Assembly (NCBI GenBank): GCA_947564645.1
Contig: CANOCU010000026.1
Coordinates: 1 to 51,884, forward strand
DNA: 51,884 nt
Source: an uncultured Lachnospiraceae bacterium
GTDB lineage: Bacteria > Bacillota > Clostridia > Lachnospirales > Lachnospiraceae
Direction: 5' to 3'
Shown one piece after another: positions 1 to 51,884 of the stretch. A program made the translations under genes and the position numbers. The stretch's first letter is position 1. Each line of letters begins with the position of its first letter. Below the pieces are notes generated by a model. The model had not been told where the DNA came from and made no database searches. It saw nothing but the letters and a program-made list of their open reading frames with translations.

Positions 1-16
1 TTCATCCGGATTTGTG

Positions 17-33
17 TTGCCGCGCAGCGGCAA
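17..33 (+). other. Short perfect hairpin upstream of trpS
   Basis: Arms TTGCCGC (17-23) and GCGGCAA (27-33) form a 7-bp stem with a GCA loop. No T-run follows, so it may be the end of an upstream transcript or a leader structure of trpS. No T-box antiterminator motif is visible, but the leader is cut by the window edge. Confidence 0.3.
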
Positions 34-97
34 AATGTTGGTTAGTGTGAGAAGAACTTCTAAAGCGGAAGGATCTTCTGGAATGGAGGAAGAAAAT

Positions 98-1102
98 ATG
101 TTGGACGGAAAGAAAGTATTATTCAGCGGGATGCAGGCGACGGGTAATCTGACACTTGGCAATTATCTGGGGGCGTTAAAGAACTGGGTTACGCTGTGTG
201 ACGAATATATGTGCTTCTATTCGGTAGTCGATCTGCACTCCATCACGGTGCGCCAGGATCCGGCAGAACTGCGGAAAAGAGCAAGGAATCTGCTGACTCT
301 GTACATAGCGGCGGGTATCGATCCGGAGAAGAACTGTCTTTATTACCAGTCTCATGTATCCGGTCATGCGGAGCTGTCCTGGATCCTGAACTGCTTTACC
401 TATATGGGAGAGCTGAACCGTATGACCCAGTTTAAGGACAAGGCTTCCAAACATGCGGACAATATCAACGCCGGATTATTTACCTATCCGGTCCTGATGG
501 CGGCCGATATCCTGCTGTATCAGGCGGATGTGGTGCCGGTGGGCAAGGATCAGCTGCAGCATCTGGAGATCACGCGGGATATCGCACAGCGCTTCAACGG
601 TATTTACGGGGATGTCTTCACGATTCCGGAGCCTTATCTTGGCAGGACGGGCGCTAGCATTAAGAGCCTGCAGGATCCTTCGAAGAAGATGTCCAAGTCC
701 GACGAGAATCTGAATGCCAGCATCTATCTGATGGACGATCCGGATACGATCATCCGCAAGTTCAAGCGGGCCGTGACGGATTCAGAGGCCTGTGTCCGCT
801 ACAGTGAGGAACAGCCGGGAATCCGCAATCTGATCGATATCTACTGCGCCTGCACGGGTAAAACCCCGGAGGAAACAGAGCGGGAGTTTGCGGGCAAGGG
901 TTACGGTGACTTTAAGATGGCTGTGGGCGAAGCCGTGGTGGGCGTCTTAAAACCGCTGCAGGACAGGTTCCATGACTTGTCCGGCAACAAGGATTATATT
1001 GATAAGATCATTAAGGAAAATGCGGAGAAGGCGGGTTATTACGCCGCGAAGACGTTGCGCAAGGTACAGAAGAAGATCGGTTTCCCGGAGCGGATCCGCT
1101 AG
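98..1102 (+). CDS. trpS: Tryptophan--tRNA ligase
   Basis: Cytoplasmic class I aminoacyl-tRNA synthetase that charges tRNA-Trp. The 334-aa protein has the usual bacterial TrpRS length. The HIGH-equivalent signature appears as TGNLTLGNYLG near residue 15, and the KMSKS loop is intact in KKMSKSDEN near residue 200. The ATG at 98 is chosen because GGAGGAAGAAA lies just upstream and the family N-terminus begins at this point; an in-frame ATG at 14 would add a 28-residue tail not expected for the family. It stands alone, followed by a 334-bp gap before the sugar-transport locus. Confidence 0.97.
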   Translation: MLDGKKVLFSGMQATGNLTLGNYLGALKNWVTLCDEYMCFYSVVDLHSITVRQDPAELRKRARNLLTLYIAAGIDPEKNCLYYQSHVSGHAELSWILNCFTYMGELNRMTQFKDKASKHADNINAGLFTYPVLMAADILLYQADVVPVGKDQLQHLEITRDIAQRFNGIYGDVFTIPEPYLGRTGASIKSLQDPSKKMSKSDENLNASIYLMDDPDTIIRKFKRAVTDSEACVRYSEEQPGIRNLIDIYCACTGKTPEETEREFAGKGYGDFKMAVGEAVVGVLKPLQDRFHDLSGNKDYIDKIIKENAEKAGYYAAKTLRKVQKKIGFPERIR

Positions 1103-1175
1103 AACGCAACAAGGATCATTTATAGATTCGGTAAAATGATTGGTAGATCTTGATTATCTCAATAGAAACTCTTAG

Positions 1176-1214
1176 ATGTCGGAACAGCCTGCAATTCCCT
1201 GGCTTTTCCGACAT
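1176..1214 (+). terminator. Hairpin downstream of trpS, possible terminator
   Basis: ATGTCGGAA (1176-1184) pairs perfectly with TTCCGACAT (1206-1214), with further inner pairing AGCC/GGCT. The following sequence is T-rich (TTATATTC) but is not a clean T-run. It lies 74 bp after the trpS stop and about 220 bp before the binding-protein gene, so it probably ends trpS; a role in the leader of the sugar operon cannot be excluded. Confidence 0.45.
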
Positions 1215-1436
1215 TTATATTCTCATGTCCTTTTCGGTTTTCCCTCTGACAATAGTAAAAAGTGTAAGTCAATATAGAAAAACTATAATAGTTTCCTAAA
1301 AAAGTGAAGTGGACGTGGTGCTTATGCGGATGGTAAACTGAAATCAGCTTAGACAAGGGCCCGTCTGCAAAAGCCGGTATTTATGCTGTAACGGAGACAA
1401 ACGTAAATTCAATAAGAATGACGGAGGTGTTGGAAA
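1215..1436 (+). promoter_or_regulatory. Upstream region of the sugar-transport operon with a candidate -10 box
   Basis: The rest of the 334-bp gap between trpS and the binding-protein gene. A perfect TATAAT is at 1284-1289, but no convincing -35 hexamer sits 16-18 nt upstream, which would fit an activator-dependent promoter (the operon encodes an AraC-type response regulator). The transcript would carry a leader of about 140 nt. No gene or CcpA-type site that I can defend is visible. The Shine-Dalgarno GGAGGTG is just before the ATG at 1437. Confidence 0.35.
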
Positions 1437-2798
1437 ATGAAAAGACATTGGAAAAGAATAGTGACACTTACAGTCTCGGCGGTAATGGCAGGGGCCATGT
1501 TAGCCGGGTGTTCACAGGAGGCCGGGAGTAATTCACAGCCGGAGAATCCAACTGTGGAGAAGGAAAGCGATACGTCATCTGTGGAGGCAGAATTTGGCGC
1601 ATCACCAAGCGGTGAGGTGACAATCTGGGGATGGGACGAGACGGAGATCCTCAAGGATCATTTGGCAGAGATTTACCCGGAAGTGACAATTAATTATGTC
1701 ACGATCGCACAATCTGATCTTCCGCAGAAGATCCAGACGACATTGGCATCGGGTGCGCAGATGCCGGATATTATACAACTTGAGTCTACCACCAGGGGAA
1801 AAATGTATTCTCTGGATTGTTGGGAAAATCTCTCCGAAGCGCCGTATTATGTGGATAAAAATATATTTACCGTGGATCAGCTGCCGGTATCTGTCGATCA
1901 GGATGGGAATCTTCTGGGACTTCCGATGGGATCGGTACCTTCCGCCATGGCGTACAAACGGTCACTGACGAAAGAGTATTTTGGCACGGATGATCCCGAG
2001 CAACTGTCTAAGATGTTCAGTACCTGGGAGGATTATATCGAGAAAGGCATAGAGGTCAATGAAAAATCCAACGGTACTGTGAAGATGTTTGCAGGTCTTT
2101 CAGATCTTTACAACGTTTTAATCGGGCAGACTATCATCCCTTTTACAAAAGGGGATAAGCTGAACGTGGAAGAGAGTCTGACGCCGGCGCTCGAGGAATT
2201 AACGAAGATGAAGCAGGCAGGGATTGTCGATACTCTGGAGGAGGGGTCTCCGGCTTTGATGGCATCTTACGCGGATGATGTACATATTTTCTATCCGTGT
2301 GCGCAGTGGTCACCCCGTTGGGTTTTGAAGCCCAATGACAGCCGTGACGGAGCCTGGGGTTTGATGGAACTGGCAGGCGGAGCAGTCAACTGGGGCGGAG
2401 GCGTGTATTCTATACCGAAGACCGCCAAGAATAAGGAGGCGGCATTTGCAGTGATCAAATGGATCACTATGAATCCTGAATCTGCAGTGCCCAGAAGAGA
2501 TGAACTGGAAGTGTTCACGGCGATCAAATCTGTGTATGAGGATCCTGAGTTTTATTCCAGAACCGATTCCTTTTTTGGAGGACAGGATATAGATAAGATG
2601 TTTGCATACACCATTATTCCGAAGATGGATGAGACAAATGTTCGTCCTTTGAATAAATATGATGTGGAAGTGAAGGATGCCGTGAGTAGTGCGCTGAAGA
2701 CCATCAATGCTTCGGAGGACGGGAATGTGGATGTGACGGAACTGATCCGGCAGATTGAGACGGATATCCTGAGCAGATGTCCGGAACTGAGCAAGTAA
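1437..2798 (+). CDS. ABC sugar transporter substrate-binding lipoprotein
   Basis: 453-aa family 1 extracellular solute-binding protein, expected to be lipid-anchored outside the membrane and to deliver a carbohydrate to the adjacent permeases. The N-terminus is a lipoprotein signal: basic start, hydrophobic stretch, lipobox LAGC with Cys25, then a Ser/Glu-rich linker to about residue 55. The mature part starts with VTIWGWDE, a typical opening for CUT1 binding proteins, and has LPMGSVPSAMAY and VYSIPKTAKNKEAA segments. The permease gene follows after 24 bp. The substrate cannot be read from sequence. Confidence 0.93.
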   Translation: MKRHWKRIVTLTVSAVMAGAMLAGCSQEAGSNSQPENPTVEKESDTSSVEAEFGASPSGEVTIWGWDETEILKDHLAEIYPEVTINYVTIAQSDLPQKIQTTLASGAQMPDIIQLESTTRGKMYSLDCWENLSEAPYYVDKNIFTVDQLPVSVDQDGNLLGLPMGSVPSAMAYKRSLTKEYFGTDDPEQLSKMFSTWEDYIEKGIEVNEKSNGTVKMFAGLSDLYNVLIGQTIIPFTKGDKLNVEESLTPALEELTKMKQAGIVDTLEEGSPALMASYADDVHIFYPCAQWSPRWVLKPNDSRDGAWGLMELAGGAVNWGGGVYSIPKTAKNKEAAFAVIKWITMNPESAVPRRDELEVFTAIKSVYEDPEFYSRTDSFFGGQDIDKMFAYTIIPKMDETNVRPLNKYDVEVKDAVSSALKTINASEDGNVDVTELIRQIETDILSRCPELSK

Positions 2799-2822
2799 GA
2801 CAGACGCGGGAGGAGATTTACT

Positions 2823-3731
2823 ATGCAAAGGCTGGAAAAGAGATGCCGGAAATTGACACCCTACTTTTTTATACTGCCGTTTTTTGCCGCGTACCTTCTG
2901 TTTTCAGTCTTTCCGTTTGCGTTTGCGTTTTTTATGAGTTTTACGGACTGGACAGGAGTGGGCACGCCTTCTTTTGTGGGCCTGGGCAATTATATTCGGA
3001 TTTTTACGCAGGATGCGGCTGCGCAGAAGTCATTTCTTAACACATTTTATTTTCTCGTGATTGCGATTCCGATCGAGATACTGCTTGGGCTTTTGACAGC
3101 CATGATCATCAAAGATTTTGTGCCGAAGGCGCGGGGAGCATTTCAGCTTTTGAATTTCCTGCCTTATCTGACGGCTCCGGTAGCGGTGGGATTGATCTTT
3201 CAGTTTCTGTTCGACTGGGATTACGGGACTGTGAATCAGCTTCTGGCAAGCATACATATCGAGAATGATCATATATACTGGCTGGGAACCGAAGGGACCG
3301 CCCGTTTTGTGGTAATTGTGGTCATCATTTGGAGGCTTTTCGGATATTCGATGATTATTCTGTCCGCAGGCTTGTCAACCATATCCGAAGATTTATATGA
3401 AGCTGCGGATCTGGATGGCGCTGGCTGGTTTCAAAAGCAGCTGAGGATCACACTGCCGTTGTTGAAGCCAATTTTAGGATTTGTCTGCGTGATCTCTCTG
3501 ATCAATGGCTTTCAGCTGTTTGACGATCCGTATATGCTTTTTGCATCACAGGCCGGGCAGCCTTTTGGAGGGCCGAACAATTCGGTACTCACGGTCATGA
3601 TGAATATGTTCCAGGCGTCCTTTATGAATTTTCAGATGGGATACGGCGCCTCGATCGCATATACATTGTTTTTGATTATATTTATTTTCTCTATGCTGCT
3701 GACACGCATGATGAGACGGGAGGACTGCTGA
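2823..3731 (+). CDS. Sugar ABC transporter permease, MalF/UgpA type
   Basis: 302-aa integral membrane protein, first of two permeases of the CUT1 importer. It has about six hydrophobic segments, starting with FFILPFFAAYLLFSVFPFAF, which is typical of UgpA/MalF-like proteins. The EAA loop that contacts the ATPase is visible as EAADLDGAGWFQKQLRITLP near residue 198. A good Shine-Dalgarno (GGAGGAG) precedes the ATG. Its stop shares one base with the start of the next permease, so the two are translationally coupled. No ATP-binding subunit is in the locus; such systems usually share an MsmX-type ATPase. Confidence 0.95.
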   Translation: MQRLEKRCRKLTPYFFILPFFAAYLLFSVFPFAFAFFMSFTDWTGVGTPSFVGLGNYIRIFTQDAAAQKSFLNTFYFLVIAIPIEILLGLLTAMIIKDFVPKARGAFQLLNFLPYLTAPVAVGLIFQFLFDWDYGTVNQLLASIHIENDHIYWLGTEGTARFVVIVVIIWRLFGYSMIILSAGLSTISEDLYEAADLDGAGWFQKQLRITLPLLKPILGFVCVISLINGFQLFDDPYMLFASQAGQPFGGPNNSVLTVMMNMFQASFMNFQMGYGASIAYTLFLIIFIFSMLLTRMMRREDC

Positions 3732-4561
3732 TGAAAAGTAAAGTATTCCGCACATTGAGGCGCGCGCCTGCGTATCTGCTGCTTTTGTTCACCACGGTTT
3801 TGGCGCTGATGCCGTTTTATATCATGTTTATCATGGGAACTTACAAAAACGAAGATATTTTTAAAGGGCTGAAACTGCTGCCGGGTAACTATATCGCCAA
3901 AAACTTTGAGACTATCCTTCAGGGAAACGTGATCCGCCCGTATCTGAACAGCTTGTTTATTTCGGTATTGAGCATGATCGTCTGCGTGCTGGTCAGTTCC
4001 CTGATCGGATACGGAATGTCGAAATTCCGCTTCCGGGGGAAAAAGTTTTTGATGACGGTTTTGCTGGCGACACTGGTGATGCCCTATCAGATCAGTATGG
4101 CCGGGTATATGATGGAGATGCGGTGGTTTCAACTGAACAACACGCTCTGGCCCATGATACTGGTCTTTATCGCAAATCCCTTCGGGGCGTTCTGGATGAC
4201 ACAATATATCGGGTCTGCGATCCCGGATTCTATCATCGAGAGCGCGCGGATCGATGGCAGCGGTGAACTGCGGTTATTTTTGACGATCGTATTTCCCATG
4301 ATCAAACCGGCGACCATCACACTGGCACTGTTGGTGTTTCTTTGGTCCTGGAATAACTTTTTGATTCCGTTGGTGTTTGTGACGGACCCCAGGCAGTATA
4401 CGCTGCCAATCTTCATAAGCACACTCGGCGGAGCATACCGGGTTGACTATGCTGCAAAAATGCTGAACCTGACGCTTGCGACAATTCCGGTACTGATTTT
4501 CTTTTCTATATTCTCCAAGTATCTGATTAAGGGCATGACAATAGGCGCTGTCAAAGAGTGA
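3731..4561 (+). CDS. Sugar ABC transporter permease, MalG/UgpE type
   Basis: 276-aa second CUT1 permease with about six membrane segments. The EAA loop is visible as ESARIDGSGELRLFLTIVFP near residue 179, the contact site for the cytoplasmic ATPase. It begins in TGATG, overlapping the stop of the preceding permease by one base, and is followed after 32 bp by the VOC gene. It forms the import channel together with the upstream permease and lipoprotein. Confidence 0.95.
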   Translation: MKSKVFRTLRRAPAYLLLLFTTVLALMPFYIMFIMGTYKNEDIFKGLKLLPGNYIAKNFETILQGNVIRPYLNSLFISVLSMIVCVLVSSLIGYGMSKFRFRGKKFLMTVLLATLVMPYQISMAGYMMEMRWFQLNNTLWPMILVFIANPFGAFWMTQYIGSAIPDSIIESARIDGSGELRLFLTIVFPMIKPATITLALLVFLWSWNNFLIPLVFVTDPRQYTLPIFISTLGGAYRVDYAAKMLNLTLATIPVLIFFSIFSKYLIKGMTIGAVKE

Positions 4562-4593
4562 ATAATTTGTGACGCCTCGAAACGGAGGTAAGA

Positions 4594-5022
4594 ATGAAAG
4601 GAGAAAAAATGGTAAAAATGATGACACACATGGCGGTCACAGTGGTTAATATGGAGGAGACTCTGCAATTTTATGAGGCTGCCCTGGGATTTCACAAAAT
4701 CTTTGAACTGAGTCATCCGGAAACCGGGGATCCATGGATTGTATATATACAGATCTGTAAGGGTCAGTTTCTGGAGCTGTTCTATGGCGGTACGAAGACG
4801 GACAAACAGCCGGGAGAGCCGGCAGGATTTAGTCATATCTGTTTCGCTGTGGAAGATGTCGAAAAGACAGCACAGCACGTTGTTAAAGCGGGCTATGAGT
4901 TGGAGATTCCGCCCTGCCGGGGATGTGATAACAATATGCAGACCTGGATCCGCGATCCCAATGGGGTACGCATTGAACTTATGCAGATTTCAGAGGAATC
5001 GCCCCATGCCGCGTTTATGTAA
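4594..5022 (+). CDS. VOC (glyoxalase/bleomycin resistance) family protein
   Basis: Up to 142-aa cytoplasmic protein with one vicinal-oxygen-chelate fold. The glyoxalase I-like metal ligands are all present: His in MTHMAVTV, Glu in FLELFYGG, His in FSHICFAVED and Glu in VRIELMQI. The reaction is probably isomerisation or lyase chemistry on a small metabolite, but the substrate is not known. Two starts are possible: ATG 4594 (GGAGGT at 4584, short spacing) and ATG 4609 (AAAGGAG at 4597, better spacing). Its place between sugar permeases and an epimerase-like gene suggests a role in processing the imported compound. Confidence 0.85.
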   Translation: MKGEKMVKMMTHMAVTVVNMEETLQFYEAALGFHKIFELSHPETGDPWIVYIQICKGQFLELFYGGTKTDKQPGEPAGFSHICFAVEDVEKTAQHVVKAGYELEIPPCRGCDNNMQTWIRDPNGVRIELMQISEESPHAAFM

Positions 5023-5060
5023 CTTGCAGACGTATAGATTCAGGAAAGGAAGTGAAGACT

Positions 5061-6095
5061 ATGAGAGCATTATTGATCGGAGGCACGGGCACCATAAGCA
5101 GTGCGATTACAGGCAGCCTGTCGGAGAATCCGGATTGGGAACTATACCTGTTCAACAGGGGAAAACATGAGGGAGAGATACCTGCCAATGTAAAGGTGAT
5201 CCGGGGAGATATCGAGGACGAGGAACAGGCGGCCCGGCTTCTGGAAGGTATGCAGTTCGACTGTGTCGGTGAATTTACAGGTTTCCGACCGGAACAGGTA
5301 GAACGTGATATACGCTTGTTTGCGGGAAAGACAAAGCAATTCATCTATATAAGTTCCGCTGCGGCTTATCACACGCCGCCGGCGAGGCCGCAGATCACAG
5401 AAGGAATGCTGTTGAAAAATCCATACTGGCAGTATGCCCGGGATAAGATTGCCTGTGAGGAGGTTCTGCTGAAGGCTTTTTGCGAAGATGATTTTCCGGT
5501 CACTATTGTGCGTCCCAGTCATACCTACGGCGAACGGATGATCCCGTTTAGTCTGGAATCTCCCAAGGGCAGCTGGCCGGTGATTAGACGTATGATGGAA
5601 GGAAAAAAGATTATTGTTCCGGGAGACGGATCTTCGCTCTGGACGATTACGTTCAACGAAGACTTTGCCAGGGGATTCATCGGGTTGATGGGAAATCCTC
5701 ATGCCATTGGAGAGGCTGTGCACATTACCACCGATGAAGTGCTCACCTGGGATCAGATGGCACAGGCGGTGGCCGATGCGCTGCATGTGGAGTATAAGCC
5801 GTATTACATTACTACCGATGTGCTCGTGGAACTGAATCCGGAACTGGTCGGCGGACTGAACGGAGATAAACGTCACTCCGTTATCTACGATAATACCAAA
5901 TTAAAGCAACTGGTCCCCGGATTTGTCGCAAGGGTTCCGTGGAGGGTGGGGGTACAGCGCGCCCTGTCGAGAATCCTGTCCTGCGCCGATCTGCGTCCCG
6001 AGGATCCTGAATTTGACCGGTGGTGCGATGAACTGATCATGGTTTATGAAGAAGCGTTGGAACGGGCAAAGGAAAAATGCTGCAGCCGTGAATGA
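5061..6095 (+). CDS. NAD-dependent epimerase/dehydratase family protein (extended SDR)
   Basis: 344-aa Rossmann-fold protein. The N-terminal nucleotide-binding motif is IGGTGTISSAI (a GxxGxxx variant), an acidic residue in IRGDIED matches cofactor-contact positions, and YISSAAAYHTPP supplies the Ser/Tyr region, with YARDKIACE holding the YxxxK pair. It resembles the atypical SDR group related to plastid CSP41 and sugar-nucleotide epimerases; the actual reaction is unknown. ATG 5061 is preceded by AGGAAAGGA; an in-frame GTG at 5052 is less well placed. It is part of the sugar-transport operon, directly before the two-component genes. Confidence 0.88.
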   Translation: MRALLIGGTGTISSAITGSLSENPDWELYLFNRGKHEGEIPANVKVIRGDIEDEEQAARLLEGMQFDCVGEFTGFRPEQVERDIRLFAGKTKQFIYISSAAAYHTPPARPQITEGMLLKNPYWQYARDKIACEEVLLKAFCEDDFPVTIVRPSHTYGERMIPFSLESPKGSWPVIRRMMEGKKIIVPGDGSSLWTITFNEDFARGFIGLMGNPHAIGEAVHITTDEVLTWDQMAQAVADALHVEYKPYYITTDVLVELNPELVGGLNGDKRHSVIYDNTKLKQLVPGFVARVPWRVGVQRALSRILSCADLRPEDPEFDRWCDELIMVYEEALERAKEKCCSRE

Positions 6096-6113
6096 TAAAG
6101 CGGGGGAAAGCGT

Positions 6114-6923
6114 ATGGGGGATAGAAGAGTACTGGATGTTATGTTGGTAGACGATGAATCTATTGTCCGAAACGACATAAAGGAATTGATAGAATGGGAA
6201 TCACTTGACTATAAGATCGCCGCGGAAGCCGAGAGCGGGCCGGAGGCTCTCCGGGTGTTGGAAAGACAAAAGATTGATATTATGATTGTCGACATCCAGA
6301 TGCCTGGGATGACAGGTCTTGAGCTGGCTGCGAGGATCTTGTCGGAGGGAAAACGGATTAAGTTTATTTTTCTCACTTCCTACGATGATTTCGAGTTCGC
6401 CAGAGCATCGATGCGGATGGGGGTGCGTTCTTATATTCTGAAACATGAGGTGGACGGTCCGGTACTTTTGAATGAGTTGGAATACCTGCGGGATGAACTG
6501 CAAAGAGCAGAGCAGGAGACAAGTTTTGAGAGAAATGAGTATGCAAAGGCCGCGTTTAGGGAACAGGAATCCGGGGAGGAAGACTATAGGGAGCGAATCG
6601 ATAAGGTAAAGAATTATGTTGATAAACACTATATGGAGGACATCTCTCTTGATATACTGGCGAAACTGATCGACGTTTCGGAAGCATATATGAGTCAGTT
6701 ATTCAAGCAGCAGACCGGAGTCACGTTTAAGAGCTATCTGAGAGACTTTCGCATGGAGAAGGCAAAAGAATTATTGTTGTCGGGCAAGGAAAAAGTACAT
6801 AACATCGGGGCAAAAGTAGGATATAGCTCAACACCGTATTTTTGTCTTGTATTCAAACAGTACTACGGTGTGACACCCACAGAATTTTTCAGGAGGAATT
6901 CCGGGAAGAATGAAGAAAAATAA
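6114..6923 (+). CDS. YesN-type response regulator with AraC DNA-binding domain
   Basis: 269-aa transcription regulator. The N-terminal receiver domain (about 5-125) has the acidic pair D13-D14, the phosphoacceptor D60 in IVDIQMPG, the switch Thr/Ser in FLTSYDD and the Lys in YILKHEV. The C-terminal half (about 165-265) is an AraC/XylS helix-turn-helix domain: ISLDILAKLIDVSEAYMSQL, then a second HTH in VHNIGAKVGYSSTPYFCLVF. The kinase gene follows with a 14-nt overlap. It probably controls the transporter operon at 1437 in response to the extracellular sugar, as known YesMN-like systems do. Confidence 0.95.
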   Translation: MGDRRVLDVMLVDDESIVRNDIKELIEWESLDYKIAAEAESGPEALRVLERQKIDIMIVDIQMPGMTGLELAARILSEGKRIKFIFLTSYDDFEFARASMRMGVRSYILKHEVDGPVLLNELEYLRDELQRAEQETSFERNEYAKAAFREQESGEEDYRERIDKVKNYVDKHYMEDISLDILAKLIDVSEAYMSQLFKQQTGVTFKSYLRDFRMEKAKELLLSGKEKVHNIGAKVGYSSTPYFCLVFKQYYGVTPTEFFRRNSGKNEEK

Positions 6924-8649
6924 CAAGATTCGGAGTAAACTGACGCGGACGTTCTGTGCGGTGGTGGCCGTAGCCCTCCTGGTTTCCAACTTATCGGTAT
7001 ACCTTTATCTGCGACAGATCTACAACAGAGATCTTGTGAATGATTACAGGAATATCGGCGAGAACATCTCGGAACAGTTGGAGAATGATTTGTCGAATAT
7101 CGAGAATTTTGCAAGGCTTGTGTGTTTCGACAAGAATCTGCAGGATCTTATGCGAAAACATTTGGAATGCGAGGGATACATGTATTACCGGACCATTCGT
7201 GAGATTACTTCTGCATTGGCCCAGTATGTGGCGCTTCGCGATGATCTGATTGATGATATCTATATTGTTGACCGGGAAAATACAGTGATATCACGCAACG
7301 GTTTTTATCAGGATACCCCCGAAAGCGACTGGTACCGTGAGTTCACGGAAGAGGATGAAAGTTTTGGTTTTAGCGGAGTGCACAAAGTAAATTCACGGGA
7401 GACAAATCTGGCAGACGAGAGGAAAGAGGTTATCAGTTACGTGGTAGGTATGTTTGACTTGACACAGGCGGCGAAAGAATCCGGCCGGATGGGATATGTT
7501 GTGGTCAATATCAAATATGACGCGTTGATGAGCGAGATGGACAGTTTTCCGGAATTTCGTGGAATATTGTTTGAGAAAGATGGGGATATCATCGGCTGTA
7601 CGGATGAGAAGTGCGAAATTGCGACAATCTATCCGGAGCTGTTGGATTCGGACAGAGAAATAAATGACAATTATTATTTCTCATCCGGGATCCCGACGGC
7701 GGGGTGGATTCTGATTTCGACGGTGAAAGCATCCGTGCTGAATATGCAGATGCTTCACGTGGCGGTGCTTTCCTTCGGTATTATGCTCCTTACCATGTTC
7801 TGTGCCGGACGGGTGATCGCGGTTCTTGCCCGGAATATAACCGGTCCGCTTCAGGTTCTGACCACAGGAATCCGCCGGTTTTCGGAGGGAAATTATGAGA
7901 CGTATGTGGAGGTGAAAAGCGGTGACGAGGTGGAAAAAATCGCAGATGTTTTTAATGGGATGGCGGACAGCATCAGATTACAGATGGAGGAAAACAGGCG
8001 CAAGGAAAGGGAAAAATGCAAGATTCAGATACACTTTCTGATGGCTCAGATCAAACCACATTTCATCTACAATAGTCTGAATTGTATCATCTACCTTGCG
8101 CGCAGGGATAAGACGGAGGATATTATCCGGTTTACAAAGGCCTTCATATCTCTTTTACAGGCAGTGGTCAGGACAAAACCACAGCAGGAAAATGAACTTG
8201 CCGTGGAGGTGGATTATCTGAAAAATTATATTACCTTGATTCGTTATCGCTACGAGAAGGCACCGGAGTTTGAATGTACGATCGAGGAAGGGTGTGCGTC
8301 AATACTGGTTCCTGCCCTGATCTTACAGCCGATTGTGGAAAACAGTGTTTTTCACGGCATATTGCCAAAGGGGACTCCGGGACATGTTCATTTGTCGGTG
8401 GTAAGAGAAGGGGAGGCGGTAAAAGTAAAAATAGAAGATGACGGATGCGGCATTTCTGGTGAACAATTAGAACAGATTCGCAGGGAGCTGGAAGATCCAA
8501 ATCTCAGATCCTCTGAGAATGGTCATGTGGGACTTGAAAATATCAGCGACCGGCTGAAATTATGTTACGGACCGGAGTGCCTGCTGCATATAGACAGCAG
8601 ATTGGGGACTGGGACAGAAGTCTGGTTTTGTCTTCCTGTTTGTTCATAA
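6910..8649 (+). CDS. YesM-type membrane sensor histidine kinase
   Basis: 579-aa kinase. A membrane helix at about 12-32 and another near 278-298 bracket an extracellular sensing domain; a HAMP segment follows (ITGPLQVLTTGIRRFSEGNY). The His_kinase motif is QIKPHFIYNSLN with H384 as the probable phosphorylation site. The HATPase domain has the N box ENSVFHG, the G1 box DDGCGISG and the G2 box GHVGLENISDRL. It overlaps the response regulator by 14 nt. This family senses extracellular sugars or a binding protein. A terminator follows directly. Confidence 0.95.
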   Translation: MKKNNKIRSKLTRTFCAVVAVALLVSNLSVYLYLRQIYNRDLVNDYRNIGENISEQLENDLSNIENFARLVCFDKNLQDLMRKHLECEGYMYYRTIREITSALAQYVALRDDLIDDIYIVDRENTVISRNGFYQDTPESDWYREFTEEDESFGFSGVHKVNSRETNLADERKEVISYVVGMFDLTQAAKESGRMGYVVVNIKYDALMSEMDSFPEFRGILFEKDGDIIGCTDEKCEIATIYPELLDSDREINDNYYFSSGIPTAGWILISTVKASVLNMQMLHVAVLSFGIMLLTMFCAGRVIAVLARNITGPLQVLTTGIRRFSEGNYETYVEVKSGDEVEKIADVFNGMADSIRLQMEENRRKEREKCKIQIHFLMAQIKPHFIYNSLNCIIYLARRDKTEDIIRFTKAFISLLQAVVRTKPQQENELAVEVDYLKNYITLIRYRYEKAPEFECTIEEGCASILVPALILQPIVENSVFHGILPKGTPGHVHLSVVREGEAVKVKIEDDGCGISGEQLEQIRRELEDPNLRSSENGHVGLENISDRLKLCYGPECLLHIDSRLGTGTEVWFCLPVCS

Positions 8650-8659
8650 TTTAAGAAAT

Positions 8660-8699
8660 AAAGACCATGCCTTCTTGATCGAATGAAGACATGGTCTTT
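8660..8699 (+). terminator. Terminator between the kinase and the convergent phosphatase gene
   Basis: AAAGACCATG (8660-8669) pairs perfectly with CATGGTCTTT (8690-8699); CTTC/GAAG extends the stem inside. A-rich sequence lies on the left and T-rich on the right, so it can act in both directions. It closes the 1437-8649 operon and probably also the minus-strand phosphatase. Confidence 0.8.
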
Positions 8700-8746
8700 G
8701 TCATATAAGAAAAAGCAGACAGTACTGCGAGATGATCAGCGGATGG

Positions 8747-9478
8747 TCATCCCTGGAAAACATCCGTGAAATAGCCGGCGGCGGAGACCGGTTCTCCGCC
8801 TCTTGCAAGGTGGCTGGTGTCGCCGATGACCTGCGCCCGGAACTGGGCGATATTGCCGCGGCGTTCTTCCGTCCCCAGGATGGTCACGGAAGTGGGCGCC
8901 AGATAGAGGCTGTGGAACAGTAAGGCCGGCGATATGCCAAGCAGATGGCTCATCATCACGCAGATCACGCCCAGATGGCAGAACAGGACGATGGTACTGT
9001 TCGTCTTGTCGGACTTATCGCTGTGGTTTTCGTTCCGATAATAATTGTGGTGCCTTCTGTAACCGTAGGAGGCCAGAATATCGTCGATGCCTTCGCATAC
9101 TTCGGCGTAGGCGGGGAGCAGCGCGGGATTGGAGCGGTAGAGATCCGTTTCCTTCCAACCCTCTTTGTCATACATCTGGGGGATCTCGGTCCAGTATTCC
9201 GGCATGAAATCCCAGGGTACGCCTACCCGTCCCGTGACGGGATCCTCCACCGGGTAGAAGAATTCTTTCATCCATTCATGCGTGACCGCCTCGCGGCCGA
9301 CTTTCTCAAGGGTATAGGAAGCCGTTTTCTGTGCGCGGCCAAGGGGCGAGCAGTAGAACTGCGTTACCGGCCAGTTCACCGTGCGGTCCGAGAGCAGTTT
9401 CGCCTCCCGGATGCCCTTTTCCGTCAATGTATCATTGACATAGTCGGGATCTCCGTGTCTGATAAAAATGATTTTCAT
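8747..9478 (-). CDS. Histidine phosphatase family (phosphoglycerate mutase-like) protein
   Basis: 243-aa cytoplasmic protein of the branch-1 histidine phosphatase superfamily. The catalytic motif IRHGDPDY gives H8 as the phospho-acceptor; a second conserved His is in LFCHLGVI. The substrate is unknown; phosphosugars or phosphorylated metabolites are usual for the family. It starts at ATG (complement of 9476-9478) with GGAGGAAAC upstream. It is convergent with the sensor kinase and divergent from hflK. A long opposite-strand frame over it is a shadow. Confidence 0.9.
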   Translation of the reverse strand: MKIIFIRHGDPDYVNDTLTEKGIREAKLLSDRTVNWPVTQFYCSPLGRAQKTASYTLEKVGREAVTHEWMKEFFYPVEDPVTGRVGVPWDFMPEYWTEIPQMYDKEGWKETDLYRSNPALLPAYAEVCEGIDDILASYGYRRHHNYYRNENHSDKSDKTNSTIVLFCHLGVICVMMSHLLGISPALLFHSLYLAPTSVTILGTEERRGNIAQFRAQVIGDTSHLARGGEPVSAAGYFTDVFQG

Positions 9479-9532
9479 AAAGTTTCCTCCATATGTTACG
9501 CTTTAGCAAAATTTAATTAGTGTTTTTGTCCA

Positions 9533-9547
9533 TTATAGTATATAATA
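9533..9547. promoter_or_regulatory. Back-to-back -10 boxes for divergent transcription
   Basis: ATTATA at 9533-9538 reads TATAAT on the minus strand (towards the phosphatase gene) and TATAAT at 9542-9547 reads on the plus strand (towards hflK). Neither has a strong -35 hexamer at 17 nt, so this is a candidate only. Confidence 0.35.
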
Positions 9548-9600
9548 ACAGAGATGTATAGAAGATGTGAAGATTTCCGGGAAATTATCGTAACAGATGT

Positions 9601-9646
9601 GTAACGGTTCAGCCCGGGACTTGGCACTTGCCGTAAAGTCCGTAAT
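9601..9646 (+). repeat. Stem-loop intergenic repeat, copy 1
   Basis: Closely matches 22145-22190 over about 45 nt: both contain a GTTCAGCCC block, then a hairpin with loop CTTGC. Here the arms are GGACTTGGCA (9617-9626) and CGTAAAGTCC (9632-9641), imperfectly paired. The right arm is followed by a second tandem copy of TAAAGTCCGTAA, as if partly duplicated. It lies between the divergent promoters and the hflK start. I do not recognise a named family. Confidence 0.7.
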
Positions 9647-9692
9647 AAAGTCCGTAAAACAGGCGGACTGGGCCGGGGAATGGAGGAGAGCT

Positions 9693-10724
9693 ATGTTTGG
9701 CGCAAAGAAGAAAGCAAAGGAGAACCTGCATAGATTTGACAGGGGCAAAGGAAAGTCGGTCGCCGGGATCATCGTGGTCATTGCGGTTGTGGTCATTCTG
9801 GTGAGCGGATCGTACTATTCAATTCAGGAGGAGGAGCAGGCGGTGGTCTGTACGTTCGGTTCGCCGAAGGCCGTCACGACGCCGGGACTTCATTTCAAGA
9901 TTCCGTTTATCCAGACCGTGAACAAAGTAAATACCACGATCCAGGGTTTTTCCATCGGTTATCATGACAATGGAGAAGAGGACGATGCGATGATGATCAC
10001 ATCGGATTACAACTTTATTTATGTGGATTTCTATGCCGAGTATAGGGTGACCGATCCGGTCAAGGCGCTCTATGCCTCTCATAACCCGGAGGAGATCCTG
10101 AAGAATATCGCCCAGAACTGTATCCGGACAACGATTGGCTCCTACAGCGTGGACAGTGTCCTGACGACGGGTAAGAACGAGATCCAGTCCAATATCAAGC
10201 AGATGATCTTAGATAAGCTGGAGGATTACGATATCGGCATCCAGCTTGTGAATATCACGATCCAGGATGCCACACCGCCCACCACGGAAGTGGAGAACGC
10301 GTTTAAGGAAGTGGAGACTGCGAAGCAGGGGAAGGAAACGGCTCTGAACAATGCCAACAAGTACCGTAACGAACAGATCCCCAATGCGGAGGCCGAGGCG
10401 GATAAGATCCTGCAGGATGCGGAGGCGACGAAGCAGGAGAGGATCAACGAGGCCAACGGACAGGCGGCGCGTTTCAACTCCATGTATCAGGAATACGCGA
10501 AATATCCCGAGGTGACGAAGAAGAGAATGTTCTATGAGGCCATGGAGAATATCCTGCCGGATGTAAAGGTGGTGATCCAGAGTAAGGACGGCAATATGAA
10601 CACGATCCTGCCGCTTGACAGTTTCGTGTCGGAGGAAGGGGATCCTTCCACAACACGGACGACGGGCAGCATCGCAAACAGCGCCGCGGACACGCAGGCA
10701 GAGGAGGACCAGACAGAGGAATAA
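9693..10724 (+). CDS. hflK: HflK-like SPFH/prohibitin family membrane protein
   Basis: 343-aa protein with a single N-terminal membrane helix (about 18-40, IIVVIAVVVILVSG) and an SPFH/band 7 domain starting at YYSIQEEEQAVVCTFG, followed by an Ala/Glu/Gln-rich coiled coil (about 205-270). In known bacteria HflK and HflC form a membrane complex that surrounds and restrains the FtsH protease. ATG 9693 is chosen for GGAGGAGAGCT upstream; the frame is open further upstream but that region is non-coding repeat. hflC follows after 82 bp. No ftsH is in the window. Confidence 0.9.
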   Translation: MFGAKKKAKENLHRFDRGKGKSVAGIIVVIAVVVILVSGSYYSIQEEEQAVVCTFGSPKAVTTPGLHFKIPFIQTVNKVNTTIQGFSIGYHDNGEEDDAMMITSDYNFIYVDFYAEYRVTDPVKALYASHNPEEILKNIAQNCIRTTIGSYSVDSVLTTGKNEIQSNIKQMILDKLEDYDIGIQLVNITIQDATPPTTEVENAFKEVETAKQGKETALNNANKYRNEQIPNAEAEADKILQDAEATKQERINEANGQAARFNSMYQEYAKYPEVTKKRMFYEAMENILPDVKVVIQSKDGNMNTILPLDSFVSEEGDPSTTRTTGSIANSAADTQAEEDQTEE

Positions 10725-10806
10725 CCGCTGCATTCGTCCGGAGGGCCCCATATATTTGAGGCACGAAGTCCAGAGAAGAGAGCGGTCACAGGAGTTGGAG
10801 GATAGT

Positions 10807-11877
10807 ATGGCTGATTATAATCAAAATTTTAATACAGATAACAATGCCGGCGTATTTGAACGGTTCAATTCCGACGGCACGAAGAAAAAAGGCAAAGGAG
10901 AGAAACATAAGAAAGGCGCAGGGGCCGGTATCCTGCTAGTGCTTATCGCGGTGGTGGCTTTGGTCCTGCTTGGCAATTCGATGGTGGTGACGAAGCAGAA
11001 CCAGTTCAAGCTGATCAGGCAGTTCGGACGGGTACAGCGCGTGGTGACGGACGCGGGACTGACTTTTAAGATTCCCTTCATCGAATCCGTGGACACGATC
11101 CCGAAGGAGCTTCTGCTCTATGATCTGCCTTCATCGGATGTCATCACATCCGACAAGAAGACGATGATCGTGGACAGCTATGTGCTCTGGCATGTGACGG
11201 ATCCGTTGAAATTCGCGCAGACTCTGAGCTGCTCCGTGAACAATGCGGAGGGACGTATCGATGCGATCGTGTACAATGCGACCAAGAATACCATTTCCAA
11301 TATGAAGCAGGACGAAGTGATCCGCAGCCGTGACGGCAAGATGACGATCACGGTGGACCAGGATCCGGAGGAAGTGAAGAACAATGACATGGTCATTTCC
11401 GAGGAGCATGAGGAAGTGATCGAGATCACTTCCCTGACAGAGGAGATCATGGCGCAGATCAATCATGTGGAGGAGCAGTACGGCATCGAGATCTCGGCGG
11501 TGGAAGTCAAGAAACTGGATCTGCCGGACGACAATAAGCAGGCTGTCTATACCCGTATGATCTCGGAGCGTGAGAATATCGCGGCCCAGTATACGGCGGA
11601 AGGTAAGTCCGAAGCGAAGATGATCGAGAATACCACGGATAAGGAAGTGTCGATCATGCTCTCCGACGCGGAAGCGAAGGCGGAAGCGGCTATCGCGGAG
11701 GGCGAGGCGGAATATATGCGGATTCTGGCAAATGCCTATTCCGATCCGGCGAAGATGGATTTCTATTCGTTTGTCCGGGCTCTTGACGCACTCAAGGAGA
11801 GTATGCGGGGAGATAATAAGACCATTATCCTGTCGGATGATTCTCCCATTGCGCAGATCTTCAACGGACAGTATTGA
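10807..11877 (+). CDS. hflC: HflC-like SPFH/prohibitin family membrane protein
   Basis: 356-aa partner of HflK. A Lys-rich cytoplasmic head (about 20-38) precedes one membrane helix (AGILLVLIAVVALVLLG) and the SPFH domain (TKQNQFKLIRQFGRVQRVV). The Ala/Glu-rich tail (DAEAKAEAAIAEGEAEYM) is the typical coiled coil, and the C-terminus FYSFVRALDALKES is HflC-like. An acidic stretch at about 178-215 (DQDPEEVKNNDMVISEEHEE) appears inserted before the conserved EEQYGIEI segment. ATG 10807 has GGAGTTGGAGGATAGT upstream; the frame extends further up but without a ribosome site. Confidence 0.9.
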   Translation: MADYNQNFNTDNNAGVFERFNSDGTKKKGKGEKHKKGAGAGILLVLIAVVALVLLGNSMVVTKQNQFKLIRQFGRVQRVVTDAGLTFKIPFIESVDTIPKELLLYDLPSSDVITSDKKTMIVDSYVLWHVTDPLKFAQTLSCSVNNAEGRIDAIVYNATKNTISNMKQDEVIRSRDGKMTITVDQDPEEVKNNDMVISEEHEEVIEITSLTEEIMAQINHVEEQYGIEISAVEVKKLDLPDDNKQAVYTRMISERENIAAQYTAEGKSEAKMIENTTDKEVSIMLSDAEAKAEAAIAEGEAEYMRILANAYSDPAKMDFYSFVRALDALKESMRGDNKTIILSDDSPIAQIFNGQY

Positions 11878-11966
11878 TCCGGCCGGCTGCAGGAAGAAGT
11901 GACTGCCATGCACAGTCAGGAGGCGCATTTACGACTCAATGCAGCAGATACGGCAGATTATGAAAA

Positions 11967-12046
11967 GATATAGTAAATTGTGAGACGATACAGTTAATTG
12001 TGAGATGATATAGTAAATTGTGAGACGATACAATAAATTGTGAGAG
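11967..12046 (+). repeat. Four tandem 20-nt direct repeats before the TPR gene
   Basis: Units at 11967-11986, 11987-12006, 12007-12026 and 12027-12046. Units 1 and 3 are identical (GATATAGTAAATTGTGAGAC); units 2 and 4 share GATACA and AATTGTGAGA, so there is also a 40-nt higher-order period. The core AATTGTGAGA is constant in all four. The array ends exactly at an ATG (12047) in frame with the TPR gene. No spacers of unrelated sequence, so not a CRISPR. The period of two helical turns would suit a protein-binding array. Confidence 0.9.
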
Positions 12047-12073
12047 ATGACAGAGGGGGATGATCTGGGCAAA

Positions 12074-12931
12074 ATGAAACTGGATAAATTTTACGAAGAA
12101 CTGGATGCTCTTTTTGCAAAGCAGGAGATCGATAAGGTGGATCCGTTCCTGACGGCTTGTCTGGCGCAGGCTAAGGAGGAAGAGGACTACGGCGCTTATA
12201 TCGGTATCTGCAACGAGATGATCGGGTTTTACCGCAGCGTGTCGGCGTTTGAGAAGGCTTATGTGGCGGCGGAGGATGTGCTGCTTCTGATGGAGGAGCT
12301 GCAGATGGAGAACACGGAGCATTTCGCCACCACGCTTCTCAACGCGGCCACGGCTTACCGCGCCGCGGGAGATTACGAGACCGCGCTGCGGTATTACAGG
12401 CAGGCGCTGCAGATCTACGAGGGCATCCTGCCGCCGGAAGACTACCGCTTCGCGGGACTTTACAACAATATGAGCATCCTGTTCGAGAAGACGGAACAGA
12501 ATGAGGAGGCCATTGCCTGCGCCAGGAAGGCGCTTTCCATCATCGAGAAGTTAGAGGGCGGCGAGATGGAGACGGCGACAACCTTGACGAATCTGGCGCT
12601 GCTGCACTTTAAGACGGGACAGCCGGCGCAGGCCAGGGAACTTCTGGAACGGGCGCTTGCCCTTTTTGAGCGAAGCGGGGAGAATACGGACGCCCACTAC
12701 AGCGGTGCGCTGGCGGGTGTGGCGGAAGCCTGGTATCGTATGGAAGACTATGAGAAGGCGCTGCAGTATTATGAGAAGGCGTTGGCCGAGGTCAAGGTGC
12801 ATTTCGGGGAAAACATGAGTTATGCCATTCTCTGTGAGAACTGCGCCGCGGTCTGTGACAAGCTGGGGAATCAGGAGAAGCAGGCCTTTTACCTGCAAAG
12901 AGCAAAGGAAGTAAAGGAAGAACTGAAATGA
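12074..12931 (+). CDS. Tetratricopeptide repeat protein
   Basis: About 285-aa soluble all-helical protein. At least four TPR units can be read between residues 65 and 275, for example TAYRAAGDYETALRYYRQAL, LYNNMSILFEKTEQNEEAIA and EAWYRMEDYEKALQYYEKAL. Such repeats bind partner proteins; the function is unknown. Start: ATG 12074 gives the MKLDKFYEELDALF opening and has GAGGGGG 14 nt upstream; ATG 12047, directly after the tandem repeat array, is the alternative. Its stop overlaps the start of the DUF4037 gene (ATGATGA), so the two proteins probably act together. Confidence 0.85.
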   Translation: MKLDKFYEELDALFAKQEIDKVDPFLTACLAQAKEEEDYGAYIGICNEMIGFYRSVSAFEKAYVAAEDVLLLMEELQMENTEHFATTLLNAATAYRAAGDYETALRYYRQALQIYEGILPPEDYRFAGLYNNMSILFEKTEQNEEAIACARKALSIIEKLEGGEMETATTLTNLALLHFKTGQPAQARELLERALALFERSGENTDAHYSGALAGVAEAWYRMEDYEKALQYYEKALAEVKVHFGENMSYAILCENCAAVCDKLGNQEKQAFYLQRAKEVKEELK

Positions 12932-13872
12932 TGAAGGGTTTGGAACTGGCAGAAGCATATTATAAGGCATACGGGCAGGAGATGCTGCAGACGAAATTTC
13001 CCGAGGCCATGGAGCAGTCAGCCGTGGGACTGGCAGGATACGGTTCGGAATGTCTGGGGTTTGACGATGAAGTGTCGATGGATCATGACTATGGTCCATC
13101 TTTTTGTGTCTGGCTGCCCCGGGAGGCATACAGGCGGTACGGCGCGCAGATGCAGGCGGCTTACGATGCGCTGCCACAGGAATTTATGGGCTGTAAGGGG
13201 CGTGTGATACAGGAACAGGGCAGAGGCCGCGTGGGCGTTCTATGCCTGGAGGATTTCTACATGGGGATCCTGGGCCGGGACACGGTCCCGGGAACGGAGG
13301 CGGAGTGGCTGGCCCTGCCGGAGGAGAGCCTGGCGGCGGCCACCAACGGTAAAGTGTTCGAGGATCATCCGGGCAGGTTCAGTGAGATCCGGAACGGGCT
13401 GCTGCAGTATTATCCGAGAAGCGTGTGGATCCGGAAGCTGGTACAGGCGTTGGCGAAGGCGGCACAGGCAGGACAGTATAACTATGCCCGGACCATGAAG
13501 CGCGGGGAGCGGATCGCGGCGGAGCTGTCTTTGACGGAGTTTATCGAGGAGAGCATGAAGATCGTCTATCTGCTGAACCGCAGGTATGCGCCTTTCTATA
13601 AATGGATGCACAGAGGACTGCGGGAACTGGCCGTCTGTGCGGAAGTGGGAGATATGCTGAATCTGCTCTACCAGATCCCGGATCCGGCGGCTGCCTGGGA
13701 AGGGGTGAAGGCGGAGGATTATCTGTATCATCTGAACACCAATGACGGCCGGGTGCTTATTATCGAGGCGGTGTGCGGCGTGATCGTGCAGGAACTGAAT
13801 GCGCAGGGATTGTCGGCGCTGCAGGATAATTTCCTGCAGAATCATCTGCAGACGCTGTTGGAGAAGATGTAG
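12928..13872 (+). CDS. DUF4037 family protein, nucleotidyltransferase-like
   Basis: 314-aa soluble protein. Near residues 38-57 it has a nucleotidyltransferase-like pattern: GYGSE, then FDDEVS, then MDHDYGP (G39, S40, D46, D47, D52, D54). This resembles the GS...DxD arrangement of the polymerase-beta-like superfamily. The second half is helical. The family has no characterised reaction that I know. It starts within the TPR stop codon, so translation is coupled. A DNA element (13876-13910) and a new promoter follow. Confidence 0.8.
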   Translation: MMKGLELAEAYYKAYGQEMLQTKFPEAMEQSAVGLAGYGSECLGFDDEVSMDHDYGPSFCVWLPREAYRRYGAQMQAAYDALPQEFMGCKGRVIQEQGRGRVGVLCLEDFYMGILGRDTVPGTEAEWLALPEESLAAATNGKVFEDHPGRFSEIRNGLLQYYPRSVWIRKLVQALAKAAQAGQYNYARTMKRGERIAAELSLTEFIEESMKIVYLLNRRYAPFYKWMHRGLRELAVCAEVGDMLNLLYQIPDPAAAWEGVKAEDYLYHLNTNDGRVLIIEAVCGVIVQELNAQGLSALQDNFLQNHLQTLLEKM

Positions 13873-13875
13873 TAT

Positions 13876-13910
13876 TATAGTGAACGAAATTTCTTATGCC
13901 GTTAACTATA
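13876..13910 (+). repeat. 35-nt near-palindromic intergenic element, copy A
   Basis: Ends TATAGTGAACG and CGTTAACTATA form imperfect inverted arms around the core AAATTTCTTATGC. It matches copies at 17777-17811, 33848-33882 (inverted) and 44400-44441. It lies 3 bp after the DUF4037 stop and 10 bp before the -35 box of the next promoter. Confidence 0.9.
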
Positions 13911-13919
13911 TAAATGATG

Positions 13920-13948
13920 TTGAAACGTATGTTCGGCTATGGTATGAT
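13920..13948 (+). promoter_or_regulatory. SigmaA-type promoter for the NusG-II/Gx pair
   Basis: TTGAAA (13920-13925), 17-nt spacer, TATGAT (13943-13948) with an extended -10 TG directly before it. Transcription should start near 13955, on top of the first in-frame ATG, which argues for the ATG at 13988 as the real start of the next gene. Confidence 0.75.
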
Positions 13949-13987
13949 GTTTCTATGCAGAACGGGGAGAAAAGATTTCAGAGACAA

Positions 13988-14437
13988 ATGGCAGAAAGGA
14001 TCCGGAAAGCGGATCTTGTGTTGATCGCGGTCTGTATGCTGGCGGCGGTGTTGGTCGGCGTGCTGATGCTTATACATCGTCGCGAGGGAAACATAGTAAG
14101 AATCTCCTGCAACGGAGAGATACTGGCGGAGATTGTCTTCGAAGAAGCGGGAACACAACGCTATTTCATAGGGGAGAAAGACGGGCATATGACGATAGAA
14201 GCCTGCGGAGAGAATCCGGAGGTTCCCGATAAGGGGATCTATAATCTGCTTTCTATTGCAGACGGGGCGGTGCGGATGGAGGCGGCTGACTGCCGGGATC
14301 AGATCTGTGTCAGACATCGTCCGGTATCGGCCGGGGGCGAGAGCATTATCTGCCTGCCGCATAAGCTGGTGGTGGAGATCATAACAGACGCCGGGCAGGA
14401 TGATCCGGCAGAAACGTCAGACGGGGTGGTGGAGTGA
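13988..14437 (+). CDS. NusG domain II-containing membrane-anchored protein
   Basis: 149-aa protein with an N-terminal membrane anchor (about 10-30, LVLIAVCMLAAVLVGVLM) and an extracytoplasmic NusG domain II-like region: IVRISCNGEILAEI at the start, DCRDQICVRHRPVS and GESIICLPHKLVVEI at the end, with two Cys that could pair or bind a cofactor. An upstream in-frame ATG (13955) would be nearly leaderless given the promoter at 13920-13948. It shares one base with the Gx transporter gene. This type of pair is found in flavin-based electron-transfer loci (EetA/EetB-like), but no such partner is seen here. Confidence 0.82.
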   Translation: MAERIRKADLVLIAVCMLAAVLVGVLMLIHRREGNIVRISCNGEILAEIVFEEAGTQRYFIGEKDGHMTIEACGENPEVPDKGIYNLLSIADGAVRMEAADCRDQICVRHRPVSAGGESIICLPHKLVVEIITDAGQDDPAETSDGVVE

Positions 14438-14934
14438 TGAGGAAGACTGCACAACTGGGACTTTTTCTGGCATTGGCGCTGATCCTGTCTTACGTGGAAT
14501 CGCTGATCCCTTTTTCCTTCGGCATTCCGGGTATCAAGCTGGGACTGCCGAATCTGATCGTCGTGCTGCTTCTGTACCGGGGTGGCGCAAGTCAGGCAGC
14601 GCTTGTGAATTTTATGCGGATCCTGCTGTCCGGATTTTTGTTCAGCAATCTCTATGCGATCCTTTATGCGCTTGCCGGGGCGGTATGCAGTCTCTGCGCG
14701 ATGCTCATAGGAAAGAAGGCGGGGGTGTTTTCTGTAGTCGGTGTGAGTGTGCTGGGCGGCGTGTTTCATAATATCGGGCAGATTCTGGTAGCTATGGCGG
14801 TCGTGGAAACTTTCTATGTCGGATATTACATCCCCTTCCTGATCGCTGCCGGGACAGTGACAGGGGCGGTGCTGGGGATTGTGGCAATGGAGCTTATACC
14901 GTATTTGAAGAAGGTCTCCTTTGAGAGAGGATAA
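14437..14934 (+). CDS. Gx transporter family (heptaprenyl diphosphate synthase component I-like) membrane protein
   Basis: 165-aa protein, almost entirely hydrophobic, with about five membrane helices. Motifs IPFSFGIPGIKLGLPNL and NFMRILLSGFLFSN are typical of the family annotated as heptaprenyl diphosphate synthase component I / Gx transporter, which resembles ECF-type substrate-binding membrane subunits. It starts at ATG 14437 inside the stop of the NusG-II gene (TGATG); GTG 14434 is an alternative. The pair may handle a lipid, quinone or flavin cofactor at the membrane; this is inferred from context only. Confidence 0.85.
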   Translation: MRKTAQLGLFLALALILSYVESLIPFSFGIPGIKLGLPNLIVVLLLYRGGASQAALVNFMRILLSGFLFSNLYAILYALAGAVCSLCAMLIGKKAGVFSVVGVSVLGGVFHNIGQILVAMAVVETFYVGYYIPFLIAAGTVTGAVLGIVAMELIPYLKKVSFERG

Positions 14935-15001
14935 ATAGACCGGGAATAGGAAAATGGATAGTAATCAGGAGATTCCTGCATAAAAGATCCAGGGAGAGGT
15001 T

Positions 15002-15622
15002 ATGTACGCATATCTAAAAGGAACATTGGAAGAGAAGACAGAGGATGCGATCGTGGTGGAAGTAGGCAACATCGGCTACAATGTGCGGGTGTCCACCACC
15101 ACGGCAGATCTGCTGCCGGGAATCGGCAGCGAGGTCAGGATCTATACGTATACCATGGTACGGGAAGATGCCTTTACGTTGTATGGGTTTCTGAGCAGGG
15201 ACGATCTGGAGATCTTCAAGAAGCTGATCACGGTCAACGGTATCGGGCCGAAGGGCGGACTGGCCATTCTTTCCGTTATGAACGCGGATGCCCTGCGGTT
15301 TGCGATCATGGCGGGGGATGCGAAATCCATCGCCAAGGCACCGGGCGTGGGGATTAAGACAGCGGAGCGGGTGATCCTGGATCTGCGGGATAAGATTTCC
15401 CTGGAGGACACGCTGCAGAGTCTGGGTGCACCGGCTGAGGCGGCCGGCGCGGCAATTGGCACAGCCGGCACGGATAACGTGATGAAGCGGGAGGCCATCG
15501 AGGCACTGGTGGCGCTGGGATACTCGGCTTCCGATGCAACGAACGCCGTGAAGAAGGTGGAAGTGGATGAGAACGGTACGGTAGAGGGCATCCTGAAGGC
15601 GGCGCTGAAGTTTATGTTCTGA
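15002..15622 (+). CDS. ruvA: Holliday junction branch migration protein RuvA
   Basis: 206-aa DNA-binding subunit of the RuvAB complex. The N-terminal OB-fold starts MYAYLKGTLEEK; the two helix-hairpin-helix motifs are NGIGPKGGLAIL (about 80) and PGVGIKTAERVILDL (about 115). The C-terminal domain III that contacts RuvB (EAIEALVALGYSASDATNAV) is complete after a flexible Ala/Gly linker. ATG 15002 has AGGGAGAGGTT upstream. ruvB follows after 70 bp. No ruvC is in the window. Confidence 0.97.
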   Translation: MYAYLKGTLEEKTEDAIVVEVGNIGYNVRVSTTTADLLPGIGSEVRIYTYTMVREDAFTLYGFLSRDDLEIFKKLITVNGIGPKGGLAILSVMNADALRFAIMAGDAKSIAKAPGVGIKTAERVILDLRDKISLEDTLQSLGAPAEAAGAAIGTAGTDNVMKREAIEALVALGYSASDATNAVKKVEVDENGTVEGILKAALKFMF

Positions 15623-15692
15623 TCCCTTTGCAGGACCAAAGGCGATAGTTCCAATGTCACTAACTACGGAATGAATTAAGGAAATGACAGCT

Positions 15693-16682
15693 ATGAGCAA
15701 CAGAATGATCGAGACAAATCTGATAGAAGAAGATGTAAAGATCGAAGGATCCCTGCGTCCCCAGAATTTGGATGACTATATTGGTCAATCAAAAGTGAAA
15801 GAAAATCTGAAAATCTATATCGAGGCGGCGAAACAGCGGCACGATGCGTTGGATCATGTCCTTTTCTATGGGCCGCCGGGATTGGGGAAGACCACACTGG
15901 CGGGGATCATCGCCAATGAGATGGGCGTTCATATGAAGGTGACCAGCGGACCGGCCATAGAGAAGCCGGGGGAGATGGCGGCGATCCTGAACAATCTGCA
16001 GGAGGGAGACCTTCTGTTTGTGGATGAGATCCACCGTCTGAACAGGCAGGTGGAGGAGGTACTTTATCCGGCAATGGAGGACTATGCCATCGATATTATG
16101 ATCGGGAAAGGTGCTTCGGCCCGCTCCATACGCTTAGATCTGCCGCATTTTACACTGGTGGGAGCGACTACAAGGGCCGGACTTCTGACGGCGCCGCTTA
16201 GAGATCGTTTCGGTGTGATCCACCGGTTGGAATTCTATGAGGTGGAAGAGCTGAAGGTGATCATCCAGCACTCTGCCCGAATCCTGGATGTGGAGATTGA
16301 AGAGCAGGGAGCCCTGGAACTGGCCAAAAGAAGCCGCGGTACGCCAAGACTGGCCAACCGGATCTTGAAGCGGGTGCGGGATTTCGCGCAGGTGAAGTAC
16401 GACGGCGTCATAACGCAGGAGGTGGCGACTATCGCCCTGGATCTGATGGATGTGGACAAGATGGGACTGGATCATGTGGACAGGAATATCCTGTGTACCA
16501 TGATCGATAAGTTTAAGGGCGGTCCGGTGGGACTGGATACGTTGGCGGCGGCGATCGGAGAGGATGCCGGCACCATAGAAGATGTATATGAACCGTATCT
16601 GATCAAGAACGGGTTTATCAACAGAACGCCGCGCGGGCGGGTCGTTACGGAACTTGCCTATCATCATCTCGGGCTGCAGTGA
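15693..16682 (+). CDS. ruvB: Holliday junction helicase motor RuvB
   Basis: 329-aa AAA+ ATPase that drives branch migration with RuvA. Walker A is GPPGLGKTT, Walker B is [12 protein letters not shown], sensor 1 is [10 protein letters not shown] and the arginine-finger region is PLRDRFGV. The C-terminal winged helix ends with [21 protein letters not shown] 15693 is chosen since AAGGAA (15678-15683) is 9 nt upstream; ATG 15684 would touch the Shine-Dalgarno. Confidence 0.97.
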
Positions 16683-16696
16683 TCGTCTGCAGCCCG
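16670..16696 (+). terminator. Hairpin at the ruvB stop codon
   Basis: CGGGCTGCAG (16670-16679) and CTGCAGCCCG (16687-16696) form a perfect 10-bp GC-rich stem that includes the ruvB stop. No T-run follows, so it may act with other factors or protect the mRNA 3' end. It lies between convergent genes. Confidence 0.5.
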
Positions 16697-16775
16697 GATG
16701 ATACTATTGTGATGAAAGCCCTGCGGGTTGTTTCATGCCGTGCACTGTCACATTTATTATGCATTGTCACACTGA

Positions 16776-17645
16776 TTATGCCATGACGTCGACATTTGCC
16801 CCCTCCACCGGGACGGGAGCATCCACGGCATCCACCGGAATCTCCATTCCGTTCAGTTCGAGGGATACGCCGGTTATGTTGCCGTAAGAATCGGAGGAAG
16901 TGTTGGTACTGCCGGAACTTCCTTCTTCCTTGTCTTTGGACAGCTTATCGAAGTAAGCTTTCAGGTATTCCAGATCGGCTTCCATAATGTCGCGCATCTC
17001 TTCGGCGCGGTGTCTCTTCTTCAGCGCTTCTAAGTCCTCGGGGGTCATCTCTTCGCTGAAGTTCTGCATGAATTCGTCCATGAAATCCTGTGAACTCATG
17101 GCTTCTTCCAGTTCTTCCTCGATCTTGCGCATTTCTTCCTGGATCTGCTTCATGAGACGTTCCATTTCTTCCTGACTCATGCCGGAAGTGTCGATCTGGT
17201 TATAGCCCTCGGATTCCTCTTCCAATTCCTGCATTTCTTCCTGGGCAGTAAGCCTGCCGCCTGTCTTTTCGTAGAATTCCTCTTCCTGCAGATTCTTCAT
17301 CTTCTTTTTGGCCACCCTTGCGATCCGTTCGGCGTGCTTGAGCGCGTTATGGATCTCCGTGTAGTCGTAATCACCGCTTGCCAGCTTGAGACGCAGGTCC
17401 ACGATCTGGAATTTCGTCTTCGTCGTAAGCTGTTTGGCGTTCATGGAAGATTTGGAACGCATGATCTGGTTGGAAAGCCGCTTGAAGCTGTAGTTGAGCC
17501 GTTTGGGCTTCTTCTTTGCTTTTGCATGATGAATCGTGAGCGTTCCGGCGGAAGAACCGTCCTTATTCTTTAATTCAATTTTTGTTACGTTGGAGTTTCT
17601 GACGCGGTTTACTGAACCGATACAAAGACCACTGCCCATCCCCAT
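16776..17645 (-). CDS. Coiled-coil protein of unknown function
   Basis: 289-aa protein that I do not recognise. A Lys-rich N-terminal part contains HHAKAKKKPKRLNYSF and SNQIMRSKSSMNAKQL (residues about 38-75); the middle (about 95-225) is very rich in Glu, Lys, Gln and Met and predicts long coiled coils (EEMERLMKQIQEEMRKIEEE); a Ser/Gly/Asn linker leads to a C-terminal segment GVSLELNGMEIPVDAV with a Pro/Val-rich acidic end. No signal peptide or membrane helix is seen. The ATG at 17645 is preferred to a TTG two codons upstream. It is convergent with ruvB and stands alone. Confidence 0.75.
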   Translation of the reverse strand: MGMGSGLCIGSVNRVRNSNVTKIELKNKDGSSAGTLTIHHAKAKKKPKRLNYSFKRLSNQIMRSKSSMNAKQLTTKTKFQIVDLRLKLASGDYDYTEIHNALKHAERIARVAKKKMKNLQEEEFYEKTGGRLTAQEEMQELEEESEGYNQIDTSGMSQEEMERLMKQIQEEMRKIEEELEEAMSSQDFMDEFMQNFSEEMTPEDLEALKKRHRAEEMRDIMEADLEYLKAYFDKLSKDKEEGSSGSTNTSSDSYGNITGVSLELNGMEIPVDAVDAPVPVEGANVDVMA

Positions 17646-17776
17646 AATCAATACCTGTACCTTTCCCTGAGATGAATCTGTTCCCGTGATCAGAGGATAT
17701 GAACCTTATAGAGTGTCCGATCCTTGAACATTGATGGAAAATCCGTTTCCTGTTTCTATAAGTAATGACAAGTAAT

Positions 17777-17811
17777 TATAGTAAACGAAATTGCTAATGA
17801 CGTTAACTATA
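17777..17811 (+). repeat. 35-nt near-palindromic intergenic element, copy B
   Basis: Ends TATAGTAAACG and CGTTAACTATA, core AAATTGCTAATGA. It has the same length and layout as copy A, in the gap between the divergent coiled-coil and GH31 genes. Confidence 0.9.
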
Positions 17812-17926
17812 AAAAGATATACAGAATTGTAATCTATATAACTGCTTATTTAGGTTATCGTCAGAGCAGGGGCATTTCTTAAGGTTTCGTCAAAAAAAGG
17901 TTAATCTGTTAAACGGATCTGAAATA

Positions 17927-17935
17927 TGGTACAAT
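17927..17935 (+). promoter_or_regulatory. Extended -10 promoter candidate for the GH31 gene
   Basis: TGG immediately before TACAAT (17930-17935) forms an extended -10 element. The hexamer 17 nt upstream (TGTTAA) is a poor -35 match. The leader would be about 100 nt. Confidence 0.4.
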
Positions 17936-18041
17936 CTTCTAAGTCACAAGATGAAAAGACAGGATAAAAACAAGATAAAAAGACGGGATGAACAAACAGG
18001 AGTAAGCGACAGGATCAGATCGCAGGATGGAGGAGAGAAAG

Positions 18042-20387
18042 ATGGCAAAAAAGGTAGAAGTAAGCTACAATCCGCAGCTGGGGTATCTGGCGACGGTCTT
18101 TACGCATGATTTTGATTTTCTGACGGGGGTCAGAAGCTATGAGGTGCATGACTGCGGCGTGACTTTTGAGGTGGAGACATACCGCAAAAACAGGGCGGTG
18201 GTGACGATCGGACTTGTGGCCGCAAATGCGGTCAGATTCCAGATGTTCCCTTATGGGAATACGGACTGTGTCCGCAACGAGGTGTTTTCTTTTGCGGAGC
18301 AGGAGAAGGCGGCGGTCTCAGAGACAGAGGATCTGATCTGCATACGCGGCGGGCAGGTGGAGGTGCGGATCAGGAAGCATCCCTGGGAGGTCAGCTATTA
18401 TTATGACGGCCGGCTGATCACCAAAGAGCAGGTGCGGGATTCCAATGTGGACAATATGTGTAAGAATCTGCCCATCGGTTTTACACTGGATGAAAAGAAA
18501 CGGGTGCGGAAGGTACACGAGACGATGTATCTGTATGCCGATGAGAGTTTCTATGGATTCGGGGAGAAATTTACGGATTTTGATAAAAGAGGACAGACGA
18601 TCCACTGCTGGCAGACGGATGCGCTCAGCACCAACACGGAGCGGTCTTACAAGAACCATCCCTTCTTTATAAGCAGCCGGGGCTACGCCATGCTGTTAAA
18701 CAGTTTCACCAGATCCCGCTTCGATATGGGGACGGTCTCCGGCGTGGCCTACAATATGGAGGTGGAAGACAGCTATCTGGACTATACGCTTCTCTTTGAC
18801 ACGGAGCCCAAAGCGCTGCTGCAGGACTACACCGCCATGACCGGAGAAGTGCCGATGATCCCCAAGTGGGCGTTTGGTCTTTGGATGTCCAGGTGTTCCT
18901 ACCAGACGCAGGAGGAGATTTACGAGGTAGTGCGAAAGGCCGAGGAGCATAAGATCAAGATCGATGTGATCCATATCGACGGCTGGCAGAGAAAGCCGGA
19001 TGCCGGCGCATGGGAGTGGGATCTGGAGCGGTTTCCCGATCCGGCCGGTATGATCCGTTATCTGAAAGAGCATCATATCCGTCTGAGTCTCTGGATCTTT
19101 CCTTATATCGACGAACAGTCGGCTTTCTTCGAGATGGCCCGGGAAAAAGGGTATCTGGTGAAGGACGGGGAAGGGCAGCCGGTCAGATTCCATGCAACGG
19201 CCATGAGTGAGTCCAGGGTGGGCTGTTTTGATTTCACCAATCCGGACTTTCTGGCATGGTATAAGGAGCGGGTGAAAGCCGTGATCAAACTGGGGGTGGG
19301 CGTCATCAAGACGGACTTTTCGGAGGCGGTTCCGGAGTACGCGGTCTATCACGACGGTTTAAACGGTGTGCAGGGCCATAATAAGCTCACATTCCTCTAT
19401 GCGAAGACGATCTACGATATCATGAAGGAAGTCAAGGCAGAAAGCGGGGAATGTCCGATGCTGTGGGGACGCAGCGGCTATGCCGGCTCCCATACGATAC
19501 CGGCGGCCTGGGCGGGAGATTCCTCTACCCATCTGAACAACCATGCTTCCATCCTGAGGGGCGGCCTGAGCATTGCGATGAGCGGTGTTCCGTTCTGGGG
19601 CTTTGATATGGGTGGTTTCTATAATACCGATCATGACGGCTATGAGTGTCCGCCGGAGACGGAAGAATATGTGCGCAGCTGTCAGTTCGGACTGTTTGGC
19701 CCTTTAAGCAGATGCCACGGGAAGACGCCCAGGGAGCCGTGGAACTTCGGAACGGATGCGGAAGCGGTATTTAAGAAGTGCAATGATGTCAGGCATCGTC
19801 TGCTGCCTTATCTGTATACCGCCGCCCATCAGGCTCATACGGATTCCGTGCCGATGCTGCGTCCGCTTTTGATGGAATATCCGCAGGACCGGAATGTCAG
19901 ACAGATCGATCTGGAATATTTTCTGGGAGACAGCCTGCTTGTGGCGCCGGTGTTCGATCAGGACGAATTTGCCCTGTATCTGCCGAAAGGACGCTGGGTG
20001 GACTTCCATACGCATGAGATGACGGAGGGCGGCGGCTGGATCCGGCCTGAGATCTGTCAGGACCATATTCCGGTCTATATCCGGGAGGATGCGATGATCC
20101 CGCTGCTGCTCCAGGTGCCGGAGGACAGTGAGGCGCCGTACGGCGAGATGGAACTGTTTGTACACCTTGCTTCGAGGATAGAGGAGAAGGTGTATGATGT
20201 TGACAGGGAATACTACTTTAACGCCGGGTGTGCGGAAGATGGTACGGTTACAATCGATACCGACCTTCCGGCGGTGCGGCTTATGCTGTATACAGCGCAC
20301 AGACCGGCGGCGGTGACGGTCAACGGCCGTAAAGCGAAGACAGATGAGATGGGTGATAACAGAGGTCTGATATGTCATATTTTTTGA
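18042..20387 (+). CDS. Glycoside hydrolase family 31, alpha-xylosidase-like (YicI type)
   Basis: 781-aa enzyme of GH31, probably cytoplasmic since no signal peptide is present. The catalytic nucleophile is D425 in IKTDFSEAVP (YicI has KTDFGE) and the acid/base is D493 in AWAGDSST. WGRSGYAGSHTIPAAW and LRGGLSIAMSGVPFWGFDMG are typical of the YicI/alpha-xylosidase branch. It likely releases alpha-xylose or alpha-glucose from oligosaccharides. ATG 18042 is preceded by GGAGGAGA; an in-frame ATG at 18027 lies above that site. No transporter is next to it. Confidence 0.93.
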   Translation: MAKKVEVSYNPQLGYLATVFTHDFDFLTGVRSYEVHDCGVTFEVETYRKNRAVVTIGLVAANAVRFQMFPYGNTDCVRNEVFSFAEQEKAAVSETEDLICIRGGQVEVRIRKHPWEVSYYYDGRLITKEQVRDSNVDNMCKNLPIGFTLDEKKRVRKVHETMYLYADESFYGFGEKFTDFDKRGQTIHCWQTDALSTNTERSYKNHPFFISSRGYAMLLNSFTRSRFDMGTVSGVAYNMEVEDSYLDYTLLFDTEPKALLQDYTAMTGEVPMIPKWAFGLWMSRCSYQTQEEIYEVVRKAEEHKIKIDVIHIDGWQRKPDAGAWEWDLERFPDPAGMIRYLKEHHIRLSLWIFPYIDEQSAFFEMAREKGYLVKDGEGQPVRFHATAMSESRVGCFDFTNPDFLAWYKERVKAVIKLGVGVIKTDFSEAVPEYAVYHDGLNGVQGHNKLTFLYAKTIYDIMKEVKAESGECPMLWGRSGYAGSHTIPAAWAGDSSTHLNNHASILRGGLSIAMSGVPFWGFDMGGFYNTDHDGYECPPETEEYVRSCQFGLFGPLSRCHGKTPREPWNFGTDAEAVFKKCNDVRHRLLPYLYTAAHQAHTDSVPMLRPLLMEYPQDRNVRQIDLEYFLGDSLLVAPVFDQDEFALYLPKGRWVDFHTHEMTEGGGWIRPEICQDHIPVYIREDAMIPLLLQVPEDSEAPYGEMELFVHLASRIEEKVYDVDREYYFNAGCAEDGTVTIDTDLPAVRLMLYTAHRPAAVTVNGRKAKTDEMGDNRGLICHIF

Positions 20388-20411
20388 CGTGATCCTATTG
20401 AAAATATGACA
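20373..20411. promoter_or_regulatory. 11-bp inverted repeat around the XRE-module promoter, candidate operator
   Basis: TGTCATATTTT (20373-20383) and AAAATATGACA (20401-20411) are perfect inverted copies, separated by 17 nt, with about 28 bp between arm centres. The right arm covers the -35 box of the promoter at 20398-20426, and the pair spans the GH31 stop codon. This is the position expected for autoregulation by the XRE protein encoded 130 bp downstream. It could also act as an AT-rich terminator of the GH31 gene. Confidence 0.6.
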
Positions 20412-20426
20412 GAAATGCTATATACT
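20398..20426 (+). promoter_or_regulatory. SigmaA-type promoter of the XRE-ImmA-PIN module
   Basis: TTGAAA (20398-20403), 17-nt spacer, TATACT (20421-20426). Transcription should start near 20433, giving a leader of about 110 nt. Confidence 0.75.
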
Positions 20427-20541
20427 CTTATTGTATAGAAAAAGAAAACCTATGGCATCATGATATAGGCATCCCTCTTTTCATATGGATCTGCATCGCA
20501 GCAGACAGGGATGCAGGTAAGAGGTGGAAGGGGGATCTACC

Positions 20542-20877
20542 ATGAGCGCTGTTTACGAGAAATTAAAAGAAATGAGAGAACAGGCCGGTTTGAGGCAGGG
20601 ACAGATCGCCGCATTTTTGGGCGTTACACAGACGTATATTTCCAAAGTCGAGACGGGAGAGCGGAATCTTACGGTAGAACAACTGGAAAGTCTGGTTCAT
20701 CTTTATGGCTACAGTCTGTCTTCCTTTACTGACAGCCGGAATCATGTGCAGCCGATCCGGTTTGCCTTCCGGGCGCAGGACGTCAGTCAGGAAGACCTGA
20801 AGGTGATCGCGGATATCGGCCGGATCGCCGTCAACAGCCGGTTCATGGCAGATATACTGGAGGGTGCCAATGGTTGA
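20542..20877 (+). CDS. XRE-family helix-turn-helix regulator
   Basis: 111-aa protein. Residues about 5-62 form a Cro/CI-type HTH: LKEMREQAGLRQGQIAAFLG, then QTYISKVETGERNLTVEQLE. The C-terminal 45 residues (RFAFRAQDVSQEDLKVIADI) could be a dimerisation or partner-contact region. ATG 20542 has a GGAAGGGGGA Shine-Dalgarno. The last 8 nt overlap the protease gene. In XRE/ImmA pairs the regulator is often the substrate or partner of the protease, and it probably represses its own operon. Confidence 0.93.
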   Translation: MSAVYEKLKEMREQAGLRQGQIAAFLGVTQTYISKVETGERNLTVEQLESLVHLYGYSLSSFTDSRNHVQPIRFAFRAQDVSQEDLKVIADIGRIAVNSRFMADILEGANG

Positions 20878-21622
20878 TAAGCTTGATCTCAATACGAAAG
20901 CCCAGGAATTAAGGGAGATATTCGGAGAGGATGCCAATTCCCCGGTTGACATTTTTGCATTGGCAAATCAGATCGACGGATTGTCCATCGTATATTATCC
21001 CCTGGGAGACAATATCAGCGGGATGTGTGTAAAGGATGACAGCGTGAAACTGATCGCGGTCAATTCGACGATGTCATATGGCAGGCAGAGATTTTCGCTT
21101 GCACATGAGCTTTATCATCTGTATTTTGATGATCTGTCCGGCTTCCATGTTTGTGCGAAGCAATTTGACCCCGGGAGCGAGACGGAGAAAAGAGCCGATC
21201 AGTTTGCCTCTTATTTCATAGCCCCGTACAAATCCCTGAGGGCAATGGTCAGGAAGATCTGTGAGAACGGAACACTTTCGCTGCAGAACGTGATCGCTCT
21301 CGAACAGTATTTCGGAATGAGCCATCAGGCAATGCTCTGGCGGCTGATCTCGGAAGGGTATCTGAACAAGAACGACTGGGAGGCCTATGGTGCAGGGGTA
21401 GTGTCGGCGGCAAGAAGCCTTGGCTATGATGACAAACTGTACAGGCCGACGGAGGCAGCATTACAGAAGAGGACCTACGGACATTATTTGAAGCAGGTAG
21501 AGGAACTGCGTCAGAAGGATCTGGTCTCGGCCGGCAAGCTTGACGAACTGCTTTTGGATGCATTTCGGGAGGACATCGCATTTGGCGACGACAGCGAAAC
21601 AGGAGGCGAGGCATTTGACTGA
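20870..21622 (+). CDS. ImmA/IrrE family metallo-endopeptidase
   Basis: 250-aa zinc protease-like protein of the COG2856 type. The HEXXH motif is AHELYH (H79, E80, H83), and E106 in ETEKRADQFASYFIAP fits the third metal ligand. The remaining C-terminal half (about 130-250) is helical and ends in a Glu/Asp-rich tail. Known relatives cleave a cognate XRE repressor in mobile elements or stress responses. ATG 20870 has GGAGGG 6 nt upstream, inside the XRE gene. It overlaps both neighbours by 8 nt. Confidence 0.92.
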   Translation: MVDKLDLNTKAQELREIFGEDANSPVDIFALANQIDGLSIVYYPLGDNISGMCVKDDSVKLIAVNSTMSYGRQRFSLAHELYHLYFDDLSGFHVCAKQFDPGSETEKRADQFASYFIAPYKSLRAMVRKICENGTLSLQNVIALEQYFGMSHQAMLWRLISEGYLNKNDWEAYGAGVVSAARSLGYDDKLYRPTEAALQKRTYGHYLKQVEELRQKDLVSAGKLDELLLDAFREDIAFGDDSETGGEAFD

Positions 21623-22148
21623 CGGATATTTTTTTGATACGGACTGTCTCTGTGCATTTCTCTGGGTACGCGGCGAAAGCATCTTATCAAAGCTATACGC
21701 CGGACGGATCGTCCTGCCGGCGCAGGTATATGATGAGCTGAAGCGGGTTCCCCACCTGTTGAATAAAGTGGATGCCATGAAACGCAACGGTGACCTGGAT
21801 GTGGAAAGCATGGAAGTCGATTCGGCGGAATATCACGATTATCTGCAGATGACGTCGATGCCGGAAGCGGGAATGCGGATCATCGGCAAGGGTGAGGCTG
21901 CCGGCATCGCGATGGTGAAGGAAAGGGGCGGGACTCTTGCCAGTAATAATCTGAGAGATATTGCACCTTATGTCACGAAGCACCACCTTACGCACATCAC
22001 GACCGGCGATATTCTTATGGAGGCAATGGATGCCGGGTTTATCTCGGAGGCCGAGGGTAACCGGCTCTGGTCGCATATGCTTCGGAAAAGAAGAAGACTG
22101 CCCACGGCAACCTTTTCAGATTACATAAGGGACAGGCAGACACAGTAA
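21615..22148 (+). CDS. PIN-like domain protein, third gene of the XRE-ImmA module
   Basis: 177-aa protein starting at TTG 21615, with AGGAGG at 21601-21606 in ideal spacing; a longer frame upstream lies inside the protease gene. Features of PIN nucleases: YFFDTDCLCAFL with D8/D10 at the first strand, VYDEL with E41, and GKGEAAGIAMV. The usual DD of the last motif is LASNNLRDIAPYV here, so one acidic position is changed, and activity is uncertain. The 8-nt overlap with the protease gene implies co-translation. It may be the effector of the module. Confidence 0.82.
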   Translation: MTDGYFFDTDCLCAFLWVRGESILSKLYAGRIVLPAQVYDELKRVPHLLNKVDAMKRNGDLDVESMEVDSAEYHDYLQMTSMPEAGMRIIGKGEAAGIAMVKERGGTLASNNLRDIAPYVTKHHLTHITTGDILMEAMDAGFISEAEGNRLWSHMLRKRRRLPTATFSDYIRDRQTQ

Positions 22149-22190
22149 CAGTTCAGCCCAGGACTTTGCACTTGCTGCAAAGTCCGTGAG
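22145..22190 (+). repeat. Stem-loop intergenic repeat, copy 2
   Basis: Same block as 9601-9646. Here the hairpin is perfect: GGACTTTGCA (22161-22170), loop CTTGC, TGCAAAGTCC (22176-22185). It starts at the PIN gene stop codon. Confidence 0.75.
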
Positions 22191-22209
22191 AACGCATAAA
22201 GGTTGAGAA

Positions 22210-22287
22210 GAATCCGGCCTCTTTGCCGAAGGCAAACTTGGAATAGGCCGGATTCAGTAACTATGAAGCCGAAGGCTGAATAGTTAC
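22210..22287 (+). other. Two further strong hairpins with GAA loops (structured RNA or terminator region)
   Basis: First: GAATCCGGCCT (22210-22220) pairs with AGGCCGGATTC (22245-22255), and inside it TTTGCC/GGCAAA closes a GAA loop. Second: GTAACTAT (22257-22264) pairs with ATAGTTAC (22280-22287), with inner AGCC/GGCT again closing a GAA loop. Neither is followed by a clear T-run. With the hairpin at 22161-22185 this makes three stem-loops in 130 nt between the PIN gene and the zapA promoter. It may end the module transcript, or be a small RNA. Confidence 0.65.
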
Positions 22288-22316
22288 AAACGGGGTTCTG
22301 TTTTATACTTTTATAC

Positions 22317-22346
22317 TTGAAATTATGCCGCAGGCTATTATATAAT
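22317..22346 (+). promoter_or_regulatory. SigmaA-type promoter of zapA
   Basis: TTGAAA (22317-22322), 18-nt spacer, TATAAT (22341-22346), 58 bp upstream of the zapA ATG. Confidence 0.75.
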
Positions 22347-22403
22347 AGATATTGTATTATTTCACGAACGCGGGCGGCATATTTAGTATGGGAGGGGAAC
22401 CCT

Positions 22404-22817
22404 ATGTCAACGAAAACGGATACAGAGGTTATTATTGCCGGTAAAGTCTTTACCTTAAGCGGTTACGAGAGCGAGGAGTATCTGCAGAAGGTCGCGTCTT
22501 ACATAAACAACAAGGTCGCGGAGTACAGCAAGGTTGACAGTTTTAAGAGGCAGTCTCTCGACACGCAGAATGTGCTGATGCAGTTAAATATAGCAGATGA
22601 TTATTTCAAGGCAAAGAATCAGATCACGCGTCTGGAGGAAGAGATCCAGAATAAAGAGAAGGAGATGTATGATCTGAAGCATGAGCTGATCGCCTCCCAG
22701 ATCAAGCTGGAGAATATGGAGAAGAATATCCGCAATCTTCAGACGGAGGCCAACGAGACAGCCAAGAAGATCGTCCGCTTAGAGACCGAACTGAAAGAGA
22801 AAGAGAAGAAGAAATAA
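22404..22817 (+). CDS. zapA: Cell division protein ZapA
   Basis: 137-aa protein that in known bacteria cross-links FtsZ filaments at the division site. The N-terminal ZapA domain is visible in VIIAGKVFTLSGYESEEYLQ and VASYINNKVAEY; the C-terminal half is one long coiled coil rich in Glu and Lys, ending KEKEKKK. ATG 22404 has GGAGGGG upstream. Longer than the short E. coli form because of the extended coiled coil, as is common in Firmicutes. Confidence 0.92.
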   Translation: MSTKTDTEVIIAGKVFTLSGYESEEYLQKVASYINNKVAEYSKVDSFKRQSLDTQNVLMQLNIADDYFKAKNQITRLEEEIQNKEKEMYDLKHELIASQIKLENMEKNIRNLQTEANETAKKIVRLETELKEKEKKK

Positions 22818-22830
22818 GGACAATATAGAA

Positions 22831-22866
22831 GAAAAAGCCCTGTTGGGAAAACCCGCAGGGTTTTTC
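22831..22866 (+). terminator. Intrinsic terminator after zapA
   Basis: GAAAAAGCCCTG (22831-22842) pairs with CAGGGTTTTTC (22856-22866) with one bulged G; inner GGG/CCC extends it, and the right arm ends in a T-run. Confidence 0.8.
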
Positions 22867-22916
22867 CTATCATAGAGGAAGCGGTAAATGAAAGGACATG
22901 GAGGATCTGGAAAACA

Positions 22917-25190
22917 ATGGAATCCTTTACGGAAAAGAAGAAGACAAGCACGAAAGTAGAACTGCTGGCGCCTGCGGGGAATTATGAAGCGTTCCTGGGA
23001 GCGGTCAATGCGGGCGCGGATGCGGTCTATCTGGGCGGTGAGAAATTCGGCGCCAGAGCCTATGCGGATAATTTCACGGCGGAAGAGATCTGCCGGGCCC
23101 TCCATGTGGCGCATTTTATGGGGCGGAAGATCTATCTTACCGTGAACACCCTGCTGAAAGAGGAGGAGTTCGAGGAGCTGATCCCGTATCTGAGGCCTTT
23201 CTATGAAGCCGGACTGGACGGGGTGATCGTACAGGATATCGGGGTGCTTACACAGATCAGGGAGCATTTCCCGGAACTTGCGCTGCACGCCAGCACGCAG
23301 ATGGCGATCACCGGGCCGCAGGGGGCCGCGTTTCTGAAAGAGCAGGGCGTGGAGCGGATCGTGCCGGCCAGGGAATTGTCGCTTGCGCAGGTGCGGCAGA
23401 TCAAAGAGCAGACCGGCCTGGAGATAGAGTGTTTCGTGCACGGCGCCATGTGCTACTGCTATTCGGGCCAGTGCCTTTTCAGCAGTGTGCTGGGAGGCAG
23501 AAGCGGCAACAGAGGACGGTGTGCCCAGCCCTGCCGTCTGCCCTATCAGATCTGCGACAGCGCGGGGAGGGCGGCAGCCCCGGAGATCGCATATCCTTTA
23601 AGCCTGAAAGACATGTGCACGATCTCGTATCTTCCGCAGCTGATCGAGGCCGGGATCGATTCTTTCAAGATAGAAGGACGCATGAAGAAAGCGGAATACG
23701 CCGCCGGCGTGACGGCGCTTTACCGTAACTATATCGATCTTTACTATCGGCAGGGACGGGAAGCATATAAAGTGAGCAGGGAAGATCTTAACGGCCTGCA
23801 GAGCCTGTATCTTCGCAGTGAGCTCCAGACCGGCTACTATGAGCGGCATAATGGCCGGGAGATGATCACCCTCCACAAACCGAGCTATGCCGGCAGCGAC
23901 GAGAACCTGCTTGCCCGGATCCGGGCAAAGTATCTGCGGGAGCCGGACAAGGCCGACATCTCGATGCAAGTGATCCTGGAACAGGGAAAACCGGCGGTCC
24001 TACGGATCGCTCCGTATTCCGCGGAAGTAAGCAGCGGGGAGAAGCAGCAGGTCACCGTGGAGGGAGAGATCGTGGAAGCTGCCAGAAAGGCGCCCCTGCA
24101 GGCGGAGGACGTGCGCAGGCGTTTCCTAAAGACAGGCAATTATTGTGTTGCCGTCAGGGCATGTGAAGTCGTTATGCCGGAAGACAGCTTCCTGCCGGTA
24201 CGGGCCATGAATGAGCTGCGCAGGGCAGGAATCGAAGCCTATGAGCGGCAATGTATCTTACGGCGTGGTATGGTGTCCGGCAGAAGCAGTGGTAACAATG
24301 ATATACCGACCGAGTCAGTCAACAATACCGGACCGGTCGATTCCGTATCCCGTACGGTGGATGTGGATATCCTTGTCTCAACCTGCGACCAGCTTGCCGT
24401 GGCGTTAGAGTTTTCCTGCCGCCGGATCTATATCGACAGCGATCTGTATCTGACACGGCATGAGCAGGTCGTGGAATGTCTGACAGGCTGTATGGCAGAG
24501 CACAAGGGTATCTGCGGGCCGCAGCCGCAGTTTTATCTCGCACTGCCCTATATTCTGCGGTCGGACGACGATGCCTATATGGAACAGATGAAAGTACTTC
24601 TTGACAAGGAGCAGGACATTGTCCGCGGCTTTCTGGTGCGCAATTACGAGGAGGCGGCCTTTGTGCGGAAGTTGAAGGGCGGCTATGAGACGGTTCTCGA
24701 TGCGGGATTGTATTGTTATAATGCGAAGAGCGTGGATTTCTGGGCACACTATTGTAAGGAGTACACGCTGCCCTGGGAGCTGAACCGGAAGGAAGCGGGA
24801 AGACTGGCCGGTCAGGCGGCGCAGATCGGGATGCGCACCGCGATGATTGTCTATGGCCGGATCCCGATGATGATCACCGCCAACTGTATCCGCAAGACTG
24901 CCGGGCAGTGCCAGAGAACAGGGCAGACAAAAGAGCTTATGCAGTTAAAGGATCGCTACGGCGTTATTTTTCCGGTGGAAATAAATTGCAGGCACTGTTA
25001 TAATATCATCTATAATTCTGTCCCTTTTTCTTTACACCGGCAGGAGAATGTGGTAAAAAGAATCGGGGCGGATGTAAGACGCTATGATTTTACTACGGAG
25101 AGCGCCGCAGAGTGCAGGCAGATCCTGACAGGCGGGCTGCCATCCGGCGTGCCCTGTACCACAGGTCATTTGAAAAGAGGCGTGGAATAG
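22917..25190 (+). CDS. U32 family protein with C-terminal DUF3656-like region (RlhA/YdcP-like)
   Basis: 757-aa protein. The N-terminal part starts VELLAPAGNYEAFLGAVNAG, the U32 signature, and the Cys-rich segment from C179 (MCYCYSGQC, then RGRCAQPCRLPYQIC) matches the iron-sulfur-binding region of this family. About 400 more residues follow, including a low-complexity linker around residues 455-480. The layout resembles E. coli RlhA (YdcP), which hydroxylates 23S rRNA, more than the short collagenase-type members. The ATG has a GGAGGATCT site upstream. The SEDS gene follows after 6 bp. Confidence 0.88.
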   Translation: MESFTEKKKTSTKVELLAPAGNYEAFLGAVNAGADAVYLGGEKFGARAYADNFTAEEICRALHVAHFMGRKIYLTVNTLLKEEEFEELIPYLRPFYEAGLDGVIVQDIGVLTQIREHFPELALHASTQMAITGPQGAAFLKEQGVERIVPARELSLAQVRQIKEQTGLEIECFVHGAMCYCYSGQCLFSSVLGGRSGNRGRCAQPCRLPYQICDSAGRAAAPEIAYPLSLKDMCTISYLPQLIEAGIDSFKIEGRMKKAEYAAGVTALYRNYIDLYYRQGREAYKVSREDLNGLQSLYLRSELQTGYYERHNGREMITLHKPSYAGSDENLLARIRAKYLREPDKADISMQVILEQGKPAVLRIAPYSAEVSSGEKQQVTVEGEIVEAARKAPLQAEDVRRRFLKTGNYCVAVRACEVVMPEDSFLPVRAMNELRRAGIEAYERQCILRRGMVSGRSSGNNDIPTESVNNTGPVDSVSRTVDVDILVSTCDQLAVALEFSCRRIYIDSDLYLTRHEQVVECLTGCMAEHKGICGPQPQFYLALPYILRSDDDAYMEQMKVLLDKEQDIVRGFLVRNYEEAAFVRKLKGGYETVLDAGLYCYNAKSVDFWAHYCKEYTLPWELNRKEAGRLAGQAAQIGMRTAMIVYGRIPMMITANCIRKTAGQCQRTGQTKELMQLKDRYGVIFPVEINCRHCYNIIYNSVPFSLHRQENVVKRIGADVRRYDFTTESAAECRQILTGGLPSGVPCTTGHLKRGVE

Positions 25191-25196
25191 TTTTTT

Positions 25197-26588
25197 ATGG
25201 AAATATATATTACGGAGCTTTCCAAATATTTTATTACGTTGTTTATGGCATTATATACGTTGGAGTGCTTTCTCGTATTCCGCTATCAGGACGAGGAGAG
25301 CCGGAGCGGCTGTTATCTTCGCCAGAATCTGCTGATGTTTCTGGTGCATTTTTCGTGCTTTCTGGTCATATGCTTTGAGACGGGGAACATAGAATATCTC
25401 TTTTTCTATGTGCTGCAGCAGATCCTTCTGTTTGCCACGGTGATGCTTTTCCGCATGGTCTATCCCAAGGGAAACCGGCTGATCGTCAACAATATGTGTC
25501 TGTTACTCAGCATCGGCTTCGTGATCCTGACCAGACTGTCCTTCGAGAAGGCGATCAAGCAGTTCTTTATCGTGACGGTATCGATCGTGGCGGGCATGTT
25601 GATCCCCTATTTCATCCATAAGCTGAAATTCTTAAAAAGTCTTACCTGGGTCTATGCGGCAGTGGGGATCGTGGCGCTTGGCATTGTGCTAGTCATGGGA
25701 GCCGTGACCAACGGCTCGAAGATTTCCTACTCCATCGCGGGCGTAACCTTTCAGCCTTCGGAGTTTGTGAAGATCGTATTTGTGTTCTTCCTGGCAAGCG
25801 CCCTGTATGAGTCCCATGAGCTGCCCCGTGTCATCCTGACGGCGGTGCTTGCGGGTATCCATGTGCTGATCCTGGTGGCTTCCAGGGATCTTGGCAGCGC
25901 CCTGATCTTCTTTATCGTCTATGTGATGATGGTTTTTATCGCCACGGCCAGGTGGATCTATCTGCTTCTTGGATGCGTCGGTGGATGCGGCGCGGCGGTG
26001 TTGGCCTATCAGTTTTTCAGCCATGTGCAGGTGCGCGTCCAGGCCTGGAAGGATCCTTTCAGCTGTATCGACGATGCCGGGTATCAGATCACGCAGTCTC
26101 TGTTTGCCATCAGCAGCGGCGGATGGTTCGGTCTGGGATTGTTTCGGGGGACGCCGGCGTCGATTCCTTTTGTGGAGGCCGACTTTGTGTTCTCAGCGGT
26201 GGCGGAGGAACTGGGGATCCTGTTTTCCATGTGCATGATCTTAGTCTGCATCAGCTGTTTTATCATGTTCATGGACATTTCCGTCAGGCTGCAGGACAAG
26301 TTCTACCAGCTGATCGCGTTCGGACTGGGCGTCACCTATATCTTTCAGGTATTTCTGACGGTCGGGGGCGGGACGAAGTTTATCCCCATGACCGGTGTCA
26401 CACTGCCGTTTATCAGCTATGGCGGCAGTTCCGTATTGACTACACTGGTGATGTTTTTTATCATAGAAGGGTTGTTTATCATTCGACAGGAAGAAGGAGC
26501 AAAGCGTGTCAGGAGAAAGAAGAGAAGGCGGCCGGTACAAAGGGAGCGCACCCGGGCCGAAGACCAGGAAGAGGAAGAAGAGGAATAA
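25197..26588 (+). CDS. SEDS family peptidoglycan polymerase (FtsW/RodA/SpoVE)
   Basis: 463-aa integral membrane protein with about ten or more membrane helices. SEDS proteins polymerise lipid II with a partner class B PBP. The conserved ASRDLGSALIFF and GVTLPFISYGGSSVLTTLV motifs are present; the N-terminal 75 residues add extra helices. The C-terminus is a highly charged cytoplasmic tail (RRKKRRRPVQRERTRAEDQE) encoded in the same DNA as the start of the PBP, which overlaps by 83 nt. FtsW, RodA or SpoVE identity cannot be decided from sequence. Confidence 0.92.
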   Translation: MEIYITELSKYFITLFMALYTLECFLVFRYQDEESRSGCYLRQNLLMFLVHFSCFLVICFETGNIEYLFFYVLQQILLFATVMLFRMVYPKGNRLIVNNMCLLLSIGFVILTRLSFEKAIKQFFIVTVSIVAGMLIPYFIHKLKFLKSLTWVYAAVGIVALGIVLVMGAVTNGSKISYSIAGVTFQPSEFVKIVFVFFLASALYESHELPRVILTAVLAGIHVLILVASRDLGSALIFFIVYVMMVFIATARWIYLLLGCVGGCGAAVLAYQFFSHVQVRVQAWKDPFSCIDDAGYQITQSLFAISSGGWFGLGLFRGTPASIPFVEADFVFSAVAEELGILFSMCMILVCISCFIMFMDISVRLQDKFYQLIAFGLGVTYIFQVFLTVGGGTKFIPMTGVTLPFISYGGSSVLTTLVMFFIIEGLFIIRQEEGAKRVRRKKRRRPVQRERTRAEDQEEEEEE

Positions 26589-27981
26589 ACAGATCCTTGC
26601 AGTCACCTGGCTTTTTGTCGCTGTTTTTTTAGGGATGATGGGGTATACGTGCTACTATGCCGCCACCAATAAGCAGGAGCTGATCAACAACAGCTATAAC
26701 GGCAGGCAGGAGATCTTCGCCGCACAGAATACGCGGGGAAGCATCTATGCGGCGGGCGGACAGGTGCTGGCCGAGACGCAGACGGACGCAGACGGCGGGG
26801 AAAAGAGAGTATACCCTTACGAGAATCTTTTTGCCCATGCCGTGGGATACGCCTCCAACGGCAGATTCGGCATAGAGGCGTCGGCCAATTACTATCTGAT
26901 CAATTCCAACGCCAGACTGGCGGACAAAGTGGCAAGTGACGTGGCCGGCGCCAAATATCCGGGAGACAGCGTGGTGACTACACTGGATGTGAGCCTGCAG
27001 GATATCGCGTCCCGGTCGCTGGGTGTCTATAAGGGGGCGATCATCGTCTCCGAGCCGGCCACAGGCAGGATACTGGCCATGGTCTCCAAGCCGGACTTTG
27101 ATCCCAACGAGATCGATGCGATCTGGGATGAGGTGATCAAGGATAAGGAGAGCACGGTTCTCTTAAACCGGGTGACCCAGGGGCTGTATCCGCCGGGTTC
27201 CACCTTCAAGATCGTCACGGCGTTAGAATATATCCGGGAGAATCCGGACACTTACGGGCAGTACCGCTACAATTGCAACGGCAGATACAGCGTCGGGCAG
27301 GATACGATCAACTGCTATCACGGGTCGGTGCATGGGAGTGAAGATTTTACCAAGTCTTTTGCCAAATCCTGCAATGCTTCCTTTGCGAATATCGGTATGC
27401 AGTTAGACCGGGCGAAATGGGGGCGGACGCTGGACGGCCTGCTGTTCAATCAGGAACTGCCGGTGTCCTTTGCCTACAACAAGAGCAGGCTTGTGATAGA
27501 TGCCGCCACATCCGACTCGGATATCCTGCAGGCGTCGATCGGGCAGGGAACCACCCAGATCACGCCGCTGCATCTGAACATGATCACCTGCGCCATCGCC
27601 AACAAGGGCACGGTCATGAAGCCCTATCTGGTGGATCAGGTCAGGAACAACGAGGGAACCGTCATCAAGCAGTTTTCTCCGGATGCTTATAAGAAGCTGC
27701 TCTCGGAGGAAGAGGCGGCCGCGTTGACGGAGCTGATGAGTGCGGTGGTTCAGAGCGGTACGGGCACGAAGCTGTCCGGACTGACTTATACCGCGGCCGG
27801 TAAGACGGGGTCGGCGGAATACAATAATATCAAGACGGATTCCCATGCCTGGTTTACGGGCTTTGCCCCGGTCGAGGAACCGGAGGTGTGCGTCACGATC
27901 ATTATTGAGGGCGCAGGAAGCGGCGGCGACTATGCGGTGCCGATCGCCAAACGGATCTTCGATGAATATTTCGGGGCATAG
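26506..27981 (+). CDS. Class B penicillin-binding protein, PbpA-like transpeptidase
   Basis: 491-aa membrane-anchored D,D-transpeptidase and probable partner of the upstream SEDS protein. A basic cytoplasmic head (residues 1-28) precedes the membrane helix LAVTWLFVAVFLGMMGY. Catalytic motifs: STFK with S232, SCN with S288, and KTG with K433. It is short and lacks a large N-terminal dimerisation module, like actinobacterial PbpA. GTG 26506 is chosen because AAGGAG (26494-26499) has ideal spacing; this makes an 83-nt overlap with the SEDS gene in another frame. Confidence 0.92.
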   Translation: MSGERREGGRYKGSAPGPKTRKRKKRNKQILAVTWLFVAVFLGMMGYTCYYAATNKQELINNSYNGRQEIFAAQNTRGSIYAAGGQVLAETQTDADGGEKRVYPYENLFAHAVGYASNGRFGIEASANYYLINSNARLADKVASDVAGAKYPGDSVVTTLDVSLQDIASRSLGVYKGAIIVSEPATGRILAMVSKPDFDPNEIDAIWDEVIKDKESTVLLNRVTQGLYPPGSTFKIVTALEYIRENPDTYGQYRYNCNGRYSVGQDTINCYHGSVHGSEDFTKSFAKSCNASFANIGMQLDRAKWGRTLDGLLFNQELPVSFAYNKSRLVIDAATSDSDILQASIGQGTTQITPLHLNMITCAIANKGTVMKPYLVDQVRNNEGTVIKQFSPDAYKKLLSEEEAAALTELMSAVVQSGTGTKLSGLTYTAAGKTGSAEYNNIKTDSHAWFTGFAPVEEPEVCVTIIIEGAGSGGDYAVPIAKRIFDEYFGA

Positions 27982-28011
27982 GGAAGGAAATGGAGTAAAA
28001 TTGGTGCAGTA

Positions 28012-28030
28012 TCGCAGGCACGGCCTGCGA
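28012..28030 (+). other. Perfect 8-bp hairpin before the Nudix gene
   Basis: TCGCAGGC (28012-28019), loop ACG, GCCTGCGA (28023-28030), between the PBP stop and the Nudix start, 19 bp before the ATG. No T-run follows; it may modulate expression of the next gene. Confidence 0.5.
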
Positions 28031-28049
28031 CAGGCAGAGGTGTGAGATT

Positions 28050-28496
28050 ATGATTGAGGCTGTGAGCAGCGGTGGGGTTGTTATTTTTCGCGGGAAGATA
28101 CTTGTGCTGTATAAGCATCTGCACAACAAATACGAGGGATGGGTACTGCCCAAGGGGACGATAGAAGAGGGGGAGACGCAGGCCCAGACGGCGCTCAGGG
28201 AGGTCTATGAGGAGTCCGGGGTGCAGGCGTCCATTATGAAATACATCGGCAAGAGCCAGTATACCTTTCTCGTCCCGGAAGATACGGTGTCCAAGGAGGT
28301 ACATTGGTATCTGATGATCGCGGACAGCTACTACAGCCGTCCCCAGCGGGAGGAATATTTTACGGACTCCGGCTATTATAAGTATCATGAGGCGTATCAT
28401 CTGCTCAAATTTCCCAACGAGAAGCAGATACTGGAGCAGGCGTACGGGATCTATCTGGATCTGAAGAAGAAGGAACTCTGGTATAACAAAACATGA
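28050..28496 (+). CDS. Nudix hydrolase
   Basis: 148-aa cytoplasmic pyrophosphohydrolase. The Nudix box is complete, starting with GTIEEGE at residue 36 and ending REVYEESGV at 58, matching Gx5Ex7REUxEExGU. It begins VSSGGVVIFRGKILVLYKH, a typical Ap4A/NDP hydrolase-like opening. The actual substrate is not readable. It follows the PBP gene by 68 bp and may be in the same transcript. Confidence 0.92.
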   Translation: MIEAVSSGGVVIFRGKILVLYKHLHNKYEGWVLPKGTIEEGETQAQTALREVYEESGVQASIMKYIGKSQYTFLVPEDTVSKEVHWYLMIADSYYSRPQREEYFTDSGYYKYHEAYHLLKFPNEKQILEQAYGIYLDLKKKELWYNKT

Positions 28497-28625
28497 CCAT
28501 TACCTAATTAAGGAAAAGTTAATGGTTTATGGCTGTTTTATTGCGGGGAAGTGTGTTAAAATAATCTAAGTTTATATTTGCCGGGACAACAACGAAGAAG
28601 GATCATATTTTTGTCGGGAATATCC

Positions 28626-28940
28626 ATGAAATTTTATAAAAATCTTTATATTGGGGATACTATTAGAAATCCGGGGAAGACGCGGAGAAAATTAAAAAGA
28701 TATGCAAAGCTGCAGAATGTATATGTGATCGCGTATATGGAGGAGAGCGGCCAGCTGTCGATCTATCATAATCTGATGTTTCAGCAGCGTTATTACAGGG
28801 AACATCCGCCGTATGTGATCGGGATCGCCGGCAGTCATGACGAGGCTGTGGAGATCGTCTGCCGTATTGCGAAGGAGGCTGTCTGCAAGACCGGACAGGC
28901 TGATTTGACTGCGTATCTTTTTGGTGGAGCCATGAGTTGA
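28626..28940 (+). CDS. Small conserved-looking protein of unknown function
   Basis: About 104-aa basic protein starting MKFYKNLYIGDTI, with a region QLSIYHNLMFQQRYYREHPP and a C-terminal helical part AVEIVCRIAKEAV. It has no membrane helix, signal peptide or catalytic motif that I can see. ATG 28626 is used; an in-frame TTG at 28611 has AAGGA 8 nt upstream and would add five residues. A TAAAAT at 28557-28562 might be its -10 box. It sits between the Nudix gene and the DUF2953-GerW pair. Confidence 0.75.
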   Translation: MKFYKNLYIGDTIRNPGKTRRKLKRYAKLQNVYVIAYMEESGQLSIYHNLMFQQRYYREHPPYVIGIAGSHDEAVEIVCRIAKEAVCKTGQADLTAYLFGGAMS

Positions 28941-28965
28941 GAAGAGGGAACCTACGTTAAATTCT

Positions 28966-30042
28966 ATGTTACATATTATTTTGCTCATTTTAAAAATCAT
29001 AGGCATTATCCTGTTGTGTATCCTGGGTGTTTTGCTTCTCGCGGTCTGCTGTGCGCTGTTCGTGCCGCTGCGGTACCGGATCGAGGTGTTCCGGGAAGAG
29101 GGGGAGGGCAATCCGCCCTTTGTGGTGCGGGCGAAGGTTACCTGGCTGCTCCATCTGGTCAACGTCCTGATCCGTTATCCGGCGGATGTGTATGTGAGAG
29201 TGCGGCTCTTCCTGTTTACCCTGTTCAGGATACCGGAGGCGGAGAAGAAGCGGACGAAGGAAGCGACGGAAGGAGAGAAGAAGCAGAAGAGACAGAAGAA
29301 GGATAAAGGGAAAGAGAAAGACAAAGAACAGGCTGCCGGGCAGGCACAGCCGGCGGCGAAAGAACAGGCCTGGCAGGTTACAGACGAGGCGTCAGGGAAG
29401 GATGTGTACACGGGTGAGGAGGCAGGTGCGAGAGGCGGTACGGCCGGAGCCGCCCCGGATCCGGATACCGGGAAGCCGGATACACAAAGCAGGGAATCGG
29501 CGGATGACACGGAACCGGAACCTTCCGGGTTTCCCGGTAAATTCTTTTATAGGATCCGTCAGAAGATCCGTGAACTAATCGCCAGGATCAGGCAGCTTGT
29601 CTTGAAATTAAAGGCCGCGTTTCAAAATATAGTGTACACAATCCGGCATTTGTGTGATAGAATAAAGTCTGCGTCGGAGACGATACAGTACTATAAAGAG
29701 GTGTTGGAGAGCGATGCCTTCCGTCAGTCCTGGGCACTGTGCAAGGGACAGACCGGCATCCTGCTAAAGGCCCTGAAGCCCGATAAATTTGAGGCGGATC
29801 TGATCATAGGAACCGGGGATCCGGCGTCCACGGGGGAGATCCTTGCATGGTACGGTATGCTGTATCCGTTTCTGGGAGAGCATGTGCGGATCACAGGGGA
29901 TTTCGAGCGGGCGCATGTAGAGGGGTTCCTGTTTATCAGGGGTAAGATAAGGGCGTTCACTTTCCTGCGTGTGGCATGGAAGGTTTACCGGAATAGAAAT
30001 GTAAGAACATTGATCAAGCTGTTTAAGAAGGAGGCTGTATAA
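28966..30042 (+). CDS. DUF2953 domain-containing membrane protein (YtfI-like)
   Basis: 358-aa protein with an N-terminal membrane helix (about 4-32, LILKIIGIILLCILGVLLLA), then a short beta-rich part ending FRIPEAEKKR, a long low-complexity linker (about 90-185) very rich in Lys, Glu, Gln and Ala, and a C-terminal DUF2953 region (ADLIIGTGDPASTGEILAWY). In Bacillus the homologue ytfI lies before ytfJ, as here: the GerW gene begins right after the stop codon. Function is unknown but linked to spores by this pairing. Confidence 0.88.
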   Translation: MLHIILLILKIIGIILLCILGVLLLAVCCALFVPLRYRIEVFREEGEGNPPFVVRAKVTWLLHLVNVLIRYPADVYVRVRLFLFTLFRIPEAEKKRTKEATEGEKKQKRQKKDKGKEKDKEQAAGQAQPAAKEQAWQVTDEASGKDVYTGEEAGARGGTAGAAPDPDTGKPDTQSRESADDTEPEPSGFPGKFFYRIRQKIRELIARIRQLVLKLKAAFQNIVYTIRHLCDRIKSASETIQYYKEVLESDAFRQSWALCKGQTGILLKALKPDKFEADLIIGTGDPASTGEILAWYGMLYPFLGEHVRITGDFERAHVEGFLFIRGKIRAFTFLRVAWKVYRNRNVRTLIKLFKKEAV

Positions 30043-30432
30043 ATGGCAGATAATAATTTCTCTGGGGTGATCGAATCTTTAATGAAAGGCATGAATGCGG
30101 TGATCGGCACGAAGACGGTGGTGGGCGACGCGACACAGATCGGCGATACCATTATCCTGCCGCTTGTCGATATCAGCTTCGGCGTGGGAGCAGGCGCCAG
30201 CGCCAGCGATAAGAAGAACGGCGGGGGCGGCGGGTTTTCCGCCAAGATGACACCGAGTGCGGTGCTGGTGATCAAGAACGGCTCCACGAAGCTAGTCAAT
30301 ATCAAGAATCAGGATACCATCACGAAGGTGCTCGACATGATCCCGGACATCGTGGATAAGTTTACTTCTCCCAAGGAAGAGATGATCGAGGACGATAAAG
30401 CGGTGGACATCGCATTTCCGGAAGAAGAATAG
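30043..30432 (+). CDS. gerW: GerW/YtfJ family sporulation protein
   Basis: 129-aa protein of the YtfJ (GerW) family, required in Bacillus for normal spore germination. Typical features are the opening SGVIESLMKGMNAVIGTKTV, GDTIILPLVDISFGVGAGAS, a Gly-rich loop and SAVLVIKNGSTKLVNI. It starts directly at the DUF2953 stop with an AAGGAGG-type site in the upstream gene. Its presence supports a spore-forming host. Confidence 0.93.
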   Translation: MADNNFSGVIESLMKGMNAVIGTKTVVGDATQIGDTIILPLVDISFGVGAGASASDKKNGGGGGFSAKMTPSAVLVIKNGSTKLVNIKNQDTITKVLDMIPDIVDKFTSPKEEMIEDDKAVDIAFPEEE

Positions 30433-30529
30433 CGGGATCAGGGAAAGACCAGTACTATTTTGACGGAGGGCAGAACGATTCGGGCTGCAGGTTCATATAC
30501 TATATAAAGAGCATAAGCAGGGGTAGTAT

Positions 30530-30670
30530 ATGAAGAAATTGATAGGTTTTGTGGCGGTCTGTATTGCGGCAGGGATGCTGTTTATGCTTTTTTTGACCAA
30601 CCGGTTTATCGGTCTGGTTCTGATCGTTCTGCTGTTGCTGATCGGGTACAATTTTTTCTGTTGTGATTGA
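30530..30670 (+). CDS. 46-aa two-helix membrane protein
   Basis: Short open frame MKKLIGFVAVCIAAGMLFML...GYNFFCCD with an ATG at 30530 and AGGGG 6-7 nt upstream. Two hydrophobic stretches are joined by TNRF, so it should form a membrane hairpin with a Cys-Cys-Asp end. TATACT at 30496-30501 could be a -10 box, and CATATACT there also resembles a sporulation sigmaE -10. Its place after GerW suggests a spore or membrane role, but this is inference. Confidence 0.7.
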   Translation: MKKLIGFVAVCIAAGMLFMLFLTNRFIGLVLIVLLLLIGYNFFCCD

Positions 30671-30737
30671 GGGGAAGGCTAAGACAGGTAATTTTACAGG
30701 AGCCGTTTTTACAGGCTCGGGTGATCGGGGTTTATCT

Positions 30738-31280
30738 ATGAAGAGGGTAGAAGAGATACTTGTGCAGGGATCCGAGGAGGAACTGCAGGAGTTAAAAGCA
30801 TGGCTTTTTCGGGAAAATATACGGATCGAAGCGGCATCGAAAGAGTTAAAGAGTATGCAGGAGCAGTTCCTGAAGGAGAAGGTGCAGTTTCAGGAAGAAA
30901 TGAAGATCCTAAACCGCAAGATGGTGGGAGAACGCCAGCGGTTAAAGGAGGACAACCAGTTCTTCGAGAAGAAGATGGAGATATTGCAGAACGGATTCAA
31001 GCAGCTCGACCTTGACCGCAGGCGGTTAGACAAAGAGTGGGCGCGGTTATCCGCGGAGAAGGAGCTGTTGGACGAGCATCTTCTTTACGGGAGTCATCCG
31101 GAGGTCTCGGTCTTCTTCCAGGGGGTGCGCAACCTTCTGTCTTTGAAGAAGCGTTATAAAGATCTGATCAAGATCTTCCATCCGGACAACGTGGCCGGAG
31201 ACAAGGACGTGATCCAGCGCATCAACAAAGAGTATGAGAGCCTGAAAGAGCATTACGAGAAAGAATTCAAACATGCGTAA
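30738..31280 (+). CDS. Coiled-coil protein with a C-terminal J domain
   Basis: 180-aa protein. Residues about 10-125 are a long Glu/Lys/Gln-rich coiled coil (KELKSMQEQFLKEKVQFQEE). The C-terminal 50 residues are a J domain with an intact HPD tripeptide: RYKDLIKIFHPDNVAGD, then QRINKEYESLKEHYEKEF. J domains activate DnaK; here it sits at the C-terminus, unlike in DnaJ. ATG 30738 follows a GGGG site; an in-frame GTG at 30663 would overlap the small membrane protein. Confidence 0.83.
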   Translation: MKRVEEILVQGSEEELQELKAWLFRENIRIEAASKELKSMQEQFLKEKVQFQEEMKILNRKMVGERQRLKEDNQFFEKKMEILQNGFKQLDLDRRRLDKEWARLSAEKELLDEHLLYGSHPEVSVFFQGVRNLLSLKKRYKDLIKIFHPDNVAGDKDVIQRINKEYESLKEHYEKEFKHA

Positions 31281-31299
31281 AACGCAAAGCTCCAACTTA

Positions 31300-31330
31300 A
31301 AAATCCCGGCTGATGGTCAGTCGGGATTTT
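31300..31330. terminator. Bidirectional terminator between the J-domain gene and rpmB
   Basis: AAAATCCCG (31300-31308) and CGGGATTTT (31322-31330) are perfect arms, with inner CTGA/TCAG; A-run on the left and T-run on the right, between convergent genes. Confidence 0.9.
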
Positions 31331-31339
31331 ATAAGTTAA

Positions 31340-31525
31340 TTAAGCTCTTTCCACTTTTCCGGATCTTAAGCAGCGTGTACAAACGTGAAGTTTCTTATTG
31401 CCGCCGTTCACTTTGCACATAACGCTCTTAACATTAGAATTCCAAATTCTGTTAGATCTTCTATGAGAATGGCTTACGTTATTTCCAAAATGAGCGCCCT
31501 TACCACAAACATCACACTTAGCCAT
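31340..31525 (-). CDS. rpmB: 50S ribosomal protein L28
   Basis: 61-aa ribosomal protein, the usual length. The zinc-binding Cys pairs are present: C4-C7 (CDVC) and C49-C52 (CTRC), so this is the zinc-containing form. NVSHSHRRSNRIWNSNVK is diagnostic. TTAGGAGGTGC precedes the ATG on the minus strand. It is a single gene with its own promoter and terminator. Confidence 0.98.
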   Translation of the reverse strand: MAKCDVCGKGAHFGNNVSHSHRRSNRIWNSNVKSVMCKVNGGNKKLHVCTRCLRSGKVERA

Positions 31526-31588
31526 CTTTGCACCTCCTAACGATACAATCGATTCTTTTTTTGCGTTCTTTGCTCACACAACATTTGT

Positions 31589-31617
31589 ATAATAGCAGAA
31601 AGTAAAACGGAATGCAA
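31589..31617 (-). promoter_or_regulatory. rpmB: SigmaA-type promoter of rpmB
   Basis: On the minus strand: TTGCAT (31617-31612), 17-nt spacer, TATTAT (31594-31589) with an extended TG before it. It is 64 bp upstream of the rpmB start. Confidence 0.75.
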
Positions 31618-31671
31618 GCGGAAATTACATATTTTGCCTGAAATCATGTTTCTTTTTTTGAGCAAACAGGT

Positions 31672-31677
31672 TATAAT
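31672..31677 (+). promoter_or_regulatory. Candidate -10 box for the YloU-like gene
   Basis: TATAAT at 31672-31677, 36 bp before the ATG; the -35 region (TTTCTT at 31649-31654) is weak. Confidence 0.45.
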
Positions 31678-31712
31678 ATGGATGTATATTCAGAATAATA
31701 AGGAGGTAGCTT

Positions 31713-32072
31713 ATGAAAGTTTCTTCGATGGACACACATATGGGGAATATTTCTATCGATCAGGAAGTCGTTGCACAGTTCGCCGGCACGGTAGCCATGG
31801 AATGTTTCGGCGTGGTCGGCATGGCAGGCATGAGCGTGAAGGACGGACTTGTTAAATTACTTAGGAAAGACAGCATGACGCGCGGCATACAGGTATTTTT
31901 GAATAACAATAAGCTGACAATGAACTTTCATATTATTGTTTCTTACGGTGTGAGCATCCTTGCGGTATCGGATAATCTGATAGACAGTGTGAAGTACAAG
32001 GTGGAAGAATTTACCGGAATCGAAGTGGAAAAGATAAACATCTTCGTCGAAGGTGTGAAAGTGATTGACTAA
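31713..32072 (+). CDS. Asp23/Gls24 family protein (YloU-like)
   Basis: 119-aa protein of the alkaline-shock Asp23 family. The opening DTHMGNISIDQEVVAQFAGT and C-terminal VEEFTGIEVEKINIFVEGV are typical. In many Firmicutes it lies directly upstream of the DAK2 gene yloV/fakA, as here (15 bp). Role uncertain; relatives link to envelope stress or fatty-acid incorporation. Good AAGGAGGTAGCTT site before the ATG. Confidence 0.93.
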   Translation: MKVSSMDTHMGNISIDQEVVAQFAGTVAMECFGVVGMAGMSVKDGLVKLLRKDSMTRGIQVFLNNNKLTMNFHIIVSYGVSILAVSDNLIDSVKYKVEEFTGIEVEKINIFVEGVKVID

Positions 32073-32087
32073 GGGAGGAAGTGTAAG

Positions 32088-33779
32088 GTGGCTTCAAATA
32101 CAATGGATGCCGGTATGCTGGCAAAATTGTTCCTGGCAGGAGCAAAGAATCTTGAGAGCAAGAAAGAATGGATCAACGAATTAAATGTTTTCCCGGTGCC
32201 GGACGGCGACACGGGTACGAATATGACACTGACGATCATGTCCGCGGCCAGAGAGGTGGCTTCGCTTTATGAGATGGGCGATGTGGATATGCGGTCTTTG
32301 TGCAAGGCCATTTCCTCCGGTTCCCTGCGGGGAGCGAGAGGCAATTCGGGCGTTATCCTCTCCCAGCTGTTCCGCGGCTTTACCAAGGGCGTGAAGGAGT
32401 ATGACGAGGTTTCGATCCCGCTCTTTGCGTCGGCCTTCGAGAAGGCGGTGGAGACCGCTTATAAGGCTGTTATGAAGCCTAAGGAGGGCACGATCCTGAC
32501 CGTTGCCAAGGGGGCGGCGCTCAAGGCGAGAGAGCTGGCGGACGGCGGCATGGAGGATCTGGGAGAATTCATGGCACAGATCATTGCCCGTGCGGACGAA
32601 GTGCTGGCACAGACGCCGGAGATGCTTCCCGTGTTAAAGCAGGCAGGGGTTGTTGACTCGGGCGGTCAGGGACTGATGCAGGTTTTAAAAGGCGCATATG
32701 ACGCTTATCTTGGCAAGGAGATCGACCTGTCCTTAGATACGGCGGACACGGCGCACACAGGCGGGAGAGCGGCCGGGGGCAATCTGGAGGCCCAGGCGGC
32801 GGCAGAGATCAAATTCGGTTACTGTACCGAGTTTATCATTATGCTCAACAAGGTATTTAATATCAAGATGGAGATGGATTTTAAGGCGTATCTGGAATCG
32901 ATCGGTGATTCGATCGTGGTGGTGGCAGACGAGGACGTGGTAAAGGTACATGTACATACCAATGATCCCGGTCTTGCGATCCAGAAGGCGCTCAAGTACG
33001 GCGCACTCTCCAATATGAAGATCGACAATATGCGCCTGGAACACCAGGAGAAGCTTTTCAAGATGTCGAAGAAGGAGGAGAAGGCGCAGGAAGCTCCTGC
33101 GGTGCTGGAACAGCCCAGGAAGGATGTGGGCTTCATCGCCGTATCCGTGGGCGACGGTATCAATGAGATCTTCAGGGGACTGGGTGTGGATCACATCATC
33201 GAAGGCGGCCAGACCATGAATCCCAGCACGGAGGATATGCTCAATGCCATCGATCAGGTGAATGCCGATACGATCTTCATCCTGCCCAACAATAAGAACA
33301 TCATCCTGGCGGCCAATCAGGCGCAGTCTCTTGTGCGGGATAAGAAGATCGTGGTGATCCCTACGAAGACAGTGCCCCAGGGGATCACGGCCGTGATCAA
33401 CTATGTGCCGGATCTTGGCGTGGAGGAGAACGAGAAGGCCATGACGGCGGAGATCGCCAGTGTTTCCACGGGACAGGTCACTTATGCGGTCAGAGATACC
33501 AATATCGACGGCAAGGAGATCAAGCAGGGTGATTTCATGGGAATCGGTGACAAGGGCATCCTGTCCGTGGGCATCGCCATCTCGGAGGTGACGCTTAAGA
33601 TGATCGATGAGATGATGTCCGACGAGCGGGAACTGATCAGCATCTATTACGGTCAGGAGATCCAGGAGGAGGATGCCGGTTCCCTGCGGGCACAGGTGGA
33701 AGAGAAGTATCCCGGATGCGATATCGAACTGCAGTATGGCGGGCAGCCGATCTATTACTATATTGTGTCAGCCGAATAA
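32088..33779 (+). CDS. fakA: DAK2 domain fatty acid kinase, ATP-binding subunit
   Basis: 563-aa protein of the YloV/FakA family. The N-terminal DAK2 domain has the nucleotide/metal motif FPVPDGDTGTNMT (D39, D41) and the phosphate-binding GSLRGARGNSGVILSQ; the middle and C-terminal parts complete the usual length. With a DegV-type FakB that carries the fatty acid, FakA phosphorylates exogenous fatty acids for phospholipid synthesis. It starts at GTG 32088 with GGGAGG upstream. A DegV gene is 2.3 kb downstream. Confidence 0.93.
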   Translation: MASNTMDAGMLAKLFLAGAKNLESKKEWINELNVFPVPDGDTGTNMTLTIMSAAREVASLYEMGDVDMRSLCKAISSGSLRGARGNSGVILSQLFRGFTKGVKEYDEVSIPLFASAFEKAVETAYKAVMKPKEGTILTVAKGAALKARELADGGMEDLGEFMAQIIARADEVLAQTPEMLPVLKQAGVVDSGGQGLMQVLKGAYDAYLGKEIDLSLDTADTAHTGGRAAGGNLEAQAAAEIKFGYCTEFIIMLNKVFNIKMEMDFKAYLESIGDSIVVVADEDVVKVHVHTNDPGLAIQKALKYGALSNMKIDNMRLEHQEKLFKMSKKEEKAQEAPAVLEQPRKDVGFIAVSVGDGINEIFRGLGVDHIIEGGQTMNPSTEDMLNAIDQVNADTIFILPNNKNIILAANQAQSLVRDKKIVVIPTKTVPQGITAVINYVPDLGVEENEKAMTAEIASVSTGQVTYAVRDTNIDGKEIKQGDFMGIGDKGILSVGIAISEVTLKMIDEMMSDERELISIYYGQEIQEEDAGSLRAQVEEKYPGCDIELQYGGQPIYYYIVSAE

Positions 33780-33800
33780 AACGAGCAGAGTTTGTTTGAG

Positions 33801-33846
33801 ATCAGTTCTGCCAGACGGGCGTACGCGCTGTTTTGGCAGAACTGAT
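33801..33846 (+). terminator. Long-stem hairpin after fakA
   Basis: ATCAGTTCTGCCA (33801-33813) and TGGCAGAACTGAT (33834-33846), a perfect 13-bp stem; the 3' flank is TTATAG. Repeat copy C starts 2 nt later. Confidence 0.7.
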
Positions 33847-33847
33847 T

Positions 33848-33882
33848 TATAGTTAACGACATTGGAGATTTCGTTTACTATA
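33848..33882 (-). repeat. 35-nt near-palindromic intergenic element, copy C (inverted)
   Basis: Read on the minus strand it has ends TATAGTAAACG and CGTTAACTATA with core AAATCTCCAATGT, the same as copies A, B and D. It ends 22 bp before the recG start. Confidence 0.9.
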
Positions 33883-33904
33883 TGTTACGATGAAAGGGCC
33901 GGCC

Positions 33905-35953
33905 ATGACCATTACATCCCTGAAAGGCATCGGCGAGAAGACCGCCGGACTATTCGAGAAACTGAACATCACGACGACGGATGATCTTCTGACGTATTAC
34001 CCACGCGATTATGAATATTTCTCCGACCCGGTGACCTTAGAGCAGGCAGCCGCAGACGAAGTGACCGCCATTTCCGGTCACATCCGGGGCAATATTGCAA
34101 CCAGGCATGTGCGGGGACTGAGCATAACCGCCTTCGAGCTTTGCTGTGCGGGCGGGGGAAGCCTGCAGATGACCTACTTTAATATGCCTTACTTAAAGAA
34201 CAGCCTGAAACGCGGCACCCAGTATATTGTACGCGGTTATCTGCAGAAAAAGGGCGGCCGCTTCGTGATGGAGCAGGCGAAGCTGTACAAGCCGGAGGAA
34301 TACGGGAAGATGGCAGGACGCATGATGCCCTGCTACGGAACGACGAAGGGGCTGACCAACAATGCCATCACCAAAGCCGTAAGGCAGGCTCTTACCGTTT
34401 CTGTGTTCCCGCCGGACTATCTGCCGGAATCCATTCGGGAATCCGAGCATCTTTGTCCCTTGGAGGAGGCCATGCGGCAGATGCATTTTCCGGATAGCAG
34501 GGAGACGCTTGTACAGGCCAGAGAGCGACTTGTTTTTGACGAATTTCTGCTGTTTATCCTGATGCTGCGCCGGATGCGGGAGGATAATCAGGCTGTGCGG
34601 AATGCATATCCGATGATCGAGGTGGCACAGACCGGACGCCTTCTGGAGGCGCTGCCCTATCGCCTGACAGACGCCCAGCAGAAAGTGTGGAAGGAGATAC
34701 GGTCCGACCTGACATCAGAGAATGTGATGAACCGGCTGATCCAGGGAGACGTGGGATCCGGCAAGACGATCCTGGCGTTTCTTTCGCTGCTCATGTGTGT
34801 GGCCAACGGCTACCAGGGCGCCATGATGGCGCCTACGGAAGTGCTGGCGGCGCAGCATTATGAAGCGCTGACTGCAATGCAGCGGCAGTATGACCTGCCG
34901 ATTTGTCCCGTGCTGCTGACAGGTTCCACCACCGCGAAGGAGCGAAAGCGGATCTATGCGCAGATCGAGAGCGGGGAAGCGAATGTCATCCTCGGCACAC
35001 ATGCGCTGATCCAGGACAAAGTGGTCTACCATAATCTTGCGCTTGTGATCACGGACGAACAGCACCGCTTCGGGGTCCGTCAGCGGGAGAGTCTGGCGCA
35101 GAAGGGGAAACAGGTGCACGTACTTGTCATGAGCGCAACTCCGATCCCGCGGACGCTGGCCATCATCCTGTACGGCGATCTGCACATTTCGGTACTGAAC
35201 GAGCTGCCTGCCGACCGGCTGCCTGTTAAGAACTGCGTGGTGAACACTTCCTATCGGGATACGGCCTATCGTTTTATGGAGAAGGAGATCGCAGCGGGCC
35301 GTCAGGTCTATATCATCTGTCCCATGGTGGAAGAGGGGGAGATGGCGGAACTGGAGGATGTGGTCTCCTACACCGCCAGATTGAAAGGCATTCTGCCGGA
35401 TACGATCCAGATCGCGGCGCTGCACGGCAGGATGAAGCCGGCACAGAAGAACCGGATCATGGAGGCCTTTGCCGCAGGCCAGATCGATATCCTCGTTTCC
35501 ACCACGGTGATCGAGGTGGGAATCAATGTGCCGAATGCCACGGTAATGATGGTGGAGAATGCGGAGCGGTTCGGTCTGGCACAGCTGCATCAGCTGCGCG
35601 GACGCGTAGGCCGCGGCAATGCGCAGTCCTATTGCATATTCATGAGCAAGTCGTCTAAGCCGGAGACCATGGCAAGGCTGAAGATCTTAAACGAATCCAA
35701 TGACGGCTTCCGGATTGCTAGCCAGGATCTGAAGCTGCGGGGACCGGGAGATCTGTTCGGCATCAGGCAGAGCGGCGCGCTGAAATTCACGCTGGGCGAT
35801 ATTTTCCAGGACGCATCGATCCTGCAGCGGGCCAGCGAGTGGGCCGACAGGATCCTCTCAGAGGACCCTGCGCTTACATCAAAGGTCTATGCAGCTTTAT
35901 CGGAACATTTGCGGAACAGTGTAATAAATGAGGTTGACTTTAGGACTATCTGA
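33905..35953 (+). CDS. recG: ATP-dependent DNA helicase RecG
   Basis: 682-aa helicase that remodels stalled forks and Holliday junctions. The N-terminal wedge region begins ITSLKGIGEKTAGLFEKL; Walker A is GDVGSGKT (281-288); motif II is TDEQHRFGV (D384); MSATPIPRTLA follows; the C-terminal helicase part contains VSTTVIEVGINVPNATVM and QLHQLRGRVGRG. ATG 33905 has AAAGGG 6 nt upstream; ATG 33890 lies before that site. Stand-alone gene with repeat copy C in its upstream region. Confidence 0.97.
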   Translation: MTITSLKGIGEKTAGLFEKLNITTTDDLLTYYPRDYEYFSDPVTLEQAAADEVTAISGHIRGNIATRHVRGLSITAFELCCAGGGSLQMTYFNMPYLKNSLKRGTQYIVRGYLQKKGGRFVMEQAKLYKPEEYGKMAGRMMPCYGTTKGLTNNAITKAVRQALTVSVFPPDYLPESIRESEHLCPLEEAMRQMHFPDSRETLVQARERLVFDEFLLFILMLRRMREDNQAVRNAYPMIEVAQTGRLLEALPYRLTDAQQKVWKEIRSDLTSENVMNRLIQGDVGSGKTILAFLSLLMCVANGYQGAMMAPTEVLAAQHYEALTAMQRQYDLPICPVLLTGSTTAKERKRIYAQIESGEANVILGTHALIQDKVVYHNLALVITDEQHRFGVRQRESLAQKGKQVHVLVMSATPIPRTLAIILYGDLHISVLNELPADRLPVKNCVVNTSYRDTAYRFMEKEIAAGRQVYIICPMVEEGEMAELEDVVSYTARLKGILPDTIQIAALHGRMKPAQKNRIMEAFAAGQIDILVSTTVIEVGINVPNATVMMVENAERFGLAQLHQLRGRVGRGNAQSYCIFMSKSSKPETMARLKILNESNDGFRIASQDLKLRGPGDLFGIRQSGALKFTLGDIFQDASILQRASEWADRILSEDPALTSKVYAALSEHLRNSVINEVDFRTI

Positions 35954-35962
35954 AAGTAATAT
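35934..35962 (+). promoter_or_regulatory. SigmaA-type promoter of degV, inside the recG tail
   Basis: TTGACT (35934-35939), 17-nt spacer, TAATAT (35957-35962). Start near 35969 would give a leader of about 130 nt before the DegV ATG. No known riboswitch was recognised in that leader. Confidence 0.65.
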
Positions 35963-36102
35963 GGTTAGGTAGATGTTTCCCTGCAGCAGGTTAGCCGGTT
36001 CTGTATGTATACGGCACGAAGGCTATCTGCCGGCATCGGGATATTGCTGTCAACAGGGATTGTTTTCAGGATTAAAGCGAAGTGACGGAGAGTGGAACAG
36101 AT

Positions 36103-36969
36103 ATGGCAAAGAAAATCGCGGTCGTTACCGACAGTAACAGCGGAATTACGCAGAAACAGGCAGAAGAGCTGCAGATTCATGTGCTGCCCATGCCTTTTAT
36201 GATCGACAACGAGACTTATTATGAAGATATTACGCTGACGCAGAGTGAATTCTATGAGAAACTGGCGTCAGGCGCCGATGTGATCACCAGCCAGCCTTCA
36301 CCGGATTCGGTGATGAAATTATGGGATGAGCTGCTAAAGGAGCATGACGAGATCGTACATATCCCGATGTCAAGCGGACTGAGCGGTTCCTGCCAGAGCG
36401 CGCTCATGCTTGCCGCAGACTATGAAGGGCGGGTACAGGTGGTCAATAACCAGAGGATCTCTGTCACGCAGAGACAGTCGGCCTTAGACGCGCTCTGCCT
36501 TGCGGACAGAGGCATGGACGCCGCACAGATCAAACAGTTTCTGGAAGACGACAAATTCAACTCCAGCATCTATATCATGCTGGATACGCTGTATTATCTG
36601 AAGAAGGGCGGCAGGATCACACCCGCTGCGGCAGCGCTGGGGACGATCCTGCGGTTAAAGCCGGTGCTGACGATCCAGGGAGATAAGCTGGACGCTTTTG
36701 CCAAGGCAAGAACCGTCTCTCAGGGCAAGACCATGATGATCAATGCGATCCGCAATGATATGGAGAAACGTTTCGGCGGTGCGGATAAGGACAATATATG
36801 GCTGCAGATCGCCTACACCTATGACCTGGAAGCCGCTTCCCAGCTGCGGGACGAAGTGGCGGCGCAGTTCCCGGGATTTGACATCCATATGGACCCGCTG
36901 TCTTTGAGCATTGCCTGCCATATCGGCCCCGGGTCACTGGCTGTTGCATGTTGTAAGAAGATATCGTAG
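36103..36969 (+). CDS. DegV family fatty-acid-binding protein (FakB-like)
   Basis: 288-aa protein. The opening KIAVVTDSNSGI and SSGLSGSCQSALMLA are the two DegV motifs that hold the fatty acid carboxyl; the C-terminus IACHIGPGSLAVACC is typical. DegV/FakB proteins present fatty acids to FakA, which is encoded at 32088. ATG 36103 is preceded by GGAGAGTGG; an in-frame GTG at 36082 is less likely. The gene has its own promoter and a terminator. Confidence 0.93.
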   Translation: MAKKIAVVTDSNSGITQKQAEELQIHVLPMPFMIDNETYYEDITLTQSEFYEKLASGADVITSQPSPDSVMKLWDELLKEHDEIVHIPMSSGLSGSCQSALMLAADYEGRVQVVNNQRISVTQRQSALDALCLADRGMDAAQIKQFLEDDKFNSSIYIMLDTLYYLKKGGRITPAAAALGTILRLKPVLTIQGDKLDAFAKARTVSQGKTMMINAIRNDMEKRFGGADKDNIWLQIAYTYDLEAASQLRDEVAAQFPGFDIHMDPLSLSIACHIGPGSLAVACCKKIS

Positions 36970-37010
36970 GGTAGGGAGTGGGATTCTTTATAGAAAGACA
37001 GACAATAATG

Positions 37011-37067
37011 CAAAACAGGTTATCGTCCACGGGTGCGGCAGATCAGTGAGGATACCTGTTTTGTTTT
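37011..37067 (+). terminator. Terminator after the DegV gene
   Basis: CAAAACAGGT (37011-37020) plus ATC pairs with GATACCTGTTTTG (37051-37063) with one bulged T; TTTTC follows. Confidence 0.75.
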
Positions 37068-37092
37068 CACGTTATGAGAAATGAGGTTTACG

Positions 37093-38520
37093 ATGGGACA
37101 ATATGCGTCCAGAAACGATGAGAAAGAGCTGGCTTTGCAGCAGGCATATATGAAGAAGGCGGCTCATCATGTGGCCGAACTGCAACAGCGGCTGGGGCGG
37201 CAGCCGCTTTGCTGTGTCACTACCTTCGGCTGTCAGATGAACGCCAGGGATTCCGAGAAACTATTAGGGATCCTGACACAGATCGGTTACGCGGCAACGA
37301 ACGAGGAAGCGGAGGCGGACTTTGTCATCTACAATACCTGTACGGTGCGGGATAACGCCAACCAGAGAGTTTACGGCAGACTGGGATTTCTAAACAGCAT
37401 GAAGCGGAATAAGCCTCATCTTAAGATCGCTCTCTGCGGCTGTATGATGCAGGAACAGACCGTGATCGACAAGATCCGCAAAAGTTACCGCTTTGTGGAT
37501 CTGATCTTCGGCACCCACAACATCTTCAAGTTCGCACAGCTTCTGGTGATCATGTTCGAGAACAGCGAGATGATCGTGGATATCTGGCAGGAGACGGATC
37601 AGATCGTGGAAGAGCTGCCGGTCAGCCGCAAATACGCCTACAAATCCGGGATCAATATCATGTTCGGATGCAATAATTTCTGCAGCTACTGTATCGTGCC
37701 CTATGTGCGGGGACGGGAGCGGAGCCGGGATCCGAAGGAGATCTTACAGGAGATCGAACGTCTGGTGGCGGACGGCGTAGTGGAAGTCATGCTGCTTGGG
37801 CAGAATGTCAATTCCTACGGGAAAAATCTGGACGAACCGATCACCTTTGCCAGACTTCTGCAGGAAGTGGAGCAGATCGAGGGGCTGAAACGGATCCGCT
37901 TTATGACGTCCCATCCGAAGGATCTGTCCGACGAGCTGATCGATGTGATGAGACAGTCTAAGAAGATCTGCCGGCATCTGCATCTGCCCGTACAGGCCGG
38001 TTCCGACAGGATCTTACAGGCCATGAACAGACGTTATACGAAGGCGCAGTATCTGGCCCTGGTGGACAAGATCAGGACCGCTATGCCGGATATCGCCCTG
38101 ACTACGGACATCATCGTGGGATTTCCGGGCGAGACACTTGCCGATGTGGATGAGACCATTGACGTGGTGCGTAGAGTACAGTATGACAATGCCTTTACTT
38201 TTATCTATTCGAAGCGGACGGGGACGCCCGCGGCGGCCATGGAAGACCAGGTGCCGGAAGCGGTGGTCCGGGAAGGCTTCGACAAACTTCTCAGGGTGGT
38301 GCAGGATACGGCTAAGGAACGGGCGGCGCTCTTACAGGGCCAAGTGATGGAGGCGCTGGTGGAGGAAGTAAACGAGCAGGATGCTTCCCTCATGACAGGC
38401 CGCCTGTCCAACAACATGCTGGTGCATTTCGCGGCAGCCGACCGTCTGATCGGCCAGCTTGTGCAGGTCTCCCTGGACACCTGCCATGGGTTCTATTATA
38501 CGGGACACATAGTTGAATAA
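37093..38520 (+). CDS. miaB: tRNA-2-methylthio-N6-dimethylallyladenosine synthase
   Basis: 475-aa radical-SAM enzyme that adds the methylthio group at A37 of tRNAs after MiaA has acted. The N-terminal UPF0004 domain starts TFGCQMNARDSEKLLG; the radical-SAM cluster is C193, C197, C200 in FGCNNFCSYCIVPY; the C-terminal TRAM domain closes the protein (GRLSNNMLVHF). ATG 37093 follows GAGGTTTAC; ATG 37081 is the alternative. It precedes mutS, mutL and miaA, which is a common Clostridia order. Confidence 0.97.
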   Translation: MGQYASRNDEKELALQQAYMKKAAHHVAELQQRLGRQPLCCVTTFGCQMNARDSEKLLGILTQIGYAATNEEAEADFVIYNTCTVRDNANQRVYGRLGFLNSMKRNKPHLKIALCGCMMQEQTVIDKIRKSYRFVDLIFGTHNIFKFAQLLVIMFENSEMIVDIWQETDQIVEELPVSRKYAYKSGINIMFGCNNFCSYCIVPYVRGRERSRDPKEILQEIERLVADGVVEVMLLGQNVNSYGKNLDEPITFARLLQEVEQIEGLKRIRFMTSHPKDLSDELIDVMRQSKKICRHLHLPVQAGSDRILQAMNRRYTKAQYLALVDKIRTAMPDIALTTDIIVGFPGETLADVDETIDVVRRVQYDNAFTFIYSKRTGTPAAAMEDQVPEAVVREGFDKLLRVVQDTAKERAALLQGQVMEALVEEVNEQDASLMTGRLSNNMLVHFAAADRLIGQLVQVSLDTCHGFYYTGHIVE

Positions 38521-38541
38521 TATAGAATAAATGGTTATGAT
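38513..38541 (+). promoter_or_regulatory. mutS: SigmaA-type promoter before mutS
   Basis: TTGAAT (38513-38518), 17-nt spacer, TATGAT (38536-38541). It overlaps the miaB stop codon. The leader would be about 95 nt. Confidence 0.65.
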
Positions 38542-38640
38542 AGTTACAGTAAGCGACAGAATTAATTTCTGTTTCCGGTTCTGTCAAAGCGGTACACGGA
38601 AGCTTTTGCAGGGACGAAAACGAAGAAGGACAGGTTACAA

Positions 38641-41307
38641 ATGGCAGAACTTACACCAATGATGCAGCAGTATCTGGAGACGAAGAAGGATTATCAGGAT
38701 TGTATCCTGCTTTATCGCCTGGGCGATTTTTACGAGATGTTTTATGAGGATGCACTGACCGCATCGAAGGAATTGGAGATCACACTGACCGGCAAGAACT
38801 GCGGGCAGGAGGAACGGGCGCCCATGTGCGGCGTGCCGTATCATGCCGTGGAGAGCTATCTGAATAAACTGGTGTCGAAGGGCTATAAGGTGGCGATCTG
38901 TGAGCAGGTGGAAGACCCGAAACAGGCTAAAGGCATCGTCAGGCGGGAGGTGATCCGGATCGTCACGCCGGGTACCAACCTGAATCTGCAGGCGTTAGAC
39001 GAGAGCCGGAACAATTATATTTTCTGCATCGTGTATTCTCCGGGCAGGACGGGCATTTCCATGGCGGACGTGACGACCGGCGACTATTACCTGACGGAGG
39101 TGGACGATATCCGCAAACTGCAGGATGAGATTCAGAAATACGGACCTTCGGAGATCATCTGCAACGAGCAGTTCCTGGTCAGCGGTTACGATATCGAGGA
39201 TCTGAAGAACCGTCTGGGGATTACGGTCTATTCCTTAGCGCCCCACTATTTTGACGAGGAAGGCAGCCGCAGGAACCTGATGAAGCACTTTAAGGTCAGC
39301 TCCCTGTCCGGGCTTGGGATCGAGGATTTTCCGTCCGGCATGATCGCCGCAGGGGCGCTGCTTGCCTATCTGTATGAGACGCAGAAGACGTCGCTTGCGC
39401 ATTTTACCCATCTGTATCCGTATCTGATCAGTAAATATATGCTGCTGGACAGCGCCACCAGGCGGAATCTGGAGCTGACGGAGACCCTGCGCGAGAAGCA
39501 GAAGAAGGGGTCTCTTCTGGGGGTGCTGGACCGTACGAAGACAGCCATGGGCGGCCGTCTGCTGCGCAAATATATCGAACAGCCGCTGATCGACAAGGAG
39601 CAGATGAACCTGCGGCTGGATGCGGTGGAGATGCTCTGTAAGCGGAGCGTGGACAGGGACGAGCTGCGCGAATATCTGAATGCGATCTACGATCTGGAGC
39701 GTCTGATGGGCAAGATCAGCTATAAGACGGCCAATCCGAGGGATCTGATCGCCTTCCGCAATTCCCTTGCCATGCTGCCGTCCATCAGGACGCTGCTGCA
39801 GGATCTGGACAGCGCTCTTCTGACGAAGATCCGGAACAATACGGATACCCTGGAAGACATCTATCATCTGATCGACGACGCGATCCTGGAGGAGCCGCCT
39901 ATCTCCATCCGGGACGGCGGCATGATCAAGGAAGGGTTCAGCGACAGCATCGACGCCCTCAGAAATGCCAAGCGGGACGGCAAGAACTGGCTCGCCGCGT
40001 TGGAGGAGGAGGACCGGGAGCGGACCGGGATCAAGAATCTGCGGATCAAGTACAACAAGGTGTTTGGCTACTATTTCGAAGTCACCAATTCCTATAAGGA
40101 TCTGGTGCCGGAAGATTATGTGCGCAAACAGACGCTGGCCAACGCGGAACGCTATACCACGCCCCGTCTGAAGGAACTGGAAGATACGATCCTGAATGCG
40201 GAGGACAAGCTTTCCTCGCTGGAATACGATCTTTTCTGCCAGATCAGAGACGCTATCGCCGCTGAGGTGGAACGCATCCAGCGGACAGCCAGGGCCATCG
40301 CCAAGTTGGATGTTCTTGCGGCATTGTCTTATGTGGCGGAGCGGAATCAATATGTGCGTCCGTCCCTCAACGAGAAGGGCATCATCGATATCAAGGACGG
40401 CAGGCATCCGGTCGTGGAACAGATGATCAGTAACGATATGTTTATCGCAAACGATACCTATCTGGACAACCAGAAGCATTGCATTGCCGTGATCACAGGC
40501 CCCAACATGGCCGGTAAATCCACCTACATGCGGCAGACGGCGCTGATCGTGCTGTTAGCGCAGATCGGTTCCTTCGTACCGGCGAAAAAGGCCAATATCG
40601 GCATCGTGGACCGTATTTTTACTAGAGTGGGGGCCTCCGATGATCTGTCCAGCGGTCAGTCCACCTTCATGGTGGAGATGAACGAGGTGGCCAATATCCT
40701 GCGCAACGCCACCGCCAACAGCCTGCTTGTGCTGGATGAGATCGGCCGGGGCACATCCACCTTCGACGGCTTAAGTATCGCCTGGGCGGTGATCGAGCAT
40801 ATCAGCAACCGCAAGATCCTGGGCGCCAAGACGCTGTTTGCCACCCATTACCATGAACTGACGGAGCTGGAAGGCAAGATGGACAACGTGAACAATTACT
40901 GCATCGCCGTGAAGGAGAAGGGCGACGATATCGTTTTTTTGCGTAAGATCATCAAGGGCGGCGCGGACAAGAGCTACGGGATCCAGGTGGCGAAGCTGGC
41001 GGGGGTGCCGGATATGGTCATCGACCGCGCCAAGGAGATCGTGCAGCAGCTGAGCGATAACGATATCACGGAAAAGGTGCAGAATATCGAGATCAACATT
41101 AAGAACGAGAAGCGCAAGCCGGTAAAATACGACGAGGTGGACTTGGAGCAGATGTCGCTCTTCGATACCGTCCGGGACGAGGACGTCATCAAAGAGCTGC
41201 AGGAGATCGATGTGGGGAATCTGACGCCCATCGATGCGCTGAATGTGCTGTACCGGCTGCAGACGAAGTTGAAGAACCGGTGGCAAAAAGACGAAAAGAT
41301 TTTCTAA
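38641..41307 (+). CDS. mutS: DNA mismatch repair protein MutS
   Basis: 888-aa mismatch-recognition ATPase. The mismatch-binding motif GDFYEMFYEDA is at about residue 28; the ATPase domain has Walker A GPNMAGKST (620-628), Walker B VLDEIGRGTSTFDG and the ATHYHELTELE motif. The C-terminus carries the usual dimerisation extension. Full length. It is followed after 103 bp by mutL; the gap holds two hairpins. Confidence 0.98.
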   Translation: MAELTPMMQQYLETKKDYQDCILLYRLGDFYEMFYEDALTASKELEITLTGKNCGQEERAPMCGVPYHAVESYLNKLVSKGYKVAICEQVEDPKQAKGIVRREVIRIVTPGTNLNLQALDESRNNYIFCIVYSPGRTGISMADVTTGDYYLTEVDDIRKLQDEIQKYGPSEIICNEQFLVSGYDIEDLKNRLGITVYSLAPHYFDEEGSRRNLMKHFKVSSLSGLGIEDFPSGMIAAGALLAYLYETQKTSLAHFTHLYPYLISKYMLLDSATRRNLELTETLREKQKKGSLLGVLDRTKTAMGGRLLRKYIEQPLIDKEQMNLRLDAVEMLCKRSVDRDELREYLNAIYDLERLMGKISYKTANPRDLIAFRNSLAMLPSIRTLLQDLDSALLTKIRNNTDTLEDIYHLIDDAILEEPPISIRDGGMIKEGFSDSIDALRNAKRDGKNWLAALEEEDRERTGIKNLRIKYNKVFGYYFEVTNSYKDLVPEDYVRKQTLANAERYTTPRLKELEDTILNAEDKLSSLEYDLFCQIRDAIAAEVERIQRTARAIAKLDVLAALSYVAERNQYVRPSLNEKGIIDIKDGRHPVVEQMISNDMFIANDTYLDNQKHCIAVITGPNMAGKSTYMRQTALIVLLAQIGSFVPAKKANIGIVDRIFTRVGASDDLSSGQSTFMVEMNEVANILRNATANSLLVLDEIGRGTSTFDGLSIAWAVIEHISNRKILGAKTLFATHYHELTELEGKMDNVNNYCIAVKEKGDDIVFLRKIIKGGADKSYGIQVAKLAGVPDMVIDRAKEIVQQLSDNDITEKVQNIEINIKNEKRKPVKYDEVDLEQMSLFDTVRDEDVIKELQEIDVGNLTPIDALNVLYRLQTKLKNRWQKDEKIF

Positions 41308-41347
41308 GGCGTCAAAGAACGCCGCCTAAGAAAATCTAAGTTTCGTC
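41290..41347 (+). terminator. Long nested hairpin at the mutS stop codon
   Basis: AGATTTTCTAAGGCG (41297-41311) pairs with CGCCTAAGAAAATCT (41323-41337) with a single mismatch; GACGAAA (41290-41296) and TTTCGTC (41341-41347) extend it. It contains the mutS stop. No strong T-run, so it may attenuate rather than fully stop transcription into mutL. Confidence 0.55.
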
Positions 41348-41350
41348 CAA

Positions 41351-41375
41351 AAGAATGCCGCAAGCGTGCATTCTT
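41351..41375 (+). terminator. Second hairpin between mutS and mutL
   Basis: AAGAATGC (41351-41358) and GCATTCTT (41368-41375), perfect 8-bp stem with a 9-nt loop, 35 bp before the mutL ATG. Confidence 0.45.
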
Positions 41376-41410
41376 TCCATTGGCTAACTTAAAAAGAAGC
41401 GGGGAAATAA

Positions 41411-43426
41411 ATGGCTACGATAAATATCCTGGATCATCAGACGATAGACAAGATTGCGGCCGGCGAGATGGTGGAGCGGCCTTCCAGTGTGGTGAAAGAG
41501 CTGGTGGAGAATGCCATCGACGCCGGCGCGGATGCGGTCACGGTGGAGATCAGGGACGGTGGAACTTCGCTGATCCGCGTTACGGATAACGGAGGCGGGA
41601 TCGAGAAATCCCAGGTGCGAAACGCCTTCCTGCGCCATGCCACCAGTAAGATCACATCGGCAGATGATTTGACTGACTTAGTCAGTCTTGGGTTTCGCGG
41701 GGAAGCGCTCGCCAGCATCGCCGCCGTCTCCATGGTGGAACTGATCACCAAGGTGCCGGAGGATCTGACAGGGATCCGCTATGTGATCGAAGGCGGTTTA
41801 GAGAAGGAGCAGGAGGAGATCGGCGCCCCGGAGGGTACCACGATCCTGGTGCGGAACCTTTTCTTTAACACACCGCCCCGGAAGAAATTCTTAAAGCAAC
41901 CGCAGACGGAAGGCTCTTATGTGGCGGACCTGATGGAACATCTCGCCTTGTCCAACCCGCAGGTCTCCTTCAAATTTATTCTGAACGGCCAGACCAGATT
42001 CTATACCACGGGCAACAACGAACTGCGGGAGATCATTTATCGTATTTACGGTAAGGATATGGCGGCGCAGCTGCTTCCTTTTTCCTGGCAGGGGGAAGGA
42101 ATGGCAGTCAGCGGATTCCTGGGTAAGCCGGTGATCAACCGCGCCAACCGTAACTATGAGATTTTCTATATCAATGGCAGATATATTAAGAGCAGTATGA
42201 TCAGCAAGGCCATAGAGGAGGGCTACCGGGAATACTTAATGCAGCATAAATTCCCGTTCTGCGTACTGCATTTCCGGATCGATACGAAACGGATCGACGT
42301 CAATGTGCATCCCACGAAGATGGAAGTGCGGATCGCCGACGGACCGGCTTTCTATGAGGCGGTAAGAGAGGCCATCCACGACGCCCTCGGCAGGCAGGAG
42401 ATGATCCCGGAAGTCAGTCTGGCAGACCGGCAGGAACAGGCGAAGGAGCGGGCAGATGAGAAGAGCGCCAGGATGCGCGACGCCGCCCTGCCCGTGCCGG
42501 AACCCTTCGAGCGAAGGCGGATCGCCGAAATGCCGGAATCTGAGCGGAAGATACAAAATGCCGGCGCACTGCGGCATACCGCCTCCGATAACACTGGCCG
42601 CATGGAGCAGAGACGCACAGACTATGAGATCACGACCGGGGAACGAGGAGATCCTTCCCGCAATACGATACATTCTCCCGCGGCCTATCACACGGACAAG
42701 GGGAGCGGGAGCTTTCAGGACGAGACGGCGGCGAAACCTGCAGCTGTAGCGCTGCCGGAAGATACGGTATTGCCGCCGGCAGAACCGGCAGCACAGTCGG
42801 TTCAGATGGAACTGTTCGCGGATAAGATACTGTCGGAGCCTGCCAGGCAGCGTTTCGAACTGATCGGCCAGATTTTCGATACCTACTGGCTGATCTCTTA
42901 TGAGGACAAACTGCTGATCATCGACCAGCACGCGGCCCATGAGAAGATCAAATATGAGCGGTTTATGAAGCGGTTCAGAGAACATGCGATCGTCTCCCAG
43001 ACGATGAATCCGCCCGTGGTGGTGACGCTGACCGGTAAAGAGCGGGCGTGCTATCTTGGACATGCCGGCGATTTCGAGGCCCTCGGATTCCAGATCGAGG
43101 AGTTCGGCGGCAGCGAGTATGCCATCCGGGGCGTGCCCATGGATCTGTATGGCTATGAGGAGAAGACCCTTTTTCAGGAGATACTGGATGAACTGGCGGG
43201 AGAATCCGTGACCGGTACGCCGGAGAGCATCCGGATGCGCATCGCCACCATGGCCTGCAAGGCGGCGGTCAAAGGCAATATGCGGCTGGACAGACAGGAG
43301 GCGGAACGGCTGATCGACGAGCTGCTGACGCTGGACAATCCTTATCATTGTCCCCACGGCAGGCCGACCGTTATCTCCATGAGCAAATATGAACTGGAAA
43401 AGAAATTTAAGAGGATAGTGAGTTGA
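41411..43426 (+). CDS. mutL: DNA mismatch repair endonuclease MutL
   Basis: 671-aa protein. The N-terminal GHKL ATPase has ELVENAIDAGADAV and DNGGGIEKSQ; GFRGEALASIAAV is the lid region. A low-complexity linker covers about residues 335-465. The C-terminal domain has the metal-binding endonuclease motif DQHAAHEKIKYE starting at D505, and the CPHGRP motif near the end, so this is the nicking form used by bacteria without MutH. Its stop overlaps the miaA start. Confidence 0.98.
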   Translation: MATINILDHQTIDKIAAGEMVERPSSVVKELVENAIDAGADAVTVEIRDGGTSLIRVTDNGGGIEKSQVRNAFLRHATSKITSADDLTDLVSLGFRGEALASIAAVSMVELITKVPEDLTGIRYVIEGGLEKEQEEIGAPEGTTILVRNLFFNTPPRKKFLKQPQTEGSYVADLMEHLALSNPQVSFKFILNGQTRFYTTGNNELREIIYRIYGKDMAAQLLPFSWQGEGMAVSGFLGKPVINRANRNYEIFYINGRYIKSSMISKAIEEGYREYLMQHKFPFCVLHFRIDTKRIDVNVHPTKMEVRIADGPAFYEAVREAIHDALGRQEMIPEVSLADRQEQAKERADEKSARMRDAALPVPEPFERRRIAEMPESERKIQNAGALRHTASDNTGRMEQRRTDYEITTGERGDPSRNTIHSPAAYHTDKGSGSFQDETAAKPAAVALPEDTVLPPAEPAAQSVQMELFADKILSEPARQRFELIGQIFDTYWLISYEDKLLIIDQHAAHEKIKYERFMKRFREHAIVSQTMNPPVVVTLTGKERACYLGHAGDFEALGFQIEEFGGSEYAIRGVPMDLYGYEEKTLFQEILDELAGESVTGTPESIRMRIATMACKAAVKGNMRLDRQEAERLIDELLTLDNPYHCPHGRPTVISMSKYELEKKFKRIVS

Positions 43427-44388
43427 CATTGACACAGACGGTGCATAAGCCCGGCCTCGTGATCCTGACCGGACCGACGGCCGTCGGAAAATCAGAGCTT
43501 TCCATAGAACTTGCCGGACGGATCGGCGGGGAGATTATTTCCGCCGATTCGATGCAGGTCTACCGGCGTATGGATATCGGCTCGGCCAAGATCGGGCCGG
43601 AGCAGACGGGCGGTATTCCCCATCACCTGATCGACGTGCTGGAACCGACCGAGGAATTTAATGTGGTCGCCTTCCAGAGGCTGGCGAAGGAAGCCATGGC
43701 AGGGATCTATGCGCGGGGGCATATTCCCGTGGTGGTGGGCGGCACGGGGTTCTATATTCAGGCGCTGCTTTACGACATCGATTTTACCGAAAACGATGAA
43801 GATACCGCACTGCGCGCCCGTCTGGAGGAGACGGCCGCCACCCGGGGAAGCGAGGCGCTCTATGAACGGCTGCGGCAGATCGATCCGGAGTCCTGCGAGA
43901 GCATCCATGCCCACAATGTCAAGCGTGTCATCCGGGCCATCGAATTCTACGAAAAGACCGGAACGAAGATCTCGGAGCACAACAGACAGCAGCGGGAGCG
44001 CACTTCCCCTTACAACTTCGCCTATTTCGTGCTGAATGACGACAGACAGAGGCTGTATGACCGGATCGAGGAGCGCGTCGATCAGATGTTAAAGCAGGGG
44101 CTTCTGGAGGAAGTGTCCGCACTGGCCGCCGAAGGCTGCACGAGAGACATGGTGTCCATGCAGGGGCTTGGCTACAAGGAGATCCTGGATTATCTGGACG
44201 GCAGATGCACACTGGAAGAGGCGGTATACACGCTGAAACGGGATACCCGGCATTTTGCCAAGAGACAGCTCACCTGGTTTCGCAGAGAGCGGGACGTCCT
44301 TTGGATCGAGAAACCGGCGTACGGATATGACAACTCCCGCATTCTGGAATATATGATGAGAGAATTAAGAGACAGGAATATTATGTAA
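43423..44388 (+). CDS. miaA: tRNA dimethylallyltransferase
   Basis: 321-aa enzyme that transfers the dimethylallyl group to A37 of tRNAs, the step before MiaB. P-loop GPTAVGKSELS near residue 17, substrate motif SADSMQVYRRMDIGSAK, and VVVGGTGFYIQALLYDI. TTG 43423 is the start, overlapping the mutL stop by 4 nt, with GAGGAT 6 nt upstream. A second TTG is two codons down. No hfq follows, unlike many genomes. Confidence 0.96.
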   Translation: MTLTQTVHKPGLVILTGPTAVGKSELSIELAGRIGGEIISADSMQVYRRMDIGSAKIGPEQTGGIPHHLIDVLEPTEEFNVVAFQRLAKEAMAGIYARGHIPVVVGGTGFYIQALLYDIDFTENDEDTALRARLEETAATRGSEALYERLRQIDPESCESIHAHNVKRVIRAIEFYEKTGTKISEHNRQQRERTSPYNFAYFVLNDDRQRLYDRIEERVDQMLKQGLLEEVSALAAEGCTRDMVSMQGLGYKEILDYLDGRCTLEEAVYTLKRDTRHFAKRQLTWFRRERDVLWIEKPAYGYDNSRILEYMMRELRDRNIM

Positions 44389-44399
44389 ACCAAAAGACT

Positions 44400-44441
44400 T
44401 ATAGTAAACGGAATTTCTAATTTCTAATGTCGTTAACGATA
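44400..44441 (+). repeat. Near-palindromic intergenic element, copy D (42 nt, with internal duplication)
   Basis: Ends TATAGTAAACG and CGTTAACGATA, core GAATTTCTAATTTCTAATGT. The 7-nt word ATTTCTA is present twice in tandem, explaining 42 nt instead of 35. It lies 11 bp after the miaA stop and 17 bp before the next start. Confidence 0.88.
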
Positions 44442-44458
44442 GAAAGGCAGTTAAGATC

Positions 44459-45784
44459 ATGGCAAACACGACCAATTCCATTTATAATGCGGCCCTGACC
44501 GGCCAATACGCCCGTTTCGGCATCTCCGAGCCGGTGCTCCGTTTCGGAGAGGAGATTCTTTCCTCCCTGCAGGAGCGTTTCCGGCAGATCGACGAGACGG
44601 CAGAGTACAATCAGTTGAAAGTGACGCTGGCCATGCAGGAATGCCGGGTCAGCGAGGCCTGTCTTCTGGGCACCACGGGCTACGGCTACAACGATCTGGG
44701 CCGGGATACGCTGGAACGGGTATATGCTTCCTTCTTCCACACGGAGGACGCGCTGGTGCGTCCGCAGATCACCTGCGGCACCCATGCGCTGGCGTTAGCG
44801 CTGATGAGCAACCTGCGTCCCGGTGACGAACTGTTATCCCCGGTGGGAAAACCCTACGACACGTTGGAAGAGGTGATCGGCATCCGCCCCTCCAGAGGGT
44901 CCCTGAGAGAATACGGCATTTCCTACAGACAGGTGGATCTTCTGCCGGACGGTTCCTTCGACTATGAGGGCATCCGCGCCGCCATCCAGGAGCAAACGAA
45001 GCTGGTGACGATCCAGCGCTCCAAGGGCTATCAGACTAGACCGACGCTGTCCGTGGCCCGCATCGGCAAACTGATCCGCTTTATCAAGGAGATCCGCCCG
45101 GATATCCTCTGCATGGTGGACAACTGCTACGGGGAATTCGTGGAGACCATCGAGCCCACGGATGTGGGAGCGGACATGGTGGTGGGTTCCCTGATCAAGA
45201 ACCCCGGCGGCGGTCTGGCCCCCATCGGCGGCTATATCGCGGGCCGGAAGGAGTGCGTGGAGAACGCGGCCTACCGCCTGACCTCTCCGGGCCTCGGCAA
45301 AGAGGTGGGCGCCTCCCTGGGGGCATTATCCTCCTTCTATCAGGGCCTGTTCCTCGCCCCCACGGTGACGGCAAGCGCCCTGAAAGGCGCCGTTTTCGCG
45401 GCCAATCTCTATGAAAGGCTCGGGTTTCCGGTGGTGCCGGACGGACAGGAGAGCAGGCACGACATCATCCAGGCCGTCACCTTCGGTTCCCCCGAGGGCG
45501 TGATCGCCTTCTGTCAGGGGATCCAGGCCGCAGCCTCCGTGGACAGCTTCGTGACCCCGGAGCCCTGGGATATGCCCGGCTACGATTCCAAGGTGATCAT
45601 GGCCGCAGGCGCCTTCGTGTCCGGTTCCTCCATAGAGTTGAGCGCTGACGGCCCCATCAAGCCTCCCTACGCGGTCTATTTCCAGGGCGGCCTGACGTTT
45701 CCACACGCCAAGCTTGGAATCCTGAAGACCCTGCAGAATCTGATCGATCAGGGCGTGATCTTGGCCGATCTCTGCAGAGTTTAG
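44459..45784 (+). CDS. PLP-dependent methionine gamma-lyase-like protein (YnbB/aluminium resistance family)
   Basis: 441-aa fold-type I PLP enzyme. The Schiff-base Lys is probably K247 in VGSLIKNPGGGLAPIGGY; GTTGYGYNDLGRD, ITCGTHALALAL and MVDNCYGEFVE are family motifs. It is annotated elsewhere as methionine gamma-lyase-like or aluminium resistance protein; real activity is uncertain. In Bacillus, ynbB lies near the glnR region, and in Clostridia often after miaA. The gene is richer in C-ending codons than its neighbours. Repeat copy D lies just upstream. Confidence 0.92.
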   Translation: MANTTNSIYNAALTGQYARFGISEPVLRFGEEILSSLQERFRQIDETAEYNQLKVTLAMQECRVSEACLLGTTGYGYNDLGRDTLERVYASFFHTEDALVRPQITCGTHALALALMSNLRPGDELLSPVGKPYDTLEEVIGIRPSRGSLREYGISYRQVDLLPDGSFDYEGIRAAIQEQTKLVTIQRSKGYQTRPTLSVARIGKLIRFIKEIRPDILCMVDNCYGEFVETIEPTDVGADMVVGSLIKNPGGGLAPIGGYIAGRKECVENAAYRLTSPGLGKEVGASLGALSSFYQGLFLAPTVTASALKGAVFAANLYERLGFPVVPDGQESRHDIIQAVTFGSPEGVIAFCQGIQAAASVDSFVTPEPWDMPGYDSKVIMAAGAFVSGSSIELSADGPIKPPYAVYFQGGLTFPHAKLGILKTLQNLIDQGVILADLCRV

Positions 45785-45883
45785 AAATTATACCGGAACT
45801 TTTAGTGAAAATTTACCAATTTTTGTATACATCAAAAAGGGGTTGTGATAAAATGAGCGTTGAGAAAGGAGAACCTGTTTCCT

Positions 45884-46120
45884 ATGCGTAAGAACAATTG
45901 GGCTTGTTTTCTGTTGATTTTGGCAGGTATTGTGATCGGAGGGTTTATCGGAAGCCTTTTTCCGAATACATGGCTTAATTATGGTCAGTCCTTCGGGCTT
46001 TCGTCGCCTCTGGTGTTGGACCTTGGTATCTTAAGCGTTACGTTTGGCCTGTCGATCAAGATCACGATCGCAAGTATACTGGGTATTGCAGCGGCAGTCG
46101 TTATCTATCGTTTTATTTGA
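45884..46120 (+). CDS. DUF4321 small membrane protein
   Basis: 78-aa protein with two membrane helices (ACFLLILAGIVIGGFIGSLF and IASILGIAAAVVIYRF) and the family motif LDLGILSVTFGLSIKI. ATG 45884 has AAGGAGA 11 nt upstream; a TTG at 45860 is above it. Function unknown. In Clostridia it usually begins the maf-radC-mreB cluster; maf is absent here. Confidence 0.88.
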   Translation: MRKNNWACFLLILAGIVIGGFIGSLFPNTWLNYGQSFGLSSPLVLDLGILSVTFGLSIKITIASILGIAAAVVIYRFI

Positions 46121-46248
46121 CCGGCGTCCGTTATGCATTGGCTTCGTACAGGAAGCAGATCATTGGTTTGGATCAGGAGCTGGCCGATTCCTGATCAGAA
46201 ATCTTCCCCGTCGTGTCAGGAGAGAGAAGCTGTCGGGAAAGAGGTTGC

Positions 46249-46980
46249 ATGAAATCAGGCAAGTGTGAGAACAATGAGTATTACAGGATACAGAATCTTC
46301 CATATGAGAAATTTATTGCCTTTGGAAGCAGGGCGCTTACGGACTCTGAACTGCTGGCGATTCTCTTACGATCGGGAAGCCATGGCAGGAGCGCCTGCCT
46401 GTTGGGAGAAGAAGTTCTGAATAAGATCACCTGCTATGGCAATGGACTGTCGGGGTTATATCATATACCGCTCAAAAGTCTGCAGGAGATTGACGGAATC
46501 GGTGAAGTGAAGGCGATTCAGCTTAAGAGCGTAGCGGAACTGAGTACCAGAATGGCACAGGCGAAGGCGAAGGACGGACTGTCTTTTCTAAGACCCAGTT
46601 CCGTGGCAGATTATTATATGGAACGATTTCGCCATGAAAATGTAGAATATATCATGCTGCTTCTGGTAGATTGCGGAATGCATCTGATCGAGGAGCACAT
46701 TCTTTCAAAGGGGACGGTCAATGCGTCATTGATCTCACCCAGAGAGGTTTTTATCTATGCATTGCAGGTACAGGCAGCCGGGGTCATGCTTTTGCATAAT
46801 CATCCCGGCGGCAACCCGATTCCCAGTGACAATGATTTCAAAGTCACAGAGCGTATCAGGAAAGTAGGTGTGCTAACGGACATACCGCTTCTTGATCATA
46901 TCATCATCGGGGACAATCAATATTTCAGCTTCAAAGAGAGTCAATTGATGAAGCTAGAAGAAAGAGAGGACGGGCTGTAA
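46249..46980 (+). CDS. radC: RadC family JAMM/MPN domain protein
   Basis: 243-aa protein of the RadC family. The N-terminal HhH-like region is ERL-type (RALTDSELLAILLRSG and IDGIGEVKAIQLKS); the metalloprotease-like JAMM motif is complete: HNHPGGNPIPSDND with H183, H185 and D196. Despite the name, a direct repair role is not established. ATG 46249 has AAGAGGTT upstream. It shares one base with the mreB start. Confidence 0.93.
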   Translation: MKSGKCENNEYYRIQNLPYEKFIAFGSRALTDSELLAILLRSGSHGRSACLLGEEVLNKITCYGNGLSGLYHIPLKSLQEIDGIGEVKAIQLKSVAELSTRMAQAKAKDGLSFLRPSSVADYYMERFRHENVEYIMLLLVDCGMHLIEEHILSKGTVNASLISPREVFIYALQVQAAGVMLLHNHPGGNPIPSDNDFKVTERIRKVGVLTDIPLLDHIIIGDNQYFSFKESQLMKLEEREDGL

Positions 46981-47990
46981 TGGCTAACAACGCATTTGGA
47001 ATTGACTTAGGAACCAGTAACATCAAAATATATAATCGTGCGGATGATGAAGTCTTTGTGGAAAAGAACATGATCGCCATTGAGAATAAAAAGAATCTTT
47101 TCGCTTATGGAGATTCGGCTTTTGAGATGTACGAGAAAGCTCCCAGTAATATCCATATCTCTTATCCGCTCAGTAACGGGGTGATTGCGGATATTCAGAA
47201 CATGGAACTTCTGGTGAAATATTTTCTGAGTGATCTGATGAAGAATAATGTGAAACCGGCAGACTATTATATTGCGGTTCCCTGGGATGTAACGGAAGTG
47301 GAGAAGCGGGCTTTTAAAGACCTGATCAAGGAATCCAATGTGAAAGCAAAGAAGGTCATGGTAGTGGATAAGGCTGTTGCAGACGGACTGGGGTTGGGGA
47401 TCGATGTCAAAAATTCCCAGGGCGTTCTGGTCGTAAACGTCGGATTTGACACGACCGAGATCTCCATCCTGTCTCTTGGCGGAATTGTCTTAAGCAAGCT
47501 GATCAAAGTGGGAGGCCGCAAGTTTGATGACGCGATCAAGGCGGCGGTCCGCAGGGAATACAGTCTCATCATCGGCGGCAAGACTGCAGAGGTGGTCAAG
47601 ACCTCACTCCTGGAACTGGAGGAAGCGCAGACGGGAGCCGTGGTTTATGGTCGCGATATTGTAACAGGGCTTCCGGTAGAGCGTGAGATACCGACGCAGC
47701 TGGTTGACGAGTGTCTCATAGAACATTTTAATACGATAATCGATAATGTGAAGGTTATTTTGGAGCGCACGCCTCCGGAGCTTGCAGCAGATATCTACCG
47801 GCATGGCGTTTATCTGACCGGCGGCGCATCCCAGGTCAGTAAACTGGCGCAGCTTCTGAGCAAGGGGACCGGATTGAAAGTCAATGTCTCGGAGAATCCT
47901 GTGACCAGTGTGGCGCTTGGACTTGCCAAGATTATCAACGAAGATAATTATAAAACGGTGGCATATGCAATAGAAGGAATGAGTAAATGA
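46980..47990 (+). CDS. mreB: Rod shape-determining protein MreB
   Basis: 336-aa bacterial actin that guides side-wall peptidoglycan synthesis beneath the membrane. Phosphate 1 motif FGIDLGTSNIKIY, phosphate 2 VLVVNVGFDTTEISIL and the adenosine motif VYLTGGASQVSKL are visible. The N-terminal motif differs from the usual GTANTLVY form, so it may be an Mbl-like or divergent paralogue. It overlaps radC by one base and mreC by 4 nt, so the cluster is one operon. Confidence 0.95.
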   Translation: MANNAFGIDLGTSNIKIYNRADDEVFVEKNMIAIENKKNLFAYGDSAFEMYEKAPSNIHISYPLSNGVIADIQNMELLVKYFLSDLMKNNVKPADYYIAVPWDVTEVEKRAFKDLIKESNVKAKKVMVVDKAVADGLGLGIDVKNSQGVLVVNVGFDTTEISILSLGGIVLSKLIKVGGRKFDDAIKAAVRREYSLIIGGKTAEVVKTSLLELEEAQTGAVVYGRDIVTGLPVEREIPTQLVDECLIEHFNTIIDNVKVILERTPPELAADIYRHGVYLTGGASQVSKLAQLLSKGTGLKVNVSENPVTSVALGLAKIINEDNYKTVAYAIEGMSK

Positions 47991-48856
47991 GTCCGATCGT
48001 AAAAAGAAAAGGAGAGAAATTTACTTTACCAAGTAAATATCTCCTTTTTATTTTAACAATCCTGTGCACCGGTATGGTGCTGCTTACTTTTAATACAACG
48101 GTCTTTAGCGGACCATTAAGTTCGATAGCCGGTTATACGATCGTTCCCTTCGCTGAAGGGATCAGTTCGGTTGGCAGCTGGCTTGCAAACCGGTCTGAGG
48201 AGTTGGCGCAGATCAGGGATCTGATCGCGGAAAACGAGGACCTGAAACAGCAGATCGACGAGCTGACGATAGAGAATACCCGCCTGCAGCAGGACCGGTA
48301 TGAACTGACAAATTTAAGGGAATTATACAGCCTGGACGCTCAGTATGATGAATATGAGAAAACGGGAGCGCGTATTATTGCCAGGGATCCCGGCAACTGG
48401 TTTTACTCCTTTGTGATCAATAAGGGAGAGCAGGACGGGATCGCTGTGGATATGAATGTTATTGCGGGCAGCGGTCTGGTAGGGCGTATCGTGGACGTCG
48501 GGTCGAACTGGGCAAAAGTCAAGGCAATCATTGCGGATGATTCCAATGTGAGCGCCATGGTATTGTCCAGTTCCGATACCATGATCGTTTCCGGCAATCT
48601 GAAGCTCTATGCTACGGGCGTAATTGAATTTGGGCAGCTGATAGACAGTGAGAATATGGTCGTGGAAGGCGATAAGATCGTTACATCCAATATCAGCGAT
48701 AAATATTTGCCCGGGGTTCTGATCGGATATATCAGCAAGATCGACCAGGATTCCAATAATCTGACCAAATCCGGCAATATCACACCGGCAGTGGATTTTG
48801 AGCATTTGGAGGAAGTGCTCGTTATCATGCAGCTGAAACAGACGATCACGGATTGA
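47987..48856 (+). CDS. mreC: Rod shape-determining protein MreC
   Basis: 289-aa membrane-anchored scaffold of the elongation complex. Membrane helix at about 18-38 (KYLLFILTILCTGMVLLTF), coiled coil at about 75-110 (LIAENEDLKQQIDELTIENT), then the beta-barrel domains with GLVGRIVDVGSNWAKV. Starts in ATGA overlapping the mreB stop by 4 nt. Confidence 0.95.
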   Translation: MSPIVKRKGEKFTLPSKYLLFILTILCTGMVLLTFNTTVFSGPLSSIAGYTIVPFAEGISSVGSWLANRSEELAQIRDLIAENEDLKQQIDELTIENTRLQQDRYELTNLRELYSLDAQYDEYEKTGARIIARDPGNWFYSFVINKGEQDGIAVDMNVIAGSGLVGRIVDVGSNWAKVKAIIADDSNVSAMVLSSSDTMIVSGNLKLYATGVIEFGQLIDSENMVVEGDKIVTSNISDKYLPGVLIGYISKIDQDSNNLTKSGNITPAVDFEHLEEVLVIMQLKQTITD

Positions 48857-48897
48857 CGAAAAGCGGCTGCAGGGGATAGTTTGAAGTAGAGGTGGAT

Positions 48898-49422
48898 ATG
48901 AAACTGAGACGCGGGTTGATCACAGCCTTTTTAATCTTTATATGCTTCTTATTGCAGTGTACTGTTTTTCGAAGCCTGGCTTTTGGCGGAATTGTTCCGA
49001 ATCTTATGATCGTGCTGTCCGCTTCCTTTGGCTTTATGCGAGGGGAGAAGACCGGCCTTTTGATCGGTTTTTTCTGCGGTCTTCTGATAGACATCTTTTT
49101 TGGTAATACGATTGGCTTTTATGCCCTGATCTATATGTATATAGGATATATGAACGGCAAGTTCTGTACTGTTTTTTATCCGCAGGATATCAAACTTCCG
49201 ATAGCGCTTATCCTGGGAAGTGATCTTTTCTATGGGTTTATCTGTTATGTGATCATGTTCCTGTTACGGAGCAGATTTGAATTCGGATATTATTTTGTGC
49301 ATATTATATTGCCGGAAATTGTCTATACGATCGTTATTACTATATTTTTGTATCCGCTCATTCTCTGGATCAACACCAGTCTGGAGCGCAGCGAACTAAG
49401 GAGTGGCAAGAAGTTTGTTTGA
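48898..49422 (+). CDS. mreD: Rod shape-determining protein MreD
   Basis: 174-aa integral membrane protein with about five or six hydrophobic segments (LITAFLIFICFLLQCTVF, GLLIGFFCGLLIDIFFG). FGFMRGEKTGLLIGFFCGLL is typical of MreD. ATG 48898 follows AGAGGTGG. It overlaps the PBP2 gene start. Confidence 0.92.
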   Translation: MKLRRGLITAFLIFICFLLQCTVFRSLAFGGIVPNLMIVLSASFGFMRGEKTGLLIGFFCGLLIDIFFGNTIGFYALIYMYIGYMNGKFCTVFYPQDIKLPIALILGSDLFYGFICYVIMFLLRSRFEFGYYFVHIILPEIVYTIVITIFLYPLILWINTSLERSELRSGKKFV

Positions 49423-51884
49423 ACATATATGGGAGCGTTTTAAAGAAAATTTCATAAATATGGTCACGTCCAGACTGCTTATTCTCGTATTTGTCTTGTT
49501 TGGCATGGGTGGCTATCTGATCTATACGATTTTTCAGCTTCAGATCGTCCACGGCGAAGAGTACTTTAACAATTTTCAGCTGAGTATCACAAGGGAGCGT
49601 GCCATTCCGGCAACAAGAGGCAATATTCTGGATCGGAACGGGAATCTGCTGGCTTATAACGAACTTGCCTATTCCGTCACGATAGAAGATGTGTACGAGT
49701 CCGGAAGCAAACGCAAAAATGCCAGGCTGAACGATACGATCTTTCAGCTGGTATCCATCATCGAACGCTGCGGTGACAAGATCATCAATGATTTCCACAT
49801 TGTACTGGATCATAACGGAAATTACTGCTTTAATGTAGAAGGGACGCAGCTTCTTCGTTTTCTTGCCGATGTCTATGGACATGCCTTGATCGATGATGAA
49901 GATTTTAAAGAAAAAGAGAAGAATGCCACGCCGGATGAGGTGATGGAATATTTATGCAGCAGTAAGCGTTATGGGATTGGCGATTATACGGATCCGGACG
50001 ATTCCTCCACGTTTGTTCCCGGAATGGGATATACAAAGGAGGAAATATTGAAGATCGTTACCATACGGTTTGCCATGAGCGCCAACAGCTATCAGCGCTA
50101 TATCGCAACGACAGTGGCTAACAATGTGTCTGAGGAAACGGTGGCGGTAGTGATGGAGAACGCCGATGTACTTGACGGCGTGTCCATTGCCGAAGGTTCG
50201 ATCCGTAAATATAATGACAGTATCTATTTTGCCCAGGTGCTTGGCTATACCGGCAAAGTAAATCCGGAAGAACTGCAGGCGCTGCAGGAGCAGGATAAAT
50301 CCTATGATCTGAATGATACCGTAGGCAAGTCGGGGATCGAGGCCTCCATGGAGACGAATCTTCAGGGAAAGAAAGGCTCTGAGACCGTTTATGTGGATAA
50401 TCTGGGCAAGGTGATCGAAACCAGCGACAGAGTGGAACCAAGTGCAGGGAACGATGTCTGGCTTACCCTGGATACCGATCTGCAGAAGGCGTGTTATCAT
50501 ATACTGGAGTCTAAGCTTGCGAGTATTTTGCTAAATAGTCTGCAGAATATCAAGGAATATCATGTTCCGGAAGGCGGCAGCGGCGGCAATATCCAACTTC
50601 CGGTCTATGATGTTTATTTTGCATGTATCAATAATAATATCATCGATACTGCACATTTCTCCGAGAAGGATGCCGCAGAGACGGAGCGGACCGTATATCA
50701 GGCTTATATAGATAAGAAGGCCAGGGTAGAGGTGACGCTGCGGGAAGAATTGGAGGAGACCTGCACTCCTTATCAGGATCTGAGCAAAGAATATCAGAAT
50801 TATGAGAGTTATATTGTATCCATGCTCTATGATAATGATATTATCATGCGGTCGGCAATCGATAAGAAAGACGCTACCTACATTGCATGGACGACGGATG
50901 AAGTCATCAGCCTGAATGAATATCTGAATTATACGATTGCCCAGAACTGGGTCAACGTATCGAAACTGGAGATCAATTCCCAGTATTCGGATTCCGTTGA
51001 GATCTATCAGAAGCTGTTACAGTATATTTTTGACCAGCTTGACAGGGATCTGAAGTTTGAAAAGAGGATTTATCGTTATATGATCAATAATGATGAACTG
51101 ACCGGCAGACAGGTCTGTCAGCTTCTGCTGGATCAGGATCTTGTGGAGATCCCGGAGGATGAGCTGCGTCAGTTTGAGGCCGGCAATGAGACGGCTTATG
51201 TCTTTATGCGCAATCGGATTGAAAATCTGGACATTACACCGGCACAGCTTGCCCTGGATCCCTTTTCGGGTTCCATTGTCGTAACGGATGTCAATACCGG
51301 TGATGTGCTGGCGTTGGTTTCTTATCCGGGTTATGATAATAATAAGATGGCCAACGGTGTAGACGCTGCTTATTTTGCCAAACTGCAGAATGATCTGTCT
51401 TCGCCGATGCTCAATTATGCTACTCAGCAGAGGACATCTCCCGGCTCCACCTTCAAGATCGCTTCGGCCACTGCAGGACTGACGGAAGGAGTGATCACTT
51501 TGTCGGATACGATTTTGTGTACGGGAATCTTTGATAAGATCTCGCCGCCGCCAAGATGTTGGAACAGGGGCGGACATGGTTCTCTGAACATGACAGGCGG
51601 GCTTCAGCATTCCTGTAACTGCTTCTATTATGAGGTGGGATATCGGCTGGGTATTGTGGGAGATACTTATAATAACGACGTGGCGCTGCAAAAGCTTGCG
51701 AAGGCTGCGGATCTCTATGGTCTGACAGAACCTTCCGGTGTGGAGATAGAGGAATATATGCCGGAGGTATCCGATACGGATGCCGTCCGTTCCGCTATCG
51801 GTCACGGCACCAATAACTACACGACCGTTGGACTTGCGCGATATGTTACAACTATCGCCAACAGCGGAACATGTTATAATTTAA
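49415..51884 (+). CDS. mrdA: Penicillin-binding protein 2 (class B transpeptidase), 3' end outside window
   Basis: At least 823 aa without a stop before the window edge. A short cytoplasmic head and a membrane helix (RLLILVFVLFGMGGYLIYTI) precede the PBP dimerisation domain with AIPATRGNILDRNGNLLAYN. Transpeptidase motifs: STFK with S678 and SCN with S733; the KTG motif should lie beyond the edge. About 240 residues (roughly 370-610) between the pedestal and the catalytic domain are unusually long. Start TTG 49415 has AAGGAG 11 nt upstream; GTG 49403 sits on that site. It overlaps mreD by 8 nt. Confidence 0.93.
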   Translation, partial: MFEHIWERFKENFINMVTSRLLILVFVLFGMGGYLIYTIFQLQIVHGEEYFNNFQLSITRERAIPATRGNILDRNGNLLAYNELAYSVTIEDVYESGSKRKNARLNDTIFQLVSIIERCGDKIINDFHIVLDHNGNYCFNVEGTQLLRFLADVYGHALIDDEDFKEKEKNATPDEVMEYLCSSKRYGIGDYTDPDDSSTFVPGMGYTKEEILKIVTIRFAMSANSYQRYIATTVANNVSEETVAVVMENADVLDGVSIAEGSIRKYNDSIYFAQVLGYTGKVNPEELQALQEQDKSYDLNDTVGKSGIEASMETNLQGKKGSETVYVDNLGKVIETSDRVEPSAGNDVWLTLDTDLQKACYHILESKLASILLNSLQNIKEYHVPEGGSGGNIQLPVYDVYFACINNNIIDTAHFSEKDAAETERTVYQAYIDKKARVEVTLREELEETCTPYQDLSKEYQNYESYIVSMLYDNDIIMRSAIDKKDATYIAWTTDEVISLNEYLNYTIAQNWVNVSKLEINSQYSDSVEIYQKLLQYIFDQLDRDLKFEKRIYRYMINNDELTGRQVCQLLLDQDLVEIPEDELRQFEAGNETAYVFMRNRIENLDITPAQLALDPFSGSIVVTDVNTGDVLALVSYPGYDNNKMANGVDAAYFAKLQNDLSSPMLNYATQQRTSPGSTFKIASATAGLTEGVITLSDTILCTGIFDKISPPPRCWNRGGHGSLNMTGGLQHSCNCFYYEVGYRLGIVGDTYNNDVALQKLAKAADLYGLTEPSGVEIEEYMPEVSDTDAVRSAIGHGTNNYTTVGLARYVTTIANSGTCYNL

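Follow-up and report, generated by a model that had tools for sequence, protein, structure and literature searches.

A candidate three-component toxin-antitoxin operon of an XRE regulator, an M78 protease and a PIN-like protein

Three small overlapping genes in the window, by which we mean the whole stretch of 51,884 nucleotides analysed here, raise the question of what an XRE regulator, an M78 (COG2856, ImmA/IrrE) protease and a PIN-like protein may do together. All three lie on the + strand. The XRE gene (20542..20877) and the protease gene (20870..21622) start with ATG, and the PIN gene (21615..22148) with TTG. As the preliminary description had it, both junctions are overlaps of 8 nt (20870-20877, which includes the stop of the XRE gene at 20877, and 21615-21622), and each Shine-Dalgarno motif is embedded in the preceding gene: a Shine-Dalgarno-like GGAGGG of the protease gene at 20859..20864 (+) and a GGAGG of the PIN gene at 21602..21606 (+), all read from the sequence. 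A similar motif is found at the window's PIN-gene spacing in 74 of 76 relatives, compared with 300 of 2520 internal ATG/TTG codons. The module had also been thought to run to 22287, but it ends at 22148, and the remainder belongs to a dispersed repeat (22150 to about 22290) with 27 matches in the genome. A scan found no + strand terminator for the module. Its near neighbours, named by eye, are an alpha-glucosidase-like gene, zapA, a U32 peptidase gene and ruvB.

The first gene encodes a 111-aa protein matching HTH_3 (1.4e-15), in agreement with its description as an XRE regulator; its residues R77 and N98 are present in 79/80 and 78/80 aligned proteins, respectively. The second product, of 250 aa, matches Peptidase_M78 (3e-13) and has an intact H79-E80-x-x-H83 motif and E106, conserved in all 80 aligned proteases, which upholds its assignment as a COG2856-type metalloprotease. 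Structure comparison indicates a resemblance to CapP and PprI, over rows that span model residues 8-185 and thus barely include the C-terminal tail. According to the available part of the source, CapP and PprI cut HTH repressors with ssDNA (PMC10904395). The extra tail, about residues 185-250, contains residues conserved as strongly as the active site. A PDB sequence search gave no match for it, and the idea of an antitoxin tail like the PIN-associated family UPF0175 was not supported (hhalign probability 16%).

The third protein, of 177 aa, has no Pfam match at E values up to 1. Its PIN-like nature was nevertheless borne out by an AlphaFold model (pLDDT 92) that matches VapC-type PIN nucleases in structure comparison, not by its own Pfam scan. 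Among 65 members of the family, 10 match PIN (best 0.0023), 21 match AAA_17 (0.013) and 16 match nSTAND_NTPase4 (0.018); with weak matches of these several kinds, Pfam alone would not name the family. We take D8, E41, E94 and D115 to form the acidic active site of the window PIN protein, and in alignments the catalytic residues of both protease and PIN protein are nearly invariant among relatives. The PIN protein is a predicted RNase toxin, and the XRE protein a predicted autorepressor and antitoxin component.

Using the PIN protein alone as a query, we gathered 80 relative loci. The protease gene is directly upstream of the PIN gene in all 80 and the XRE gene is present in 78, the two exceptions being contig ends, so that the anticipated recurrence of the triplet in other genomes holds. 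In 76 of 78 relatives the protease and PIN genes overlap by exactly 8 nt, whereas values between -29 and 14 are seen at the XRE/protease junction. The flanks vary while the triplet is constant: in the loci L017-L152, apart from the window's own sequence, only L028 has both flanking genes in common with the window. A PIN gene with an XRE gene alone was never found among the loci surveyed; the protease thus seems to be an integral part, as would be expected equally well if it were the antitoxin. The three-gene unit occurs in many Firmicutes, cultured ones among them (Pseudobutyrivibrio and Blautia, for example), with a patchy presence (13/299 genomes of the family and 46/398 of the phylum). Pairwise distances of the three proteins are correlated (Mantel r 0.81-0.84; 0/2000 permutations as high). 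Such correlations cannot tell co-transfer from simple vertical descent. We also considered a mobile-element repressor with a passenger PIN gene, which is unlikely given that the near neighbours, as named by eye, are neither phage nor transfer genes.

The suggestion that the module has its own control region is supported as well. A putative operator, GTCATA-N25-TATGAC (20374..20410), has half-sites 32 bp apart, i.e. about three helical turns, and encompasses the -35 box of a promoter-like TTGAAA-N17-TATACT (20398..20426, +). The latter has 10/12 matches in a consensus scan in which the region gave six sites of this kind and shuffled sequence 2.8 on average; in the consensus of the relatives, TTGA and a TATAAT-like stretch occupy the same positions. 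The motif GTCAT-N27/28-ATGAC precedes the XRE gene in 70 of the 78 loci whose upstream sequence spans 100 nt or more, and elsewhere in the same loci it occurs once in 807,401 bases. The window's own genome has the longer form, GTCATA-N25/26-TATGAC, at one site only. The exact operator is absent from 8 of the 78 loci, including the closest relative, L028, which retains the proximal half only, and from all eight distant sister loci in which the upstream sequence is long enough. Relative to earlier descriptions, this predicted operator is a new element.

How might such a module work? We lean, with modest confidence, towards a three-component, type II-like toxin-antitoxin system, with the XRE protein as autorepressor and main antitoxin, the protease as trigger and the PIN RNase as toxin. 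The sequence shows that the operon is conserved and has an operator, that the active sites are intact and the model has a PIN fold, and that the genes are inherited together, the PIN gene being lost more often than the other two. The XRE protein would bind the operator over the -35 box and repress the operon, and as main antitoxin it would probably be bound to the PIN protein. On the model of PprI and CapP, the M78 protease would respond to a stress (ssDNA, for instance) by cutting the XRE protein, which would free or unmask the PIN RNase and derepress the operon. VapC toxins cut tRNA or rRNA; the PIN protein would likewise cut an RNA, likely one of these, and growth would stop. Abortive phage defence or stress dormancy would be the likely use.

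A less probable but serious possibility is that the protease itself serves directly as antitoxin, in the manner of RosmerTA and RipAB, holding the PIN protein through its C-terminal tail, with the XRE protein merely repressing the operon. The parts available of the reports on those systems describe antitoxins, RmrA and RipB, that carry an ImmA-type domain, to which an HTH is often or always joined within a single protein (PMC10440598, PMC12795458). The near-constant 8-nt protease/PIN overlap and the conservation of the tail point in the same direction, as does a fusion of XRE and protease in one relative only, L133. This reading is weakened by the XRE gene being as constant as the protease gene, and by the tail having no recognised relative in the PDB or UPF0175 comparisons.

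The fate of damaged modules bears on which product is harmful. After near-duplicates were merged and three contig-end cuts set aside, 103 loci were left, of which 93 are intact, 6 have only the PIN gene broken, 1 has XRE and protease genes broken with an intact PIN gene and 3 are remnants. Pointing the other way, L033, on a short low-coverage MAG contig, retains an intact PIN gene with broken XRE and protease genes, and a Hymenobacter plasmid has a full-length PIN gene preceded by a protease annotated as two overlapping frames. Among loci found with the protease instead, ten of 12 close proteases are accompanied by a PIN gene and two (G253, G269) by a broken one; among 19 more distant loci, four combine intact XRE and protease genes with a broken PIN-like gene downstream. 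Some of the PIN lesions amount to one stop or frameshift in draft assemblies. This preferential decay supports the PIN protein as the harmful product; release of a toxin by the protease, or a role in defence, as the preliminary description suggested, is still inference.

The decay also argues against the XRE-protease pair being a stress switch of the ImmR-ImmA or CapH-CapP type that induces the PIN gene by transcription only, with no neutralisation between proteins. We regard this as improbable, also because the PIN gene, starting with TTG or ATG, shares its first bases with the protease gene and comes with a Shine-Dalgarno motif of its own, so that any expression of the operon would yield some PIN protein. 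That the protease is the toxin, the XRE protein its antitoxin and the third gene an accessory is very unlikely: the available part of a report on Geobacillus describes an unfused XRE-COG2856 pair whose operon has a third member of unknown kind (PMC6929052), but here XRE and protease genes are intact in six loci with a broken PIN gene, against one opposite case. Least probable of all, the PIN protein would be a non-toxic, stress-controlled RNA-processing enzyme, as PIN domains in the structure comparison rows also belong to cellular nucleases (Nob1 and exosome subunits, among others), but the patchy distribution and preferential decay are unlike those of a housekeeping gene.

Beyond the triplet, PIN-like genes of other kinds also follow XRE-protease pairs, including one further case in the window's own genome. 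These other third-gene families are PIN-like by motif alone, without Pfam PIN matches; in hhalign comparisons against A4, A11 reached a probability of 60%, A9 3.4% (collinear, 143 columns) and A10 1.5%. It is tempting to speculate, quite tentatively, that XRE and M78 proteins form a general DNA-damage-sensing chassis for varied, barely alignable PIN-like toxins; in this subfamily the complex would bridge operator half-sites three turns apart and XRE cleavage would release repression and toxin in one step, defining a broad class of protease-triggered abortive infection in Firmicutes. If true, M78 proteases of the ssDNA-sensing kind would be tied directly to an RNase toxin, which would help explain why XRE-M78 pairs adjoin so many PIN-like genes.

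Several known systems share parts of this architecture. VapB antitoxins are RHH, AbrB or similar proteins. With VapBC, the window has in common a VapC-type PIN fold with an acidic active site, as predicted by the model, but the PIN partners are HTH_3 and M78 proteins and there is no VapB. The CapP-like protease is shared with CapH-CapP of CBASS, yet no CBASS operon lies downstream of the window's XRE and protease genes, which are followed by PIN, zapA-like and U32-peptidase-like genes (the last two named by eye). The PIN gene and the unmatched C-terminal tail of the protease set the module apart from both CapH-CapP and DdrO-PprI. In Geobacillus, separate XRE and COG2856 genes also precede a third gene, but in the available part of that description the latter is not named PIN (it has a weak 7TMR-HDED match) and COG2856 is read as the toxin (PMC6929052). 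RosmerTA (RmrA/RmrT) and RipAB, as far as the available text goes, resemble the window in combining XRE and ImmA-type domains as antitoxin with a variable toxin (PMC10440598, PMC12795458). However, RipB, and RmrA as in PADLOC models, join HTH and protease in one protein, unlike the two overlapping genes of the window, and the proposed targets, in the portions available, are the sliding clamp for RipA and the membrane for the tested phage Kita RosmerTA.

Closest in layout is PADLOC PDC-M69 (A, B, C), a candidate phage defence system with HTH, M78 protease and PIN-like genes in the same order. Of 12 loci retrieved with the PDC-M69C model, 10 have XRE and M78 genes upstream. The M69B model matches the window protease (2.8e-19) and 64/64 members. 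With the M69A model the window XRE gives 0.0066 and 55/56 members come within 0.01, but other HTH models score higher, so that an assignment to M69A would be uncertain. The M69C model does not match the window PIN protein at E up to 1 and matches 5/65 relatives, which makes the window PIN a separate subfamily; the operator is also absent from 10/10 M69C-type loci. The model of PDC-S70, a single-gene PIN candidate, does match the window PIN protein (8.4e-6) and 65/65 members at 0.01, but this family has the protease upstream in 80/80 loci and the XRE gene in 78/80. A literature search outside subscription journals found no paper on PDC-M69, and none joining ImmA/IrrE, a PIN domain and toxin-antitoxin. 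Nevertheless, the available part of Makarova et al. 2009 predicts an Xre-COG2856-PIN three-component toxin-antitoxin system in which the protease was proposed to cleave the Xre repressor/antitoxin (PMC2701414). The triplet is hence less unusual a combination than the preliminary description held, and this kind of module is not new. The three protein classes are the same as in the window (an Xre-type HTH, a HEXXH COG2856 protease and an adjacent PIN), but what is described there, as far as the available text goes, is mainly Xre-COG2856 fusions beside RelE or PIN genes (PMC2701414), whereas in the window each protein has a gene of its own, the PIN family lacks a Pfam match and an operator is defined. 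With one promoter, an operator found at a single place and intact active sites, these three genes offer a compact, testable case for the 2009 prediction.

The module is real and well conserved, and is most likely a three-component toxin-antitoxin system, which would work through toxicity, neutralisation, cleavage and a trigger. It comprises an XRE gene (20542-20877, + strand; Pfam HTH_3, 1.4e-15), an M78 protease gene (20870-21622, +; Pfam Peptidase_M78, 3e-13) and a third gene for the PIN protein (21615-22148, +), whose product has no match in Pfam, and none in NCBIfam or PHROGs at E up to 1. The preliminary description took the genes to be coupled, and the window bears this out: XRE and protease genes overlap by 8 nt, as do protease and third genes, and the Shine-Dalgarno sequences of the latter two each lie inside the preceding gene. 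The profiles likewise agree with its naming of the first two proteins. The flanking genes, named by eye rather than by profile search, are alpha-glucosidase-like, zapA, U32 peptidase and ruvB. Among named records, a Lachnospiraceae MAG (L028) is the nearest relative at the module locus. An intergenic, dispersed repeat with hairpins (22150-22290) has 27 matches in the window's own 4.1-Mb genome, nine of them, not counting the window's copy, at 99-100% over 136-141 bp; it finds no alignment at that place in L028 and looks like a small mobile repeat.

The triplet also recurs in other genomes. When genome_contigs was scanned with PIN alone, 182 relatives were obtained; among the best 80, the protease gene lies directly upstream of PIN in 80/80 and XRE upstream in 78, the exceptions (L037, L046) ending at contig ends. 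Protease and PIN genes share exactly 8 nt in 76 of the 78 loci selected for both genes being stop-free; the overlap in L079 is 11, and PIN is broken in L073. In those 76, PIN starts with TTG (56) or ATG (20), and an SD-like motif precedes it in 74, versus 300 of 2520 control codons. The XRE/protease junction varies (-29 to 14). Starts, unlike stops, were set by homology. Across 76 loci, the pairwise distances of XRE, protease and PIN are correlated (r 0.81-0.84; 0 of 2000 permutations as high), which taken alone is also compatible with plain vertical descent. Lachnospiraceae, other Clostridia, Streptococcus and Mycoplasmatota are represented in the tree; lone rows labelled Sutterella, Synergistes and Spirochaetales are MAGs, possibly misbinned ones. 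On a Hymenobacter plasmid, at 27% PIN identity, HTH, protease and PIN are still in order; its protease may be split or broken, since it is annotated as two overlapping frames, each matching the protease profile. In L133 (237-1502), XRE and protease form one 422-aa frame before the PIN gene, a link toward fused XRE-COG2856 antitoxins.

The putative operator, GTCATATTT...AAATATGAC (20374-20410), contains the -35 box of a promoter-like TTGAAA-N17-TATACT, and its distal half-site overlaps the 3' end of the alpha-glucosidase-like gene (stop at 20387). GTCAT-N27/28-ATGAC occurs at most 170 nt upstream of XRE in 70/78 loci, near-duplicates included, while the remaining 807,401 bases of these loci contain it once. 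Besides the window, 77 of the 80 relatives are counted here; L037 and L046 (no XRE) and L029 (no upstream sequence) are left out. Among the misses, L035, L036, L054 and L038 have GTTAT instead of GTCAT as the distal arm, L103 has a spacing of 29, L028 lacks the distal arm, and L087 and L092 have nothing resembling the operator upstream of XRE. All 18 loci of a second set (L123-L139 and L144), which contains the window and shares some records with the first, carry it. It is found in 0/8 distant sister loci with sufficient upstream sequence and in 0/10 XRE-bearing loci of the PDC-M69C model. GTCATA-N25/26-TATGAC matches a single place in the window's genome, and a control pattern four. The half-site spacing of 32-33 bp suggests that two or more XRE dimers, or a larger complex, bind. 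None of the 70 loci has a greater operator-to-XRE distance than the window, 131 nt; within it, some 85 nt (20430-20518) that separate promoter and XRE are unaligned in L028.

From 49 lower-scoring family proteases, we looked at 19, namely 18 fetched loci (L220-L237) and L002 from the window's genome. XRE was located upstream in 16/19. The gene after the protease encodes an intact PIN-like protein, judged by motif, in 13 and is broken in 4 (L220, L225, L227, L229); L230 was assigned to neither class, and in L222 (1/19) a Fic-like stretch follows the protease. This motif lies in the later part of a 455-aa M78 ORF, and may mean that this protease is fused to another kind of effector. As these loci were found by protease, protease loss is invisible in the set. 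Most of the 18 proteases stand ahead of a PIN-like third gene, and these genes fall into several barely alignable families. L002 (971-2982, contig C31) is a second XRE-M78-third gene triplet, whose PIN-like third protein differs from the window's, carries a D-T-D motif close to the N-terminus and matches nothing in Pfam.

As for which component is harmful, decay points to PIN, which breaks more often than its partners. The 121 loci, window included, gave 106 clusters at 98% identity, three of them cut by contig ends (L037, L046, L151). Over the other 103, 93 are intact, 6 have a broken PIN with XRE and protease intact (L027, L042, L073, L131, L139, L144), one shows the reverse (L033) and 3 are remnants (L026, L140, L141); PIN-based locus finding biases against detecting PIN loss, and some lesions could be assembly errors, those in L131 and L139 being small. 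G269, found by its protease, has another broken PIN behind an intact protease. The Hymenobacter plasmid may represent decay in the opposite direction, of protease and not PIN. That the M78 protease itself is the toxin is the view in a 2019 Geobacillus survey (PMC6929052), where an unfused XRE-COG2856 pair shares one operon with a third gene without clear domain; to this view we give a small share of the odds left to rivals. The third gene of that operon (GK3183 to GK3185) may be another PIN-like case.

Among 18 zapA loci, one the window's and 17 from genomes of the same genus (1.5 kb fetched each side), the module lies near zapA in the window only, and L184 and L185 have no segment matching 17764-22315. 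Together, the alpha-glucosidase-like gene and the module in this segment have the look of accessory DNA inserted ahead of zapA within the genus. The PIN gene is present in 13/299 family genomes (single-protein search), 46/398 phylum genomes (profile search), 3 IMG/VR contigs, 2 PLSDB records and 0 phage records.

This kind of module is already known as a prediction, since published and PADLOC systems share its layout. Makarova et al. 2009 (PMC2701414) propose that COG2856 proteases cut the Xre repressor/antitoxin of RelE/PIN toxins, and call the set 'a novel, three-component TAS'; NetFlax (PMC10440598) reports PIN-like partners for antitoxins with an ImmA domain, and tested one RosmerTA against phage; pneumococcal RipAB (PMC12795458) pairs an XRE-ImmA antitoxin with a toxin whose proposed target is the sliding clamp; and PDC-S70 (PMC12988326) is a PIN candidate classed with single-gene systems. 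In literature outside subscription journals, we found no naming of PDC-M69 and no paper joining 'ImmA IrrE', 'PIN domain' and 'toxin-antitoxin'. Among the PADLOC candidate models, PDC-M69A hits the window XRE at 0.0066, and 55/56 members, though other HTH models score higher; PDC-M69B matches the window protease (2.8e-19) and 64/64 members; PDC-M69C matches 5/65 members and not the window PIN. XRE and protease precede the M69C match in 10/12 loci fetched with that model, L113 and L114 lying near contig ends. The likeness to PDC-M69 is that XRE and protease stand ahead of a PIN-like gene, whereas the window PIN has no M69C match. No new kind of system is added; new here are the subfamily, the operator that goes with it and the evidence from decay, and an old prediction becomes a clean test case.
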